DNA of 64,000 bases, taken from contig NZ_NESK01000019.1 in NCBI RefSeq assembly GCF_003063415.1, positions 1 through 64,000 of the forward strand. Reading direction: 5' to 3'. The notes beneath the pieces were generated by a model. That model was not told the DNA's origin, searched no databases, and worked only from the letters and a program-made list of their open reading frames with translations. The translations under genes were made by a program, and so were the position numbers. This document shows positions 1 to 64,000 of this stretch, piece after piece; the stretch's first letter is position 1; every line of letters starts with the position of its first letter. The stretch is from Limnohabitans sp. 2KL-17. GTDB taxonomy: Bacteria > Pseudomonadota > Gammaproteobacteria > Burkholderiales > Burkholderiaceae_C.

Positions 1-83
1 GCTGGTACGAAATCGTCCAAATGACGCATCGTGAAAAGGCTCTCGGTGAAGGTGTCAGCGCCGCGCATCATGTGTCCGTGTAG
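1..83 (+). CDS. 3' end of an unrecognised gene (5' truncated by window edge)
   Basis: The third frame is open from the window edge to a TAG at 81-83. It encodes about 26 residues beginning WYEIVQMTHREK and ending AHHVSV, with codon use like the neighbouring genes. Only the C-terminus is visible and I do not recognise the family. The other two plus frames are interrupted by stops here. The call rests on composition alone and could be a chance reading frame. Confidence 0.35.
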   Translation, partial: WYEIVQMTHREKALGEGVSAAHHVSV

Positions 84-127
84 TTGCTCAACAATTAACG
101 TTTCTCAGGGGCTCGGCGTGGACCTAA

Positions 128-382
128 ACATGGGAGTATTTCAGCAGCCTGTTAAACCAACTGATGCAAGAGTTGACCGCACACCGTTTGCTCAATTTCA
201 CCCTTATTTTTTCAGCCGCCAATTCGGTCGTCCATCAACTGGTCTGGGCGCTGCATCAGGGGTCCACTGTCAACATCTTGGCCGATGTTTGGCCCATGTT
301 CATTGGCGACACCCTGGGCGCTTTGTTGATGCTCTACGGTTTTAAACTGGTGCTCTCCCGACTCCACATCAAACAAGTTTGA
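128..382 (+). pseudogene. Membrane-protein remnant or small membrane protein, unrecognised
   Basis: The frame is open from just after a stop at 125-127 to a TGA at 380-382. The residues from about the fourth codon look like genuine membrane protein: a hydrophobic stretch (LLNFTLIFSAANSVVHQLVW), then PMFIGDTLGALLMLYGFKLVL, then a short basic tail. The only ATG is at 164 (72 residues), with no ribosome binding site. The protein-like sequence begins before that ATG and stops abruptly at the upstream stop, which suggests a larger gene that lost its 5' part. It converges on hemW, whose stop is 22 bases away. An intact 72-residue two-helix protein remains possible. Confidence 0.35.
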
Positions 383-404
383 GTCCTGCTGCAGGTTGAA
401 CGTG

Positions 405-1616
405 TCAGTCTGGCTCAGACAAAAAAAGCGCCTGCAAATCGCTCAAAAAATCAAAGCCCTTTTCTGTCGGCCAAACGCGGTGCAGATCTCGGCCAATCAA
501 ACCCATTTTTTCGGCTTCTTGCAAAGCCTTTTGCACGCTGGTCATGGCCAGCCCTGTGCGGTCTACATAATCGGCGAGGTCAAAACCACCGCGCAAGCGC
601 AGGGCATTGAGCATGAACTCAAACGGCAGGTCCTGGCGTGAGACCTCAGTGCTTTGCGTGACCGGCTCGCCCTTGCTGGCTTGTTGCATATACAGGCCAG
701 GTTCGCGGTACCGCACCTGTCGTATCACACGGTGCGCAAAACTGAGCTTGCTGTGTGCCCCGGCGCCAATGCCCAAGTAATCACCAAACTGCCAGTAATT
801 CAGGTTATGGGCACACTGATGGCCATCTTTGGCATAGGCCGATACTTCGTAACGTGCCAAGCCCTTGGCCATGGTCAACTCGGTGATGCGGTCCATCATG
901 TCGTAAGCCAGATCGTCTTCGGGCAGGGTCGGCGGGAACTTGGCAAACACCGTGTTGGGCTCGATCGTCAGGTGGTAGATCGAGATGTGCGGTGGCGCAA
1001 AAGCCAGCGCGGTCTGAATGTCTTGGGTCAAGCCCTCGAGCGTCTGTCCCGGCAAGGCGTACATCAAATCCAGATTGAAGGTATCGAACACCTGCGCGGC
1101 TTCTGTGACGGCTGCCAGCGCCTGATCGCGGTCGTGCACACGGCCCAGGGCCTTGAGGTGCGCATTGTCAAAGCTTTGCACCCCAATAGACAAGCGGGTG
1201 ATGCCAGCCTGGCGGAATGCCCTGAAACGGTCTTTTTCAAAGGTGCCAGGATTCGCTTCCATGGTGATTTCGGCATCAGGCGCCAGCCGTAACCGGGCGC
1301 GGATGCCGCTCAAGAGTCGGTCAATCGCTTCTGTCGAAAACAGACTGGGTGTGCCGCCACCCAAAAATACCGTCTGGACACTTCGGCCCCAGACCATGGG
1401 CAAACTGGCTTCAAGGTCAGCAAACAGGGCACTGATGTACGCGTCTTGCGTGGACAAGGGATCGGCGCCTTCACGAAACTCGTGCGAGTTGAAGTCGCAA
1501 TAAGGACATTTCTTGATGCACCAGGGCAAATGCACATAAAGTGACAAAGGGGGCAAGGCACTGAGCTGCAACAAGCCCGGGCGCATGGCGTGCACCAGAT
1601 CCAGGGTGGGGTTCAT
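405..1616 (-). CDS. hemW: Radical SAM family heme chaperone HemW
   Basis: 403 residues, the usual length for HemW, a HemN-like radical SAM protein that binds heme and delivers it to target proteins; it is not itself a coproporphyrinogen oxidase. The CxxxCxxC iron-sulfur motif is C33-C37-C40 (PWCIKKCPYC), followed by the GGGTPS motif used in SAM binding and a HemN-type C-terminal domain. The start ATG overlaps the rdgB stop as ATGA, so the two are translationally coupled on the minus strand. rdgB, hemW and the preceding rph form one compact unit. This neighbourhood is common in Burkholderiales and supports the call. Confidence 0.93.
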   Translation of the reverse strand: MNPTLDLVHAMRPGLLQLSALPPLSLYVHLPWCIKKCPYCDFNSHEFREGADPLSTQDAYISALFADLEASLPMVWGRSVQTVFLGGGTPSLFSTEAIDRLLSGIRARLRLAPDAEITMEANPGTFEKDRFRAFRQAGITRLSIGVQSFDNAHLKALGRVHDRDQALAAVTEAAQVFDTFNLDLMYALPGQTLEGLTQDIQTALAFAPPHISIYHLTIEPNTVFAKFPPTLPEDDLAYDMMDRITELTMAKGLARYEVSAYAKDGHQCAHNLNYWQFGDYLGIGAGAHSKLSFAHRVIRQVRYREPGLYMQQASKGEPVTQSTEVSRQDLPFEFMLNALRLRGGFDLADYVDRTGLAMTSVQKALQEAEKMGLIGRDLHRVWPTEKGFDFLSDLQALFLSEPD

Positions 1617-2227
1617 GCTGGGGTGGTGTCCAGCCAGCGTTCACGCATCAGCGCCAGCATGGCCTGTGCGGCCCGGCCCCTGTGGCTGTTGGCGTTTTTC
1701 ACTTCAACCGGTAGCTCGGCGAAAGTCTTGCCAAACTGGGGCAGGTAGATGACTGGGTCAAAACCAAAGCCATTGATGCCTTGACGCTCTCGCGTGATCT
1801 CACCCACCACACGGCCCATAGCGATCAGGGGCTCCGGGTCATCGGCGCTGCGCAAGGCCACCAAAGTGCTGACCATGGCTGCACGGCGGTTGGTGATGCC
1901 CTGCATCTGCTCGAGCAGCGCCGTCACGTTGTAATCGTCGCCCTTGGGGTAGCCAAAGCGCGTGGCGTAATAAGCCGTGTCCACACCGGGCTGTCCCCCA
2001 AAAGCATCCACGCACAAACCAGCGTCATCGGCCAGGGCGGGCAAGCCGCTGAGATGCGCTGCATGGCGCGCTTTGGTCAGTGCGTTTTCAACAAAGGTTT
2101 TGTAGGGTTCTTCGGCCTCGGGAATATCCAGCTCGGACTGCCGCACCAGTGTCATTTGCAGCGGAGCAAACAGGGTTTGCAGCTCCGCCAACTTACCGGC
2201 GTTGTTGGATGCAAGAACGATTTTCAT
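1613..2227 (-). CDS. rdgB: RdgB/HAM1 non-canonical purine NTP pyrophosphatase
   Basis: 204 residues. The protein hydrolyses dITP, XTP and related damaged purine nucleotides to monophosphates, cleaning the cytosolic NTP pool. The N-terminus has the family signature (MKIVLASNNAGKLAEL, with the SNNxxK motif), and the middle carries the acidic metal-binding segment ALADDAGLCVDAFGG. The C-terminal part has the GFGFDPV and SHRGRA motifs that bind the base and phosphates. It sits 10 bases after rph and overlaps hemW by four bases, so the three are very probably cotranscribed. Confidence 0.95.
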   Translation of the reverse strand: MKIVLASNNAGKLAELQTLFAPLQMTLVRQSELDIPEAEEPYKTFVENALTKARHAAHLSGLPALADDAGLCVDAFGGQPGVDTAYYATRFGYPKGDDYNVTALLEQMQGITNRRAAMVSTLVALRSADDPEPLIAMGRVVGEITRERQGINGFGFDPVIYLPQFGKTFAELPVEVKNANSHRGRAAQAMLALMRERWLDTTPA

Positions 2228-2237
2228 GAACTCGGTT

Positions 2238-2999
2238 TCAGGCGCTGAAGATCAGGGTCTTGGGCTCATCGTGCGCTTGCTTTTGCAACTTCACCAACTG
2301 CGCAATCCCATTTTCGGCCAACGCCAGCATGCGATCCATCTCGACACGGGTAAAAGCCACGCCTTCGGCGGTACCCTGCACTTCCACAAAGTTGCCAGCG
2401 CCGGTCATGACCACGTTCATGTCGGTGTCACAAGCCGAGTCTTCGGGGTAGTCAAGGTCAAGCAAGGCTGTGCCGTTTTTCAACCCTACAGAAATGGCCG
2501 CCACGCGGTCAAGAATGGGGGATTGAGTGAGTTTGCCCGTGGTCATCAGCCAATTGACGGCATCTTGCGCTGCCACAAAAGCACCCGTGATGCTGGCAGT
2601 CCGCGTGCCCCCATCGGCTTGCAGGACATCGCAATCCAGGTGAATGGTGCGCTCACCCAGCTTCTTCAAATCAAACACAGCACGCAGTGACCGTCCGATC
2701 AGGCGCTGGATTTCCTGCGTACGACCGCTTTGCTTTCCCCGGGCAGCTTCTCGGTCGCCACGGGTGTGTGTGGCACGGGGCAGCATGCCGTATTCGGCGG
2801 TCACCCAGCCTTCACCGCTGCCTTTTTTGTGACCCGGCACTTTTTCTTCGACCGAGGCGGTGCACAGCACGCGGGTCTGGCCAAATTCAATCAGAACCGA
2901 GCCCTCGGCGTGGACGGTATAGCCCCGGGTGATGCGGACGGGGCGCAAAGCGTCATGGGCGCGACCGGAGCGGACATAAGAGGCAGTCGTGGTGTTCAT
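2238..2999 (-). CDS. rph: Ribonuclease PH
   Basis: 253 residues from the ATG at 2999. RNase PH is a phosphate-dependent 3'-5' exoribonuclease that trims tRNA 3' ends and forms a hexameric ring. Visible family features are the N-terminal [24 protein letters not shown], the [17 protein letters not shown] phosphate-site region and the [15 protein letters not shown] core. A longer in-frame extension upstream reaches 3248 but has no family similarity and runs into the divergent promoter region, so the start giving [13 protein letters not shown] is preferred. yicC diverges about 160 bases away; the gap must hold both promoters but I could not place them confidently. Confidence 0.95.
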
Positions 3000-3160
3000 G
3001 GTGTGTAAGAGTGTGTTGGCAGCTTGCAGGGTCTGAGGGCAAGCCAGAGAGTTTGCGATAATCCACGGTTTGGTGTTCGCACCTTGTGCGGCCCCTATGC
3101 AGCGCTCAAGCCTCATTCTTGGAATCGAAGAAGGGCGTGCTGTTCCAAGGAATTTGACCG

Positions 3161-4078
3161 ATGCCAGTTTACAGTATGACCGGGTACGCCAGCGTGCAGC
3201 ACAGCCCGCAGGCCACCTCTGGTGAGAGCCCTGCCAGCACCAGCCCAACCGCGCGATTGGGCCTTGAAATCCGCTCGGTCAACAGCCGTTTTTTGGACTT
3301 GAGCTTTCGATTGCCTGAAGAGCTGCGACAGCTCGAACCTGGCTTGCGCGAATTGATCACCCGACAGATCAAGCGCGGCAAAGTCGAAGTGCGTGCCAGT
3401 CAGGACGCCGGTGACGGCGCCACACTGCAGGCACCCGGTCACCAGACTCTGCAAAAAGTCGCGGCGCTGCAAGACAAAATTCACGACTGGCTGCCAAATG
3501 CTCCCGCCTTGAGCGTGTCCGATGTGCTGCGCATGACCGCTGGAAGCTCCGGACAGGCCGTTCCCGATGAAGCGGCCTGGCTGAACCTCGCCGCCCAGGT
3601 GGTCAAGGCCCTGAGCGAAGCCCGTGCGCGTGAAGGCGCTCGCTTGACCGACATGCTGCAAGGGCACATCGTCCAACTGCTGCGCTTGAGCGAGCAGGCT
3701 GTTCCATTGGTTCCGCAATTGGTCGAGCAACAGCGTCAGCGTTTTTTGGAGCGCTGGAAAGACGCCATGGCGCTGGCAGATGGGAGTCACCTGCCCGAAG
3801 CAGCGCAAGACCGCGCACTGACCGAGGCTACGGCCTTTGCCATTCGCATTGACGTGGCTGAAGAATTAACCCGCCTGCGTTCGCACCTGGAAGAAATTTC
3901 CCGCTTGCTGAAAAAGGGGGGGGATATCGGCAAACGTCTGGATTTTTTGATCCAGGAACTGCACCGTGAAGCCAACACCCTGGGCTCCAAATCGGCAACA
4001 CTTGAAATGACCCGTATTTCAGTGGACATGAAAGTGCTGATTGAGCAAATGCGAGAACAAGTCCAGAACATCGAATAA
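3161..4078 (+). CDS. yicC: YicC family endoribonuclease
   Basis: 305 residues. The N-terminus [10 protein letters not shown] and the C-terminal part ([20 protein letters not shown]) are the two conserved ends of the YicC/DUF1732 family, whose E. coli member is an endoribonuclease linked to stationary phase and small-RNA turnover. The protein has an N-terminal alpha/beta part and a helical C-terminal part. The gene starts a plus-strand set with gmk (11-base gap), rpoZ and spoT, the standard proteobacterial order. The insert [16 protein letters not shown] near residues 20-35 is low complexity and looks like a lineage-specific loop. Confidence 0.93.
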
Positions 4079-4089
4079 AGAATCAGCCC

Positions 4090-4710
4090 ATGGATTACCC
4101 CGGAAACCTATTTGTCGTGGCGGCTCCCAGCGGGGCTGGCAAATCCAGCCTGGTCAAGGCATTGATGGAACTGGACTCGCGCGTCCAACCCACCGTGTCA
4201 CACACCACGCGGGCCCCTCGCGGTCAGGAAAAGCACGGTCGCGAATACTTTTTTGTATCAGTTCAGGAATTTGACGCGATGGTGCTGGCCGATGCGTTTG
4301 TCGAGTGGGCCCATGTGCATGGTCAGCGCTATGGAACCTCCAAAAAGACGATCGAGGACCGCATGGCCCAAGGCACCGACGTGGTGCTTGAAATCGATTA
4401 CCAAGGTGCACTGCAGATCAAAAAGATGTATGCCAACGCGGTGCTGATCTTCATCTTGCCACCCAGTTGGGAAGAGTTGCGCTCTCGCCTGGAGCGCCGT
4501 GGCGAGGACAGCCCCGAAATCATCGAGTTACGCCTCCAAAATGCGGCCATCGAGATGTCTCAGGCCAAGGAATTTGACTTCGTTATAATCAACGAAGTCT
4601 TTGACCGAGCCCTGTTTGACCTCAAAGCGGTCGTTCACGCTCAGCGTCTCAAGTACCACGTCCAGCGCCGAACACGGCCTGACACCTTCCAAGCACTCAA
4701 AATTGCTTGA
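4090..4710 (+). CDS. gmk: Guanylate kinase
   Basis: 206 residues, the usual length. The enzyme phosphorylates GMP to GDP with ATP. The P-loop APSGAGKSS lies at about residues 12-20. The GMP-binding region with [11 protein letters not shown] follows, and the lid and core motif [14 protein letters not shown] is intact. It lies between yicC and rpoZ, and its product is one step from the GTP that SpoT converts to (p)ppGpp, so linking these genes is metabolically sensible. Confidence 0.97.
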
Positions 4711-4741
4711 GTCACGCGCAGAAATTTTCAAGGAAAACATC

Positions 4742-4942
4742 ATGGCCCGCATCACTGTTGAAGATTGCCTGGAAAAGATCCCGAACCGTTTCCAGCTGGT
4801 TTTGGCTGCCACTTACCGTGCACGCATGCTGAGCCAGGGTCACACCCCCCGCATCGAAAGCAAAAACAAACCTGGCGTGACTGCTTTGCGCGAAATCGCT
4901 GCAGGTAAAGTAGGTATCGAAATGCTCAAACGCGTTTCCTGA
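4742..4942 (+). CDS. rpoZ: DNA-directed RNA polymerase omega subunit
   Basis: 66 residues from the ATG at 4742, preceded by the purine-rich AAGGAAA. The start [10 protein letters not shown] and the segment [16 protein letters not shown] are diagnostic for omega, which helps fold and assemble the beta' subunit. The start chosen gives the canonical N-terminus; a longer in-frame extension upstream runs into the end of gmk. A rho-independent terminator follows the stop before spoT, so spoT may have its own promoter within the 100-base gap. Confidence 0.97.
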
Positions 4943-4973
4943 ACCACATCCTGTTCGGCCCTTGCCGAATCCA

Positions 4974-5003
4974 CAAAAGCCCCACTCATGGGGGTTTTTT
5001 TTG
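4974..5003 (+). terminator. Rho-independent terminator after rpoZ
   Basis: A short GC stem (CCCCA, loop CTCA, TGGGG), extended by flanking A and T bases, is followed by eight T residues. It lies about 30 bases after the rpoZ stop and 43 bases before the spoT ATG, and probably ends or attenuates the yicC-gmk-rpoZ transcript. Confidence 0.8.
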
Positions 5004-5045
5004 TCCGCGATAAATGCCTGCAACAGCTTGCGTTACATTGATGTC

Positions 5046-7316
5046 ATGAGCAGTGCCACGTCCCCCCCCTCACAAGCGAGCCCCCGCCACCCCAAGGCGA
5101 TGGCTCCTGCTGCGGCCAATGCGGCGGCGGCCAGCTTTGCGGTGCTGGAGGCTCAACTCGGTTACCTGAACGAAGCCGAGACCACCATGGTGCGCAAGGC
5201 TTACAAATTTGCCGATGAGGCCCATCTGGGCCAAATGCGCAAAAGTGGCGAGCCCTACATCACCCACCCGATCGCTGTGGCTGTTTTGTGCACCGAATGG
5301 AAGTTGGATGCCCAGGCTCTGGCTGCTGCCTTGTTGCACGACGCCATGGAGGACTGTGGCGTAACCAAGCCCGAGCTGATCCAGCGCTTTGGTTCTCCAG
5401 TGGCCGAGTTGGTGGATGGCCTGACCAAGTTGGACAAGTTGGAGTTCAATACCCGCGAAGAAAACCAGGCTGAATCGTTTCGCAAAATGCTCCTGGCCAT
5501 GGCGCGTGATGTGCGGGTCATCCTCATCAAGCTGGCCGATCGCACCCACAACATGCGCACCATGTCCGACATGCCGCGCAGCAAATGGGGCCGCATTGCC
5601 TCAGAAACCCTGGAAATCTACGCCCCCATAGCCCACCGCCTGGGTTTGAACCAGATTTACCGGGAACTGCAAGACCTGTCTTTCAAACACTTGCTGCCCT
5701 GGCGCTACGCGGTGCTGACCAAGGCCGTGGCTCGGGCACGCAACCGCCGACGCGATCTGATTCAAAAAGTCAAGTCGGATGTGGAAGCCGTTTTTGTTCA
5801 CGCCAAGTTGGATGTCCGCATCAGCGGTCGCGAAAAAACGCTCTGTTCAATATACAAGAAGATGGACGAAAAGCACCTGAGCTTTGCCCAGGTGACCGAC
5901 ATTTATGGCTTTCGAATCATCGTGCCTTCGGTGATCGATTGCTACACCGCATTGGGATGGTTACACCAGATTTACAAGCCTGTTCCCGGCAAGTTCAAAG
6001 ACCACATCGCGATCGCCAAGGTCAACGGTTACCAGTCCTTGCACACGACCCTGGTGGGGCCATCGGGCGTCAACGTCGAGTTCCAGATGCGCACCGAAGC
6101 CATGCATCTGGTGGCGGAATCGGGGGTGGCAGCACATTGGCTTTACAAAGAACATGCCTCAGCCAGTGCCCAATCGAAACGCTTGGGCACTCAGTGGCTT
6201 CAATCGCTGCTGGATATTCAAACAGAAACCCGCGATGCCGCCGAGTTCTGGGACCATGTCAAGGTTGATCTGTTTCCTGATGCGGTTTATGTCTTCACAC
6301 CCAAGAGCCAGATCATGGCTTTGCCTCGGGGTGCCACGGTAGTGGACTTTGCTTATGCCATCCACAGCCGGGTGGGCGACCATGCCATGGCCGCACGCAT
6401 CAATGGCGATCAGGTGCCGCTGCGCACCGAGCTCAAAAATGGCGACGTGATCGAGGTGATCACTGCCCCAGTGTCTGCCCCCAATCCGGCTTGGCTGGGT
6501 TTTGTGCGCACCGGCCGGGCCCGGTCCAAAATCCGCCATCACCTCAAAACCATGGCACAAAGCGAGTCGGTGGAATTGGGCGAAAAACTGCTCACGCAAT
6601 CGCTTCGAGCAGAGGGCATCGACAAACTGCCTGCAGACGATGCCGCAGGTCATGTATTGTGGGAAAAACTATTGCGCTTTACCGGCAACCGCAACCAACA
6701 GGATTTGTTGATGGACATCGGCTTGGGCAAACGCATAGCGACCATTGTGGCCAAACGCTTGGCCGCCTTGTTGTCGGAACTTGGCCAAAAACCCGATGCA
6801 CTGCTGATGACCCGTGAGCGTTTTACAGCCCACGAATCCATCTCTCAAGGCACCATCACCCTGGACGGCAACGAAAACGCATCGGTCGTCTATTCACGGT
6901 GCTGCCGCCCCTTGCCAGGAGACGATATTGTGGGATACCTGGGCCGTGGTGAAGGCCTCGCTGTTCACACCCGTGACTGTGCCATCGCCAAGAAACTCGA
7001 ACACAAGGACCGCGAGCGCTTCATCGGCGTCGAATGGTCGGATGAATTGCAGCGCAATTTTGAAACCGTCATCAATGTCACGGTGATCAATGGCAAAGGC
7101 GTGTTGGCCAGAGTGGCTGGCGCACTGGCCAATTGCGAGACGGACATTGTTCACATCGACATGGGACAAGAACTGCCACAGGACACGGCCGAGTTGAAGT
7201 TCTTGATCGCCGTGCGCGACGCAGCCCATCTGGAACAAGTGCTTCGGCAACTCAAACGCACACCCTCGGTTATCTTGGCGGATCGCCAAACCAACAAAGG
7301 CAACTCAGCCTCTTGA
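5046..7316 (+). CDS. spoT: Bifunctional (p)ppGpp synthetase/hydrolase SpoT
   Basis: 756 residues from the ATG at 5046. The protein makes and degrades the stringent-response alarmone. The N-terminal HD hydrolase domain is intact (H74; HDAMED at about 98-103; the LADRTHNMRT helix), so this is a SpoT-type rather than hydrolase-dead RelA-type enzyme. The synthetase domain follows (SGREKTLCSIYKKM, DIYGFRIIV), then a TGS domain (DAVYVFTPKSQIMALPRGAT), a helical region and a C-terminal ACT domain. The N-terminal 30 residues are Ala/Pro-rich and not conserved. An upstream in-frame extension to 4962 overlaps the terminator and is rejected. Confidence 0.95.
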   Translation: MSSATSPPSQASPRHPKAMAPAAANAAAASFAVLEAQLGYLNEAETTMVRKAYKFADEAHLGQMRKSGEPYITHPIAVAVLCTEWKLDAQALAAALLHDAMEDCGVTKPELIQRFGSPVAELVDGLTKLDKLEFNTREENQAESFRKMLLAMARDVRVILIKLADRTHNMRTMSDMPRSKWGRIASETLEIYAPIAHRLGLNQIYRELQDLSFKHLLPWRYAVLTKAVARARNRRRDLIQKVKSDVEAVFVHAKLDVRISGREKTLCSIYKKMDEKHLSFAQVTDIYGFRIIVPSVIDCYTALGWLHQIYKPVPGKFKDHIAIAKVNGYQSLHTTLVGPSGVNVEFQMRTEAMHLVAESGVAAHWLYKEHASASAQSKRLGTQWLQSLLDIQTETRDAAEFWDHVKVDLFPDAVYVFTPKSQIMALPRGATVVDFAYAIHSRVGDHAMAARINGDQVPLRTELKNGDVIEVITAPVSAPNPAWLGFVRTGRARSKIRHHLKTMAQSESVELGEKLLTQSLRAEGIDKLPADDAAGHVLWEKLLRFTGNRNQQDLLMDIGLGKRIATIVAKRLAALLSELGQKPDALLMTRERFTAHESISQGTITLDGNENASVVYSRCCRPLPGDDIVGYLGRGEGLAVHTRDCAIAKKLEHKDRERFIGVEWSDELQRNFETVINVTVINGKGVLARVAGALANCETDIVHIDMGQELPQDTAELKFLIAVRDAAHLEQVLRQLKRTPSVILADRQTNKGNSAS

Positions 7317-7329
7317 GCTCAGGACTTGC

Positions 7330-7887
7330 TTAAACGGGGGATGGGTAGCAGACCTGCAAAACCTCAATGTCCAGAACGCCTGCTGGTGTGACCAATTTGA
7401 GTTCGTCACCTTCATGCGATTTGAGCAAAGTGCGCGCAATCGGCGAAACCCAACTGACCTGCGCTTGTGAAGTGTCGACTTCATCGATGCCCATGATGGT
7501 CACCGTGCGCTTTGTGCCGGATGATTCGACATACGTGACGGTCGCACCAAAAAACACCTGATCACTGCCATGGTTCAATGAAGGGTCCACCACTTGCGCC
7601 ACTTCCAGTCGCTTGGTCAGGAACCGGATACGCCGATCAATCTGACGCAAACGCTTTTTGCCGTAGATGTAATCGCCATTTTCCGAGCGATCGCCATTGC
7701 TGGCGGCCCAATGCACGATCTCAACCACTTTGGGCCGTTCATCATCGATTAGAGAGAACAGTTCGGCCTTCAAACGGGCGTAGCCTGCTGGCGTCATGTA
7801 GTTGCGCGCACCCGTGGGAATGGCAGGCAACTCCAGCTCATCATCCTCAACACCGTCGTCAGTTTCTTTGGTGAATGCTTTGCTCAT
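7330..7887 (-). CDS. greB: Transcription elongation factor GreB
   Basis: 185 residues from the ATG at 7887. Gre factors insert a coiled coil into the RNA polymerase secondary channel and trigger cleavage of backtracked transcripts. The N-terminal coiled coil holds the acidic tip (GDRSENGDYIYGKKR), where the GDRSENADY-like pattern marks GreB over GreA, and the C-terminal FKBP-like domain ends in SPIARTLLKSHEGDE. The short acidic N-terminal extension (ETDDGVEDDELELP) is typical of betaproteobacterial GreB. It converges on spoT with a 13-base gap. In-frame codons upstream to 7995 lack similarity. Confidence 0.95.
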   Translation of the reverse strand: MSKAFTKETDDGVEDDELELPAIPTGARNYMTPAGYARLKAELFSLIDDERPKVVEIVHWAASNGDRSENGDYIYGKKRLRQIDRRIRFLTKRLEVAQVVDPSLNHGSDQVFFGATVTYVESSGTKRTVTIMGIDEVDTSQAQVSWVSPIARTLLKSHEGDELKLVTPAGVLDIEVLQVCYPSPV

Positions 7888-7980
7888 ATCGTGATGCTCA
7901 AAGGTGCGGTTGAATGATGGGATTAGAGGCTCGTGGGGTTCAGATGCGTGAACTTGGCTTGTGAAATGAGCTTGCCAAAA

Positions 7981-8014
7981 ATAGAAAAAGCCCACAACTT
8001 TCGTTGTGGGCTTT
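7981..8014 (-). terminator. Rho-independent terminator of tRNA-Arg
   Basis: A perfect 12-base-pair stem (AAAGCCCACAAC paired with GTTGTGGGCTTT around a four-base loop) lies just downstream of the tRNA on the minus strand. The minus-strand 3' side runs into CTTTTTC. Together with the -10 box upstream this makes the tRNA a stand-alone transcription unit. Confidence 0.85.
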
Positions 8015-8022
8015 CTGACTTT

Positions 8023-8099
8023 TGGTGCGGCTGGCAGGAATTGAACCCACGACCCCTTGGTTCGTAGCCAAGTACTCTATCCAACTGAGCTACAGCCGC
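8023..8099 (-). tRNA. tRNA-Arg (ACG)
   Basis: 77 bases including an encoded CCA. On the minus strand it begins GCGGCTG, which pairs with the 3' CAGCCGC before A-CCA. The D arm contains AGCTCAGTTGGATAGAG, and the T arm GTGGGTTCAATTCC has the TTC loop. The anticodon stem CTTGG/CCAAG encloses the loop CTACGAA, giving anticodon ACG, presumably edited to ICG to read CGU, CGC and CGA. Confidence 0.97.
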
Positions 8100-8111
8100 A
8101 ACATGGGAACA

Positions 8112-8140
8112 ATTATAGCAAGCTTTTTGAGGCAGTTTGA
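8112..8140 (-). promoter_or_regulatory. Probable sigma-70 promoter of tRNA-Arg
   Basis: A perfect TATAAT -10 box occupies 8112-8117 on the minus strand, 12 bases before the tRNA 5' end. The hexamer at -35 spacing (TCAAAC, 8135-8140, 17-base spacer) is weak. The position relative to the mature tRNA end is what a short leader needs. Confidence 0.6.
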
Positions 8141-8152
8141 GCCGCTCCAGAT

Positions 8153-9670
8153 TTATTGCCAGGATGCCGCTGCCATGTCGTTTGCAAAAATTGGCGAGCT
8201 TGACCATAGCCCTTTCAGGCCTTTGCGGTAGACCGCCGTATTGGAAGCATTGAACAAAAACACGTTCACGGCATCCTTGGCGATCATCCTCTGCATATCG
8301 CCAAACAGTTGGGTTCTCTCTTTGGCCGCTGTTGTAGACGAATGCTTGGCCGCCAGATCGCGAAAGGCCTTGCTGTCATAGCCCCAGTAATATTGTGCGT
8401 TGGCATAGTTCATGTAATCAAGCGGCTCCACATGGTTGATGACCGTGAGGTCAAAGTTGCCCTTGAAGGTGCCCCCCAGCCACTGGGCCCATTCCACGTT
8501 TTCGATCTTGGCAACAATGCCGACCTTGGCCAGTTGCGCAGCCAGGATCTCGCCCCCCTTGCGCGCATAGGGGGGTGGCGGCAAGGTCAATGTGACATTC
8601 AAGGGGGTCTGGACGCCTGCTTCCTTCAGCAGGGCTTTCGCTTTTTCGGGGTCGTAGGCATACAAACCACTCAATTCAACATAACCAGCATCGGTGGGCG
8701 CCATGTGACTGCCAATGGGTTTTGCGAGACCTTCAAATACGCCGTCAATGAACGCTCTTTTATCGACAGCATGCGAAAGGGCCCGGCGCACACGCACATC
8801 GTCAAATGGTTTTTTGCGGTTGTTGATGGTCATGATGCCTTTGCCTGCCGTGCTGCCCATCTCCACCACAAAACGCTTATTGGCCTGAAATTGCTTAAGG
8901 CTCTGTGGTGATTGAAACCGGGGCATGCCATCAATGTCACCCGCCAACAAGGCAGCCACCTGAGCGGCCGAATCATTGATGAAACGGAAAGTGACCTTCT
9001 TCAGCTTGATGGCGCTGGCATCGCGAAAGCCATCCCATTTGGACAAAGTCACCGCCGTGCCTTTGGCCCAGTTGTCCAGTTTGTAGGGCCCCGTGCCAAT
9101 GGGTTTGGTGGCGGCACTGCCCGCACTGTCAGGGTGCAAAATAACCGCTGTGTTTTCACCCATCCTGAATAGGAAGTTGCCATCGGGGTTGTTCAGCACC
9201 AGCACCACCGTGTGTACGTCAGGGGTGGCGATGTGGCTAATGTTGTTGAAGACGGCCCCTTTGGCCTTGTTGGTGCTTTTGGGGTCTTTGGCACGGTCAA
9301 AGCTGAACTTGACCGCTGCAGAATCAAAATGTGTACCGTCCTGAAACTTGACCCCTTTGCGCAACTTGAAGGTGTAGGCCTTGCCATCGGCGTCCATTTT
9401 CCATCCCTCTGCCAGCAAGGGGCTGATGGACCCATCCACATTGATCTTGGTCAGTCCTTCCAGGATGTTGTAGTGCACCACTTCTCCGATGGCAGCCGCA
9501 GGGGCCATGGTTGGATCCAGGCTGGTGGGCTCCAGAATCATGCCCAAAATCACGCTGTCCTTGCGCGACTGGGCCTGAGTCTGCCAGGGCGCCAAGCTGA
9601 GGCTTGCCGCCAACAACGCGGCAATGCACCAAGGGATCGATTGACGTTTCATGGGGAATTGAATGCTCAT
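8153..9670 (-). CDS. Periplasmic peptide-binding protein of an ABC importer (SBP family 5)
   Basis: 505 residues. It is a family 5 extracellular solute-binding protein, the class that captures di- and oligopeptides (some members bind nickel or glutathione). A Sec signal peptide is visible (basic KRQ, then a hydrophobic core ending LAPWQTQAQS). The mature part has the family pattern ILEPTSLDPTMAPA, LAEGWKMDADGKAYTFKLRKGVKFQDG and KPIGTGPY. The start at 9670 is chosen because AGGA lies about 10 bases upstream; the ATG at 9652 has none. It is the last gene of a five-gene operon. The ligand cannot be told from sequence. Confidence 0.88.
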   Translation of the reverse strand: MSIQFPMKRQSIPWCIAALLAASLSLAPWQTQAQSRKDSVILGMILEPTSLDPTMAPAAAIGEVVHYNILEGLTKINVDGSISPLLAEGWKMDADGKAYTFKLRKGVKFQDGTHFDSAAVKFSFDRAKDPKSTNKAKGAVFNNISHIATPDVHTVVLVLNNPDGNFLFRMGENTAVILHPDSAGSAATKPIGTGPYKLDNWAKGTAVTLSKWDGFRDASAIKLKKVTFRFINDSAAQVAALLAGDIDGMPRFQSPQSLKQFQANKRFVVEMGSTAGKGIMTINNRKKPFDDVRVRRALSHAVDKRAFIDGVFEGLAKPIGSHMAPTDAGYVELSGLYAYDPEKAKALLKEAGVQTPLNVTLTLPPPPYARKGGEILAAQLAKVGIVAKIENVEWAQWLGGTFKGNFDLTVINHVEPLDYMNYANAQYYWGYDSKAFRDLAAKHSSTTAAKERTQLFGDMQRMIAKDAVNVFLFNASNTAVYRKGLKGLWSSSPIFANDMAAASWQ

Positions 9671-9684
9671 ATTTTTTTCCTGCT

Positions 9685-10509
9685 TCAAAAATGATCTCGC
9701 TGACCGGGGACAGCTGAAACCAGCTTCCGGGTGTAAGGGTGCACCGCATGCTGAAAAACCTGCTGCGCCGGGCCTTTTTCTACCACACAGCCCGATTGCA
9801 GCACCAACACATCGTCACACATCAGGTTGACAACAGCCAGGTCATGGCTGACCAACAAATAGCTCAGGCCATGCCGATCTTGCAAGTCCATCATCAGATT
9901 CAGTACCTGCGCCTGCACCGATACATCCAGAGCGCTTACCGGCTCATCGGCCACGATCAGGGCTGGGCGTGTGATCAGGGCACGTGCAATGGCTATGCGT
10001 TGTCGTTGCCCGCCTGAAAATTCATGCGGGTATTTGTCGAGATCAGGGGTTCTCAGGCCCACTTCGTTCAAGGCCTGTGCCGCGCGATCACGCAATTCAG
10101 ATCGGCCATCCGAGGGCTTGCGCAAGGTCTGGATTGGTTCGGTCACTACGTTGAATATTTTCTGTCTTGGGTCTAGCGATCCGTAGGGGTCCTGGAAAAT
10201 CATCTGGAAACCGCTGCGCAAATGCCGAAGCGCCTCCCCCCGGGTCTGATGCACATCCACACCCTTGAACAAGACCTGCCCCTGCGAAGCTTGGTCCAAG
10301 GCCATGACCAAACGCGCCAGCGTGGACTTGCCTGAGCCCGATTCGCCAACAATGCCCAGACTTTTACCCGCCTGCAAGCAAAAACTCACATCGGACAAAG
10401 CCTGCAGGCTGGCGGCAGGTCCCCACAAACGGGAACGGGGCATCTCGAAACGCCGCCCCAGATGCTGCACTTGCAACAACGGAATATCCGGCACTTGAAG
10501 TGGCATCAT
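9685..10509 (-). CDS. Peptide ABC importer, second ATP-binding subunit (DppF/OppF type)
   Basis: About 274 residues. It is a cytoplasmic ATPase that forms a heterodimer with the preceding DppD-like subunit. The Walker A GESGSGKST, signature FSGGQRQR and Walker B ALIVADEPVSALDVS are all intact. The C-terminal oligopeptide-transporter segment is short, as usual for the F subunit. The start is taken at 10509, where TGATG joins the stop of the upstream gene; a slightly longer start at 10533 would overlap it by 25 bases. The binding-protein gene follows after 14 bases. Confidence 0.88.
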   Translation of the reverse strand: MMPLQVPDIPLLQVQHLGRRFEMPRSRLWGPAASLQALSDVSFCLQAGKSLGIVGESGSGKSTLARLVMALDQASQGQVLFKGVDVHQTRGEALRHLRSGFQMIFQDPYGSLDPRQKIFNVVTEPIQTLRKPSDGRSELRDRAAQALNEVGLRTPDLDKYPHEFSGGQRQRIAIARALITRPALIVADEPVSALDVSVQAQVLNLMMDLQDRHGLSYLLVSHDLAVVNLMCDDVLVLQSGCVVEKGPAQQVFQHAVHPYTRKLVSAVPGQRDHF

Positions 10510-11513
10510 CAAGTCAGGCTCCAACGGGGACAACTCACCTCGTGTGGTGCGGATGCCTGACTGTTCGGCGCAATACTTTCGGGCATCGGGGGCGTTTGCC
10601 GACAGTCAGCCACAGCCCAGGCACATCGGTCACAAAATGCACAGCCCGCAGGAAAGTCCATCAACTCGGGCACGCTGCCAGAAATGGTGGTCAAGCGGGT
10701 TCCCCGCGCCAACCCCAGGCGCGGACGTGCTGCAAAAAGTCCTCGGGTGTAAGGGTGCGCCCGATGCGCAAACAGCGCCGATGTGGAGGCGCTTTCCACC
10801 ACCGACCCGCCGTACATCACCATGACCCGATCAACCTGGTCTTGCATGAGTCCCAAGTCATGGCTGATCAACAAAAGGCCCATGCCATCTTCGTTCACCA
10901 ATTGCTTGATCAGTGTCAGCACTTCTTTTTGCACGCTGACATCGAGCGCGGTGGTGGGCTCATCAGCAATCAACAAGTCGGGGCTGCAAGCCAACGCGAT
11001 CGAGATCATGACGCGCTGCCGCTGGCCGCCAGACAACTGGTGCGGGTAGGCCTCCAGCCGTTCGCGTGCGCGGGGCAATTGCACCCTCTCCAGCAATTCC
11101 AGCGCACGGGCTTTGGCCTCGGTCACACCCATGTTCTGATGCAATCGCAAAGGCTCTGCAATTTGCTTCCATATCGGGTGCAGTGGGTTGAGCGCAGTCA
11201 TCGGCTCCTGAAAAATCATGGCTATCCGCGACCCTCTCAGCCGACACAGTTGTGGATCGGGCAAGTGAACCAACTCCTGGCCTTGCAATTGAATCGAACC
11301 ACTGACTTGCGCACGCTCGGGCAACAAGCCCATCAGGGCCAGGGCCGTGAGCGATTTGCCACAGCCGCTTTCGCCAATCAGACCTACCGTATCACCGCGT
11401 TCCATGCGCAAAGATACGCCCCTCAAAGCCTGGGCCCACCCGCGGGCTGTTGGCAAAGTCACCCGCAAATCGGTCACTTGCAGCAGAGGGGCTTGCTTGG
11501 TCATTTCAGTCAT
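10509..11513 (-). CDS. Peptide ABC importer, first ATP-binding subunit (DppD/OppD type)
   Basis: 334 residues. Walker A (GESGCGKSL), the Q-loop region (MIFQEPMTALNPLH), signature (LSGGQRQR) and Walker B (LLIADEPTTALDVS) are present. The C-terminal extension holds the cysteine cluster GCAFCDRCAWAVADC, typical of oligopeptide-transporter D subunits, which can carry an iron-sulfur cluster. It lies between the permease and partner ATPase genes, with one base of overlap downstream. Confidence 0.9.
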   Translation of the reverse strand: MTEMTKQAPLLQVTDLRVTLPTARGWAQALRGVSLRMERGDTVGLIGESGCGKSLTALALMGLLPERAQVSGSIQLQGQELVHLPDPQLCRLRGSRIAMIFQEPMTALNPLHPIWKQIAEPLRLHQNMGVTEAKARALELLERVQLPRARERLEAYPHQLSGGQRQRVMISIALACSPDLLIADEPTTALDVSVQKEVLTLIKQLVNEDGMGLLLISHDLGLMQDQVDRVMVMYGGSVVESASTSALFAHRAHPYTRGLFAARPRLGLARGTRLTTISGSVPELMDFPAGCAFCDRCAWAVADCRQTPPMPESIAPNSQASAPHEVSCPRWSLT

Positions 11514-11519
11514 CGCTAT

Positions 11520-12365
11520 TTACCGCTGCCTTGCCAACCGGGGGTCGAGCACATCCCGCAGACCATCCCCCATGAGGTTCAGGCCCAGCACCGCCAGCGC
11601 AATCGCTGCGCCGGGATAAACCGCGAGCATCGGAGCTTGAAAAATCTGGGACTGCGCCTCATTGAGCATGCGGCCCCAACTGGGCTGCGGTGGCTGCGTC
11701 CCCAATCCCAGATACGACAAAGCCGCCTCAGCCAGGATTGCGATCGAAAACTGAATGCTTGACTGAACGATCAGAACGCTCGCGATGTTGGGCAATACAT
11801 GCGACAGGGTGATGGACAAGGGCCCCTTGCCCGAAGCCCGTGCAGCGGCCGTGAAGTCACGCGACCAGACCGCATTGGCTGCACCACGCGTGATGCGTGT
11901 GAACACCGGTATGTTGAAAATCCCTATCGCCACAATGCTGATGACCAGACCCGGCCCGTAAATCGCAGTCAACATGATGGCCGACAACAGGGCTGGAAAA
12001 GCAAATGTAAAGTCCGATGCCCGCATGATGACTTCTTCCACCCAACCCCTGCGGGCCGAAGCCAACAAACCCAGCGGCACACCGATCCCCAAACCAATGC
12101 CAACCGCAATGAATCCGACGAGCAGGGAATTCTGGCAGCCCGCCAGCAACAAAGCGCCGATGTCACGCCCCAGGCTGTCTGTGCCCAGCCAGTGGGCGGC
12201 GCTGGGCAAAGCCAGCTTGTTGGGGATGTCTATGTCGCCCACCGGGTATGGCGACCAGAACAAGGACAAGCCCGCACAGAACAACAGCAGCAAGACCATG
12301 GCACCACCCAGCACAAAACTGGGGTGCCTCAAGGCACGGCGCCACGCCATATTTTTATCCTGCAT
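11520..12365 (-). CDS. Peptide ABC importer permease (DppC/OppC type)
   Basis: 281 residues with an N-terminal membrane helix (FVLGGAMVLLLLFCAGLSL), then LGTDSLGRDIGALLLAG, the signature segment of C-type permeases, and five further helices. The cytoplasmic EAA-like loop (ARASGKGPLSITLSHVLPN) is where the ATPases dock. The gene overlaps the upstream B-type permease by 11 bases, and both are followed closely by the ATPase genes. Confidence 0.9.
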   Translation of the reverse strand: MQDKNMAWRRALRHPSFVLGGAMVLLLLFCAGLSLFWSPYPVGDIDIPNKLALPSAAHWLGTDSLGRDIGALLLAGCQNSLLVGFIAVGIGLGIGVPLGLLASARRGWVEEVIMRASDFTFAFPALLSAIMLTAIYGPGLVISIVAIGIFNIPVFTRITRGAANAVWSRDFTAAARASGKGPLSITLSHVLPNIASVLIVQSSIQFSIAILAEAALSYLGLGTQPPQPSWGRMLNEAQSQIFQAPMLAVYPGAAIALAVLGLNLMGDGLRDVLDPRLARQR

Positions 12366-13320
12366 GGCCTGCCTTCACACGCGGATCGATCAACGCATAC
12401 AGAACATCGATAAAAAAGTTGATCAGCACCACCAAGGCCGACAGCAACATGACCACATCGCGCACCACGATGAGATCGCGGTTTGCAATAGCCTGGAAAA
12501 TCAGCCGACCAATGCCTGGCAGCACGAAAACGTTTTCAATCACGATGGCGCCAGTAATCAGGTTGCCAAACTGCAAGCCCATCACGGTGAGCACGGGAAT
12601 CATGGCGTTGCGCAGCACATGGCCCCAAAGCATCTGACGGCGAGACAACCCCTTGGCACGCGCAGTGCGTACAAAATCTTCACGAAGGGTGTCCAGTACC
12701 GCAGAGCGAGTGACCCGCGTCAAGATGGCTGTTTGTACCGCAGCCAAAGCCAATGCCGGTAGCAGCAAGGCCTTCAGGGCCTCCCCCACGCCGCCACCGT
12801 CATCGGCTGACCAGCCCGGAAACCCGCCGGCACTGAGCCACTCTAGGTGCACCGCGAACAGCAAAATCAGCAAGATCGCCAACCAGAAATTAGGGACGGC
12901 CAATCCGACCTGGCTGAACATCATGACGCTGACATCGCCTGCTTTGTTTTGTTGCGAAGCGGCATAAATGCCAAGTGTCAAAGCCAGCGCCACCGTCAGG
13001 AACATGGCCATCACCGCCAGGGGAATCGAGACCTGCATGCGTTCGGCCATCAACTGGGCTGTGCTTGTGTCATAAGAAATGCTCAGGACTGTCTGCCCTT
13101 TCAACAAGCCGCCAATCCAGTTCAGGTAACGGGTGCTGGCGGGCTGGTTCAAGCCCATCTTGGTTTCCATCGCAGCAATCGACTCGGCCGTCGCGGTTTC
13201 CCCCAAAATCACCTGTGCTGCGTTTCCGGGCAAGAACTCAAGCACGGCAAACACCACGACCGATGTGGCCAGCAGGGTCAAAATAAAGCTCAGCAGTCTT
13301 TTGATTAAAAACAGGGGCAC
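12355..13320 (-). CDS. Peptide ABC importer permease (DppB/OppB type)
   Basis: 321 residues and six predicted helices. The first helix (LSFILTLLATSVVVFAVLEFLPG) and the EAA-like loop (VRTARAKGLSRRQMLWGHVLRNA) are typical of B-type permeases. It is the promoter-proximal gene of the operon, which reads permease B, permease C, ATPase D, ATPase F, binding protein. It diverges from the P1-family peptidase gene with only 43 bases between the starts, so uptake and a peptide-processing enzyme may be coregulated from that gap. Confidence 0.9.
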   Translation of the reverse strand: MPLFLIKRLLSFILTLLATSVVVFAVLEFLPGNAAQVILGETATAESIAAMETKMGLNQPASTRYLNWIGGLLKGQTVLSISYDTSTAQLMAERMQVSIPLAVMAMFLTVALALTLGIYAASQQNKAGDVSVMMFSQVGLAVPNFWLAILLILLFAVHLEWLSAGGFPGWSADDGGGVGEALKALLLPALALAAVQTAILTRVTRSAVLDTLREDFVRTARAKGLSRRQMLWGHVLRNAMIPVLTVMGLQFGNLITGAIVIENVFVLPGIGRLIFQAIANRDLIVVRDVVMLLSALVVLINFFIDVLYALIDPRVKAGHAG

Positions 13321-13363
13321 AAGCTATTCTCGGATCAATGAGCCACAATGAAAAAGGTTTTAA

Positions 13364-14386
13364 ATGGCATACGAAATGATTGTAAACAGCGCCAGAGGCA
13401 TTGAGCTTGGCAGCATAGTCGATGTCGACGGCTTGCAAGTTGGGCACTTCACGCTGAGCGAGCGACTGACCGGTTGCTCGGTGGTGTTGGCAGTGGACGG
13501 CGCTGTGGGGGCTGTGGATGTTCGGGGTGCCGCACCTGGCACTCGGGAAACCGATTTACTGGACCCTTCCAACCTGGTGGACAAAGTACATGCCGTGGCG
13601 CTGAGCGGTGGGAGTGCTTTTGGTCTGGATGCAGCCACGGGTGTGATGCGCTGGCTGGACGAGCAAGGCATTGGTTTCGAAACGGGATACGGCCGGGTTC
13701 CGATTGTGCCGGCTGCCGTGTTATTTGACCTTCCTGTAACCTGCCCTGGCAACGACCCCAAAGCCAGGCCAGGCGCTGATGCAGGTTATGCCGCATGTCT
13801 GGCCGCAACGCGCAACAAACCGACAGCGGGCAACGTGGGTGCAGGCGCAGGCGCCTGTGTGGGCAAACTGTTTGGCCTGCAACGCTGCATGAAAGGAGGC
13901 ATCGGCAACGCCAGTGTGCGCGTGGGCCCTTGGGTGGTAGGCGCCTTGGTGGCCTGCAACGCCGTAGGTGATGTCATCGACCCAGCGACTGGCCAAGTCA
14001 TCGCAGGGGCCCGATCAGCCGATGGAAAAACCATGATCGACACCCAGCGTGCTTTGCTGAACGGCGAGAGCAGCAACCGCCCCCTGCCCGGCACCAACAC
14101 CACCATTGGTGTGGTTGCAACCAACGCCACCTTGAACAAAGCCCAGGCCAAACGCATGGCCATGAGTGCCCATGATGGTCTCGCACGAAGCATCCGACCC
14201 GCCCACACCACCCTGGACGGAGACACACTGTTTGCCATGGCCACTTGCACCGAAAACAGCCCTGCAGACTTGATGCTGCTCACGGTGATGGCGGCACATG
14301 CCACGGCGTTGGCTACGGTTGATGCGGTCAGACAGGCGCAGGCCATCTCGACCGTCTGGGGTCATGTGCCTGCAGCCCATCTGTAA
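13364..14386 (+). CDS. P1 family (DmpA/NylC-like) aminopeptidase or amidase
   Basis: 340 residues. The S58/P1 family contains N-terminal-nucleophile hydrolases such as beta-peptidyl aminopeptidases, DmpA and the nylon-oligomer hydrolase NylC, which mature by self-cleavage. Family features include VDGLQVGH, the glycine-rich ALSGGSAFGLDA and PTAGNVGAGAGACVGK. The segment GTNTTIGVVATN places a likely cleavage site between N245 and T246, as in NylC-like members, making Thr246 the probable nucleophile. No signal peptide is visible. Divergence from a peptide importer suggests a role in small-peptide processing; the actual substrate is unknown. Confidence 0.85.
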   Translation: MAYEMIVNSARGIELGSIVDVDGLQVGHFTLSERLTGCSVVLAVDGAVGAVDVRGAAPGTRETDLLDPSNLVDKVHAVALSGGSAFGLDAATGVMRWLDEQGIGFETGYGRVPIVPAAVLFDLPVTCPGNDPKARPGADAGYAACLAATRNKPTAGNVGAGAGACVGKLFGLQRCMKGGIGNASVRVGPWVVGALVACNAVGDVIDPATGQVIAGARSADGKTMIDTQRALLNGESSNRPLPGTNTTIGVVATNATLNKAQAKRMAMSAHDGLARSIRPAHTTLDGDTLFAMATCTENSPADLMLLTVMAAHATALATVDAVRQAQAISTVWGHVPAAHL

Positions 14387-14402
14387 AAGCCCTCTGGACA
14401 AG

Positions 14403-14428
14403 AAAAAACCGCTTTGCAGCGGTTTTTT
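14403..14428. terminator. Bidirectional terminator between the peptidase gene and the photosynthesis block
   Basis: A perfect inverted repeat (AAAAAACCGCT, loop TTGC, AGCGGTTTTTT) has A-rich and T-rich flanks that work in either direction. It lies 16 bases after the plus-strand peptidase stop and 21 bases after the minus-strand 31-codon ORF, so it can end both transcripts and marks the 3' limit of the photosynthesis operon. Confidence 0.85.
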
Positions 14429-14448
14429 GGAGCAAGACTATCCGCAAA

Positions 14449-14544
14449 TCACTTGCGTGGGCCTTTGGGTCGGTTGAACCAGTTGGCCAGCATGAACAGG
14501 CCAAAGACCACGAACATGATGATGAGGATATGTTTGATTTCCAT
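14449..14544 (-). CDS. 31-residue single-helix membrane peptide at the end of the photosynthesis operon
   Basis: A tiny open frame starts at ATG 14544 behind a good ribosome binding site (AAAGGAAAAACC) and ends at 14449 just before a strong terminator. The peptide has a short polar start (MEIKH), one hydrophobic helix (ILIIMFVVFGLFMLANWF) and a basic tail (NRPKGPRK), predicted as a single-span protein with the tail in the cytoplasm. It follows pucC by 48 bases in the same direction. I do not recognise it; small membrane peptides are common in photosynthetic complexes, so an accessory or assembly role is possible but inferred only from position. Confidence 0.6.
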   Translation of the reverse strand: MEIKHILIIMFVVFGLFMLANWFNRPKGPRK

Positions 14545-14592
14545 GGTTTTTCCTTTGCTTTGGGGTAAATGATCAATCAACGCTGAATGCGA

Positions 14593-15972
14593 TTATGCAG
14601 AGATGCCCACCGGTCGTACAGGTCGCATCAAAGGACCCATGGCCAAAAGGGTCAGCCCCAACAACACAATTTCGAGTGTGTAAACGGCCGAGTAACCCAT
14701 CACAGAGCTGCTGACCAGCGCCACCCCATCGCGCACAACGCCGCCCAGCGCCATGCCCACGCCTGCTGCGGTGGCCTGTACCGCGCCCCAGGCGCCCATG
14801 GCCAGACCGGTTTGCTCGGGCGGGGCCATTTGCATGGTGGCTGTCAGTGTGCCGTGGGCAAACAAGCCGCCCCCGAGACCGATCAGAAAAATGCCCACAG
14901 AAAAAAGCACTGGGGAGACCAAGGGGGCCGAGGCGATCACCGCCACAAATGCAGGCACACCCACCCAAGCACCCCAACCGGACATGCGGTAGGCATCGCC
15001 CCCCCGACCCAGCACACGCGATGCCCATACAAAACCGATCAAACCACCCAAGGCCAGGGTCGCGGTGAGCATGGTGGTTGTCGACACGCTGAGGTGCAGA
15101 ATTTCTCCACCATAAGGCTCCAGCAGGACATCTTCCATGGTGAAAGCCATGGTGCCCAGACCTACCGCCAACAATCGGCGCAGGGTGTTCGGGCCTTTGC
15201 AAAAGGTTTGCCAGGCCTGCTGAAAATTTTGCTCAAGGGGTGTGCCCGGCTTGCGCAACCGGCTTCGCGGCTCTTGCTTCCATAAAGCGATCACGTTCAG
15301 CGCCAAGGTCATCACGGCCACGGCTTGCACCACCCGGATGAGCTGCCCCGGGCTGTAGTCGTGCAGCAAATGGCCCAGCATCAATGCGCTGCCGATCATG
15401 CCCAGCAACTGCATGACGTACATGAGCCCAACCACTTTGGGCTGGCTTTCGACCGGCGCCAGATCGGTGGCCAGGGCCAGTCCGGCAGTTTGCACAGTGT
15501 GCATGCCAATGCCCACCAAAATGAAGGCTCCGGCCGCACCGACCAACCCCACCCAGGCTGGCGCTTGGCTGGACTGCCCTGCCCCGGCCAACACCAGCAG
15601 CGCAAACGGCATGATGGAAAACCCGCCGAATTGCAGCAAGCTGCCCATCCAGATGTAGGGCACGCGGCGCCAGCCCAGTTGAGACCGGTGGTTGTCAGAG
15701 CGGAAACCGATCAACGCCCGAAAAGGCGCCACCAGCAAAGGCAAGGCCACCATGAGAGACACCAGCGTGGCTGGAACTTTCAGCTCCACGATCATCACGC
15801 GGTTGAGGGTGCCCACCAGCATGACCATGGCCATGCCGACAGAAATTTGGAAAAGCGACAAGCGCAGCAGGCGAGACAGCGGCAGGTCTTCGCTGGCAGC
15901 GTCGGCAAACGGCAAAAAGCGGGGTCCCAGGCTGGCCAGGGACGTCGCCCAATTGGAGCGTGATTTATTCAT
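14593..15972 (-). CDS. pucC: PucC/LhaA-type BCD-family MFS protein for light-harvesting assembly
   Basis: About 459 residues with 12 predicted helices. PucC and LhaA are membrane proteins of the bacteriochlorophyll-delivery family within the major facilitator superfamily; they bind pigment and help assemble LH2 and LH1. Family features are LSLFQISVGMAMVMLVGTLNRVMIVEL near the first helix, RALIGFRSDNH and the GWRRVPYIW motif. The ATG at 15972 is preferred over a GTG at 16020, because the latter would place a 10-base-pair hairpin inside the coding sequence. Location directly after pucBA favours PucC over LhaA. Confidence 0.9.
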   Translation of the reverse strand: MNKSRSNWATSLASLGPRFLPFADAASEDLPLSRLLRLSLFQISVGMAMVMLVGTLNRVMIVELKVPATLVSLMVALPLLVAPFRALIGFRSDNHRSQLGWRRVPYIWMGSLLQFGGFSIMPFALLVLAGAGQSSQAPAWVGLVGAAGAFILVGIGMHTVQTAGLALATDLAPVESQPKVVGLMYVMQLLGMIGSALMLGHLLHDYSPGQLIRVVQAVAVMTLALNVIALWKQEPRSRLRKPGTPLEQNFQQAWQTFCKGPNTLRRLLAVGLGTMAFTMEDVLLEPYGGEILHLSVSTTTMLTATLALGGLIGFVWASRVLGRGGDAYRMSGWGAWVGVPAFVAVIASAPLVSPVLFSVGIFLIGLGGGLFAHGTLTATMQMAPPEQTGLAMGAWGAVQATAAGVGMALGGVVRDGVALVSSSVMGYSAVYTLEIVLLGLTLLAMGPLMRPVRPVGISA

Positions 15973-15980
15973 GAGAGAAG

Positions 15981-16004
15981 GACCAGACGCTTGCGCGTCT
16001 GGTC
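15981..16004 (-). other. Intercistronic stem-loop between pucA and pucC
   Basis: A perfect 10-base-pair inverted repeat (GACCAGACGC, loop TTGC, GCGTCTGGTC) lies 19 bases after the pucA stop and 8 bases before the pucC ATG, without a T tract. In purple bacteria such hairpins protect the abundant antenna mRNA from 3' exonucleases and lower expression of the downstream gene; that role is inferred here. Confidence 0.7.
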
Positions 16005-16023
16005 GTTCGGCGGGTTGCACCCG

Positions 16024-16215
16024 TTACTTCTTCACCGCAGCATCCGCAGGTGCCGTGGCGACGACTTTGGCGCTGCCGTTGAGGAAGTTTTTCACCCAAG
16101 TGGTGTTCATCGTCAAGGCCAGGTGCACGCTGAATGACGCAATGGCCACTGCTGCAATGAACACCGGAATGCCGACCGAAGGCTTCACCACGCACCACAT
16201 TTTCGAATAGATCAT
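16024..16215 (-). CDS. pucA: LH2 (B800-850 or B800-820 type) light-harvesting alpha chain
   Basis: 63 residues. It is a single-helix antenna polypeptide that binds bacteriochlorophyll a and carotenoid in the peripheral LH2 ring. It aligns without gaps to the Rhodoblastus acidophilus alpha chain: W7, P12, the helix G15-I16-P17, the bacteriochlorophyll ligand H31, and TTW at 38-40. Positions 44-45 are Phe-Leu, not the Tyr-Trp of 850-nm complexes; that pair is known from B800-820 (LH3) variants. The Ala-rich charged tail (SAKVVATAPADAAVKK) is longer than in many species. AGGAGG precedes the start, and pucB lies 12 bases upstream. Confidence 0.93.
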   Translation of the reverse strand: MIYSKMWCVVKPSVGIPVFIAAVAIASFSVHLALTMNTTWVKNFLNGSAKVVATAPADAAVKK

Positions 16216-16227
16216 GTTGCGCCTCCT

Positions 16228-16380
16228 TTACTTGAGCCAGGGTGAATAGATGTAGGCCAGCAGATGGGCAAACGCGGCAATCATGCCGAATATCTGCGTA
16301 CCCTGGATGAGATTGCGGTGAATCTCTTCCGATTCGGCCTCGGTCAGTCCCGTTGGCCAGACTTTGTCTGAGTTAGACAT
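16228..16380 (-). CDS. pucB: LH2 light-harvesting beta chain
   Basis: 50 residues from the ATG at 16380, behind a strong ribosome binding site (AAGGAG, seven bases upstream). The sequence has the beta-chain layout: a polar N-terminus with LTEAESEEIHRNL, whose histidine sits near the B800 pigment, and a helix with AFAHLLAYIYSPWL, whose histidine ligates the long-wavelength bacteriochlorophyll. It is the first gene of the pucBA pair. About 137 bases separate it from the upstream crtC stop. That gap has a weak inverted repeat but no TGT-N12-ACA site, so transcription may come from the upstream operon or from an unrecognised promoter. Confidence 0.93.
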   Translation of the reverse strand: MSNSDKVWPTGLTEAESEEIHRNLIQGTQIFGMIAAFAHLLAYIYSPWLK

Positions 16381-16517
16381 AGTTTTCTCCTTGCAGAAGA
16401 CGTGCACGGCCCGCACGAGGGCTATTCATGGCCACCATGGCCAGGAATGGGGAAGCACTGAAACCGCGCGCACCCAGGCAGCAGCGCCCGGGTTGAACAA
16501 GTTTCAGGCAAATCATT

Positions 16518-17381
16518 TCAAGCCCGCCGTGGCATGCGCCAGGGCAGCATGGCTTGAACCAACGGTGACACCAAACGCGGCACCGACAGGGTTTCGTGAA
16601 AGGCGACCAAAGGCTCGCCTGCGTAATCAAATTGCAGCAAGGCACGTTGGTAAAAAGGCGTGTCTTCCAATTGTTCTTGCACCTTCACAGCTTGCGCGCT
16701 GCGCATCCGGCGATTGATGCGCCAAGCGGTTTTTGGCAAGGCCTGAACCGGAGGAGTTGCGATCGGCTCAACCGTGCCTTTCGGTGTGAAACGAAGCGAC
16801 AAAACGCGGTCATCTGCGCCAGGGGCTTGCATGTCATAGAACACCAGGGTGCTGCCATCGCGCATGCGCGCGCGCGACCAGTCCCAGGTGTGAAAGCCCC
16901 GCTCTACCGGTTCAGTACCTTCGTTCGAGTCGAGGTAGGCGTGGCCTTGCCACTGCAGGTCGGGCGCATTCAGATCAACCTCAATGCGCGATGCCGGCGA
17001 CAGCGGTCCCCAGCGGTGCTTTTCTGCGGCATCCAGCGGCGTTGAATAAGCAAACAACTGCTGCGGCCAGAGTTTGATGCGTCCTTGAATGCGGTGCGGA
17101 AAGGGCACACACACTTCGTTGATGTCAATGCTGAGGCAATCGCCATCCCAGGACAACTGGCTCGGGCCAATGGTGAATTGGTCGGCGCTGCGGGCGCAGT
17201 GTCGCTGGCCCCGCTCGGTCATGGCCCAGCGACGCTGGCCTTTGCTGTAAATCGCCACATTGAGTGCGCAATGGTTTTCCGGGTCAGCGCGGCCACGCTT
17301 TCTGGCCCAGGCGTAATAAGGCGAGAACACACTGCCGACAAAGGCGATGAGTGTGATGCCGTGCTGTCCGTCGTCACTCAT
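16518..17381 (-). CDS. crtC: Carotenoid 1,2-hydratase (hydroxyneurosporene synthase) CrtC
   Basis: CrtC adds water to the 1,2 double bond of neurosporene or lycopene ends in spheroidene synthesis. The block around DDGQHGITLIAFVGSVFSP is strongly family-like, as are SPYYAWARKRG and the later WDWSRARMRDG. The ATG at 17381 overlaps the crtD stop as ATGA and gives 287 residues. However, residues just upstream in the same frame (PDGGYLWWYVDA) also look conserved in the family. The only canonical start that includes them is the ATG at 17726 (402 residues), inside crtD. The N-terminus is therefore unresolved. Confidence 0.85.
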   Translation of the reverse strand: MSDDGQHGITLIAFVGSVFSPYYAWARKRGRADPENHCALNVAIYSKGQRRWAMTERGQRHCARSADQFTIGPSQLSWDGDCLSIDINEVCVPFPHRIQGRIKLWPQQLFAYSTPLDAAEKHRWGPLSPASRIEVDLNAPDLQWQGHAYLDSNEGTEPVERGFHTWDWSRARMRDGSTLVFYDMQAPGADDRVLSLRFTPKGTVEPIATPPVQALPKTAWRINRRMRSAQAVKVQEQLEDTPFYQRALLQFDYAGEPLVAFHETLSVPRLVSPLVQAMLPWRMPRRA

Positions 17382-18910
17382 GGCGTCGACATACCACCAA
17401 AGGTAGCCCCCATCGGGAACGTGCTGGTCGAAACGAGGCTCGCCATCACGGCCTCGGCCGCCCGCTGCCCGGACAGCGCGGCCATCGGTACCCCCGGTCC
17501 CGGGTGCACGCTGCCCCCTGCCAGATACAGGCCCTGCAGGGGCGTTGTGGAGCCAGGTCTGGAGAAGATGCTCGTCCAGCCGTGTGTCGCCTGCCCGTAA
17601 AGAGCTCCCCCGCTCGCCGGGAATCGCTGATGAAAGTCCTGCGGCGTGGTCCTGACGAATTGGTTCTGCGTTGGCTGCAGGTGCAGGCCCAACTGGCGCA
17701 AATGGTTGAAGGTATGTGTTTGGCATTGCTCCAGGGCCTCCTCGGTGATGCCGTTGCCATCACCACAGGCGGGGGCGTTGACCAGACAAAAAATTCTTTC
17801 GGCCATGCCAGGGGTCACCTCGGCAGGTCGGTCTTGTGCGCAGACATACACCGTGGGCTGCTGCGGCAAGCGTTGGCGGTCAAAGATGTCTTCGAACTCG
17901 CTGGCATAAGTATTTTGAAAAAACACGTTGTGACGGTCCAGCGCCACACCTTCGGCAGGCGTGTGCATCGACCAGGTCAGGGCCGACAGAGAACGAGGCG
18001 GCGCAGCCTTTGGAATCGCGTCGCGAGCGGCATCGCCCAGCAAGCCTTGCCGCAAGGCGGCGGCATCACCATTGAAAATCACTCGGTCTGCAGGCAAAAA
18101 TTCGCCCGACTGCAACTGCACACCGCACACCCGACCATGGCGCTTTTCGATGCATCGGACAGTGCTGTTGTAGCGAAATGCAGCGCCATGGCGCCGAGCC
18201 ACACGCGCCAGCGACTGGGCCATGCCGACCATGCCGCCCTCCACCGACCAGACCCCGTCCATCTCGACCTGGGCGATCAACATGAGTGTGGCGGGCGACT
18301 GCCAGGGCGAGGAGCCGCAATAAGTGGCGTAACGTGCAAACAACTGGCGCAGGCGCGGGTCCGTGAACTGGTGACCCAGTTGTTGCCACAAGCTGCGCAT
18401 CGGCCCCAGCCGAGCCAACACACCCAAACCGCCCATGCCCAGATCGGCCATGAAACCGCCCATGTTCGGGCGTTGTACCCGGATCATCGGGCCTTCGAGG
18501 GTGGCATAAAGTTGACGGGTGGTTTTGCAAAAATCCCCAAAGCGCCGTGCCTCATCACCACCCGACCAAGCGGCAATGGCCGATTCGCTTTCTTGCGCGT
18601 CGGCCGACAAATCAAGCTGGCTGCCATCGGGCCAGAAATGCCGCGCCAGCACCTTCAATGGGCTGATCTGCATTTCGGCTTCAACACTAGTGCCCACACT
18701 TTGCAGCAAGGCATCAAACACCCAGCGCATGGTGAACACCGTGGGGCCGCTGTCGATATGAACGCCTGCGACTTCACGGCTGTGCACCTTGCCTCCCGGT
18801 ACGCCTGCGGCTTCAACCACGGTCACATCCAGGCCTTGATGCGCCAACAGCATGGCGCTGCTCAAGCCCCCCATGCCTGCGCCCACAATGACCACCTTGT
18901 TTTCAGACAT
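17378..18910 (-). CDS. crtD: Hydroxyneurosporene desaturase (carotenoid 3,4-desaturase) CrtD
   Basis: 510 residues. This FAD-dependent carotenoid desaturase introduces the 3,4 double bond after CrtC hydration. The N-terminal dinucleotide-binding motif (VVIVGAGMGGLSSAMLLAHQG, followed by a VVEAAGVPGGK strand) and the C-terminal FAD motif (GLYLAGGSVHPGPGVPMAALSG) mark the CrtI/CrtD phytoene-desaturase family. Placement between crtA and crtC fixes the call as CrtD rather than CrtI, and no crtI is in the window. It overlaps crtA by 8 bases and crtC by 4 or more. Confidence 0.92.
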   Translation of the reverse strand: MSENKVVIVGAGMGGLSSAMLLAHQGLDVTVVEAAGVPGGKVHSREVAGVHIDSGPTVFTMRWVFDALLQSVGTSVEAEMQISPLKVLARHFWPDGSQLDLSADAQESESAIAAWSGGDEARRFGDFCKTTRQLYATLEGPMIRVQRPNMGGFMADLGMGGLGVLARLGPMRSLWQQLGHQFTDPRLRQLFARYATYCGSSPWQSPATLMLIAQVEMDGVWSVEGGMVGMAQSLARVARRHGAAFRYNSTVRCIEKRHGRVCGVQLQSGEFLPADRVIFNGDAAALRQGLLGDAARDAIPKAAPPRSLSALTWSMHTPAEGVALDRHNVFFQNTYASEFEDIFDRQRLPQQPTVYVCAQDRPAEVTPGMAERIFCLVNAPACGDGNGITEEALEQCQTHTFNHLRQLGLHLQPTQNQFVRTTPQDFHQRFPASGGALYGQATHGWTSIFSRPGSTTPLQGLYLAGGSVHPGPGVPMAALSGQRAAEAVMASLVSTSTFPMGATFGGMSTP

Positions 18911-19730
18911 GGCTGGCCTCCGGGGTGGGCATCACCAGGCTGGTTGCACTTCGCAAAGCCGGCTCTTCGCCCAAGGGCCGGGTGTTTTGCAAATGGAAGG
19001 GCTTGCCTTGCCAAACCCCGGCCATCTGCAGCACCTGCATGCGCACGAACATTGACTCTGAAAAGAACTGGTGCTTGTGGGCTGCCGCACTGGCCACCTG
19101 GTGCGCACCCTTTTGCGCGTACTGGCGCATGGCCTCTGTGTCTTGCCACAAGCTGAAAGTACATTGGCGAACCAAAGGTGCTTCGCCCAAGCCCATGGCC
19201 AGCAGGCAACCGGTGGCTTGGTCGAGGTCGGCCTGAGCCGCCGGGGCATAACGCCAAAACGCCATGGCTTTGGAAGGGACGATGCTGGCGCGAGTCAGCA
19301 CGGCAAAGGGCCCCTTGGCCTGCAAATTTATTTCTTCCTGCTCGCCCAGCGCTTGCGCGCTGCTGGCTTGCCAGGCTTGTTTATCCCAGTGGCCCCTGGC
19401 CGATTGCACCGCCATCACGCCTGTCCAGCACTCACGGGCTCGGCTTCGGTAGGCCTGCACAGCCGGGCTGTCCAGAAACTTCAACGCCAGGTCAAGGTGA
19501 CTGAAGGTGCAGATCAGGCCTTGGTGGGTCGCACTGGGGCGCAGGCTGAACCCACCGCCATGGCCGCTGCCCATGACCTTGACCGTGGTCAGTCCCGGTA
19601 CATCCTTGTAGGGTGTGGCACCCGCCACCAGCCGCAGCCATCCCCATCCCTGATGCTGTCGCAAAAAGTCGGCCAGCAAAACCACCACCACCCCGGACAG
19701 CGGGTCATGAACAGGGACGACGGCTTCCAT
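18903..19730 (-). CDS. crtA: Spheroidene monooxygenase CrtA
   Basis: 275 residues. CrtA is an oxygen-dependent, heme-containing enzyme that adds a keto group at C-2, turning spheroidene into red spheroidenone in air. The family features are VKVMGSGHGGGFSLRP near the N-terminus, TRASIVPSKAMAFWRY in the middle, and the C-terminal FSESMFVRMQVLQMAGVW. It follows pufC by 37 bases and overlaps crtD by 8, so it sits in the photosynthesis operon. Its presence predicts that the organism accumulates spheroidenone under oxic conditions. Confidence 0.9.
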   Translation of the reverse strand: MEAVVPVHDPLSGVVVVLLADFLRQHQGWGWLRLVAGATPYKDVPGLTTVKVMGSGHGGGFSLRPSATHQGLICTFSHLDLALKFLDSPAVQAYRSRARECWTGVMAVQSARGHWDKQAWQASSAQALGEQEEINLQAKGPFAVLTRASIVPSKAMAFWRYAPAAQADLDQATGCLLAMGLGEAPLVRQCTFSLWQDTEAMRQYAQKGAHQVASAAAHKHQFFSESMFVRMQVLQMAGVWQGKPFHLQNTRPLGEEPALRSATSLVMPTPEASHV

Positions 19731-19767
19731 GACTGAAGGTCCGGCAATTTGGACAGGCTATTGCCAA

Positions 19768-20847
19768 CTACTTGGACGCGACTTTGGCAGCTGCCAAAGC
19801 GGGTTTCAGCAATTCAGGAAAGTCTTTGGCCATCGGTGCGCCATTGAGAGGCTTGTAGGCGCCCTGGTGGCAAGTGGCGCAATTGAGCTTGGCCACATCA
19901 CCTGTCGGCCCCTTGCGGTGCGCTGGAAAGACCTCGGTCAAGGGCTCCATGTAGGTCAGGTTCAGGTCTCGCGCCATGCGGATACCATGCCAGGCCGTTA
20001 CACGTTGGGGCGGGCTGTTTTCCCAGTTCTGGAACGACTGGGTGTTGTGGCAATAGGTGCAGTTCACGCCCAACGATGTCGACATGTGCGTCATCAATCC
20101 ATAAGTCCATTCGGCTTGCTTGATCGACTGCCGGTTACCAGAAGGCAAGGCAGTGGGCCCGTTCACACGGATTTTCTGGTCGCCAAGCAAAAACGGCGTG
20201 AAGGGGTCGTTGGGCAGCGAGGACAGATTGACCACTGGCGAGGGTTCGTTTTGGCCAGCCTTATCGCCCATGAAGTTCGAACCATAGGGTTGCGGGTCAG
20301 ACTTGAACCAGATCGCATTGGGCACGGGCTCTCCGCGGTGGCAGGTGTAGCAGGTCACGCCAGTCTGGGCCACATGGGGCTGCCAGTCGGCATTGATGTG
20401 CTGCGTCATCTCGACCATGCGACGCGCCACCACCTTGGTGTATTTGCTGTCGTCTTCAAAATTGGGCAATTGATGGCAATAGGCGCAGCCTTCCTGGGGT
20501 GCTACCCAGTTGGTCATGGAGACCATGAGCCGGTTGAATTCGCCCACACTCAGATCACCCAGCACCTTGACGTTCTTGTAAACCTGCGATGCCTTGGGAC
20601 CATCCGAGCCTGGCGAAGGGATCACCACGGGCGGTTGGTTTTTTTCGGTTTTAACTTCAAGCAGACGGGCGTTGTAGACCTGCACCATGCCCGTGCCCCG
20701 ATAACCGCTTTGCACAGATTCCGGACTGGGGCGCTCGCAGCCGGCCAGCAAAAGGCCCATGACTGCCAGGCCCAGGGATTTAAGCAAACGGCCAGCCCAA
20801 GCGGGGTTCAGGTCCACCGTATTGGTGTTCAGCGTGTGCAGGCTCAT
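19768..20847 (-). CDS. pufC: Photosynthetic reaction-centre tetraheme cytochrome c subunit PufC
   Basis: 359 residues. PufC docks on the periplasmic face of the reaction centre and re-reduces the special pair. Four CxxCH heme-binding sites are visible: C121-H125 (CAYCH), C166-H170 (CYTCH), C263-H267 (CTYCH) and C323-H327 (CATCH). An N-terminal helix ends in LLLAGC with the lipobox cysteine at 37, so the protein is probably an anchored lipoprotein. The N-terminal part before the helix ([20 protein letters not shown]) is rather long and polar. It overlaps pufM by 4 bases (ATGA). Confidence 0.96.
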
Positions 20848-21821
20848 GGCTTGGCTCCTGTGCTCAGCGCGGGGTCAACCATCGCTGGGAAAATTTCTGG
20901 GTAAGGGTGTGCCACGCCATGTTTGATGGCCCAAAGGTACCAGTTGTCCACCACGGTGCCCGTCAGCAAGATGCCAATGCCACCGGTGATGGGGCACAAC
21001 ACGGCAAACCACCAGGCCCAGCGGTGAATCGATTCCATGGTCGCATTGAAGCCCATGGTCCAGCGCCAAAACAAGGCGGCCCGCTCGGAGGCTGTCCCGC
21101 GGTCGGTGATCTGCTCGATCTCGCGCTCTCCACCAAAACGGGTCACCGCCAAAATGGTGGCACCGTGCATCGCAAACAACAGGGCAGAGCCATAAAGGAA
21201 CACGATGGACAACGCATGGAACGGGTTGTAGAAAAGGTTGCCGTAGCGCAAAGAGAACGCAGCGGTCCAGTCGAGATGGGAGAAGATGCCGTAGGGCACT
21301 GCCTCACCCCAAGAGCCCATCAGGATTGGGCGAAACAAGCCCAACACCAGGAAAAGCCAAATAGCTGCCGCAAACGCCCAGGCAACATGTGTGCCCATGC
21401 CCAACTCGACCGCACGGCGGTAAGTGCGGACCCACCAGAACATGATGGATGCCGTGAGAAACAAGCCCACGATCAAAAACCATCCGCCTTGGTTCAGTGG
21501 CGGAATACTCAACCCATAACTGGGCGGCGGTGGCTCCAGTGACAGCCAGAACAACTGGCGCACAAACTGGATCGGGTCGTAGTTGACCGAGGCCAGCATG
21601 TTCATGCCGATCAGGGTAAAAGCGATCATGCCGAACACGAGCGAGGCCAGCCCCAGCCCCCCCAGATAGATGGGTCCCAGCTGGGCATTGCCCAGCTTGC
21701 CGATCCAGTAATTGATCAGGGGTTGCCCGGTTCGCGGACTGTTGCCGTGTCCAAGTTCTACCCCTAGGTGCACCGGACCCACAGCTTGCACCGTGGTAAA
21801 CAGGTTTTGATAGTCGGCCAT
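20844..21821 (-). CDS. pufM: Photosynthetic reaction-centre M subunit
   Basis: 325 residues and five transmembrane helices. PufM and PufL form the type II reaction-centre core. Recognisable parts include [21 protein letters not shown] near the N-terminus, [23 protein letters not shown] with the special-pair and accessory pigment ligands, and the [18 protein letters not shown] segment with the iron-ligand histidine. It has a GGAG ribosome binding site and lies 49 bases after pufL. Confidence 0.97.
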
Positions 21822-21870
21822 TCGCTGTACTCCTCAATTCTTTGGATTCGGGCTGTGCTTGCAGTCCGAC

Positions 21871-22707
21871 TCAGACGGGCCACTGGGACCAGATCGGCAT
21901 GTTCAGCCACCAGCTCCACCACTCGGGCCAGCCACGGCTCCAGAAGGGGCCACTGAGCACGATGCACAGGGCGCTGAACAACACAGCAGCCAGTGCAAGA
22001 AACAAGCCCAAACGGTGGATGCCAAGGGTGCCGATCGAATAACCAATGATGTCGCGGAAGAACGTGTCTTCATGCTCAGGTGTCTTGACGACATGGCCCG
22101 GTGCAGGGTTGGTGGACGACAAAATCAGGCCACCGTGCAGCGACAAGGCAAACACACTGGCAAAGAAGAAGCTCACGGCAATCATGTGTGCCGGGTTGTA
22201 GTGAAAGTGCAGGTACTGATAGCCCACGTTGGACACCCAGTCAAGGTGGCTGTAGATGCCGTAGGGGAAGCCATGTCCCCAGGCGCCCATCAGCACTGGC
22301 CGCACGACCACCAAAGTGACGTAAGCAGAGATGGCCACACCGAAAGCCACAGGCACATGGAAACCCATGCCCAGTTTTCGGCAGATCTCGACCTCGCGCA
22401 TCATCCACGAGCCGAACGCCCCAATCGCGCAGACCGTGATGAGCTGCCACAGGCCCCCCTCCATCAGGGGCGCAAAGCGCAGGCCATACGACAGATCAGG
22501 CGGTGCGATGCTGATTTGCCAGATGTTCCAGGTTGGGCCTTGTGAGGCGCCCCACAAAATCAGGGCCGTACCCAGGAACGAAAAAAACAAGGTTGTGACG
22601 CCGAAAAACCCGACGTAAAAAGGACCGACCCAGAAGTCGAACAAATCGCCACCCAGCAGGGTACCACCGCGAACGCGGTACTTTTTCTCAAAACTCAGCA
22701 TGGCCAT
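21871..22707 (-). CDS. pufL: Photosynthetic reaction-centre L subunit
   Basis: 278 residues, the usual length. The N-terminus [36 protein letters not shown] is characteristic. [23 protein letters not shown] carries the pigment-ligand histidines, and [18 protein letters not shown] carries a non-heme iron ligand. The start is preceded by AGGAGG. A pair of stem-loops sits between pufA and pufL, as expected from the puf operons of other purple bacteria, where they set the excess of antenna over reaction-centre transcript. Confidence 0.97.
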
Positions 22708-22746
22708 GGCTTGGTCCTCCTGCTTGTGTGGATAAACAGATGCCGC

Positions 22747-22800
22747 ATTGAAACGGGTTCAATGACAGCATCTGGATGACAAGTCCTGAATCAGGACTTG
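22747..22800 (-). other. Two intercistronic stem-loops between pufA and pufL
   Basis: One inverted repeat is CAAGTCCTGA/TCAGGACTTG at 22780-22800, which overlaps the pufA stop codon. A second is ATTGAA/TTCAAT at 22747-22763. Neither has a T tract. In Rhodobacter the equivalent hairpins stabilise pufBA mRNA against decay and uncouple its level from pufLM; the same function is inferred here. Confidence 0.75.
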
Positions 22801-23000
22801 GGCGCGGCCAGCGAAGCCACCGACGTCGGCAGCGGCGAGTTTTGCGCCGATGCCGCTACCGGTTTTTTCGCACCGTCGAGCCAGTTGAATTTGTTGGTAC
22901 TGAGCAAGATGAGGTGAATCATCGCGGCCAGCCCGAACAAGAAAATACCCTGCAGTACCATGGCACGCAAAGGGTCGTACAGTCGCCAAATTCTCCACAT
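22791..23000 (-). CDS. pufA: LH1 light-harvesting alpha chain
   Basis: 69 residues from the ATG at 23000 (GGAG upstream). The sequence [20 protein letters not shown], the pigment ligand H29 in MIHLILLST and W40 in NKFNWL match the core antenna alpha chain, whose Trp at +11 from the histidine supports the usual long-wavelength absorption. The C-terminal tail after residue 44 is an Ala/Ser/Pro-rich extension of about 25 residues, longer than in Rhodospirillum rubrum. It lies 10 bases after the unnamed ORF and is followed by hairpins. Confidence 0.95.
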
Positions 23001-23010
23001 GGTGAATCTC

Positions 23011-23235
23011 CTAAATGATGTGGGACATGAAGGTGTACACCGCAGCATTCACGCCTTGGCTCATGCTTTTGGCATCTTCAGCGCCGGGCAACAGATCCCG
23101 CCAGTGAACGCCGACCAGCTTGGCCAGTACGACGACCACGAACAGACATCCAAAACCGATGAGGAAGATGGACCAAAATGCCGGGGATTCATCCGCACGC
23201 GAATGGTCCTCGTTGAGGTGAGTTGTGTTTTGCAT
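23011..23235 (-). CDS. Unnamed single-helix protein within the puf operon (PufX-like architecture)
   Basis: 74 residues, behind a GGAG ribosome binding site, placed between pufB (44-base gap) and pufA (10-base gap). It is not an alpha or beta antenna chain: there is no histidine in the helix. It has a polar acidic N-terminus of about 18 residues, one helix (about residues 20-42, beginning [10 protein letters not shown]), then HWRDLLPG, a short polar linker and an amphipathic end ([18 protein letters not shown]). That plan resembles Rhodobacter PufX, which has a helix, a VVGRMLP-like exit and an amphipathic C-terminus, but pufX lies after pufM and direct identity is low. A role in organising the LH1 ring or quinone exit is a hypothesis. 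Confidence 0.8.
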
Positions 23236-23279
23236 GACAGTGACTCCGTCAATCTATGGGTGAAAAAACAGGCTCTGAA

Positions 23280-23423
23280 TCAGAACCAGGGACGCCACGC
23301 CCAGACCAGGATGTGGGCCAGTACAGCGACCGCTGTAAAGCCTACGGTGCCTTGCATCCAGTAGTGGTGGAACTCCTGGGCTTCCTCATCGGTAAGTCCG
23401 GAAATTGATGTCTTGGTTGACAT
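23280..23423 (-). CDS. pufB: LH1 light-harvesting beta chain
   Basis: 47 residues from the ATG at 23423, with AGGAG upstream. The features are [19 protein letters not shown] in the N-terminal part and [15 protein letters not shown], holding the bacteriochlorophyll-ligating histidine and the aromatic end that hydrogen-bonds the pigment. It is the first puf gene after bchZ; the gap to the bchZ stop is 143 bases. No pufQ-like frame is found in that gap. The gap probably holds the puf promoter, but I found no TGT-N12-ACA site in it. Confidence 0.95.
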
Positions 23424-23566
23424 TTTTTGCTCCTGTTAACGAGGCCTTGCGACCCGGGGTGCGCACAGCCCGCGCAGATGGGCATCCGCAGCCAAAGGCC
23501 ACGACATCTTGTGCAGGGCAACGACCGGGTCGGCACCTGCGTGTTTATTCAATGGCCGCAAAGTTT

Positions 23567-25099
23567 TCATGCTACGACCCCCATCCCCAGTTCTCGGCTG
23601 GCGGCATTCACATGGGCTTCAGTGACTTCGTCTTGGCCTGCGGCCTGCGACAGTTGCTCGGCCTGATCGCGCAAGCGCTTGGCCGCAGAAATCTGCACCA
23701 ACACCGGCTGGCTTTGCACCACATCGCGCAGGCGCTGATGGGCCTGGTCTTGCCAGCTGGCATTGGGGGCCACCACACCACGCGCTGCCGTGGCTTCGAC
23801 CTTGTCCATCTCGGTGCCCAGCGGCAGGATGTGAAACAAGGCGTCAAACAGTGCGTTGCAAACTTCTTGCACCACATAAGTGGCGCCGCTGTAACCCATG
23901 AATGGCGTGCCGGTATGGCGGCGGATGATGGCACCTGGAAACGAAGCCGGAATGAAGGCTGCCCGCATCGGGCTACCGCCAGAAATTTCACTCAGGTACA
24001 TGCGCTCGTTGTAGCTGCCAAACATGATCAACGGGGTTTGGGTCTTGACCAGTTCACGCACAGTCACGTTGTCTGTCTTATTGCCTGCCGTGCGCGAAAC
24101 GCTGAAGCGACAAGGCAAGCCCATTTCGGTTTCGAGGAAATTTTTCAAGCCGCGCGCATAGGTCTCACCCGCCACCACGGCAAAGCTTGCTGTGGCAAAA
24201 AAGTCTTGTGTCACCGAGCGCCACAGATCCCACATGGGCTTGAGGGTGGTGTGCTTTTCACGCTCAATGAAAGGCTCGGGATCGAGGTTCAGCAACTCAC
24301 CCAACTTGCGAAGGAAGTTGGTGGTGCTGTGCAGCCCGATGGGTGCCTGCAGGTAAGGTCGCTCCAGCGCCTCACACAGCATGCGGCCAAACTCGCGGTA
24401 CATGCAAATGTTGACATCGGCTTCCACCAGGCGCGACACATCGGCCAGGTGGCTGCCCAGCGGAAAGACCATGTTGACCTCGGCACCAATGCCCTGCACC
24501 AGACGACGGATCTCGGCCAGGTCGCTGGCACTGTTGAAGGTGCCATAACAGGGGCCAATGATGTTGACACGCGGTTTTTCACCGGCTGGTCGTTCATCAA
24601 AGGGCTTGCGCGCAGGCACTTTGCGCAGGCCGTATTCACTCCACAGCCAATACATCGCACGGTTGGCACACTGCCACTGGTCTTCGTCGATGGTGCGTGG
24701 CAAAAAGCGCGCGATGTTGGTGCCCTCGGGTGTGACGCCGCCGCCGATCATTTCGGCAATCGAGCCTGTCACCACCACGGCTGGCAACTCGGGGTCCAGG
24801 GTGGCGTGGGCACGTTTCATGGTGCCTTCGGTGCCTTCGCGACCCAGTTGTTCTTCTGCCAGCCCGGTGACCACAATGGGCAATTCGTGCGGAGGCAGTG
24901 CATCGGTGTAATGCAGCACCGAGGTCACGGGCAGGTTTTCACAACCCACAGGGCCATCGATGACCACTTGCAAACCCTTGATGGCGGTGAAGACATAGAC
25001 CGCCCCCCAGTAGCCGCCTGCGCGGTCATGGTCCAAGATCAAAGGCGACTTCGCTTTGGGCAAAGTGTTGGGCGCTGGGCTTTGAGTCGTGTCGCTCAT
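23567..25099 (-). CDS. bchZ: Chlorophyllide a reductase subunit Z
   Basis: 510 residues. With BchX and BchY it forms the nitrogenase-like complex that reduces ring B of chlorophyllide a on the way to bacteriochlorophyll a. The N-terminus [21 protein letters not shown] and the cysteine in [13 protein letters not shown], which helps hold the BchYZ iron-sulfur cluster, are visible. The C-terminal part contains a PCP_red-like helical domain found in light-independent reductase catalytic subunits. It overlaps bchY by 4 bases. Confidence 0.95.
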
Positions 25100-26649
25100 G
25101 ATCCCATCTCCTCGGCTTTGCGCTTTTTGAGAATCTTTTCCATCTGGCGGCGTGTTTCGGCCTTGAATTCGGGTCGGTCTTTGGGCACCGATTCCCAGAC
25201 GCCTGCCGCATGGCCCACGCCGACATCACCAAAAAAGGATTTCATGGCGTCAAAGCGGGCCTGGTTGCCCATGGCCGCCTGCACCACATGCACCAGTGAT
25301 CCAGCACCCGCCACGCCCATGAGCGGCCGGGCCGAAATCAGGTTGGTGAAGTACAACGAGGGCACGCTGTTTTGCTTGGCAATTTGAACCACCGGGGTGG
25401 TGCCAATGGCCAACTGGGGGCGGTATTCATACATGGCGTTGAGGTCTTGCTCCAGCGAGGCACGCATTTGCACCTGCACGCCTTTGGCCTTCAGCCAAGC
25501 GATATCCTGGGCGTTCCAGTCGGTCGCCGGACAAGCAGAGCCCACATAACGCAAGTCGGCACCACACTCAATCAGCAAGCGGCCCACCAGCAATTCGGAG
25601 CCTTCGTAACCGCTCAGGGTGATGCGGCCCGAGATCGGCTTTTGCATGAGCAACCCGCGCATTTGTGTCAGCGCCTGGTTGCGCGCCAGGTCGATCTGCG
25701 ATTGCGCAATGCCCGCAGCCTGGCCAATGTTTTGCAGCCAGTCCTGTGTACCCTCTAGGCCTACCGGGGCCGAACCCACCACAGGGCGGCCTGCAGCCTT
25801 GAATTCGCGCACACTGGCGGTATAAAAAGGGTGAATGGCAGCGGCCACCGAGCAGTCAAGCGCGGCATAGAGTTCGCGCCATTCACGGGTAGGCACCACC
25901 GGGCCGGCAGCCAGCCCCATGGGTGCCAGCATCTGACCAATGATGACCGGATCAGCGGGGAACATCTCTCCGAGCAAGGCCACAGTGGGTTTATCCCCCC
26001 GTCCAGCCTTTGGTGCGGCCACCGGGCCACTCATGATTTCTTCACGGGCGTATTTCAGCATCGCCCCGGCCAACACATCTTTGGCTTCAGCGTGGGTGGG
26101 CACGCCAAAACCTGGCACATCAATGCCGATGATGCGCACCCCATTGATTTCTTTGGGCAGCAGTTGCAGCGGCACCCCACTGGCAGTCGGCACGCACAGG
26201 TTAATGATGATGATCGTGTCGAACTTGGCCGGATCGGCCTCAGCGTGTACCGCTTCGCGGATGTCTTCAAACAACTTGCCAGTGACCAGTGACTCCGAAT
26301 TGAAAGGCACATAACCCACGCTGCGGCGTGCGCCATAAAAATGCGAGGTAAAGGTCAGGCCGTATACACAACACGCTGAACCCGACAAGATGGTGGCAGT
26401 GCGCTTCATGCGCAAACCCACACGCAGCGAGCCAAACGCAGGGCACATGCTTTGCGGCTGGTCGTGCGGACCCGCATCGGGCTGGCGCGGATAGTCTCTG
26501 GCATACTGGTCGAGCACCTCGGACTTGCCGGCTTGTTTGGCTGCGGCCACCATGGTCTCGGTCCCGGCGTGGCAACCCATGCCATCGCCTTGCAAGCCTG
26601 CAGGATTGCTCGGCTGTGGGCTGGGATGGATCGGGATGGTGCGTGTCAT
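25096..26649 (-). CDS. bchY: Chlorophyllide a reductase subunit Y
   Basis: 517 residues. BchY is the second catalytic subunit of chlorophyllide reductase. Cysteines near the N-terminus ([26 protein letters not shown]) are placed as cluster ligands, and the NifD-like core follows ([40 protein letters not shown]). AGGAA precedes the start, 35 bases after bchX. The gene is cotranscribed with bchX and bchZ. Confidence 0.95.
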
Positions 26650-26684
26650 GGCCAGTTCCTGTTCGATGTCTTCAGGTGCTGCAA

Positions 26685-27689
26685 TCAGGCGGCGTCGTAG
26701 ACGACTTCAAGCGATGGCTTGATGTCTTCGTTTTTACCCACCATGTCGAACAAAGTGGCTGGTTCAAGCACCACGTTGCGACCGACCACATCGGCACTGA
26801 ACAAGCCCAGCAATTGGTCTTGGGTCTGAGGTTTCGGACGCATCGGGGGGGCTTCTGCGACGTTCTTGGCCAGCTCCGCAAACAATGGACCCCACTCGCC
26901 ATCTGGGCGGCCGATGATTTCGTAACTGGCACTTTTGCGCCGAATATCTTCGTTGGCCGGAATGGCGGCCAACACAGGAATGCCGGCATTGGTGGCAAAG
27001 GCCTGAGCTTCTCCCGTGCCATCGTCCTTGTTGATGACCATGCCTGCCACGCCGACGTTACCGCCGAGCTTTCGGAAATACTCCACTGCCGAGCAAACGT
27101 TGTTGGCTACATACAGGGACTGCAAGTCGTTGCTGGCTACCACGATCACCTTCTGGCACATGTCACGGGCGATGGGCAGACCGAAGCCGCCGCACACCAC
27201 GTCGCCCAGAAAGTCGAGCAGCACAAAGTCAAAACCCCAGTCATGGAAACCCAGTTTCTCGAGAGTCTCGAAACCATGGATGATCCCGCGACCACCGCAG
27301 CCACGCCCCACTTCGGGGCCACCCAGTTCCATGGCGAACACGCCATCGCGCTTGAAGCAGACATCGCCAATGCTCACAGCCTGGCCTGACAGCTTCAGGC
27401 GTGAAGAGGTTTCGATGATGGTGGGGCAAGCCTTGCCACCAAACAACAAACTGGTGGTGTCACTCTTGGGGTCACAGCCGATCAACAGGACTTTTTTGCC
27501 CTGCTGCGCCATCATGTAAGACAGGTTAGCCAGGGTGAAGCTTTTGCCAATGCCACCCTTGCCGTAAATGGCAATGATTTGGGTTTCTTTGGTCACCTCG
27601 CTGGTGCTGACGGCATCGGGCTCCACATCGGCCTCGCGGCGCAGCAACTCGACAAATTTGATGGGCTGGGCGGTGGTTTCGGTGTTCAT
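26685..27689 (-). CDS. bchX: Chlorophyllide a reductase iron protein BchX
   Basis: 334 residues from the ATG at 27689, which overlaps the bchC stop as ATGA. BchX is the NifH-like ATPase that passes electrons to BchYZ. The P-loop GKGGIGKS is at residues 43-50, and the switch and cluster regions are visible around GDVCFKRDG and LGDVVCGGFGLPIA. The N-terminal 35 residues before the P-loop are the extension that separates BchX from BchL. Confidence 0.96.
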   Translation of the reverse strand: MNTETTAQPIKFVELLRREADVEPDAVSTSEVTKETQIIAIYGKGGIGKSFTLANLSYMMAQQGKKVLLIGCDPKSDTTSLLFGGKACPTIIETSSRLKLSGQAVSIGDVCFKRDGVFAMELGGPEVGRGCGGRGIIHGFETLEKLGFHDWGFDFVLLDFLGDVVCGGFGLPIARDMCQKVIVVASNDLQSLYVANNVCSAVEYFRKLGGNVGVAGMVINKDDGTGEAQAFATNAGIPVLAAIPANEDIRRKSASYEIIGRPDGEWGPLFAELAKNVAEAPPMRPKPQTQDQLLGLFSADVVGRNVVLEPATLFDMVGKNEDIKPSLEVVYDAA

Positions 27690-28639
27690 GCAGTGGCACT
27701 CCAATCAATGATCATCTTGAGACAGCTCGCATCTCCGAAGGCGGTCTCGTAGGCGGAACCAGCTTGTGTCGATGGCTGGGTGTGGGTGATCAAACCGTCA
27801 AGGGACAAGCGGCCGGTGTGCACCAGCTCGTTGACAGCAAGCAGGTCAGGGCGCTTCCACTCGGCCGCAATGCGCATGCGCACTTCGCGCATGAAGGCCG
27901 GGGCGTAAGCAAATTTCAGGTCTTGTTTGTAAAAGCCCGCCAACACCAGCTCGCCACCGGGGCGCAGGCGCTGGATCAGGGTATCGAGCAGACTGCCATC
28001 GCCGCTCACGTCGTAAATCGTGCCGTAGTCGCGCCGCGGGTCGTCTTGCGGCCGCACCACGGTGTAGCCGTGTGCACCGGCGAAACGGTCGGTCTGGGTT
28101 TCCCACACCGTGGGGGCAGGCAAGCCTGCAGCCACGGTGAGTCGAGCCAGCAAACGGCCCATGACGCCGTGGCCAATGATCAGTTCCGGCGGGGCAAAGG
28201 GGTCTTGCTGACCCCCGCCCGACACAGCGTGGTAGGCCGTGGCAGCCAAGGCCAACAGCACCGCCTGGGCGCCCAGGTGCTCTGCAACCGGCATGACTTT
28301 TTGTTCGTTTACCACGAGGCGCGAGGCCGTGCCCCCGAACAGGCTTTTGACCCCGGTGAAACAGTTGGCGCCCGGCACAAAAACCCGCTGACCGGCCTGT
28401 AAACCCGAATCTGATGCAGCGCGGACCACGCGACCCACCGTTTCATAGCCCGGCACCAGCGGATAACCCATGCCCGGGAAAGGCGGCATGCTGCCGTCCC
28501 AGAGCATGCGCTCTGTACCGGTGCTGATGCCACTGAACTCGACAGCCACTTCCAGCTGGCCGGCTTGCAGCTCTGGCAAGTCCAGGGCCTGTAAGGACAG
28601 GTGCCTGGGACTGTTGAAGACAACGGCTTGGGATTTCAT
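27686..28639 (-). CDS. bchC: Bacteriochlorophyllide dehydrogenase BchC
   Basis: 317 residues. BchC oxidises the 3-hydroxyethyl group of bacteriochlorophyllide to acetyl with NAD+, and belongs to the zinc alcohol dehydrogenase-like family. The N-terminal GroES-like part includes FSGISTGTERMLWDGSMPPFPGMGYPLVPGYETVG, and the Rossmann part carries IIGHGVMGRLLARL. It is the first gene of bchCXYZ. A promoter with a PpsR-type palindrome sits directly upstream, inside the end of crtF. Confidence 0.94.
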   Translation of the reverse strand: MKSQAVVFNSPRHLSLQALDLPELQAGQLEVAVEFSGISTGTERMLWDGSMPPFPGMGYPLVPGYETVGRVVRAASDSGLQAGQRVFVPGANCFTGVKSLFGGTASRLVVNEQKVMPVAEHLGAQAVLLALAATAYHAVSGGGQQDPFAPPELIIGHGVMGRLLARLTVAAGLPAPTVWETQTDRFAGAHGYTVVRPQDDPRRDYGTIYDVSGDGSLLDTLIQRLRPGGELVLAGFYKQDLKFAYAPAFMREVRMRIAAEWKRPDLLAVNELVHTGRLSLDGLITHTQPSTQAGSAYETAFGDASCLKMIIDWSATA

Positions 28640-28644
28640 GCTTG

Positions 28645-28686
28645 TATTCTTTGCTTTACATCACAACATGTCAAAGTTAATTGACA
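28645..28686 (-). promoter_or_regulatory. bchC promoter with PpsR/CrtJ-type palindrome
   Basis: The 18-base palindrome TGTCAAAGTTAATTGACA (28669-28686) fits TGT-N12-ACA, the site bound by the aerobic repressor PpsR/CrtJ. On the minus strand TTGACA (28669-28674) serves as the -35 box, with a 17-base spacer to AAGAAT (28646-28651). The palindrome overlaps the last codons and stop of crtF. A repressor on it would block the -35 box; repression in air is inferred. Confidence 0.75.
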
Positions 28687-29885
28687 CTATTCGGCGAAAC
28701 AGAGGGTAAACACTGAGATTTGCGTCCCAAAAGGATCCGGGCATGGATCGGCATGGCGTTGGGCACTCGTTCCACGTGGGTAAATCCGGCTTCTTCCATC
28801 AGGCTTTGCAGCTCTTTCGGGGTGCGCAGACGACCTGCCCCCATGGCCAACAGGTAAAAATGGAAATACGCGTCAGCCGATGCGCTGGGCTGTCCGGGCT
28901 CTTCGTCGGGCTGGGCCATGGGTTCGGCCAGCAACAAGACCCCGCCCACAGGCAAGGCGGCATGGGCCTTTAGCAAAATCTGGCGAACCACTGCATCGGG
29001 GTGGTCATGGGCCACACGCACCAGAGTGATCAGGTCCGCGCCTTCAGGCAAGGGGTCGTCCAGAAAGCTGCCCGGGTGAAGCGTCACACGCTCGCTCAGA
29101 CCCTTGGCTTTCAGTCCTTCACGGGCCAGATCGAGCACAGGGGGAAGGTCAAACATCTTGAACTTCAGGTGCGGGGCGTGCACAGCCAATTCGCCTACAA
29201 ATCGCCCTTGGCCGGCACCGACATCCAGAACGCAACGGTGTTCATCGAAAAAGTAGGACGACAGGATTTCCTGCACCACAAAGCCTTGCGATGCCGCCAT
29301 CAGTTGTGAATAGCGAGTGAACTTGTCCAGGTCAGGCGGGGCTGGTACGGGCTTCTCATGGGCGTAGGGCCAGTACTCGGCCATGCCGCCACTCCAGGCG
29401 TTGTTCAGGAACTGCAAAGGGTCTTGCATGTCCTGGTACAGCAAATGGTTGTGCTCGATCATTTGAGCAATGCCCTCGTGCTGCGCCAGCGGAACTCCCA
29501 GCGGGCCCAGGCCAAACCGGCCCTGACTGCGGTGCTCCAGAAGTCCCAGGGCCACGGCCGAAAGCAGCAAGCGCTGCAAGACAACAGGGGCCAGACCTGT
29601 GCGGCGGGCCAGCTCGGTCAAAGAGGCGGGCGCATGGTGCAGCGCACGGAACAGGTCCAGCCGGACACAGCCGAGCAGTACCTGGCTGTGAACAAAACCA
29701 GCCATCAAATCAAACAATTTACGGGTGCGGCGACGCGTAAGCCAACGCGTCAACGGATTGCCCAGAGACCAGCGGTAAAGACCGGGGTGTGCGTACCAGC
29801 GTTCAAGTCGGGCTTGCAAGGCATCTTTGAACGAGGTGGGAACGGCATGGGTCGCAATGGCGGCCAGATCCAGGTGCTGTGACAT
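28677..29885 (-). CDS. crtF: Demethylspheroidene O-methyltransferase CrtF
   Basis: 402 residues. CrtF transfers a methyl group from SAM to the 1-hydroxyl of demethylspheroidene. It has an N-terminal dimerisation and winged-helix part (LDLFRALHHAPASLTELARRTG) and a C-terminal methyltransferase fold with the glycine-rich VLDVGAGQGRFVGEL and LVRVAHDHPD. The family also resembles plant-type O-methyltransferases. It lies 38 bases after crtE and is followed by bchC, whose regulatory palindrome overlaps its stop codon. Confidence 0.92.
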   Translation of the reverse strand: MSQHLDLAAIATHAVPTSFKDALQARLERWYAHPGLYRWSLGNPLTRWLTRRRTRKLFDLMAGFVHSQVLLGCVRLDLFRALHHAPASLTELARRTGLAPVVLQRLLLSAVALGLLEHRSQGRFGLGPLGVPLAQHEGIAQMIEHNHLLYQDMQDPLQFLNNAWSGGMAEYWPYAHEKPVPAPPDLDKFTRYSQLMAASQGFVVQEILSSYFFDEHRCVLDVGAGQGRFVGELAVHAPHLKFKMFDLPPVLDLAREGLKAKGLSERVTLHPGSFLDDPLPEGADLITLVRVAHDHPDAVVRQILLKAHAALPVGGVLLLAEPMAQPDEEPGQPSASADAYFHFYLLAMGAGRLRTPKELQSLMEEAGFTHVERVPNAMPIHARILLGRKSQCLPSVSPNSVN

Positions 29886-29923
29886 GTTGATTCTTTCGCG
29901 GTCTCAAGAGCAGGAGAAAGCGC

Positions 29924-30838
29924 TCAATGCGTTGCGCTGATGCGGCTGGCAGCCACGCCGGGGTGGGCCTTGAAATAGCCTTCGCACAAGGCCTTGGGCA
30001 CCAGGCGCTCGGCTTCAAGTTGCACCAGTTGACGCAACATGTCTCGGCACGAGCACACCGGAATCGAGGCTGCGGCCTGGTCGATCAGGTGGTCAAAATG
30101 GGCAATGGCCCCGTCCAAGCCCAAGGCTTGGGCTGAGCTGGGCCGGGCGTGCAGGATGTCTTGCCCAACAGGTTTGCCCAGGCTGGCGGCATCCGCAATC
30201 ACATCCCGGATGTCATCGGCGACCTGGTAAGCCTCGCCCAGAAAAGCCCCCAACGGCGCCCAGGGTTCGGGTTCTAAGCCGCAGCTGAGCGCACCGGCAC
30301 AGGTGGCCGAGACGAACAAGGCACCCGTCTTGGCGCGCTGGTATTGGCCCAGATCGGCACTGGTCTCGCACTCCCAAGCCTGCCCGGCCACGATGCCATC
30401 CGGCAAACCCACACCGGTGGTCATGTTGTCCATCAGTCGAATCAGCCGGTCTGGCCGCTGAGCACCGGATTGAAGCAAAACCCGGTAGGCCATGACGATC
30501 AAGCCGTCGCCCGCCAGCAGCGCCAGAGGTTCACTGAAGGCTTTGTGCACCGTGGGGCGGCCACGCCGGGTGTCGGCATTGTCAAAGGCCGGCATGTCGT
30601 CGTGCACCAGTGAGGCGCAATGCATCAACTCCAAGGCGACAGCGGCGGCGTTGGTCAGTTGGGGCAAATCATCGCCACAAGCCGTGGCCACGGCCATGCA
30701 GAGTTGTGGGCGGATGCGGGCACCCCCCGAAAATACCGCGTGCCGCATGGCAGCGACCAGGCGGGGGGGCGCTCCCACGCCAGCCGCTTGCTCAAAATGG
30801 GTGTTCAAGGCTTGCTCAGCGCGTGTCAACAGACTCAT
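29924..30838 (-). CDS. crtE: Geranylgeranyl diphosphate synthase CrtE
   Basis: 304 residues. CrtE makes the C20 diphosphate used for carotenoids and for the bacteriochlorophyll tail. The first aspartate-rich motif is at D80-D81 (HDDMPAFDNADTRRG) and the second is near residue 210 (YQVADDIRDV). GGAGG precedes the ATG. It is the promoter-proximal gene of the photosynthesis block. Context and a nearby PpsR-type site favour CrtE over the housekeeping farnesyl diphosphate synthase IspA, which shares the fold. Confidence 0.9.
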   Translation of the reverse strand: MSLLTRAEQALNTHFEQAAGVGAPPRLVAAMRHAVFSGGARIRPQLCMAVATACGDDLPQLTNAAAVALELMHCASLVHDDMPAFDNADTRRGRPTVHKAFSEPLALLAGDGLIVMAYRVLLQSGAQRPDRLIRLMDNMTTGVGLPDGIVAGQAWECETSADLGQYQRAKTGALFVSATCAGALSCGLEPEPWAPLGAFLGEAYQVADDIRDVIADAASLGKPVGQDILHARPSSAQALGLDGAIAHFDHLIDQAAASIPVCSCRDMLRQLVQLEAERLVPKALCEGYFKAHPGVAASRISATH

Positions 30839-30889
30839 GGAACCTCCGAAAGGAAGACCCGTCTGTCCAAACTGACGGGCATGAGTGTC

Positions 30890-30929
30890 AATATAGCCTT
30901 ATTTCAATAACTGTCAACCCTTGTTGACA
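30890..30929 (-). promoter_or_regulatory. crtE promoter with PpsR/CrtJ-type palindrome
   Basis: The palindrome TGTCAACCCTTGTTGACA (30912-30929) fits TGT-N12-ACA. Its minus-strand TTGACA (30912-30917) is a consensus -35 box, followed after 16 bases by TATATT (30890-30895). A half-site TGTCA overlaps the -10 side. This strong, well-spaced promoter heads the photosynthesis block, and the palindrome would let a PpsR-type repressor occlude it in air. Confidence 0.8.
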
Positions 30930-31052
30930 CCCGGACGCACGATCCACTGCAAGACTTGCGCAGGCATCCAAGCTGCTGATAGGCCTTCAAACCCACCGCA
31001 CGGGCAACAGACGCTAGGATGTGCTGGTCAATAAGTGAGCAGGAGAAATAGC

Positions 31053-31223
31053 ATGGGCATCTGGTTAGAGCTGGGCATTTTCGGACTGGTGTTTGTGTTT
31101 GCCTTTTGGCAAATGCACGATGTGCGCCGGGCGCAAGAACAAACTCGCCAGCAGCGGGCGCGGGAAAAAGCACAGCAAGAAGCTGAATGCCCAACCGCCG
31201 ACGACAAAAAGGAGTCAGTTTGA
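31053..31223 (+). CDS. Small single-pass membrane protein, unrecognised
   Basis: 56 residues from the ATG at 31053, which has a good ribosome binding site (AGGAGA). One N-terminal helix (LELGIFGLVFVFAFW) is followed by a charged Gln/Arg/Lys-rich tail that may form a coiled coil. It points away from the crtE promoter and converges on the ABC exporter with a 9-base overlap of the two 3' ends. I do not recognise a function. An upstream in-frame ATG at 31035 lacks a ribosome binding site. Confidence 0.65.
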   Translation: MGIWLELGIFGLVFVFAFWQMHDVRRAQEQTRQQRAREKAQQEAECPTADDKKESV

Positions 31224-32969
31224 TCCGTTGAACTGCAGGGCCGCCAGGCTGGCGTAAAGCCCGCCTTTGGCCTGCAACTCGGCGTGGGTGCCCTGCTCCA
31301 TCAGGCGACCCCGCTCCAGGACCCAGATCACATCAGCACGTTGCACTGTGGCCAGGCGGTGGGCAATCACCAGCGTGGTGCGGCCCACCATGGCTTTGTC
31401 CAAAGCGGCCTGCACCATTTTTTCACTTTGCGCATCGAGCGCGCTCGTGGCCTCATCGAGCAGCAAAAGCGGCGGGTTCTTGAGGATCGCACGCGCAATG
31501 GCGATGCGTTGCCTCTGCCCGCCCGACAAACGAACGCCCCGGTCCCCCAGATAAGTGTCAAAGCCCTCGGGCAATTCCCGGATGAACTCTTGTGCATAAG
31601 CCGCTTCGGCAGCCGCGTGCACTTCTTCCAAGCTGGCATCGGGGCGGCCGTAACGGATGTTCTCGATCACTGTGCCCGAAAAAATCACCGGCTCTTGGGG
31701 CACGATGGCCATGCGCTCACGCAGATCATTCAAATTCATCTGGTCAATGGGCACGCCATCCAGCACGATGCGGCCCGACTGAGGGTCATGAAAGCGCATC
31801 AGCAAATCGAACACCGTGGTTTTGCCGGCGCCGCTGGGGCCCACCACGGCCACAGTCTGACCGGGTTGAATCTGGCCACTCAGCTGGTTCAGCGCCCAGG
31901 TGTCGGGGCGTGACGGATAGTGAAAGCACACCGCCTCCAACTGCAGCGATGAACCGCCTTGAGGCCAGGGCGATTTTTGTGGCTGGTCTGTGATCTTGAG
32001 GTTTGACTCGGTGTGCAGCAATTCCATCAGGCGCTCGGTGGCGCCTGCAGCGCGCAACATATCGCCATAGACCTCGCCCAACACCGCGAAGGCGCTGGCC
32101 AGCAAGATCACGTAAAACACCGTTTCGCCCAACTGGCCGGCCGTGCTGGTACCGGCTCGCACAGCCAAGGTGCCCATGTACAAACCCCAGAGCAAAACCG
32201 CACTGGAGGCCATGATGATGAAGCCCACAAGCACCGCTCGTGCTCGGATGCGGCCCAGGGCTGTTCCCAGTGCACGCGCCGTTGAGTCGATGAAGCGGCG
32301 GGTCTCGCGGCCTTCGGCGGTGTAACTTTGCACCACTGTGATGGCGTTCAGCACCTCTGAGGCGATGGCACTGGAGTCAGCCACCCGGTCCTGACTGGCA
32401 CGCGAAAGTCGACGCACCCGACGACCCAGGTAGACGCTGGGGAATATCACGGCCACCAGCACTGCCACCACCTGCAGCATCAAGACCGGGTTGGTCCAGA
32501 CCAGCATCAAGAGAGCCCCCGCACCCATCACCAGGTTGCGCAAGCCCATCGAAAAAGACGAACCCACCACGGTTTGCACCAGCGTGGTGTCGTTGGTCAG
32601 GCGCGACAGCACCTCCCCCGACTGCGTGGTTTCAAAAAAGGCCGGGCTTTGCTTGAGCACATGGCCGTAAACCGCATTGCGAAGGTCACCGGTGATGCGC
32701 TCGCCCAACCAGCTGACGGTGTAATACCGACCTGAAGAAAAAACCGCCAAAGCCGCTGCCACCCCAAACAGCTGCAAGAAGTTCCCTGACAACTGTTCGG
32801 CTGAAGCCCCTGTGGACAGGCCCTGGTCGATCAGCTGGCGCAGGACCCACGGAAAGGCCAGCGTGGTGCCAGCCGCCAGCAGCAAAAACAAAGCAGCGAA
32901 ACCCAAAGCCATGCGGTAGGGTTTCAAAAAAGGGACCAAGCCCGTGAGCGATTTGGGAGTTGCAGCCAT
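31215..32969 (-). CDS. ABC exporter, fused membrane and ATPase domains
   Basis: About 584 residues. This half-size exporter has six N-terminal helices and a C-terminal ATPase, the MsbA/multidrug layout, and works as a dimer in the inner membrane. Visible motifs are Walker A (GPSGAGKTT), signature (LSGGQRQRIAIARA), Walker B (LLLLDEATSALD) and the H-loop (IAHRLATV). The start at 32969 (MAATPKSLTG) is chosen because residues upstream look like an extra hydrophobic run, though no start here has a clear ribosome binding site. The substrate is unknown; lipid or drug export is typical of the class. Confidence 0.85.
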   Translation of the reverse strand: MAATPKSLTGLVPFLKPYRMALGFAALFLLLAAGTTLAFPWVLRQLIDQGLSTGASAEQLSGNFLQLFGVAAALAVFSSGRYYTVSWLGERITGDLRNAVYGHVLKQSPAFFETTQSGEVLSRLTNDTTLVQTVVGSSFSMGLRNLVMGAGALLMLVWTNPVLMLQVVAVLVAVIFPSVYLGRRVRRLSRASQDRVADSSAIASEVLNAITVVQSYTAEGRETRRFIDSTARALGTALGRIRARAVLVGFIIMASSAVLLWGLYMGTLAVRAGTSTAGQLGETVFYVILLASAFAVLGEVYGDMLRAAGATERLMELLHTESNLKITDQPQKSPWPQGGSSLQLEAVCFHYPSRPDTWALNQLSGQIQPGQTVAVVGPSGAGKTTVFDLLMRFHDPQSGRIVLDGVPIDQMNLNDLRERMAIVPQEPVIFSGTVIENIRYGRPDASLEEVHAAAEAAYAQEFIRELPEGFDTYLGDRGVRLSGGQRQRIAIARAILKNPPLLLLDEATSALDAQSEKMVQAALDKAMVGRTTLVIAHRLATVQRADVIWVLERGRLMEQGTHAELQAKGGLYASLAALQFNGSN

Positions 32970-33077
32970 CGACAAAAGTAATCCGAAAAGAGTCGCAGCA
33001 AGCATAACGGTAAAAGCAAGCACCGGATTTCAAGGTGTTTGGAGACGACAATCCGGTTTTTGTCTGGTCAGAAACCA

Positions 33078-33416
33078 ATGAACGCACTTCCCCCCTGCCC
33101 CCAATGCCACGACAAATACACCTACCAGGAGGGCGAGTTCATGGTGTGCCCCAGCTGCGGGCATGAGTGGAACCCTGCAGATGTCCCCGCTATCGAAGCT
33201 GTCAAGGTCTGGAAAGACGCCAACGGCAATGTTCTGCAAGACGGCGACGCTGTGACCCTGATCAAGGACCTGAAGATCAAGGGATCATCCGCTGTCGTCA
33301 AGGTCGGCACCAAAGTCAAAAACATCCGCCTGATTGAAGGGGACCACGACATCGACTGCAAGATTGAGGGCTTCGGTCCGATGCAACTCAAAACCGAGTT
33401 CGTCAAAAAATCCTGA
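33078..33416 (+). CDS. yjdM: YjdM/PhnA family zinc-ribbon protein
   Basis: 112 residues. An N-terminal zinc ribbon is formed by C7-C10 and C24-C27 (CPQC, CPSC), followed by the compact PhnA domain ([28 protein letters not shown]). The E. coli relative was once called alkylphosphonate uptake protein, but a direct role in phosphonate use is not supported; the function is uncertain. The start at 33078 gives the canonical [11 protein letters not shown]-terminus. Confidence 0.88.
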
Positions 33417-33517
33417 TCAACACGGACCCAACTTCAGCTTGGGAGTGCTGTTGGCAATTTAAAAAATCCTCGCCCAGGCGTCTGTGCGTTAATTCAGCGC
33501 TGAAGCCATTGACAACC

Positions 33518-33859
33518 ATGACCGACGAATTCCAGATCCATATCCCGCCATCTTTCATGGCGCTGTTCGTGCCCCCGGGCAAGATCAAGCCCACCATGGG
33601 TCAGCGAGACATGGCCCAGCGCTATGAGCTGTGCGAAGACCTGGCCAACTTGCTGACGGAAAAAGCCGCCAACATGCAGTTCACCCTCGGCATCACCGAA
33701 GACCTGGTGCTGCAGCAATGTGAGCAGGGACTGTTGGCCGACCCCTCCGTTTTCTCCGCCCTTGAAGCCCGGTGGGTGGTCTGCCGCCTGGCGGAGTTGC
33801 TGAACTGGCCGATGGACCAACTGCTTCAGGTCCCACCGACAAGCGACCCTGTCGTCTGA
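33518..33859 (+). CDS. Conserved hypothetical protein
   Basis: 113 residues from the ATG at 33518 (a TTG at 33509 is possible). It is soluble and mostly helical, with a tract EFQIHIPPSFMALFVPPGKIKPTM near the N-terminus. Similar short proteins in Burkholderiales are sometimes labelled as chaperone-like ATPases, but I see no P-loop or other nucleotide-binding motif, so that label looks doubtful. It precedes the MATE transporter gene by 38 bases on the same strand. Confidence 0.65.
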   Translation: MTDEFQIHIPPSFMALFVPPGKIKPTMGQRDMAQRYELCEDLANLLTEKAANMQFTLGITEDLVLQQCEQGLLADPSVFSALEARWVVCRLAELLNWPMDQLLQVPPTSDPVV

Positions 33860-33897
33860 GTCACCTCGGTCGCTTACCCCACCGAAAAGATGCGCCC

Positions 33898-35253
33898 ATG
33901 ACCCGACCGCACAACCCTTTGGATCGCCTGCTCAAAGGCGCCATTTTGACCACCTTGCTCAGACTGTCATTGCCCAATGTGCTGGCCATGGCCATGACCG
34001 TGCTGGTGGGCATTGCCGAGACTTACTATGTTGGCCGCCTGGGCACAGCGCCCCTGGCCGCCATGGCGCTGGTATTTCCATTTGCCATGCTCACGCAAAT
34101 GATGTCAGCGGGTGCCATGGGGGGTGGTGTGTCTGCCGCCATCAGCCGTGCGCTGGGCGCTTCCGACACAGCACGCGCCCAGAGCTTGCTGCTGCACGCC
34201 TTGGTGATCGGTGTGGGTGCGGGTGGACTTTACAGCGCCATTTTTCTGGCCTTTGGGCCCGACTTTTACAATCTTCTCGGGGGCAAGGACGCGGTTCTCG
34301 AAGAAGCTGTTCGCTATTCAGCCGTGCTCTTTACCGGTGCTTTGCTGGTCTGGCTCATGAACACGCTGGCCTCTGTTTTGCGGGGAACGGGCAACATGCG
34401 CGTCCCTTCAGTGGCGCTGGTCGCCACAGCAGTTTTACAAATCATTTTGGGGGGCGTTCTGTCGTTGGGCGCAGGCCCTTTGCCTGCCATGGGCATGGTG
34501 GGCGTGGCCTGGGGGCACATCGTCGCCACAGCCTTCGGGGTGGTTTATTTCCTCTGGTATCTGATGGCTGGTAAGGGCCAGCTGACGCTGAAGCTGAATG
34601 CCTTTGAAATGCAAAGGGAGATGTTTGCGGACATCCTCAAAGTGGGGGCTATCGCTTGCTTGTCGCCTGTGCAATCTGTGCTGGCCATTCTGATTTTTAC
34701 GGGCCTGGTGGCACAACTGGGCACCGAAGCTCTGGCGGGTTATGGCATTGGTCAGCGGCTTGAGTTCATGTTGATCCCGATTGCCTTTGGCATTGGCGTG
34801 GCCTCGGTGCCCATGGTGGGCATGGCCATGGGCGCAGGCAATGTAGTTCGGGCAAGGCGTGTGGCTTGGGTGGCGGGTGGCGTATCTGCCTTCAACCTGG
34901 GCTTGATCGGTTTGGTGGTCACCCTCGCACCAGACTTGTGGGCTCGTCTGTTCACACAAGACGAAACCGTGCTGAGCCATGCCCGGCAGTACCTGGTCAC
35001 CGCTGGCCCGGCCTTCCCGTTCTTTGGTCTGGGCTTGACGCTGTACTTCGCATCGCAAGGTGCGGGTCAGGTGGTCGGCCCCGTTCTGGCGGGCACCGTG
35101 CGACTGGTTCTGGTGGCAGGCGTGGGCTATTGGCTGGCGCAAAACCACGCCACAGCCGAGAGCTTTTACACACTGGTGGCCGTGGCCATGCTGCTGTATG
35201 GGGTGGTGACAGCAGCAGCTGTCTGGTTCACGCCCTGGGGTCCGAAAGACTGA
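33898..35253 (+). CDS. MATE family efflux transporter
   Basis: 451 residues with twelve predicted helices in two similar halves. MATE proteins export drugs or metabolites in exchange for Na+ or H+. The first half begins LRLSLPNVLAMAMTVLVGIAETYYVGRLG, which matches the family signature around helix 1, and the second half contains GYGIGQRLEFMLIPIAFGIG. The ATG at 33898 gives the normal N-terminus. The substrate cannot be predicted. Confidence 0.9.
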   Translation: MTRPHNPLDRLLKGAILTTLLRLSLPNVLAMAMTVLVGIAETYYVGRLGTAPLAAMALVFPFAMLTQMMSAGAMGGGVSAAISRALGASDTARAQSLLLHALVIGVGAGGLYSAIFLAFGPDFYNLLGGKDAVLEEAVRYSAVLFTGALLVWLMNTLASVLRGTGNMRVPSVALVATAVLQIILGGVLSLGAGPLPAMGMVGVAWGHIVATAFGVVYFLWYLMAGKGQLTLKLNAFEMQREMFADILKVGAIACLSPVQSVLAILIFTGLVAQLGTEALAGYGIGQRLEFMLIPIAFGIGVASVPMVGMAMGAGNVVRARRVAWVAGGVSAFNLGLIGLVVTLAPDLWARLFTQDETVLSHARQYLVTAGPAFPFFGLGLTLYFASQGAGQVVGPVLAGTVRLVLVAGVGYWLAQNHATAESFYTLVAVAMLLYGVVTAAAVWFTPWGPKD

Positions 35254-35386
35254 GCACCTGGGGGAACGCCGATGGCATCGGTGCCTGCCTGATCATTTCC
35301 AAAATCAGGATGGCAGTAGTTTGTCCTTTTTTCCCAAAAATCAGGGAAAACACCAAGGGCACAAGCGCACCATCCGAGCACAATAT

Positions 35387-35403
35387 GGTTATCAAAAATA
35401 ACC
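35387..35403. promoter_or_regulatory. Palindromic operator candidate upstream of the catabolic cluster
   Basis: A perfect inverted repeat GGTTAT-caaaa-ATAACC lies 39 bases before the first ATG of the crotonase-to-MarR cluster, in an AT-rich stretch (35380-35420) that differs from its surroundings. Its size and symmetry fit a MarR-family dimer, and a MarR gene ends the cluster. This is an inference; no second copy was noticed. Confidence 0.5.
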
Positions 35404-35441
35404 TTATTGATCTTTTGATCAAGCCATTCCCAGGACCTCCG

Positions 35442-36248
35442 ATGACACAAACCAGCAATCCGATCCTCGAACGCGCAGCGGCCAACGGCATAGCGCTTGA
35501 AATGCGCGGCGCTGTGGCCCTGGTGCGTTTGTGCCGTCCGGGCAAGCGCAATGCCCTGAACGACGGCCTGATCGAAGCACTGCGCGATGTCTTCCAAAAT
35601 CTGCCCCCTGAAGCCGGTGCAGCGGTGATTCACGGCGAAGGTGACCATTTTTGCGCCGGCCTTGATTTGTCCGAACTCAAAGAACGCGATGCTGGCGAAG
35701 GCATTCACCACTCACGCAGCTGGCACGTGGCCTTGAACGCGGTTGAGCAAGGGCGCGTGCCCGTGGTCGCGGCGCTGCATGGCGCCGTGGTCGGTGGCGG
35801 GCTTGAGTTGGCCAGCGCCAGCCACATCCGAGTGGCCGATGACAGCACTTTCTTCGCCTTGCCAGAAGGCACTCGGGGCATTTTTGTGGGCGGTGGTGGT
35901 TCGGTGCGAATTCCCAAACTGATTGGCGCGGCGCGAATGACCGACATGATGCTGACCGGCCGCGTTTACGACGCCAAAGAGGGTGAACGCGTGGGTTTGG
36001 CGCAGTACTTGGTTGCCAAAGGCGATGCACTGGACAAGGCCATCGAACTGGCCAACCGAATTGCCACCAACGCGCCATTGACCAACTTTGCACTCATGCA
36101 TGCCCTGCCCCGCATTGCAGAGCAACCCGCCGACCACGGCCTGTTCACGGAAGCCCTGATTTCTTCGATTGCGCAGGCAGCGCCTGAAGCGAAAGCCCGA
36201 GTACGTGCATTCCTTGAGGGCAAGGCCCCCAAAGTACAAAAGGGTTGA
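35442..36248 (+). CDS. Crotonase / enoyl-CoA hydratase family protein
   Basis: 268 residues. The crotonase fold is clear: FCAGLDLSELKE (oxyanion region), AALHGAVVGGGLELASASHIRVAD and FALPEGTRGIFVGGGGSVRIPKLIG. A Glu in LPEGTRG is in the catalytic position. In this context it probably hydrates an aryl-enoyl-CoA such as feruloyl- or coumaroyl-CoA. An alternative is a hydratase/aldolase that releases vanillin directly, but the thiolase and SDR downstream argue for stepwise beta-oxidation. It is the first gene of the cluster, after an operator-like palindrome. Confidence 0.87.
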   Translation: MTQTSNPILERAAANGIALEMRGAVALVRLCRPGKRNALNDGLIEALRDVFQNLPPEAGAAVIHGEGDHFCAGLDLSELKERDAGEGIHHSRSWHVALNAVEQGRVPVVAALHGAVVGGGLELASASHIRVADDSTFFALPEGTRGIFVGGGGSVRIPKLIGAARMTDMMLTGRVYDAKEGERVGLAQYLVAKGDALDKAIELANRIATNAPLTNFALMHALPRIAEQPADHGLFTEALISSIAQAAPEAKARVRAFLEGKAPKVQKG

Positions 36249-36278
36249 GTAGGCATCAAAAAAATAAAGGAGACAAGC

Positions 36279-38132
36279 ATGAGCCCGCTCAAATTCCGCC
36301 CCCTGAAGTTCGGCGTCACCCGCGTCACCCTGCGCGATGGCGTGCCAGGCACGCATTACCTGACAGCCGAGCAGCCTTTGCAGCCCTTTGCCGAGCGCAT
36401 GACAGACCGCCTGCAACACTGGGCACAAACCAAGCCAGACCACAGCTTCATGGCCCGCCGTGTCAAGCAAGCCGATGGCACGCTGGGTGACTGGAAACAC
36501 ATCACCTATGCGCAGGCTTGGGCCACCGCACGCAATATTGCGCAAGGTCTGATCAACCGGGGCTTGAACGCCGAGCGCCCCGTTGTCATCTTGAGTGAGA
36601 ACAGCTTGGAACACGCCCTGCTGGCCTTGGGCGCCATGGTGGCCGGTGTGCCATTTGTGCCCACATCGCCACCTTATTCACTGGTCAGCGTGGACTACGA
36701 CAAGCTCAAGCACGTACTCAAAACAGTCACACCCGGCATGGTGTTTGCCTCTGATGCCCGTTACGCCAAAGCCATTGCTACTACGGTCAGCAACGACATG
36801 GAAGTGGTGATGGCCGAAGGCGCTGTGGAAGGCCGCCCCGTCACCACATTCGAGAGCCTGTGCGCCACGGCTGCAACGCCTGCAGTGGAGGCAGCCATTG
36901 CCGCCACGGGCCCGGACACCATCGTCAAGTTTCTGTTCACCAGCGGTTCAACCAAGCTACCCAAAGCCGTCATCAACACCCAGCGCCTTTGGTGTGCCAA
37001 CCAGCAGCAGATGGCGCAGTCTATGCCCGTGTTGGCCGAAAAAGAACTTGTATTGGTCGACTGGCTACCATGGAACCACACCTTTGGCGGCAACCACAAC
37101 GTGGGCATGGTGATCTATCACGGCGGCACGCTGTACATCGACGACGGCAAGCCCACACCGGCGCTCATCAACGAGACTCTGCGCAACTTGCGCGAAATCG
37201 CCCCCACGGTGTACTTCAACGTGCCCACCGGCTTTGAAGCCATTGCCAACGCGATGAAGACCGACGATGCCCTGCGCAAGACACTTTTGTCGCGCGTGCA
37301 GATGTTCTTTTATGCCGGTGCTGCATTGGCCCAGCCCATCTGGGACAGCCTTTATGAATCGCAAGAGCGCGAAGTGGGTGAACGCATCGTGATGGGCACG
37401 GGCTTGGGCATGACCGAGTCGGGTCCGTTCGGCATCTTCGTGACCAACCCCTTTGTGCACGCCGGTGATTTGGGCGTCCCGACGCCCGGCCTGGAACTCA
37501 AACTGGTGGACATGCAGGGCAAAACCGAGGTGCGCTACCGTGGACCCAACATCACGCCCGGCTACTGGCGTAACGCCGAAGAAACTGCTGGTGCTTTTGA
37601 CGAAGAAGGCTTCTTCAAGACGGGCGATGCCGTCAAGTGGATCGACGAAATCGATGTCCATTTGGGCCTGAAATTCGATGGCCGTATTGCCGAAGACTTC
37701 AAACTGGCCACCGGCACTTTTGTGAGCGTGGGTCCGCTGCGCAGCAAGATCATTGCAGCAGGCGCACCCTACATTCAGGACGCGGTGCTCACAGGCCTGA
37801 ACATGAAAGAAGTCGGCGCGATGATTTTTCCGACGCCCGCCGTGCGCGCCTTGAGCGGCCTGGCTGCCGACGTGCCGCTGTCCGAGGTGCTCGCGTCTGC
37901 CACTGTACTGGCCAAGTTCCAGGAAATCGTCAACGAGTTGGCCAAAAGCGGCACGGGCAGCGCCAACCGCATCGCTCGCCTGTGCTTGTTGTCAGAGCCG
38001 CCCACCATCGACAAAGGCGAAATCACCGACAAGGGCTCCATCAACCAACGCTCAGTGCTGACCCACCGCGCCGACACCGTCGCAGCTTTGCATGGCGAAA
38101 CGCTGCACTACATCATCAAGCCCCAGGCTTGA
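36279..38132 (+). CDS. Feruloyl-CoA synthase-type acid:CoA ligase
   Basis: 617 residues, long for an AMP-binding CoA ligase, as is usual for feruloyl-CoA synthases. It activates hydroxycinnamic acids with ATP and CoA. The AMP-binding P-loop-like motif is FLFTSGSTKLPKAV; further motifs are MGTGLGMTESGPFG and the late KTGDAVKWID and FDGRIAEDFKL. AAAGGAGA precedes the start. It follows the crotonase by 30 bases. The preferred acid (ferulate, p-coumarate, caffeate) cannot be read from sequence. Confidence 0.87.
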   Translation: MSPLKFRPLKFGVTRVTLRDGVPGTHYLTAEQPLQPFAERMTDRLQHWAQTKPDHSFMARRVKQADGTLGDWKHITYAQAWATARNIAQGLINRGLNAERPVVILSENSLEHALLALGAMVAGVPFVPTSPPYSLVSVDYDKLKHVLKTVTPGMVFASDARYAKAIATTVSNDMEVVMAEGAVEGRPVTTFESLCATAATPAVEAAIAATGPDTIVKFLFTSGSTKLPKAVINTQRLWCANQQQMAQSMPVLAEKELVLVDWLPWNHTFGGNHNVGMVIYHGGTLYIDDGKPTPALINETLRNLREIAPTVYFNVPTGFEAIANAMKTDDALRKTLLSRVQMFFYAGAALAQPIWDSLYESQEREVGERIVMGTGLGMTESGPFGIFVTNPFVHAGDLGVPTPGLELKLVDMQGKTEVRYRGPNITPGYWRNAEETAGAFDEEGFFKTGDAVKWIDEIDVHLGLKFDGRIAEDFKLATGTFVSVGPLRSKIIAAGAPYIQDAVLTGLNMKEVGAMIFPTPAVRALSGLAADVPLSEVLASATVLAKFQEIVNELAKSGTGSANRIARLCLLSEPPTIDKGEITDKGSINQRSVLTHRADTVAALHGETLHYIIKPQA

Positions 38133-38150
38133 ACTTAAAGAAAGAACAAC

Positions 38151-39404
38151 ATGGCTTCCAAAGGTTTCTTCAACGCTTTTGCCGATGTGTGGATGCACGA
38201 AGGCGTGCGCACGCCCATGGTCGATTACTGCGGCGCACTCGGCCACATCTCCCCCACGGACCTGGGCATCAAGGCCGCCCGCGAAGCCTTAAAGCGCGCA
38301 GGCATTGCCCCCACCGAGATCGGCTCGGTCATCACGGGCAACATGGCCCCTGGCGACTTTGACCAGTTTGTATTGCCGCGCCATATTGGCCTGTATGCCG
38401 GCGTGCCACAAGAGGTGCCCGCCATCATGGTGCAGCGCATTTGCGGCACCGGCTTTGAACTCTTTCGCCAGGCAGGCGAGCAGATTGAATCGGGCGTTTG
38501 CGAGGCTGCGCTGGTTGTTGGTACCGAAAGCATGACGCGCAATCCGATTGCCGCCTTTGACCACCGCACCGGTTTCAAGCTGGGCGCACCCGTGGGCTTC
38601 AAGGACTTCATGTGGGAGGCCCTGAAGGATCCGGCTGCAGGCATCAACATGATCCAGACCGCCGAAAACCTGGCCAAAAAATACAACATCACCCGCGAAG
38701 AGGTGGACCAGTTCGCCTCAGACTCTTTTGCCAAAGCCGTGGCTGCCCAGGAATCGGGTTTTCATGCGGGTGAAATCGTCCCTGTGGTCACTGAAAAATT
38801 TGAACTCGAAGGCTACAACGCCCGCGGCATCAAGTTGCAAGGCAAAGTCACCCAAGTCAGTGCCGACACCCACCCACGCATTTCGCCACCCGAAGTGTTG
38901 GCCAAGCTCAGGTCCGTTTACGAAGGCGGCGTTCAAACCGGTGGCAACAGCTCAGCCTTGGTCGATGGTGCCGCCGCTTGTGTGGTCACTTCCGGAGTGT
39001 ATGCCAAAGCCCACGGCAAAAAACCTCTGGCCCGCTTGCTTGCAGCGGCCGCCGTGGGCGTTCCGCCCGAAATAATGGGCATCGGCCCGGCACCGGCGAT
39101 TCGCCTTCTGCTGGAGCGCACGGGCCTGAAGCTGTCAGACATTGGCCGCTTCGAGATCAACGAAGCCCAAGGCGCGCAAACACTGGCTGTGGGCCGCGAA
39201 TTGGGCCTCGACCTGTCCAAGCTCAACGTGAATGGCGGCGCGATTGCGCTGGGCCACCCGCTGGCGGCCACTGGCGTGCGCCTGACCCTCACGCTGGCGC
39301 GTGAACTGAAACGTTCAGGTCTGCGCTACGGCATCTCAAGTGCCTGTGTGGGTGGCGGTCAGGGCATTGCACTGTTGATTGAAAACCCAGATGCTGCAGC
39401 CTGA
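38151..39404 (+). CDS. Thiolase (acetyl-CoA acyltransferase family)
   Basis: 417 residues. The catalytic triad regions are present: C98 in VQRICGTG, the histidine in [15 protein letters not shown], and the second cysteine in [10 protein letters not shown]. Thiolases cleave 3-ketoacyl-CoA with CoA to give acetyl-CoA and a shortened acyl-CoA. Here the expected product is hydroxybenzoyl- or vanilloyl-CoA. It lies 18 bases after the CoA ligase and precedes the SDR gene, which would supply its 3-keto substrate. Confidence 0.88.
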
Positions 39405-39449
39405 TCGCACCTGAAGCATTTACCCTCCTCTTTCGACCAAGGAACCCAA

Positions 39450-40213
39450 ATGAACATCCAAGGACAAGCAGCACTGGTCACCGGCGGCGGCTCCGGTCTG
39501 GGCGAAGCCACTGCACGCGAACTGGCCCGGCTGGGCGCCAAGGTTGTGGTGCTCGACCTGAACATGGACAACGCCGAGCGCGTGGCCAAGGACATCGGTG
39601 GCATGCCGTCAAATGCAATGTGAGCGATCCGGACAGCATGGCTCAAGCCATTGAAAGCGCAGCCGCTGCACACGGCCCCGCCCGAATTCTGATGCAAATT
39701 GCAGGCATTGGCAGCGCCAAGCGCGTGGTCGGCAAGGACGGCAACGCCGCACCGCTGGAAGACTTTGCCAAAGTGATCAACGTCAACCTGATCGGCACTT
39801 ACAACGCGGCACGCCTTTTTGCTGCGGCATGCGCCAAACTCGATCCAATGGAAGCTGGTGCCCGCGGCGTGATGGTCTTCACCGCATCGGTTGCTGCTTT
39901 TGATGGTCAGGTCGGCCAGCAAGCCTACAGCGCCTCCAAAGCCGGCGTGGTGGGCATGACGCTGCCCATGGCGCGAGACCTGGCGCAACATGGGATCCGC
40001 GTGTGCACCATCGCCCCCGGCCTGTTCAAGACCCCGCTTTTGGCCAGCTTGCCTGAGCCCGTACAGCAGTCTTTGGCTGCCAGCATTCCCTTTCCAGCAC
40101 GCTTGGGCAAGCCGGAAGAATTTGCCGAACTGGCCGTACACATCGTGCACAACAACCACCTGAACGGCGAAGTCATTCGTCTGGATGGCGCCCTTCGCAT
40201 GGCCCCCCGCTGA
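39450..40213 (+). pseudogene. Short-chain dehydrogenase (3-hydroxyacyl-CoA type), frameshifted
   Basis: The frame from ATG 39450 encodes the Rossmann start ([32 protein letters not shown]) but hits TGA at 39621-39623. The protein continues one frame over, with the Y-x3-K catalytic motif intact (YSASKAG) and [14 protein letters not shown]. Adding one base near 39605-39606 (ATGCCGTC read as ATGGCCGTC) restores a 254-residue SDR. The likely native role is oxidation of a 3-hydroxyacyl-CoA between the hydratase and thiolase steps. A sequencing error cannot be excluded. Confidence 0.85.
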
Positions 40214-40223
40214 AAGACCCCGA

Positions 40224-40643
40224 ATGAGCAAGACTGTTGTTTACGAAGTGCAAGTGATGTTCGGGGACTGCGACCCCGCGGGCATCGTGTTCTTCCCTAA
40301 TTTTTCCAAATGGATGGACGCTTCGTCATTGAACTTTTTCGTCAAGTGTGGCGTTCTGCCTTGGCGGGAGTTGGTCAAGACGCGCGGCATCATCGGCACC
40401 CCGCTGCTGGAGATCAACACCAAATTCATCCGTCCCGCCACCTATGGCGAGACCCTGCAGGTGCAAACCAGCGTGCAGGAGTGGCGTGACAAAGTCTTTG
40501 TACACAAGCATGTGGTGATGCGTGGCGACACTGTGCTGTGCGAAGGCACCGAAGTTCGGGCATTTTGCATCAAGCACCCCGAAGACCCCGACCGCATCAA
40601 AGCCATTCCCGTGCCCGAGGACATCAAGGTTTTGTGCAGCTAA
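40224..40643 (+). CDS. Hotdog-fold acyl-CoA thioesterase (4-hydroxybenzoyl-CoA thioesterase type)
   Basis: 139 residues from the ATG at 40224. The active-site segment VMFGDCDPAGIVFFPNFSKWMD, with the catalytic Asp in DPAGIVFFP, is the signature of the 4-hydroxybenzoyl-CoA thioesterase subfamily. The expected reaction releases a hydroxybenzoate from its CoA ester, the terminal step of the proposed pathway. It starts 10 bases after the SDR gene. A strong stem-loop straddles its stop codon. Confidence 0.88.
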   Translation: MSKTVVYEVQVMFGDCDPAGIVFFPNFSKWMDASSLNFFVKCGVLPWRELVKTRGIIGTPLLEINTKFIRPATYGETLQVQTSVQEWRDKVFVHKHVVMRGDTVLCEGTEVRAFCIKHPEDPDRIKAIPVPEDIKVLCS

Positions 40644-40656
40644 AAAGCTGCACAAA
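40631..40656 (+). other. Stem-loop straddling the thioesterase stop codon
   Basis: A perfect 11-base-pair inverted repeat (TTTGTGCAGCT, loop AAAA, AGCTGCACAAA) includes the TAA stop at 40641-40643. The following bases have no run of T, so it resembles an mRNA-stabilising or attenuating hairpin within the operon more than a full terminator. Confidence 0.6.
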
Positions 40657-40703
40657 GCCTTTCTTGCACGCAACGTACACCCCGAAGAGAACAGAACCGA
40701 AGC

Positions 40704-41387
40704 ATGTATTACGAACCTGGCATCACCCCCCATGGCCTGCCGCACGACCCGTTCAAGTCATGCGTGATCCCGCGTCCCATTGGCTGGATCTCGACCGTTG
40801 ATGCACAAGGCCGTCACAACCTGGCGCCTTACAGCCAGTTTCAGAACGTGACATTTGATCCGCCCATCGTCATGTTCAGTGCCAACCAGACCACCCAAGG
40901 CGAGCGCAAGGACTCTGTGCGAAACGCCGAACAGACCGGTGAATTTGTCTGGAACATGGCCACCTATGAACTGCGCGATGCCGTCAATCTTTCTGCCCAA
41001 GAGGTTCCCCCTGGCGTGGACGAATTTGAACTTGCTGGCCTGGAAAAACTGGCCAGTCGGCTTGTCAAACCCATGCGGGTCAAGGGCTCACCCATACAGT
41101 TCGAGTGCGTCTACCTCAACAGCCTTCGCTTTCCGGGAAAGCCCCCCATGGGCAGTGCCGATGTGGTTTTTGGCCGCGTCGTGGCCATCCACATCGATGA
41201 CGAGGTCATTGATACCCAAGGCTTGGTGGATGTGCTCAAGATCCAGCCGCTGGCGCGCATGGGTTACTACGACTACACATTTGTAGACAAGAAATTTCAA
41301 ATGGTCATTCCTGGTAACAGCAAAGCCTTGTTGGCGGGTTTGGAAGGGTCTGCGGACAAGGCATTCAAGGCAGCATCGTCCCACTGA
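40704..41387 (+). CDS. Flavin reductase family protein (FMN-binding split barrel)
   Basis: 227 residues. The DIM6/NTAB split-barrel fold is indicated by CVIPRPIGWISTVDAQGRHNLAPYSQF and the later YETREF-like NMATYELRDAVNLSAQEV. Such proteins bind FMN and either reduce free flavin for a monooxygenase partner or act alone. No partner oxygenase is in the window. It lies 60 bases after the thioesterase gene, in the hydroxycinnamate-type cluster. Its step in the pathway is unknown. Confidence 0.82.
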   Translation: MYYEPGITPHGLPHDPFKSCVIPRPIGWISTVDAQGRHNLAPYSQFQNVTFDPPIVMFSANQTTQGERKDSVRNAEQTGEFVWNMATYELRDAVNLSAQEVPPGVDEFELAGLEKLASRLVKPMRVKGSPIQFECVYLNSLRFPGKPPMGSADVVFGRVVAIHIDDEVIDTQGLVDVLKIQPLARMGYYDYTFVDKKFQMVIPGNSKALLAGLEGSADKAFKAASSH

Positions 41388-41457
41388 TCCCAACCCAAAC
41401 CGCCCAAAACACTGATTTTTTAACCCGTTTTCCAACCACCCCTTAGAGGAGACAAGC

Positions 41458-42459
41458 ATGAGCAATCGCCGTGAATTCATTCAAACCACTGTCACTACAG
41501 CCCTATTTGGCAGCACTGCTTTCCAGCACGTTTGGGCACAAAGCGGCTTGCCCATCGAGCAAGTCAAAGTGCTCTACGGTTTCCCGCCTGGCAGTTCGGG
41601 CGACATTTGCGCCCGACGCGTGGCCGAAAAATTTGGCGGCACCCCTTACAGCAAAAACTCTGGCGTGATCGACAGCCGTCCGGGTGCTGGGGGACAAATC
41701 GCCCTGAATTTGCTGAAAAGCGCGCCAGCCGATGGCTCGGTGCTGGCCATGACCCCTTTTTCGGCCATTTCGCTTTACCCCCACATTTTCAAAAACCTGC
41801 AATACAAGCCCTTTGAAGACTTCACCCCGGTGGGCACCGCCTCCATGATTCACCACGGCTTTGCCGTGGGCCCCATGGTGCCGGCCAGTGTCAAGAACGT
41901 GAAAGACTTTGTGGTCTGGGCCAAAGCCAACCCCGCGCAAGCGAGCTACGGATCCCCTGCTGCCGGTTCAACACCTCACTTCATTGGCGCCTTGTTGGGC
42001 CTGAACCAGAATTTTGAGTTCAAGCATGTTCCCTACCGTGGCTCAGTGCCTGGCGTGACCGACGTGGTCGGAGGCCAGATCGCCTGTATGTTCACACCCC
42101 ACGGTGATTTCATTGCCAACCACAAAGCCGGCAAAATGCGCCTGCTGGCCACGTCCGGCAAGACCCGTTCGCCTTTTGTTCCTGATGTGGCCACGTTTGC
42201 CGAACAAGGCTTTCCGGAATTGACCGTGGAAGAATGGTTTGGTTTTTATGCACCCGCCAAAACCCCCGCGAATGTGATCCAGGTCGCCAACGCAGCCATC
42301 AACGCTGCCCTGAAAGACAAAGGCGTGCAAGACGCCTTGACCGTGGTCGGCTTGATTCCCTTTGGCGGCACAACGGCAGACCAACTGAAAAGCTCACAAG
42401 TGGAGCTCGAGCGTTGGGGCCCGCTGATCAAGCGCATCGGCTTCAGCGTCGACTCCTGA
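41458..42459 (+). CDS. Bug-family (TctC-like) periplasmic solute-binding protein
   Basis: 333 residues. The N-terminus looks like a Tat or Sec signal (SNRREFIQTTVTTALFGSTA, with an RR near the start). The mature part has the Bug fold signature (VKVLYGFPPGSSGDICARRVAEK, SRPGAGGQIALNLLKSAPADGSVL). Bug proteins bind small carboxylates or aromatics, either for TctAB transporters or as sensors. No tctA or tctB is next to it, which is common in Burkholderiales. GAGGAG precedes the start and a terminator follows the stop. Hydroxycinnamate binding is inferred from context. Confidence 0.85.
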   Translation: MSNRREFIQTTVTTALFGSTAFQHVWAQSGLPIEQVKVLYGFPPGSSGDICARRVAEKFGGTPYSKNSGVIDSRPGAGGQIALNLLKSAPADGSVLAMTPFSAISLYPHIFKNLQYKPFEDFTPVGTASMIHHGFAVGPMVPASVKNVKDFVVWAKANPAQASYGSPAAGSTPHFIGALLGLNQNFEFKHVPYRGSVPGVTDVVGGQIACMFTPHGDFIANHKAGKMRLLATSGKTRSPFVPDVATFAEQGFPELTVEEWFGFYAPAKTPANVIQVANAAINAALKDKGVQDALTVVGLIPFGGTTADQLKSSQVELERWGPLIKRIGFSVDS

Positions 42460-42480
42460 TCTGCCGCTGGGCTGCCACGG

Positions 42481-42513
42481 TCCGGAGCACCCTGACGGCG
42501 CTCCGGATTTTTT
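42481..42513 (+). terminator. Rho-independent terminator after the Bug-family gene
   Basis: An 8-base-pair stem (TCCGGAGC/GCTCCGGA, 11-base loop) is followed by six T residues. It lies 22 bases after the stop and 18 bases before the acyl-CoA dehydrogenase start, so it splits the catabolic cluster into at least two transcripts or reduces read-through. Confidence 0.8.
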
Positions 42514-42530
42514 GATTGACTGAACTCGCC

Positions 42531-44119
42531 ATGAACACCTACCAGCCCCGCACCGAAGACATGCAGTTTGTGTTGTCCCGCGTTTTGAATGCGCACACCC
42601 AACTGAAAGCCCTGCCCGCCTTTGCCGAGGTAGACGCGAATCTGATGCAGCAAGTGCTGGACGAGGCGGGCAAGTTCGTGAGCGAAGTCATCGCCCCCCT
42701 CAACCGAGATGGCGACGAAATCGGGGCCCAATGGAAAGATGGCGCAGTCACCATGCCGCCAGGCTTCAAGAAGGCTTACCAGTCCTTCTGCACGGTGCAT
42801 ACGAATGCATCAAGCACCACGCCAGTGATGAACTCAAAGCGCAATACCTCGACAAAGTGGCCAGCGGCGAATGGCTGGCCACGATGTGCATGACCGAGCC
42901 ACACGCAGGCTCCGACCTGGGCCTGGCCCGCACCAAGGCTGTCCCCATGCCCGACGGCCGCTATGCGGTCAGTGGCACCAAAATTTTCATCTCGGGTGGC
43001 GACCACGACCTGACCGACAACATCGTTCACTTGGTGCTGGCGCGTTTGCCCGATGCGCCCCCCGGCCCCAAAGGCCTGTCACTGTTTCTGGTCCCCAAGT
43101 TTTACCCGGACGGCACAAGAAGCCGCGTGCACTGCGACCGGATCGAAGAGAAAATGGGCCTGCACGGCAGTCCCACTTGCGTGATGCGTTTTGACGAAGC
43201 CTTGTGTGCCATCGTGGGCGAGCCTGGCAAAGGCCTGGGCGCCATGTTTGTGATGATGAACGCAGCCCGCCTGCATGTGGCCCTGCAAGGCATTGGCCTT
43301 TTGGATGCGGCCTGGCAAAAGGCCGATGCCTATGCGCAAGAGCGACGCCAGATGCGGGCGCCTGGCAAAGGCAAATCGGCAGGTGAGGCCGACCTGATCG
43401 GCGAGCACCCAGCCATGCGCCGCATCCTGGACACACAACGCGCCTGGGTCGATGCGGGTCGCGTGTTGGCCTACCGCACAGCGCTCGAACTCGACTTGAT
43501 CAAGCACAGTCCTGATGCCGACAAACAGGCCGCCGCCCAGCGCTGGTGCGCGCTGGTCACACCAGTGATGAAATCGGTCTTCACCCACCAGGCCTTTCAT
43601 GGCGGCAGTGATTGTCTGCAGGTGTTCGGTGGCCACGGCTATGTGCGCGAGTGGGGCATTGAGCAAATCGTGCGCGATGCGCGTGTGGCCATGATTTACG
43701 AAGGCACCAACGAAATTCAGGCGATCGACCTGCTGGTTCGCAAAATACTGCCCGACGGCGGTGCAGGCATGTATGCCCTGCTGGACACTGTCCAAGCCGA
43801 CTTGCCAGATAAGCACAAAGCCAGCACACAGGCGCACGCTCGCATTCAGACGCTCCGCGCTGTGACAGCGCAGGTCGTCAAGACCGCACCGCAAGACGCG
43901 GCGCTGGCGTTTCGCGTCGCCGACGACTACCTGCGTGCCGTGGCACTGGTGCTGATGGACTGGGCCTGGTTGCGCATCGAAGCCGGTATCGAAGCCGACA
44001 CACCCAATGCTGACACCCGCTGGCGTGCCCCGGCCAAAGCCCTGCGCGACTGGGTGCTGCCCGAGTTCCAGATGCGCACCTTCATCATCGTGTCGCAGTG
44101 CGCCGCTGTGGCCACATAA
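42531..44119 (+). pseudogene. Acyl-CoA dehydrogenase, disrupted by an internal deletion with frame change
   Basis: The frame from ATG 42531 encodes the family N-terminus (MNTYQPRTEDMQFVLSRV to PPGFKKAYQSF) and then goes out of frame at about 42785-42790. The second frame picks up at LLHGAYECIKHHASDELK and runs to 44119 with the intact core (TEPHAGSDLGLARTK, SGTKIFISGGDHD, EGTNEIQAID). Compared with family members, roughly 40-50 residues between these points are missing, and the frame changes as well. The join contains TTCTG-like microhomology. Without the segment the N-terminal helical domain would be incomplete. Assembly error is possible. Confidence 0.82.
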
Positions 44120-44129
44120 TCACGCTGCC

Positions 44130-44723
44130 ATGCCTAAAACCAAAACCCCAGCGCCCGGCACAGGCGAGCTGAAAAAACCAAAAGTGCCGGTCAAAGTGCC
44201 AGCCCGTCTGGTCAAGGGTGCTGCCAAGGGTCTGACTGCTAAAAATCCAGTCAAAGTTTCCACCAGCCCACCCAAAGACAAGCCGTCGACGGCCATCGAC
44301 AAGGTGGACACCAGCTTCCTGCAAACCCTGATGGGCTACAACGCTCGCCGGGCGGCACTGAGCATCATCGAGTTGTTTCTGGAGCGCCTCGCGCCCTATG
44401 GGCTCAAGCCGGTGGATTTTTCTGTCATGTCCACCATCCAGCACAACCCCGGCGTGACCTCCCGGCAACTTTGTGCGACCCTCAACCTGCTGCCCCCCAA
44501 CCTGGTGGGCCTGATCCAGTCACTGGAATCCCGCGGTCTGATTGAGCGCAAACCCCACCCCCACGATGGACGGGCGGTCGGTTTGCATGCCTCCCCAAAG
44601 GGCCAGGCCCTGATGGTGCAAGCCGAGCAAGCCGCCAGCGAGCTGGAAATCGAGAAAACTGCCAAGCTCACGCCCTCTCAACGCCAAACCCTGCTAACGC
44701 TGCTGCAAAAAATTTACCTTTGA
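44130..44723 (+). CDS. MarR family transcriptional regulator with basic N-terminal tail
   Basis: 197 residues. The winged-helix MarR domain (about residues 70-197) shows SVMSTIQHNPGVTSRQLCATLNLLPPNLVGLIQSLESRGL and the wing HPHDGRAVGLH. It resembles regulators of hydroxycinnamate and other aromatic-acid genes that respond to CoA thioesters. The first 60 residues are an extra Lys/Pro/Ala-rich tail with about 13 lysines, unusual for MarR. It follows the broken acyl-CoA dehydrogenase by 10 bases and converges with the OmpA gene, their 3' ends overlapping by 10 bases. Its likely target is the palindrome at 35387. Confidence 0.87.
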   Translation: MPKTKTPAPGTGELKKPKVPVKVPARLVKGAAKGLTAKNPVKVSTSPPKDKPSTAIDKVDTSFLQTLMGYNARRAALSIIELFLERLAPYGLKPVDFSVMSTIQHNPGVTSRQLCATLNLLPPNLVGLIQSLESRGLIERKPHPHDGRAVGLHASPKGQALMVQAEQAASELEIEKTAKLTPSQRQTLLTLLQKIYL

Positions 44724-45361
44724 CTTCGCTCGGCCAAAAAGATGTCTATGCGGCGGTTGCGTGCCCGGCCAGCTTCTGTGGCGTTGTCGGCAATGGGTTC
44801 GCGTGAACCGCGTCCATCAATCGCGATGCGGCTGCTGCTCACGCCGCAAGAGACCAAATAATCACGCGCACTTTGGGCGCGGTTGACCGACAAGGGGTTG
44901 TTGATGGCATCGCTGCCAGTGTTGTCGGTGTGGCCCACGATGCGCACTTCCATGCCGGGCTGCTGACCCAAGCCTTGGGCGAACTGGTCCAGGATCGGGC
45001 GCAAATTCGGCTTGATGTCAGACCGCCCCGTGTCAAAAGAAATGTCATTCGGGATGCTCAGCTTGAGCTGGTTGTCTGCGGTTTGGGTGACCACCGTGCC
45101 CGTGCCCGCTGTGGCGGTTTCCATGGCGCGCTTTTTGTCTTCCATGTTTTTGGACCAGACATAGCCGCCCAAAGCTCCCAGGCCCGCGCCAATGGCAGTG
45201 GATTGGCTGTCGCGCCCCAATATCTGACCGGCCACCGCACCAATCAAGGCGCCCGTACCTGCGGCTTTTTGCTCTGGTGTGGCGGTGGCGCAACCCGTGA
45301 GCAATATGGCCAGAGCACTGGTCCAACTGCCAGCAGCTTTGAATGCATGACTTGTCTTCAT
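44714..45361 (-). CDS. OmpA-family peptidoglycan-binding lipoprotein
   Basis: 215 residues from the ATG at 45361 (AAGGA upstream). The signal ends in LAILLTGC, a lipobox, so it is likely an outer-membrane lipoprotein. A glycine-zipper region follows (AAGTGALIGAVAGQILG and IGAGLGALGGYVW), then an OmpA C-terminal domain that binds peptidoglycan (VRIVGHTDNTGSDAINNPLSVNRA, GRGSREPIADN, RNRRIDI). The layout matches YiaD-like proteins. A longer start at 45382 lacks a good ribosome binding site. Confidence 0.92.
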   Translation of the reverse strand: MKTSHAFKAAGSWTSALAILLTGCATATPEQKAAGTGALIGAVAGQILGRDSQSTAIGAGLGALGGYVWSKNMEDKKRAMETATAGTGTVVTQTADNQLKLSIPNDISFDTGRSDIKPNLRPILDQFAQGLGQQPGMEVRIVGHTDNTGSDAINNPLSVNRAQSARDYLVSCGVSSSRIAIDGRGSREPIADNATEAGRARNRRIDIFLAERSQR

Positions 45362-45550
45362 CTGAAAGATCCTTTGGTTCATGCAAACCACTCTAATGTC
45401 GATGCTCAGGCGTATCGGTGCGGTAACGCACCCGCTTGCAGCCCATGGCATTTGATGTCGCCAGCAGGCAGAATTTGCAGGCCTGTCCGAGACATCCATG
45501 GCTTTGGCCTTCTGGCAAGATATTCACATTGATAAACAACAAAATCGACC

Positions 45551-46723
45551 ATGAACGCCACCACCTTGCCCCAGCCTTGCGACCATGCCCCTTTGATCGG
45601 TCGCGTATGGCAACCCAACACGGGGCCAGTCCTGGTCGCGGTCACGCCCGAAGCGGTTCTTGACCTGTCCCCTTTGGCGGCAACTTGCAGCGACTTGCTG
45701 GAACAAGACCAGGTGGCCGTTCGCGTTCAACAGTTCATGGCATCCGGCCAGGCCCATCGGCTGGGCGACACGGCCGCGATCCTGGTCAACAGCACCGAAA
45801 CTGACCGTGACCCCGCGTTGCCATGGTTCATGGCACCCTGCGATTTACAAGCTATCAAAGCTGCAGGTGTGACTTTTGTGGCCAGCATGCTTGAGCGCGT
45901 GATCGAAGAACAAGCCCGGGGCGATGCCAGCCGGGCCGAGGCCGTGCGGCAGGCGGTGGTGGCCGTGATCGGTGACAACTTGCGCAGCGTGGTCCCTGGT
46001 TCGCCCGAATCAGTCAAACTCAAAGAGGTGCTGCTGGCCCAAGGCATGTGGTCTCAGTATCTTGAAGTCGGGATCGGGCCGGATGCTGAGATCTTCACCA
46101 AAGCGCAGCCCATGAGCGCTGTGGGCACCGGGGCCATGGTTGGCATCCACCCAGGCAGCCAGTGGAACAACCCCGAGCCCGAAATTGTGCTGGCGGCCAA
46201 TTCGCGCGGCGAAGTGGTGGGCGCAACCCTGGGCAACGATGTGAACCTGCGCGACTTTGAAGGCCGCAGCGCTTTGCTGTTGGGCAAGGCCAAGGACAAC
46301 AACGCCAGTTGCGCCATTGGCCCTTTCATTCGCCTGTTTGACGCGCACTTTGGCATCGACGATGTCCGCCAATGTGAACTGAGTCTGAAAGTTCAAGGCC
46401 CCGAGGGTTTTGTCATGCAAGGCAGCAGTTCCCTGTCGCAAATCAGCCGGGATCCGCTGGACCTGGTCGGGCAAGCCATGGGCAAATACCACCAATACCC
46501 CGACGGCATGATGCTGTTTCTGGGCACCATGTTCGCCCCCACCCAAGACCGCCACGGCCCAGGCCAGGGCTTCACGCATGTGGCGGGCGATGTGGTCAGC
46601 GTCTCAACCCCTCTGCTGGGCACCTTGGTCAACCAGGTCACCACCTCCGACCAAGCCAAGCCTTGGACATATGGCGCGCGTGCCCTGATGCGCGACTTGG
46701 CACGCCGGGGGCTTTTGGCCTGA
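45551..46723 (+). CDS. Fumarylacetoacetate hydrolase (FAH) family protein
   Basis: 390 residues. The C-terminal FAH fold is seen in the acidic metal-binding segment NNPEPEIVLAANSRGEVVG and GNDVNLRDFEGRSALLLGKAKDN. Members hydrolyse or dehydrate C-C or C-O bonds in beta-diketo and keto-sugar acids. The long N-terminal half resembles the subgroup related to 2-keto-3-deoxy-sugar-acid dehydratases. There is no sugar- or aromatic-catabolism neighbour to fix the substrate; the gene stands alone between divergent ompA and the FKBP gene. Confidence 0.82.
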   Translation: MNATTLPQPCDHAPLIGRVWQPNTGPVLVAVTPEAVLDLSPLAATCSDLLEQDQVAVRVQQFMASGQAHRLGDTAAILVNSTETDRDPALPWFMAPCDLQAIKAAGVTFVASMLERVIEEQARGDASRAEAVRQAVVAVIGDNLRSVVPGSPESVKLKEVLLAQGMWSQYLEVGIGPDAEIFTKAQPMSAVGTGAMVGIHPGSQWNNPEPEIVLAANSRGEVVGATLGNDVNLRDFEGRSALLLGKAKDNNASCAIGPFIRLFDAHFGIDDVRQCELSLKVQGPEGFVMQGSSSLSQISRDPLDLVGQAMGKYHQYPDGMMLFLGTMFAPTQDRHGPGQGFTHVAGDVVSVSTPLLGTLVNQVTTSDQAKPWTYGARALMRDLARRGLLA

Positions 46724-46847
46724 TCAACGACTCGCGCATCAGCCAGCCCCATGGCGCCCGGCCCTCTGTGCTGGCATAATTTTGGGTTTTCTACACCCGG
46801 GTTTGCCACATGGCTGCCCCGGGCCACTTCCTCCTGAAAGCTCACCC

Positions 46848-47198
46848 ATGAACACGACACCCTCCGGCCTGCAATACGAAGACACCGTTGTGGGCGAAGG
46901 CGCAGAAGCCACCCCAGGTCAAGACGTGACGGTGCACTACACCGGCTGGCTCTACAACGAAGGGGGGCAAGGCGCCAAGTTCGACTCCAGCCGTGACCGC
47001 CGCGATCCCTTTGTGTTCGGTCTGGGCGCTGGCATGGTCATCAAGGGCTGGGACGAAGGTGTTGCCGGCATGAAGGTGGGCGGTCAGCGCACCCTGATCA
47101 TCCCCTCCGAGCTGGGTTATGGCGCCCGCGGCGCTGGCGGCGTGATTCCAGCCAACGCCACCTTGAAGTTCGACGTGGAATTGCTGGCCCTGAGCTGA
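46848..47198 (+). CDS. FKBP-type peptidyl-prolyl cis-trans isomerase
   Basis: 116 residues, a minimal single-domain FKBP. It speeds proline isomerisation and acts as a small chaperone. The canonical core is present: VTVHYTGWLYN, FDSSRDRRDPFVFGLGAGMVIKGWDEGVAGMKVGG and LGYGARGAGGVIPANATLKFDVELL. No signal peptide is visible, so it is cytoplasmic. The ATG at 46848 follows CTCC-poor sequence without a clear ribosome binding site. A terminator follows the stop. Confidence 0.95.
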   Translation: MNTTPSGLQYEDTVVGEGAEATPGQDVTVHYTGWLYNEGGQGAKFDSSRDRRDPFVFGLGAGMVIKGWDEGVAGMKVGGQRTLIIPSELGYGARGAGGVIPANATLKFDVELLALS

Positions 47199-47224
47199 GC
47201 CTGTCGCTTACCCCCTGGACTCTG

Positions 47225-47247
47225 CCCGCCACTCTGGCGGGTTTTTT
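47225..47247 (+). terminator. Rho-independent terminator after the FKBP gene
   Basis: A 6-base-pair GC stem (CCCGCC/GGCGGG, loop ACTCT) is followed by six T residues, 26 bases after the FKBP stop and just before the heat-shock promoter of grpE. Confidence 0.88.
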
Positions 47248-47255
47248 CTTGACCT

Positions 47256-47284
47256 CTTGAAGCCTGAGACAACGCCCCTATTTA
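47256..47284 (+). promoter_or_regulatory. Sigma-32-type heat-shock promoter of grpE
   Basis: CTTGAA (47256-47261), a 13-base spacer and CCCCTATTT (47275-47283) match the sigma-32 pattern CTTGAA-N13-17-CCCCATNT closely. It lies 34 bases upstream of the grpE ATG and directly after the FKBP terminator, consistent with RpoH control of grpE-dnaK-dnaJ. No CIRCE element is seen. Confidence 0.8.
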
Positions 47285-47317
47285 ATGGGGGTATTCATTT
47301 TTTTCCGGACATTGTTC

Positions 47318-47875
47318 ATGTCAGAAGCCACACAAAACCCCAATAACAGCCCCTTGAGCAACGAAGAACTGGCCGCTGAAGCCACAAATTCGGCCTCCTC
47401 CCCCCCTGACCTGCTGGGTGATGCCCAAGCTGAACTGGCCAATCTGAAGGCGCAAAACGCCGATCTGGCCGATCAATTCCTGCGTGCCCAGGCCGATGTG
47501 CAAAACGCTCGCCGCCGAGCCGATGATGAAATCGCCAAGGCCCGCAAGTTCGCCGTCGAAGGATTTGCAGACAGCCTGTTGCCCGTTCTGGACAGCCTGG
47601 AAGCCGGGCTGGCCATCCCAAACGTCACCATCGAGCAAATCCGGGAAGGGTCTGAAGCCACCTTGCGCCAACTCAAAAGTGCCATGGAACGCAACAAAGT
47701 GCTCGAAATAGCCCCCCCTGCCGGAACCAAGTTCGACCCACACCACCACCAAGCCATCAGCGTGGTGCCCGCCGAACAGGAGGCCAACACCGTGGTATCG
47801 GTGCTGCAAAAGGGCTACTCCATCGCTGACCGCGTGCTTCGCCCTGCTTTGGTGACGGTCACAGCCCCCAAGTAA
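47318..47875 (+). CDS. grpE: Nucleotide exchange factor GrpE
   Basis: 185 residues. GrpE releases ADP from DnaK. A long coiled coil (about residues 30-75, including [32 protein letters not shown]) precedes the C-terminal beta domain ([46 protein letters not shown]). The start [10 protein letters not shown] is chosen over an in-frame codon at 47285, which falls next to the promoter. It heads the grpE-dnaK-dnaJ set. Confidence 0.96.
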
Positions 47876-47982
47876 GCACAGGCTTTCACCTAAAACCTTT
47901 TTTGGAGCAGGGGGACTTGAAAAGTTTCCCCACTGCCCCACTTGCGAATCATCTGCATTTCAATCAATTTCGGAGTATAAAA

Positions 47983-49911
47983 ATGGGAAGAATCATCGGT
48001 ATTGACTTGGGCACCACCAACTCGTGCGTGGCCATCATGGAAGGCAACACGACCAAAGTGATCGAAAACGCCGAAGGCGCTCGCACCACCCCGTCGATCA
48101 TTGCGTACCAAGAAGACGGCGAAATCCTGGTCGGCGCTTCGGCCAAGCGCCAGGCCGTCACAAACCCCCGGAACACTCTTTACGCAGTCAAGCGCCTGAT
48201 CGGTCGTAAGTTCGCAGAAAAAGAAGTCCAAAAAGACATCGACCTGATGCCTTACACCATCGCCAAAGCCGACAACGGCGACGCCTGGGTGGAAGTGCGT
48301 GGTCAAAAACTGGCCCCTCCTCAGATCAGCGCCGAGATCCTGCGCAAGATGAAGAAAACCGCCGAAGACTACCTCGGCGAAGAAGTGACCGAGGCCGTGA
48401 TCACGGTGCCCGCTTACTTCAACGATGCGCAGCGCCAAGCCACCAAAGACGCGGGCCGGATTGCTGGCTTGGACGTCAAACGCATCATCAACGAACCCAC
48501 GGCTGCTGCCTTGGCGTTCGGTCTGGATAAAACCGAAAAAGGCGATCGCAAGATTGCCGTGTATGACCTGGGTGGCGGCACTTTCGACGTGTCCATCATC
48601 GAAATCGCCGACATCGATGGTGAAAAGCAGTTCGAAGTGCTTTCAACCAACGGCGACACGTTTCTGGGCGGCGAAGACTTCGACCAGCGCATCATCGACT
48701 TCATCATCACCGAGTTCAAAAAAGAATCCGGCGTTGATCTGGCCAAAGACGTGCTGGCTCTGCAGCGTCTGAAAGAGTCTGCAGAAAAAGCCAAGATCGA
48801 ATTGTCTAGCTCGGCCTCGACCGACATCAACCTGCCGTACATCACGGCAGATGCCACAGGCCCCAAGCACCTGAACATCAAGCTGACCCGCGCCAAGTTG
48901 GAGCAGTTGGTAGAAGAGCTGATCGAGCGCACCATTGCCCCTTGCCGTACAGCGATCAAGGACGCAGGTGTGTCGGTTGGCGACATCGACGACATCATTC
49001 TGGTCGGTGGCATGTCACGCATGCCCAAAGTGCAAGAAAAGGTCAAAGAGTTTTTTGGCAAAGAGCCACGCAAGGATGTGAACCCCGATGAAGCCGTGGC
49101 CGTTGGCGCAGCGATTCAGGGCCAGGTTTTGTCGGGCGATCGCACCGACGTGCTGCTGCTTGATGTGACCCCCCTGTCATTGGGCATTGAAACCATGGGC
49201 GGTGTCATGACCAAGATGATCACCAAGAACACCACCATCCCGACCAAGTTTGCACAGACCTTCTCGACCGCAGAGGACAACCAGCCGGCAGTGACGATCA
49301 AGGTGTTCCAGGGTGAGCGTGAGATCGCCAGCGGCAACAAAGCATTGGGTGAATTCAACCTCGAAGGCATCCCACCATCACCGCGCGGTACACCGCAAAT
49401 CGAAGTGTCTTTTGACATTGATGCCAACGGCATCTTGCACGTGGGTGCCAAAGACAAAGGCACCGGCAAAGAAAACAAGATCACGATCAAGGCCAACTCG
49501 GGCTTGTCTGAAGCCGAAATTCAGCAAATGGTAAAAGACGCCGAGCTGAACGCCGAAGAAGACAAGAAAAAGCTGGCGTTGGTACAAGCTCGCAACGCCG
49601 GTGAAGCTGCTGTCCACAGTGTCAGGAAAAGCCTGACCGAGCATGGCGACAAGATCGAAGCGGCTGAAAAAGAAGCGATCGAAGCAGCCGCCAAATCACT
49701 GGAAGAAGCTTTGAAGGGCGAGGACAAAGACGCCATCGAAGCCAAAACCGAAGCTCTGATGACGGCCAGCCAAAAGCTGGGCGAAAAAGTCTATGCCGAC
49801 ATGCAAGCGCAGCAAGCTGCTGCGGGCGCAGCCGCTGGCGGTGCCGCCGAGGCCAAACCACAAGACGACAACGTGGTGGACGCTGAGGTCAAGGAAGTCA
49901 AAAAGGGCTAA
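47983..49911 (+). CDS. dnaK: Molecular chaperone DnaK (Hsp70)
   Basis: 642 residues from the ATG at 47983 (CGGAG upstream). The ATPase domain starts [17 protein letters not shown] and includes [35 protein letters not shown] and [13 protein letters not shown]. The linker region has [16 protein letters not shown]. The substrate-binding domain and lid follow, and the tail ends in the charged [15 protein letters not shown], near the usual EEVKD-like end. The frame is open further upstream to 47902, but that is the grpE-dnaK spacer. Confidence 0.98.
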
Positions 49912-49923
49912 TACCCCACCCCT

Positions 49924-49940
49924 CTGCGGGTTTCCCGCAG
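49924..49940 (+). other. Stem-loop in the dnaK-dnaJ spacer
   Basis: A perfect 7-base-pair hairpin (CTGCGGG, TTT, CCCGCAG) lies 12 bases after the dnaK stop with no T tract. It probably tunes or protects the dnaK message relative to dnaJ, since the 102-base spacer shows no other promoter-like signal. Confidence 0.5.
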
Positions 49941-50013
49941 TCCCGCCGCGCAAGCTGATTCAGGTGACTGAATTGCCTTCGCGGCGTTCTTGTTCTAACG
50001 GTTGGATTGCCCC

Positions 50014-51153
50014 ATGGCCAAACGAGATTTTTACGAAGTGCTGGGCGTTGCCAAAAACGCCTCAGACGAAGACATCAAAAAGGCTTATCGCAAATTGGCG
50101 ATGAAGTACCACCCTGACCGCAACCAGGGTGAGGATGCGAAAGCCAAAGAAGCCGAGGCCAAATTCAAGGAAGTCAAAGAAGCCTACGAAATGCTGTCGG
50201 ACGCGCAAAAGCGCGCCGCCTATGACCAGCACGGTCACGCCGGTGTCGACCCCAATATGCGCGGTGGCGCCGAAGGCTTTGGCGGTTTTGGTGATGCATT
50301 TGGTGACATCTTTGGCGACATCTTTGGTGGCCAGGCCCGTGGTGGGCGTGGCGGCGGACGCCAGGTTTTCCGTGGTGCTGACCTGAGCTATGCCATGGAG
50401 ATCACGCTCGAAGAGGCCGCCCATGGCAAGGATTCGCAATTGCGCATACCGAGCTGGGATGCCTGCGACACCTGCAGTGGTTCTGGCGCCAAGCCGGGTA
50501 CCAGCGCAAAAACATGCGCAACCTGCCATGGTCAGGGCCAGGTGCAAATGCGCCAAGGGTTTTTCAGCGTGCAGCAGACCTGCCCACATTGCCGTGGCAC
50601 CGGCAAGATCATTCCAGAGCCCTGCGGCACATGCCAAGGCCAAGGCAAGGTCAAAAAACAAAAAACACTCGAAGTCAAAATCCCGGCGGGTATCGACGAT
50701 GGCATGCGCATCCGCAGTGCAGGCAACGGCGAACCGGGCACCAATGGCGGGCCACCGGGTGATCTGTTCATCGAGATCCGCCTCAAGAAACATGCAATTT
50801 TTGAACGCGATGGTGATGACTTGCACTGTGCTGTGCCCATCGGCTTCACCAAAGCGGCTTTGGGTGGTGAAATTGACGTGCCCACTTTGGGCGGAAAAGC
50901 AGCCATCGACATTCCGGAAGGCACCCAGACGGGCAAACAATTCCGATTGCGCGGCAAAGGCATCAAAGGCGTGCGGGGCAGTTACCCGGGTGATTTGTAT
51001 TGCCACATCACGGTGGAAACGCCCGTCAAGCTCACCGAACACCAGAAAAAACTGCTCAAGGAATTTGATGACTCGCTGAGCAAAGGCGGTGGAAAGCACC
51101 AGCCCAGCGGCGAAAGCTGGACCGACAAACTCAAAGGGTTCTTCGGCGCGTAA
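50014..51153 (+). CDS. dnaJ: Molecular chaperone DnaJ (Hsp40)
   Basis: 379 residues. The J domain has the HPD motif ([13 protein letters not shown]) that triggers DnaK ATPase. A Gly/Phe-rich linker follows ([17 protein letters not shown]). The zinc-binding domain has four CxxCxGxG repeats ([32 protein letters not shown]), and the C-terminal substrate-binding domains complete a type I DnaJ. It follows dnaK and ends at a strong terminator. Confidence 0.98.
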
Positions 51154-51169
51154 AGCCGGGCGTTTACTG

Positions 51170-51203
51170 AAAGGCGGTTTGACTTGCGTCAAACCGCCTT
51201 TTT
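51170..51203 (+). terminator. Rho-independent terminator after dnaJ
   Basis: A perfect 14-base-pair stem (AAAGGCGGTTTGAC/GTCAAACCGCCTTT around TTGC) continues into T residues, 16 bases after the dnaJ stop. It closes the heat-shock operon. Confidence 0.92.
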
Positions 51204-51225
51204 GATTGAGGTGCAACATGCAAAC

Positions 51226-52590
51226 ATGAGCGCCACCATCACCTTCCTGGGCGGAGCCGACACCGTGACCGGCTCCAAGTACCTGATCGAACACAATCAC
51301 CAGCGCTTGCTGGTGGATTGCGGCTTGTTTCAGGGCTACAAACAACTGCGTTTGCGCAACTGGAACCCCTTGCCCGTGGTGCCTGGCGACATTCAGGCCG
51401 TGGTCCTGACCCATGCGCATCTGGACCACAGCGGCTACCTGCCCTTGCTGATCAAAAACGGCTTTAGGGGCCGGGTGCATGCCACATCGGGCACTTGCGA
51501 TCTGGCCAGCATCTTGCTGCCAGACAGTGGGCACATTCAAGAAGAAGACGCATTTTTTGCCAACCGTCACGGCTTCTCCAAACACGCCCCGGCCCTGCCG
51601 CTGTACACAAAGCAAGAGGCCATCCACAGCTTGAAACAATTGCACGCTGAAAAACAAGGCCAGTGGTTTGAGCCGATTCGCGGCTGGAAGGCGCGCTTTC
51701 AGTCGGCGGGACACATTCTGGGGGCAGCAAGTTTGCTGCTCGATATAGGCGGTCGGCGCGTTTTGTTTTCGGGTGATCTGGGCCGTCCTGACGACCCTTT
51801 GATGAACCCGCCAGAGCCGCCACCTCAGGCAGATACCGTCTTGATCGAATCGACTTATGGCGATCGCCAGCACCCCAAGGAAAAACTGTTTGAAGAACTC
51901 GGCCCCCTTTTGCACAAGCTGGCCGCACGCGGCGGCGTGGCGGTGGTGCCGGTGTTTGCCGTAGGGCGGGCGCAAGCTGTGCTGCACACCATTGCGCAGC
52001 TCAAGGCTGCCGGGCAAATTCCCAAGGGCCTGCCCATTTTTCTGGACAGCCCCATGGCCATTCATTCCACGGCCTTGTTTGAGCGCCATCCCGGCGAACA
52101 CCGCCTGAGTGTGCAAGAAGTCCGCAATATGGACTATGTGGCCACCATGTTGGAGACGCCCGAGCAGTCCAAGTCATTGCTGCACCGACACGGCCCCATG
52201 GTCATCCTGGCGGCCAGTGGCATGGCCACGGGTGGGCGGGTATTGCACCATCTGATGCAATACGCCGGCGATCACCGCAACATGGTCATCCTGACCGGCT
52301 ATCAGGCTCCAGGCACCCGTGGCGCGGCGCTGGCCAGTGGTCACAGCACCATTCGGATTCATGCGCAAGACGTGACCGTGCGGGCCGAAGTGGTGCAGAT
52401 CGAATCGGCATCCGCACATGCCGATGCCAACCAGTTGTTGAGCTGGCTGCACAAAATGCCCAGTGCCCCGGGGCAGGTGTATGTGGTGCATGGCGAGCGC
52501 GAGGGCTCGGACATGCTGCGCCAGCGCATCGAGCACGAAATCAAGTGGCGTGCACTGGTGCCCGAGCACGGCTCAGTCTGGCCGCTTTGA
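51226..52590 (+). CDS. MBL-fold/beta-CASP hydrolase (CPSF-like RNase)
   Basis: 454 residues. The metallo-beta-lactamase part has the zinc motif HAHLDHSG (LTHAHLDHSGYLPLL) and later GDLGRPDDP. The beta-CASP insert (PVFAVGRAQAVLHTI, PIFLDSPMA) and the C-terminal RNA-metabolising domain (SGHSTIRIHAQDVTVRAEVVQIESASAHADANQLL, YVVHGE) mark the family of CPSF-73-like nucleases. It starts in the dnaJ terminator region behind GAGGTG. The cellular RNA target in proteobacteria is not established. Confidence 0.9.
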   Translation: MSATITFLGGADTVTGSKYLIEHNHQRLLVDCGLFQGYKQLRLRNWNPLPVVPGDIQAVVLTHAHLDHSGYLPLLIKNGFRGRVHATSGTCDLASILLPDSGHIQEEDAFFANRHGFSKHAPALPLYTKQEAIHSLKQLHAEKQGQWFEPIRGWKARFQSAGHILGAASLLLDIGGRRVLFSGDLGRPDDPLMNPPEPPPQADTVLIESTYGDRQHPKEKLFEELGPLLHKLAARGGVAVVPVFAVGRAQAVLHTIAQLKAAGQIPKGLPIFLDSPMAIHSTALFERHPGEHRLSVQEVRNMDYVATMLETPEQSKSLLHRHGPMVILAASGMATGGRVLHHLMQYAGDHRNMVILTGYQAPGTRGAALASGHSTIRIHAQDVTVRAEVVQIESASAHADANQLLSWLHKMPSAPGQVYVVHGEREGSDMLRQRIEHEIKWRALVPEHGSVWPL

Positions 52591-52608
52591 ACCGCTGTTC
52601 CAAGCAAT

Positions 52609-53073
52609 TCAGAGGAATCGGTCGAGCAGTTTGCGCGAGTTTTTGTCCATGGCCGCCAGGTCGCGGATCATGAATTGAACCCCATTGGCATCGTTGACCA
52701 AGAGCACGGTGCCTGTTAGGCGCCGTATGTCTTCTTCGCCCTTGAGCAAGAACTGTGTGACACCCCGATCGGTGACGACCGTCCAGGTGCAAGGTGTGGC
52801 AAAGCTGCTGACATCGGTCAACTGAAGAATTTCGGGCAAAAATTCGCGCTCGTTCAAGGCTTGAAGAACCTGCAAACGCAATGGCGGATCGAGCTGGGTC
52901 AGCGACTCGATCCAGACAATTTCATGACCTTCAGCGTCCATCAGTGCCACACCTGCGTCAGGTGCTGACACGGGATAAGCGCGCAAAGCCGTGACCGGGA
53001 CATGGCGAGTGCCATCGGGCATTTGCAGAACCCAGCGGCCAAAGGCATCGCGTTGCAGATCAAACGGGTTCAT
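52609..53073 (-). CDS. DUF1854 protein linked to cyanophycin genes
   Basis: 154 residues, soluble. The family (DUF1854) has no defined biochemical role as far as I know, but recurs beside cyanophycin synthetase genes. Visible features are the N-terminal LQRDAFGRWVLQMPDGTRH, the central GHEIVWIESLTQLDPPLRLQVLQALNEREFLPEI and the end VQFMIRDLAAMDKNSRKLLDRFL. The start overlaps the stop of the upstream ABC gene as ATGA, so the two are translationally coupled and probably act together. It may be a regulatory or accessory subunit of the ABC protein. Confidence 0.8.
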   Translation of the reverse strand: MNPFDLQRDAFGRWVLQMPDGTRHVPVTALRAYPVSAPDAGVALMDAEGHEIVWIESLTQLDPPLRLQVLQALNEREFLPEILQLTDVSSFATPCTWTVVTDRGVTQFLLKGEEDIRRLTGTVLLVNDANGVQFMIRDLAAMDKNSRKLLDRFL

Positions 53074-55382
53074 ACACTCACCTTTTGCGCTGTGACTTCG
53101 ATGCTGCCACCCAAAACCGCTTCGGTTTCAGCTTGCCGTTGTTGGGCTTCATACAGACGCCAATAAGCGCCTTGCGCCTCGATCAACGCATCGTGTGTGC
53201 CCTCTTCCACCACCACCCCTTTGTCCATGACAACCAGGCGATCGGCCTTGCGCAAGGTAGACAGCCGGTGCGCAATCGCAATCGTGGTGCGCCCACGCAC
53301 CAGGTTGTCCAAGGCCCTTTGAATTTCCTTTTCGGTTTCGGTGTCCACGGCCGAAGTCGCCTCGTCCAGAATCAGAATGCGCGGGTTGATCAGCAAAGCC
53401 CTTGCAATCGAAATGCGTTGGCGCTCACCACCCGACAAACCCTGTCCACGCTCACCCACCAGCGAGTCGTAGCCCTGTGGCATGCGCAAGATGAATTCGT
53501 GGGCATGGGCGGCACGTGCGGCCGCCACAATGTCTTCACGGCTCGCCTCGGGTTTGCCGTAAGCGATGTTGTCGGCGATCGTGCCAAAGAACAAGAAAGG
53601 TTCTTGCAGCACCAAGCCAATTTGTCGGCGGTAATCGGCCACTTTCAATTGCCGGATGTCGGTTCCGTCCAGCTCAATCGTGCCTTCAGTCAGGTCGTAA
53701 AAACGGCAGATCAAATTGACCAGCGTGCTCTTGCCCGAACCACTGTGGCCAACCAGCCCAATCATCTGCCCGGGTTGTATATCGAGGTTGAGTTGCCGGA
53801 TCACCGCGCGGTTGCCGTAGCGAAAGCCTGCATCGCGCACCGTGATGTGGCCTTGCACTGGGGTGGGTAAAGCCACGGGTTTGAGGGGCTCGGGCACGCT
53901 GGAGACGTGGTCGAGGATGTCAAAAATCCGCTTGGCGCCAGAAGCCGCCTTTTGAGTGTTCGAGACAATCCGGCTCATTGAATCAAGGCGGCCGTAAAAG
54001 CGGCCGATATAGGCCAGAAAAGCGGTCAGCACACCCACCGTGATCTGGTCGTCCGAGACCAGCCAGATGCCGAAGCCCCAGACCACCAGCAAACCGATCT
54101 CGGTCATCAAGGTCACCGTGGGAGAAAACAGCGACCACACCCGGTTCAAGCGGTCGTTGACCAGCAGGTTGTGTTGGTTGGCGTCCTTGAAACGCTGGGC
54201 TTCGCGGTCTTCCTGCGCAAAAGCCTTGACCACCCGGATGCCTGGAATGGTGTCGGTCAGCACGTTGGTCACTTCAGCCCAGACGCGGTCAATCTTCTCG
54301 AAGCCGGTCCGCAGCTTCTCGCGCACCACATGGATCAACCAGGCGATGAAAGGCAAGGGCAACAAGGTGACCAGGGCCAAGGTCGGGTTGATGGTGAACA
54401 AAATGATGGCTGTCATCAAGATCATCAACACGTCGGTCGCAAAGTCCAGCAGGTGGAGCGATATGAACACGTTGATTCGATCGGTCTCGCTGCCGATTCG
54501 GGCAATCAGATCGCCTGTACGCCGTCCACCAAAATATTCCAGCGAGAGTTTCAGCAAATGCTCGTAAGTGGTTGTGCGCAAATCGGCGCCAATGCGCTCC
54601 GACACCAAAGCCAATATGTAAGTTTTGGCCCAACCCAGCCCCCATGCCAACAAGGCAGAGCCCAGCAGCCCCAAAAGGTACAGAGAAACAAGCCCCGGAT
54701 CGATGGTCTTGCCATTTTGGTAAGGGATCAGGATGTCATCCATCAGGGGCATGGTCAGGTAGGGCGGCACCAAAGTTGCTGCCGTCGCTGCCAAAGTCAG
54801 CAAGAATCCCGCCAGCAGCGAACCTTGGTAAGGCTTGGCAAAGCGCCACAGCTTGAACAGGGTCCAGGTCGATGGGGGCGCCAGATCTGCCCGACCACAG
54901 CTGGGGCATTCTTCATCTTCATCGGACATCACGGCCTGACAAACCGGACAGATCGAGCCGGACAGCACATTTTGCAAAGGGCGGCCCTCTGATGGCTGAC
55001 CCAGTTGCACCATCTGACTTTCAAACTGCGCCGCCCAGCGGGCCACCGCAGCCTGCAGCCCCAGAGTGAAGCGCCAAACCACCAATTGTCCCTGAGGGGA
55101 GGTCAATGCCAGGCAACCCACACCCGCATGGTCAGTGAGCTTGAGCGACAAATCCGGCTGCAAAGCCCAGCTGGACCAGTTTTTTTCACCCTCAGCCCGG
55201 GATAAGACCCGCTGATCGGTCAAAATGATGGCACTTTTGGCGAATTGCAAACTGCCGTCAAGGTCAACCTCCAGCCAGGCTGTTGCGTTTTCTTCAGGCA
55301 GCAGACAAGAATGGACTTCAACCTGCCAAGCGTCGGGAAGCACCTGACGGGATGCACAGGCCAAAGAAGAAGTTGATGTCAT
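53070..55382 (-). CDS. ABC exporter-type protein with PH-like and zinc-ribbon N-terminus, linked to cyanophycin genes
   Basis: 770 residues from the ATG at 55382. The first 125 residues are soluble and mostly beta (AWLEVDLDGSLQFAKSAIILTDQRVL), reminiscent of a bacterial PH-like domain. A zinc ribbon follows (C145, C148, C159, C162: CPVC, CPSC). Six helices and a C-terminal ATPase complete a half-size exporter: Walker A GHSGSGKST (about 545), signature LSGGERQR (about 649), Walker B ILILDEATSAVD (about 670). It diverges from cphA2 and is coupled to the DUF1854 gene. The substrate is unknown; a link to cyanophycin or its dipeptide is inferred from gene context. Confidence 0.85.
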   Translation of the reverse strand: MTSTSSLACASRQVLPDAWQVEVHSCLLPEENATAWLEVDLDGSLQFAKSAIILTDQRVLSRAEGEKNWSSWALQPDLSLKLTDHAGVGCLALTSPQGQLVVWRFTLGLQAAVARWAAQFESQMVQLGQPSEGRPLQNVLSGSICPVCQAVMSDEDEECPSCGRADLAPPSTWTLFKLWRFAKPYQGSLLAGFLLTLAATAATLVPPYLTMPLMDDILIPYQNGKTIDPGLVSLYLLGLLGSALLAWGLGWAKTYILALVSERIGADLRTTTYEHLLKLSLEYFGGRRTGDLIARIGSETDRINVFISLHLLDFATDVLMILMTAIILFTINPTLALVTLLPLPFIAWLIHVVREKLRTGFEKIDRVWAEVTNVLTDTIPGIRVVKAFAQEDREAQRFKDANQHNLLVNDRLNRVWSLFSPTVTLMTEIGLLVVWGFGIWLVSDDQITVGVLTAFLAYIGRFYGRLDSMSRIVSNTQKAASGAKRIFDILDHVSSVPEPLKPVALPTPVQGHITVRDAGFRYGNRAVIRQLNLDIQPGQMIGLVGHSGSGKSTLVNLICRFYDLTEGTIELDGTDIRQLKVADYRRQIGLVLQEPFLFFGTIADNIAYGKPEASREDIVAAARAAHAHEFILRMPQGYDSLVGERGQGLSGGERQRISIARALLINPRILILDEATSAVDTETEKEIQRALDNLVRGRTTIAIAHRLSTLRKADRLVVMDKGVVVEEGTHDALIEAQGAYWRLYEAQQRQAETEAVLGGSIEVTAQKVSV

Positions 55383-55549
55383 GAGGGATGAACCGGAAAC
55401 GACTCGAACGACCGTGACGGCCGACGAGACAAAAAACAACCACTGATGTAGCCCATGACTGCACATGAACTGCCCATGTATTTTTTGAATTCAGAGCAAT
55501 CCACCAGCGCCATGATGGGCCGATCATTGTATAGCCGCCCTTTTCATTC

Positions 55550-57724
55550 ATGAACGCCAAAACCATCCAATTTCTGCGCATGACCCATTTGCGCGGGCCC
55601 AACATTTGGACATACCGCCCTGTCATAGAGGCGCTGATCGACATTGGTGCCCTGGAAGACTTTCCCTCCAACACCTTACCGGGGTTTAACCAACGCTTGA
55701 CGGCATGGCTGCCGGGGATGATCGAGCACCGCTGCAGCGTGGGCGAACGCGGGGGATTTTTGCAACGCCTTGAAGAGGGCACCTGGTCTGGCCACGTTCT
55801 GGAACACGTCGCCCTGGAGTTGCAAACCCAGGCCGGCATGCAAACCGGGTTTGGCAAAGCCCGCGAAGCAGGACCCAGAGGCATCTACAAAGTGGTGATC
55901 CGCACGCGCCATGAAGCCGTCAGCCGCAGCGCGCTGGAGACCGCCCGTGACCTGATCCTGGCCGCCATCGAAGACCGCCCCTTCGACGTCAAAGCCGAAG
56001 TCAACCGACTCAAGCAAATGGTCGACAGCCTGTGCATCGGTCCCAGCACGGCCAGCATCGTGGACGCAGCAAGTGACCGCGGCATCCCCGCCATCCGTCT
56101 GAACGACGGTAACCTGGTGCAACTTGGCCATGGCGCCCAGCAGCGCCGCATCTGGACAGCCGAAACCGACCGCACCAGCGCGATTGCCGAAGGCATTTCC
56201 AAAGACAAGGACCTGACCAAAAAGTTGCTCAGCATGTGCGGCGTTCCCGTACCCCAAGGCCAAATCGTAGACAGCCCTGCTGCGGCCTGGGAGGCGGCGC
56301 AAGACATTGGCTTGCCCGTGTGCGTGAAACCCACCGATGGCAACCACGCGCGTGGCGTTTCACTCGAGCTTACTAAACAAGAAGACATCGAAGCCGCTTA
56401 CGGCATTGCCCTGGCAGAGGGCAGCGAAGTCATGGTGGAGCGATTCATCCTGGGTGAAGAGCACCGCCTGTTGGTGGTGGGTGACCATGTGGCTGCTGCC
56501 AACAAAGGCGAGACTGCCAGCGTGGTGGGCGATGGTGATCACACCATTGCGCAGCTGATCGAGCTTCAGATCAACTCCGACCCCCGCCGTGGCGAAGAAG
56601 AAGATTACCCACTTGACACCATCCGGTTGGAAGAGCACACCACCTCGGTACTGGAACTCAAGCGCCAGGGCCTGACGGCCGACAGCGTGCCAGAAAAAGG
56701 CCGGTCCGTGCTCATCATGCGCACTGGCAATATGGCCCTGGATGTCACGGATGAAGTGCATCCCGAATTGGCCGCGCAAGCCGTGCTGGCTGCACGCGTG
56801 GTGGGCCTGGACATCGCCGGTGTCGATCTGGTTGCACAAGACATTTCCCGGCCGCTGGCTGCGCAAGGGGGCGCGATTGTCGAGGTCAATGCAGGCCCGG
56901 GTTTGCTGATGCACCTGAAGCCCGCCGTAGGCAAGCCGCGACCTGTTGGGCAAGCCATTGCCAACCATTTGTTCAAACCCACGGACACCGGGCGGATTCC
57001 GGTGATTGGTCTCATCGGCGATGGGGATACCACACGCCCTGCCCAATTGGTGGCTTGGCTTTTGCACCTCAAGGGTCTGTACACCGGCCTGGCCTGTGCA
57101 GACGGCTTGTTCATGAACCAGCGCAAACTGCAAAGCGAAGGTGGCATGGACTGGGACAATGCCCAACGACTGCTGATCAACCGGTCGGTTCAAACAGCCG
57201 TTTTTGAAAGCGATATCCGCCATTTGCTGACCGAAGGTTTTCCTTATGACCGCTGCCAGGTTGGCGTGATCACGCGCATGCCCAAGGCCCAGGGTCTGGA
57301 GGATTTATACCCCGGTAATGACGAAAAAATGCCGGACTATGTCCGCACGCAAATTGACGTGGTTCTGCCTAGTGGCACAGCCGTGCTGAATGCCGCTGAC
57401 CCCCAAGTGGCCGATCTGAGCCGCTATTGCGATGGCAGCGTGATTTTTTATGCCGACGACGAAAAAAACCCTCGCCTTTTGGCCCATTGGACGGAAGGCG
57501 GACGGATTGCCTTCTGGCGTGATGGGCAGTTGGTTTTGAGTGAAGGTCAACGTGAAGCCCTCGTCCTGTCCAACAAGCGCCCCGCAGTTTCGCGCCTGTT
57601 GCAGGAAGGTCGGCTCACTTCCGATGACATGCTGGTCGCCGCCAGCGTTGCATGGGCCCTGGACATCAGCATGGATTTGATCCGTGCCGGTGTCAAAAGC
57701 TTTGGCCAGAACAACTCTCATTGA
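55550..57724 (+). CDS. cphA2: Cyanophycin synthetase-like CphA2/CphA' (lacking Mur-ligase P-loop)
   Basis: 724 residues, shorter than CphA. The N-terminal and ATP-grasp parts are intact (DKDLTKKLLSMCGVPVPQG, VCVKPTDGNHARGVS, VEVNAGPGLLMHL). The Mur-ligase part is degenerate: GDGDTTRP at about 490-497 stands where CphA has GTNGKTTT, so the P-loop lysine is missing, and the C-terminal ligase domain is truncated. CphA2 enzymes of this kind polymerise beta-Asp-Arg dipeptide with one ATP site. It is followed by cphA after 47 bases and diverges from the ABC gene; the 167-base gap should hold both promoters. Confidence 0.88.
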   Translation: MNAKTIQFLRMTHLRGPNIWTYRPVIEALIDIGALEDFPSNTLPGFNQRLTAWLPGMIEHRCSVGERGGFLQRLEEGTWSGHVLEHVALELQTQAGMQTGFGKAREAGPRGIYKVVIRTRHEAVSRSALETARDLILAAIEDRPFDVKAEVNRLKQMVDSLCIGPSTASIVDAASDRGIPAIRLNDGNLVQLGHGAQQRRIWTAETDRTSAIAEGISKDKDLTKKLLSMCGVPVPQGQIVDSPAAAWEAAQDIGLPVCVKPTDGNHARGVSLELTKQEDIEAAYGIALAEGSEVMVERFILGEEHRLLVVGDHVAAANKGETASVVGDGDHTIAQLIELQINSDPRRGEEEDYPLDTIRLEEHTTSVLELKRQGLTADSVPEKGRSVLIMRTGNMALDVTDEVHPELAAQAVLAARVVGLDIAGVDLVAQDISRPLAAQGGAIVEVNAGPGLLMHLKPAVGKPRPVGQAIANHLFKPTDTGRIPVIGLIGDGDTTRPAQLVAWLLHLKGLYTGLACADGLFMNQRKLQSEGGMDWDNAQRLLINRSVQTAVFESDIRHLLTEGFPYDRCQVGVITRMPKAQGLEDLYPGNDEKMPDYVRTQIDVVLPSGTAVLNAADPQVADLSRYCDGSVIFYADDEKNPRLLAHWTEGGRIAFWRDGQLVLSEGQREALVLSNKRPAVSRLLQEGRLTSDDMLVAASVAWALDISMDLIRAGVKSFGQNNSH

Positions 57725-57771
57725 TATTCGACAAGCCCTTCGGCCTTAGCTCATCACAGGAACAATGCTTC

Positions 57772-60342
57772 ATGGAAGTGTCAAGAATACGCGCACTGCG
57801 CGGCCCCAATTTGTGGAGCCGTCACACGGCCATGGAGGCGATCGTCACATGTCCTGAGGCCGAACGCAGCCTCTTGCCCAACCACCCCATCGAGCAGCGA
57901 CTGCGGCGCATCTTTCCGGAGGTCGGGCCCATTGACGGCAGCCGTCCCGGACAGTCGCCGTCGATGGCGCATGCTCTGGAAAAAGTCACACTGGCTTTGC
58001 AAGCACACGCGGGCTGCCCTGTCACCTTCAGTCGCACCACCGCCACCGAAGAGTCGGGCGTCTACCAAGTCGTTGTGCAGTATTCCGAGGAGGCTGTAGG
58101 CCGTTTGGCGCTTGAACTGGCCGAACAACTTTGCAGGGCTGCCACAGTCGGTCAAGGCTTTGATCTGGAAAGCGCATTGGCGAAACTCCATGAACTGGAC
58201 GAAGATGTGCGCCTGGGTCCCTCCACAGGCTCGATCGTAGACGCAGCTGTCGCCAGAGGGATTCCCTTGCGACGCTTGACCGATGGCAGCTTGGTGCAAT
58301 TTGGCTGGGGCTCTCAACAACGGCGTATTCAAGCTGCTGAAATTGACGCCTCCAGTGCGATCGCCGAATCCATCGCCCAAGACAAGGACCTGACCAAAAA
58401 GCTGCTGCACGCAGCCGGGGTGCCCGTGCCCTTGGGCCGCCCAGCACAGACCCTCGAAGAAGCCTGGGCCATCGGCAAGGAAGTGGGCTTTCCCGTTGTG
58501 GTCAAGCCGCAGGATGGCAACCAGGGCAAAGGTGTCACCGTCAATATCACCGAGCGTGAAGCTTTTGACAAAGCCTATGCCACTGCCGAGCGTTACGGCA
58601 CCGTCATGGTCGAGAAATTTTTGCCGGGCCACGATTACCGACTGCTGGTGGTGGGCAACAAACTGATTGCTGCGGCTCGCCGTGAGCCCCCCTTGGTGGT
58701 GGGCGATGGCAAACACACGGTGCGCCAACTGGTGGATCTGGTCAACGCTGACCCCCGCCGCGGCACGGGTCACTCCACCTCGCTGACCAAGATCAGGTTT
58801 GACGACATTGCGATTGGCCGCTTGCATGCCCAGGATCTCGAACCCGAATCGGTGCCCGAGAAGGGGCGCCGGGTCATCTTGCGCAACAACGCCAACCTGT
58901 CTACGGGGGGCAGTGCCACAGATGTGACCGACGATGTGCACCCTGAAGTCGCCGCCAGAGTCATTGAAGCGGCTCAGATGGTAGGGCTGGATATTTGTGG
59001 CGTTGACGTGGTGTGTGAATCCGTTTTGCGCCCACTGGAAGACCAAAACGGGGGCGTCGTCGAAGTCAATGCGGCCCCGGGCTTGCGCATGCACATCAGT
59101 CCTTCTTATGGCAAGGGCCGCGATGTGGGCAATGCCGTGATCGACCAGATGTTCCCCAACGGCGCAACAGGCCGTATTCCTGTGATTGCAGTCACAGGCA
59201 CCAACGGCAAAACAACCACCGTGCGTCTGACGGCCCATTTGCTGAAAGCCAAAGGTTTGCGCGTTGGCATGACCAACACCGATGGTGTGTATGTGAACGG
59301 CCGCCAGACCGACTCGGGTGACTGCAGCGGCCCCCGCAGTGCACGTAACGTGTTGATGCACCCCGATGTGGATGCTGCGGTGTTCGAGACTGCCCGTGGC
59401 GGCCTGCTGCGCGAAGGCTTGGCCTTTGACCGATGCAACGTGGCCATCGTGACCAATCTGGGCGGCGGTGATCACCTGGGCCTGAACTACATCACGACGC
59501 TGGAAGACTTGTCTGTTCTCAAACGCGTGATCGTGCTCAACGTAGAGCACAACGGCATGGCCGTGCTCAACGCAGCAGATCCTGCCGTGGCCATGATGGC
59601 ACCGCACTGCCCTGGCGATGTGACCTTTTTTGCGCTGGATGCCAACCAGCCCGTTTTGGCGACTCACCGCGCCCAAGGCAAACGTGTGGTGTTCACAGAA
59701 GACGGCCAGATCGTGGCTCAAAAAGGCAAACAGATTTTCCGCATTCCGCTTTCCCAGGTGCCCATTACCCGGCAAGGCCAAATCGGCTTTCAGACTGAAA
59801 ACGTAATGGCGTCCATTGGTGCTGCCTGGGCAGTGGGTGTGCCGTGGGATACGATTGCCCAAGGTGTCGCCACTTTCATCAGCGACATTCGAGGTGTGCC
59901 GGGTCGGTTCAACGTGTTTGACTACCGCGGTGCTACCTTGATCGCGGACTATGGCCACAACCCGGACGCCATACAGGCCCTCGTGCAAGCGGTCGACAAC
60001 ATGCCGGCCCACAAACGCTTGGTGGTCATCAGCGGCGCTGGCGACAGACGCGATCAGGACATACGCGACCAAACCAAAATTCTGGGTCAGGCTTTCGACG
60101 AAGTCTTGCTTTACCAGGATGCCTGCCAACGTGGGCGCGCAGATGGCGAGGTCATTCGATTGCTGCGCGAAGGTTTGCAGGGTGCTGCAAGAACCACCCA
60201 TGTACAAGACATTCAGGGGGAGTTCAATGCGATCGACACAGCGCTGTCCCGCTTGTCGCCTGGCGATTTGTGCCTGATTCTGATCGACCAGGTCGAAGAG
60301 GCTTTGGCCTACATCACCGAGAAGGTCAAAGCAGCATCATGA
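57772..60342 (+). CDS. cphA: Cyanophycin synthetase CphA
   Basis: 856 residues from the ATG at 57772 (AGGAA upstream). CphA builds the storage polymer multi-L-arginyl-poly-L-aspartate. An N-terminal domain (about 1-160) precedes an ATP-grasp domain (about 185-440: DKDLTKKLLHAAGVPVPLG, VVVKPQDGNQGKGVT, VEVNAAPGLRMH), then a Mur-ligase domain with an intact P-loop GTNGKTTT at 476-483, NLGGGDHLG and YGHNPDA. Both active sites look functional. Its 3' end overlaps the convergent acyltransferase gene by 6 bases. No cyanophycinase lies in the window. Confidence 0.95.
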   Translation: MEVSRIRALRGPNLWSRHTAMEAIVTCPEAERSLLPNHPIEQRLRRIFPEVGPIDGSRPGQSPSMAHALEKVTLALQAHAGCPVTFSRTTATEESGVYQVVVQYSEEAVGRLALELAEQLCRAATVGQGFDLESALAKLHELDEDVRLGPSTGSIVDAAVARGIPLRRLTDGSLVQFGWGSQQRRIQAAEIDASSAIAESIAQDKDLTKKLLHAAGVPVPLGRPAQTLEEAWAIGKEVGFPVVVKPQDGNQGKGVTVNITEREAFDKAYATAERYGTVMVEKFLPGHDYRLLVVGNKLIAAARREPPLVVGDGKHTVRQLVDLVNADPRRGTGHSTSLTKIRFDDIAIGRLHAQDLEPESVPEKGRRVILRNNANLSTGGSATDVTDDVHPEVAARVIEAAQMVGLDICGVDVVCESVLRPLEDQNGGVVEVNAAPGLRMHISPSYGKGRDVGNAVIDQMFPNGATGRIPVIAVTGTNGKTTTVRLTAHLLKAKGLRVGMTNTDGVYVNGRQTDSGDCSGPRSARNVLMHPDVDAAVFETARGGLLREGLAFDRCNVAIVTNLGGGDHLGLNYITTLEDLSVLKRVIVLNVEHNGMAVLNAADPAVAMMAPHCPGDVTFFALDANQPVLATHRAQGKRVVFTEDGQIVAQKGKQIFRIPLSQVPITRQGQIGFQTENVMASIGAAWAVGVPWDTIAQGVATFISDIRGVPGRFNVFDYRGATLIADYGHNPDAIQALVQAVDNMPAHKRLVVISGAGDRRDQDIRDQTKILGQAFDEVLLYQDACQRGRADGEVIRLLREGLQGAARTTHVQDIQGEFNAIDTALSRLSPGDLCLILIDQVEEALAYITEKVKAAS

Positions 60343-61428
60343 CCCACTCATGGCCAGTGCCACACTGGCCATGAAGATCAGGCTCCACACAAACAAGTGC
60401 CTGAAATTTTGCGGTTGGCGCTCTGTCAAGCTGTTGAGCATGTAGCCTGCCCAGACAGACATCAGCACAGAAACAGCCATCCCCATTGCATTGGCTGTCA
60501 GCGCCTCGGGCCAGTAAGCCGTGACCACGGCACTGACCACCAGACTGACAGGGTAATGGATGAGAAACACCGAATAAGACACCCTGGAAAGCCACTGGAC
60601 GGCGAGGCGCATGCCCAGGGTCACCCTTTCACCTGAAAACCACGGTTGTGGCGCTGCCGCCAGCAGCAAAGCACAGCCCCAGGCTGCGGCAATCCGCCAA
60701 CGTGGATCCACCCACAGTACAAACAAACCCAACGCCACCAACACCCACCAACCCTTGAGGACCATGCGACTTTGCCGAGCACTGTACGCCAGCATGCCCA
60801 TGCCGTAAGAGCCCCAAAAATACACGCCGTAGTCATCCAGATCGTCGTTCAGATTCCAGACAATCAAAGACCCCAAGGTCAAACCCAGCCAAAGTTGCCA
60901 ACGCACGTTGTCCAGGTTCAGTCCTGGGTAACGCAGCACCATTTTTGAGGCCCCAAGCATCGTCAGCAAAGCGATGCAATAAAGCTGAAAATCTATCGCG
61001 ACATACCAGATACCAGCAGACAGGGCCTCGATATCCAACACATGCTGGAGCAGCAAAAGATGGGCCAATGCAGTGGGCCAGTCGGGTGTCGCCGAGAGAT
61101 GCGAAATCACGTGATCAGCCCGCAAGTATTCAGACAAGAGCACCGTCACGCTCAAAGCGGCCAACAGCGGGATCACCAGCCGCATGTAACGCCACCCAGC
61201 CATCTTCCTAGCCTGCGACCAACCGAGTGATTGGGCGGGCGTCAATGCAGCGGCCATCAAAAAGCCTGAGCACACCAGAAACACCTGGACAGCCAATCGC
61301 CCGTGGTCATAAAACCAGCCGATCAATGTCGGCCAAGCCAGCATCACCACATCCGACATGGGGCCGTAAAAGGCCAAATGGTGCAAAACGATCAGGATGC
61401 AACCTGCAGCCTTCAGTGCATCCGGCAA
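60337..61428 (-). CDS. Acyltransferase 3 family membrane protein
   Basis: 363 residues with about ten predicted helices. The AT3 family transfers acetyl or other acyl groups to surface sugars. Family features are the early ALKAAGCILIVLHHLAFYGPMSD, with the catalytic-type histidine in HHLAF, VQVFLVCSGFLMAA, and the late VSYSVFLIHYPVSLVV. The apparent start is TTG at 61428, without a ribosome binding site, and the frame is open back to the tandem stops of the nitronate monooxygenase-like gene. A terminator hairpin lies in between. The start is therefore uncertain. Confidence 0.8.
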   Translation of the reverse strand: MPDALKAAGCILIVLHHLAFYGPMSDVVMLAWPTLIGWFYDHGRLAVQVFLVCSGFLMAAALTPAQSLGWSQARKMAGWRYMRLVIPLLAALSVTVLLSEYLRADHVISHLSATPDWPTALAHLLLLQHVLDIEALSAGIWYVAIDFQLYCIALLTMLGASKMVLRYPGLNLDNVRWQLWLGLTLGSLIVWNLNDDLDDYGVYFWGSYGMGMLAYSARQSRMVLKGWWVLVALGLFVLWVDPRWRIAAAWGCALLLAAAPQPWFSGERVTLGMRLAVQWLSRVSYSVFLIHYPVSLVVSAVVTAYWPEALTANAMGMAVSVLMSVWAGYMLNSLTERQPQNFRHLFVWSLIFMASVALAMSGS

Positions 61429-61451
61429 AAAAGAGCGCCCCGAAGGGCGCT
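61426..61451 (-). terminator. Rho-independent terminator after the nitronate monooxygenase-like gene
   Basis: A 7-base-pair stem (AGCGCCC/GGGCGCT around a CGAA tetraloop) is followed on the minus strand by a run of T residues. It lies 43 bases after the 61495 stop and abuts the TTG start of the acyltransferase, so the latter would need its own promoter or read-through. Confidence 0.8.
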
Positions 61452-61494
61452 GCTCAACCGTGGAATCCAGTGTTTTCAGATCCCGACCCGATCA

Positions 61495-62448
61495 TCAAAG
61501 TGCCAACCTTGCACGCGCTGCCTGGTACTCGCGCTTGAATTTGGCCACAAGCTCTGCTGTGCTCTGTATGGCGGTAATGGCACCGATACCCTGGCCACAA
61601 CCCCAAATGTCTTTCCAGGCTTTTTTGGCGTCGCCGCCAAAGTTCATCTTGGTCGGGTCGGATTCAGGCAAGTTGTCAGGGTCGAGGCCTGCTGCTCGAA
61701 TGGACGGTGCCAGGTAATTGCCATGCACGCCGGTGAACAAGTTGCTGTAGACGATGTCATCGGAATTGCTGTCCACAATGGCTTGCTTGTAATCTTCTGC
61801 CGCCCGCGCCTCCAGGGTGGCAATGAAGGCAGAACCAATGTAGGCAAAGTCTGCACCCATGGCTTGGGCCGCCAAAATGGCATCGCCTGAGGCAATAGAG
61901 CCTGACAAAGCCACCGGGCCATCGAACCATTGACGGATTTCCTGAATCAGCGCGAACGGGCTTTTTACACCCGCATGACCGCCTGCACCTGCGGCCACAG
62001 CGATCAAGCCGTCAGCACCTTTTTCAATCGCTTTGCGCGCGTGCTTGTTGTTGATGATGTCGTGCAGCACCACGCCGCCATAGCTGTGCGCTGCGGCATT
62101 GATTTCTTCACGCGCACCCAGCGAGGTGATGATGATGGGCACCTTGTACTTCACGCACATGGCCATGTCGTGCTCCAGACGGTCGTTGCTCTTGTGCACG
62201 ATCTGGTTGATGGCAAACGGCGCAGCGGGCTTGTCAGGGTTGGCCTTGTTGTAGGCGGCCAAGGTTTCGGTGATCTCGGCCAGCCACTCGTCCAATTGGG
62301 CAGCAGGACGTGCATTCAATCCAGGCATGGAGCCGACCACACCCGCCTTGCATTGTTCAATCACCAGCTTGGGGTTGCTGATGATGAACAGGGGCGATGC
62401 GATGACCGGAAATGGCAGATTCGACAAAACGGGAGGGAGCTTGGACAT
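61495..62448 (-). CDS. Nitronate monooxygenase-like FMN enzyme
   Basis: 317 residues. The 2-nitropropane dioxygenase/NMO family uses FMN to oxidise nitronates, though many members have other or unknown roles. Features are FPVIASPLFIISNPKLVIEQCKAGVVG, the phosphate-binding GLIAVAAGAGGHAG, and SGSIASGDAILAAQAMGADFAYIGSAFIAT. The ATG at 62448 gives the canonical start MSKLPPVLSNL. It follows an acyl-CoA dehydrogenase by 132 bases on the same strand; in some bacteria this pair is part of fatty-acid or terpenoid catabolism. Confidence 0.87.
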   Translation of the reverse strand: MSKLPPVLSNLPFPVIASPLFIISNPKLVIEQCKAGVVGSMPGLNARPAAQLDEWLAEITETLAAYNKANPDKPAAPFAINQIVHKSNDRLEHDMAMCVKYKVPIIITSLGAREEINAAAHSYGGVVLHDIINNKHARKAIEKGADGLIAVAAGAGGHAGVKSPFALIQEIRQWFDGPVALSGSIASGDAILAAQAMGADFAYIGSAFIATLEARAAEDYKQAIVDSNSDDIVYSNLFTGVHGNYLAPSIRAAGLDPDNLPESDPTKMNFGGDAKKAWKDIWGCGQGIGAITAIQSTAELVAKFKREYQAARARLAL

Positions 62449-62580
62449 GTTTAACCTCAGAGAGATGGGTGATTGTCTGGAGCCGATATGCAAATACTTG
62501 TCAGCATCGGGACACTGCGACTGAAATGGTCTGCGTGTCGACCTCAAAAATGCCGACACGCAGGTCTGAACAAGCTTCGG

Positions 62581-64000
62581 TCAGAACGCCTCGAGCGCCA
62601 TCGCTGTCACGCTGGTCGCACCTTCGACAATGCTGTCGCGGATGCCTGGGGCTTTGGACAGGATGTGGTCAGCGTAAAAACGGGCTGTGGTCACTTTGGC
62701 AGCCATGAAATCGGCGTCTTGTGCCTTCGCTTCAGGCGTGAGCGCCACCAGCAAGGCCCGGCCCATCTGCCAGCCCGCCATCAGATTTCCCGCCAGCATC
62801 AGGTAGGGCACGCTGCCTGCAAACACATCATTCGGATGGGCTTTGGTGTTGCCGGCCACGAATTCGACCACATCGATGAAGGCTTCTCGGGCTGCTTTCA
62901 GGCGTTTGGCCACCGCCTGCGCATCGGCATTGGGCGACGCCATCAAATTGGCCTCGGTCTGTGCCACCTGGCCTGCCAGGGCTTTGGCGGTCTGCCCCCC
63001 GTCGCGGGAGGTTTTGCGGCCTACCAGGTCATTGGCCTGGATGGCGGTTGTGCCTTCGTAGATGGTCAGGATCTTCGCGTCTCGGTAGTACTGGGCTGCA
63101 CCGGTTTCTTCGATGAAGCCCATGCCGCCATGCACCTGCACGCCCAGACTGGTCACTTCCAAGCTCATCTCGGTGCTGTAGCCCTTGACCAGTGGCACCA
63201 TGAATTCGTAGAAGGCCAGGTTTTGCTGACGCACCTCGGCATCGGGATGGTGGTGCGAAGCATCGTAGGCAGCCGCCGCCGTGGAAGCCATGGCGCGGCA
63301 GCCTTCGGTGTAGGCGCGCATGGTCATCAGCATGCGGCGCACATCCGGATGGTGAATGATCGGGCCAGCGGCAGGCAAACTGCCATCGACCGGGCGGCTT
63401 TGCACGCGGTCGCGAGCGTATTGCACAGCACGCTGGTACGAGCGCTGGGCAATCGCAATGCCCTGCACACCCACCGCATAGCGGGCAGCGTTCATCATGA
63501 TGAACATGTACTCAAGGCCACGGTTTTCCTGCCCCACCAGAAAGCCAACGCCACCACCGTGGTCACCAAATTGCAAAACGGCAGTAGGACTGGCCTTGAT
63601 GCCCATCTTGTGTTCGATGCTCACGCAATGCACATCGTTGCGATCGCCCAGCGAGCCATCGGACTTGACCATGAACTTGGGGACAACAAACAGGCTGATG
63701 CCCTTCACGCCTTCGGGTGCGCCCAGCACCCGGGCCAGCACCAAATGCACAATGTTTTCGGCCATATCGTGTTCACCGTAGGTGATGTAGATCTTGGTGC
63801 CGAAAATTTTGAATGTGCCGTCGGGCTGCGGTTCAGCCCGGGTTCTTACTGCGGCCAGGTCGGATCCGGCTTGAGACTCGGTCAGGTTCATGGTGCCAGT
63901 CCATTGGCCTGAGATCAATTTTTCCAGATAAATGGCTTTGAGTTCGTCCGAGCCCGCCGTGATCAAGGCTTCGATCGCGCCATCGGTGAGCAATGGGCAC
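62581..64000 (-). CDS. Acyl-CoA dehydrogenase, 5' truncated by the window edge
   Basis: At least 473 residues; the N-terminal part lies beyond the window. The FAD and substrate regions are MNLTESQAGSDLAAVRTRAEP and GTKIYITYGEHDMAENIVHLVLAR. The catalytic-base region is IYEGTTAIQANDL, and an acetyl-CoA dehydrogenase-type C-terminal extension follows (FIDVVEFVAGNTKAHPNDVFAGSVPYLMLAGNLMAGWQ). The family includes DmdC-like 3-methylmercaptopropionyl-CoA dehydrogenase and FadE-like enzymes of about 600 residues. It is a paralogue of the disrupted gene at 42531-44119, and here the frame is intact. Confidence 0.9.
   Translation of the reverse strand, partial: CPLLTDGAIEALITAGSDELKAIYLEKLISGQWTGTMNLTESQAGSDLAAVRTRAEPQPDGTFKIFGTKIYITYGEHDMAENIVHLVLARVLGAPEGVKGISLFVVPKFMVKSDGSLGDRNDVHCVSIEHKMGIKASPTAVLQFGDHGGGVGFLVGQENRGLEYMFIMMNAARYAVGVQGIAIAQRSYQRAVQYARDRVQSRPVDGSLPAAGPIIHHPDVRRMLMTMRAYTEGCRAMASTAAAAYDASHHHPDAEVRQQNLAFYEFMVPLVKGYSTEMSLEVTSLGVQVHGGMGFIEETGAAQYYRDAKILTIYEGTTAIQANDLVGRKTSRDGGQTAKALAGQVAQTEANLMASPNADAQAVAKRLKAAREAFIDVVEFVAGNTKAHPNDVFAGSVPYLMLAGNLMAGWQMGRALLVALTPEAKAQDADFMAAKVTTARFYADHILSKAPGIRDSIVEGATSVTAMALEAF

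Follow-up and report, generated by a model that had tools for sequence, protein, structure and literature searches.

ORF1 and ORF2, two open reading frames of the Rubrivivax gelatinosus puf operon, reportedly go back to Nagashima 1994, through a citation in a more recent study. The part of that study (PMC12817894, 2025) that treats the operon locates ORF1 on the upstream side of pufB and ORF2 on that of pufA and assigns neither a function; the one comparison it makes for ORF2 is with α chains, at 14.5, 10.1 and 14.5% identity to PufA2. The Roseateles depolymerans genes pufA, pufB and ORF74 (RD2015_RS05160, 05150 and 05155, respectively) are reported to be co-transcribed on the major 1-kb puf transcript. 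Excerpts of the same report (PMC10037100) describe these three genes as those responding most strongly when carbon was withdrawn and as coming first among the genes reduced in a sigma-factor mutant, with 0.71, 1.09 and 2.34% of TPM left.

Here we describe the counterpart of these genes in a window of 64,000 nucleotides, the whole stretch of DNA analysed, from Limnohabitans sp. 2KL-17 (contig NZ_NESK01000019.1, positions 1 to 64,000). Rubrivivax ORF2 and Roseateles ORF74 are the same gene in the same place as the ORF74 of the window, from which they differ by sequence divergence only (L217, L219 and L238; operon passages of PMC12817894 and PMC10037100). A homologous ORF lies between pufB and pufA in the Rubrivivax/Roseateles loci L217, L219, L224 and L238, the last of which is from Roseateles depolymerans. 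ORF74 was already known as an ORF; what appears to be new is the family to which it belongs, its almost universal occurrence in the order and its trade-off against a tail on the β chain. No link of ORF2 or ORF74 to β chains was found in the literature covered, which lay mostly outside subscription journals.

The gene between pufB and pufA

The genes discussed here lie on the minus strand in the order bchC-bchX-bchY-bchZ-pufB-ORF74-pufA-pufL-pufM-pufC, where the four bch names are presumptive and were given by recognising the proteins. Following pufB (23280..23423; a short form ending WRPWF, with matches to Pfam LHC at 4.2e-12 and NCBIfam pufB at 8.3e-24) after a gap of 44 nt, ORF74 (23011..23235; 74 residues and a stop) was delineated from its reading frame, its conservation and profile comparison. 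Its ATG at 23235 is preceded by a GGAG ribosome-binding site 8 nt to the 5′ side (23244..23247), and its stop lies 10 nt from the ATG of pufA at 23000 (22791..23000; Pfam LHC 1.3e-12, NCBIfam pufA 1.5e-17). The operon continues with pufL (21871..22707) and pufM (20844..21821), both matching Pfam Photo_RC, and with pufC (19768..20847; Pfam CytoC_RC). An earlier note on this DNA had described a small gene with its own ribosome-binding site between pufB and pufA, as is confirmed here, and had suggested co-transcription with the antenna genes, which is reported for the Roseateles homologue and pufBA in the expression data of PMC10037100.

Two RNA hairpins at the end of pufA and in the pufA-pufL gap (22737..22800; z of -4.49 against 200 shuffles for the fold of 22705-22800) delimit the pufB-ORF74-pufA segment. 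RNA folding also predicts a 7-bp hairpin that overlaps the pufB stop and is followed by a T run (23271-23287); it is terminator-like and may reduce ORF74 and pufA in comparison with pufB in the window genome. As a conserved ratio switch it was rejected: a terminator-like hairpin was found in 0 of 122 pufB-ORF74 gaps, in a scan whose starting point, past the pufB stop, excluded that of the window, and none was seen by eye in the gaps of genomes G006, G071, G189 and G485. Elsewhere in the window, two adjoining long ORFs of 724 and 896 residues (55550-60342) presumably resemble cyanophycin synthetases.

Searches with ORF74 returned no matches in Pfam (E≤1), NCBIfam (E≤10) or PHROGs (E≤1), and none among PLSDB plasmids at E≤0.01. 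Matches are present in 41 of 100 related genomes, 42 in total (one, in G050, is cut short, and G016 extends no further than residue 12 of pufA); 41 of the 42 sit between pufB and pufA, and the one other, in G088, is a long-tailed pufB. The search pattern was matched by 162 stretches of named genomes, of which 145 encode relatives; the best 80 of the 145 comprise 77 with the order pufB-ORF-pufA and three at contig edges. Conserved synteny, for which the earlier note had proposed to look, is evident. Carriers listed include Rubrivivax gelatinosus DSM 1709 and IM 151, Rvi. benzoatilyticus JA2, Limnohabitans sp. Rim11, Roseateles depolymerans, R. puraquae, R. toxinivorans, Piscinibacter, Pseudacidovorax and Aquincola. 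One metagenome bin (G056) holds two different puf operons (L024, L025) with the ORF in both, as would be seen in a mixed bin or with a genuine second copy.

Pooled dN/dS between the window and 21 relatives was 0.10 for ORF74, where a value near 1 had been named as speaking against the idea, compared with 0.076 for pufA, 0.015 for pufB and 0.031 for pufL (20 pairs). Together with its conservation, this value indicates that ORF74 is a gene under purifying selection, held more loosely than its neighbours, and rules out a chance ORF.

Kinship with the LH1 β chain

A profile of 70 ORF74 sequences retrieved 37 PDB chains at E≤0.01, every one of them named antenna or light-harvesting (best 3.6e-16). 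With the single sequence (E≤10), six of eight matches were antenna chains (best 2.8e-4), the other two belonging to respiratory complexes. Comparison by hhalign gave 99.6% against long-tailed β (E 4e-24 over 75 columns) and 95.7% against short β (E 1e-8), versus 20.6% against α. In a tree of 74 columns, which is weak because the columns are so few, the 26 sampled ORF74 sequences fall into a single clade (95/87), which groups with the β chains (99/94); PufQ and upQ, a small membrane protein described below, lie outside. At the level of sequence, these comparisons establish ORF74 as a third member of the LHC family encoded in the puf operon and a divergent paralogue of LH1 β. Like LH1 β (PufB, PF00556), and especially the long-tailed chains 8z81_B and 9m8m_B, with which it aligns over its full length and nearly without gaps, it possesses a helix, a W-R-x-x-L-P-G exit and a tail. 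Unlike LH1 β, it misses the family cut-offs: ORF74 of the window does not match the LHC family, and the best tested homologue reaches 21.6 of 23 bits in Pfam and 31 of 61 in NCBIfam. The matches of homologue L121 to NCBIfam pufB (E 1.8e-7) and to Pfam LHC (E 2.6e-4) are both below cut-off, while LHC is not among the family matches of homologue L117.

The further difference from LH1 β lies in the histidines. In a joint alignment, Lys39 (codon 23119..23121) occupies the position of the β bacteriochlorophyll (BChl) ligand, His0, in agreement with the missing pigment ligand remarked on in the earlier note; His44 of the window protein stands at +5. Of 115 distinct homologues, 114 have another residue in place of the ligand (Q in 71, K in 22, T in 8 and others in 13), and the N-terminal His is retained in only two of the 115. 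The sole homologue with His at the ligand position is L126 (G190; 1587-1811). Among the residues retained are Trp at +6 (114/115), Arg at +7 (112/115), Pro at +11 (114/115) and Gly at +12 (115/115), and when 26 diverse ORF74 sequences were aligned, five of the six invariant columns fell in the exit and tail. Since the residue that holds BChl has been lost, ORF74 probably shapes the light-harvesting ring, or helps to assemble it, rather than capturing light.

An AF2 model of low confidence (mean pLDDT 66.6, pTM 0.36; pLDDT 88 and 84 in residues 21-40) predicts a membrane helix at residues 18-48 (23092..23184) and, after a break, a second helix at 53-73. Foldseek returned no PDB matches for this model, a null made uninformative by its weakness, and the charges on either side of the helix do not discriminate between topologies. 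From the alignments, the C-terminal tail (residues 49-74; 23014..23091) is absent from pufB of the window and present on long β chains elsewhere. In comparing the layout of the protein with PufX, the earlier note had pointed to a single helix and an amphipathic C terminus; the single-helix plan is supported, but the amphipathic character only weakly, as the hydrophobic moment of the last 20 residues lies more than 2 SD above shuffles in 32 of 115 homologues.

Distribution and the trade-off with the β tail

To avoid selecting on ORF74, pufL was used as bait. It was found in 63 of 399 family-sampled and 47 of 399 order-sampled genomes, 106 distinct genomes of which 103 were assessable (G471, G632 and G748 being without data); the sampled genomes mostly represent species and include many metagenome bins. 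ORF74 is the rule in Burkholderiales puf operons. It occurs with a short pufB in 87 of the 103, which overturns the view that betaproteobacterial puf operons usually lack such a gene. The order is pufB-ORF-pufA in 86 of the 87, with pufB ending 1-3 residues past a WRPW-type motif, and in the 87th (G506) pufA lies on a separate contig. A further 12 operons (including G246) carry a pufB with a tail of 27-28 residues and no ORF74, and four (G213, G523, G640 and G670) have a short pufB, no ORF74, and a small membrane ORF, upQ, upstream of pufB. No operon among the 103 combines long β with ORF74, and none is without all three of ORF74, long β and upQ. When operons selected through the ORF were added (n=141), 123 had ORF74, one had it cut short, 12 had long β, four had upQ and one was without data. 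A search of 20 whole genomes with the ORF74 profile, including the 16 exceptions, found no extra copy in the 16 beyond pufB and upQ.

On a PufL tree the long-β state requires at least seven changes, although many forks are weak and only one change is forced by well-supported branches; here the ORF74 state was given to every genome off the exception lists, and a recount from the data agreed. One locus, L100 (G213), is a comamonad-type operon with a short pufB and no ORF74, whose upQ groups with that of family f23 (99/91), perhaps a swap by transfer.

In samples of the class and the phylum, pufL was found in 7 of 369 and 31 of 398 genomes, giving 32 genomes beyond Burkholderiales; a locus was readable in 31 of the 32, with none from G1551. 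An ORF74-family ORF between pufB and pufA was found in 0 of these 31. Their bchZ-pufB interval holds upQ (>40 bits) in 11 and PufQ, recognised by its C-terminal pattern, in 10, seven of which are also confirmed by Pfam PufQ; at the thresholds used, neither was detected in the other 10. Long β and upQ co-occur outside Burkholderiales, so that the trade-off between ORF and tail is limited to that order. Loci such as L148, L150 and L160 have a short β for which no tail-bearing partner was found, so the tail is not required everywhere. The gammaproteobacterial upQ of L147 (G867), whose end lies some 360 nt ahead of the pufB stop, carries Ala-His and WRGWMP at the β ligand site and looks like an intermediate between β and upQ.

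Possible roles of ORF74

We tentatively propose that ORF74 is a pigment-free, β-like subunit of RC-LH1 that works through its tail, a reading to which we give a probability of about one half. The protein would insert as β does, with its N terminus in the cytoplasm and its tail in the periplasm, and would sit beside a β chain or replace one at one site or a small number of sites in the LH1 ring. From such a site its tail could contact neighbouring LH1 chains, PufC or the reaction centre and perhaps keep a pigment-free seam for quinol exit, while in relatives without ORF74 the same job would be done by tails on the β chains themselves. Residence in the core is favoured by the 12 operons in which the separate gene is missing and the tail is borne by β, a component of the ring. 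Evidence against such a subunit includes the looser dN/dS of ORF74 relative to pufB and pufL, the weak AF2 model with its Foldseek null, and the partnerless short β chains outside Burkholderiales, and the four of 103 operons that have upQ in the PufQ slot instead of ORF74 point to a PufQ-type role.

That role, in which ORF74 would be a small protein of the membrane, produced alongside the antenna, that steers pigment flux or antenna assembly and is no lasting subunit of the core, is the main rival; it is possible, if less probable than residence in the core. Rhodobacter PufQ acts on tetrapyrrole flux through ferrochelatase and, like ORF74, is a small single-helix protein of the puf operon with a conserved C terminus (passages on PufQ in PMC5725709). 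ORF74 is related to upQ, which lies in the PufQ slot between bchZ and pufB (hhalign 97.6%, E 3.5e-12), and in the 3.5-Mb genome of the window, where no credible PufQ was found, the sole match to the upQ profile is ORF74 (E 8.5e-6). In Burkholderiales upQ is limited to the four operons with short β and no ORF74, where it scores 76.5-98.1 bits (these being partly seeds of the profile), and no other upstream ORF in Burkholderiales loci exceeds 5.8 bits. An upQ-type ORF upstream of pufB was not found in Rubrivivax loci L217, L219 and L224, so that the printed ORF1 is either something else or below threshold. However, ORF74 groups with β and not with upQ or PufQ in the 74-column tree, and it occupies the pufB-pufA interval and not the PufQ slot. 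Kinship with PufQ itself (PF05398) is suggestive for ORF74 (hhalign 42.5%, E 2.6e-4, with no Pfam PufQ match) and weak for upQ (hhalign 35.4%; Pfam PufQ at E 0.017 for one of six scanned). Moreover, the 12 long-β operons have neither upQ nor ORF74, so the β tail seems to suffice.

Other readings fare less well. A third antenna chain, with BChl ligated via Gln, Asn or water instead of His, would fit the predominance of Gln at the ligand site, the His retained in L126 and the Trp at +9 in 85 of 115 homologues, yet the site is also occupied by K, T, A, L and G, and by K in the window. These five residues ligate BChl poorly if at all, which leaves such a chain quite improbable. Co-transcription with pufBA would permit the high copy number of a filler plugging gaps between β chains, for which the γ-like chains between the β chains of Rhodopila are a precedent; these, however, have 22 residues, the opposite orientation and a gene far from puf (account of these chains in PMC9640540), whereas ORF74 aligns to β over its full length, and we regard a filler as very improbable. 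Orthology with PufX, on which the earlier note had modelled its proposal, is next to negligible and was rejected: PufX shares with ORF74 the puf operon and the general plan of one helix between polar ends, but hhalign gives 2.5%, and Pfam PufX (PF11511), which detects four of the seven f263 genomes searched, finds nothing in ORF74 (E≤1) or in the window genome. Published work relates PufX to the N terminus of the PufC cytochrome and not to antenna chains (PufX discussion in PMC9640540), and the operon of the window includes pufC. The broader idea of an LH1-organising subunit survives on the different footing of β-chain kinship. The pigment-free core subunit favoured here might act somewhat like PufX or protein W, yet would belong to the LH-β superfamily. 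Protein W, protein-U/Y and RC-S/RC-U are likewise RC-LH1 polypeptides beyond the standard subunits (descriptions in PMC8564508 and PMC10214105) but are absent from the PDB sequence matches of ORF74.

More speculatively, ORF74, upQ and PufQ could form one family of retired, ligand-less LH-β paralogues that control ring assembly or closure. This is doubtful at present; if it were so, the job in Burkholderiales would fall sometimes to a separate protein and sometimes to the β tail, and the core rings of betaproteobacteria would contain a pigment-free seam that has gone unseen.

The other extra core chains (PufX, protein W, protein-U/Y, γ-like chains and RC-S/RC-U) are described, in the excerpts of the structural literature cited above, from particular genera, whereas ORF74 spans a whole order, and many of its carriers are freshwater phototrophs. 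Its exchange against the β tail amounts to a natural experiment, and what had been an ORF of unknown function becomes a testable subunit, with a bearing on how quinol leaves LH1 rings and on the origin of PufQ.
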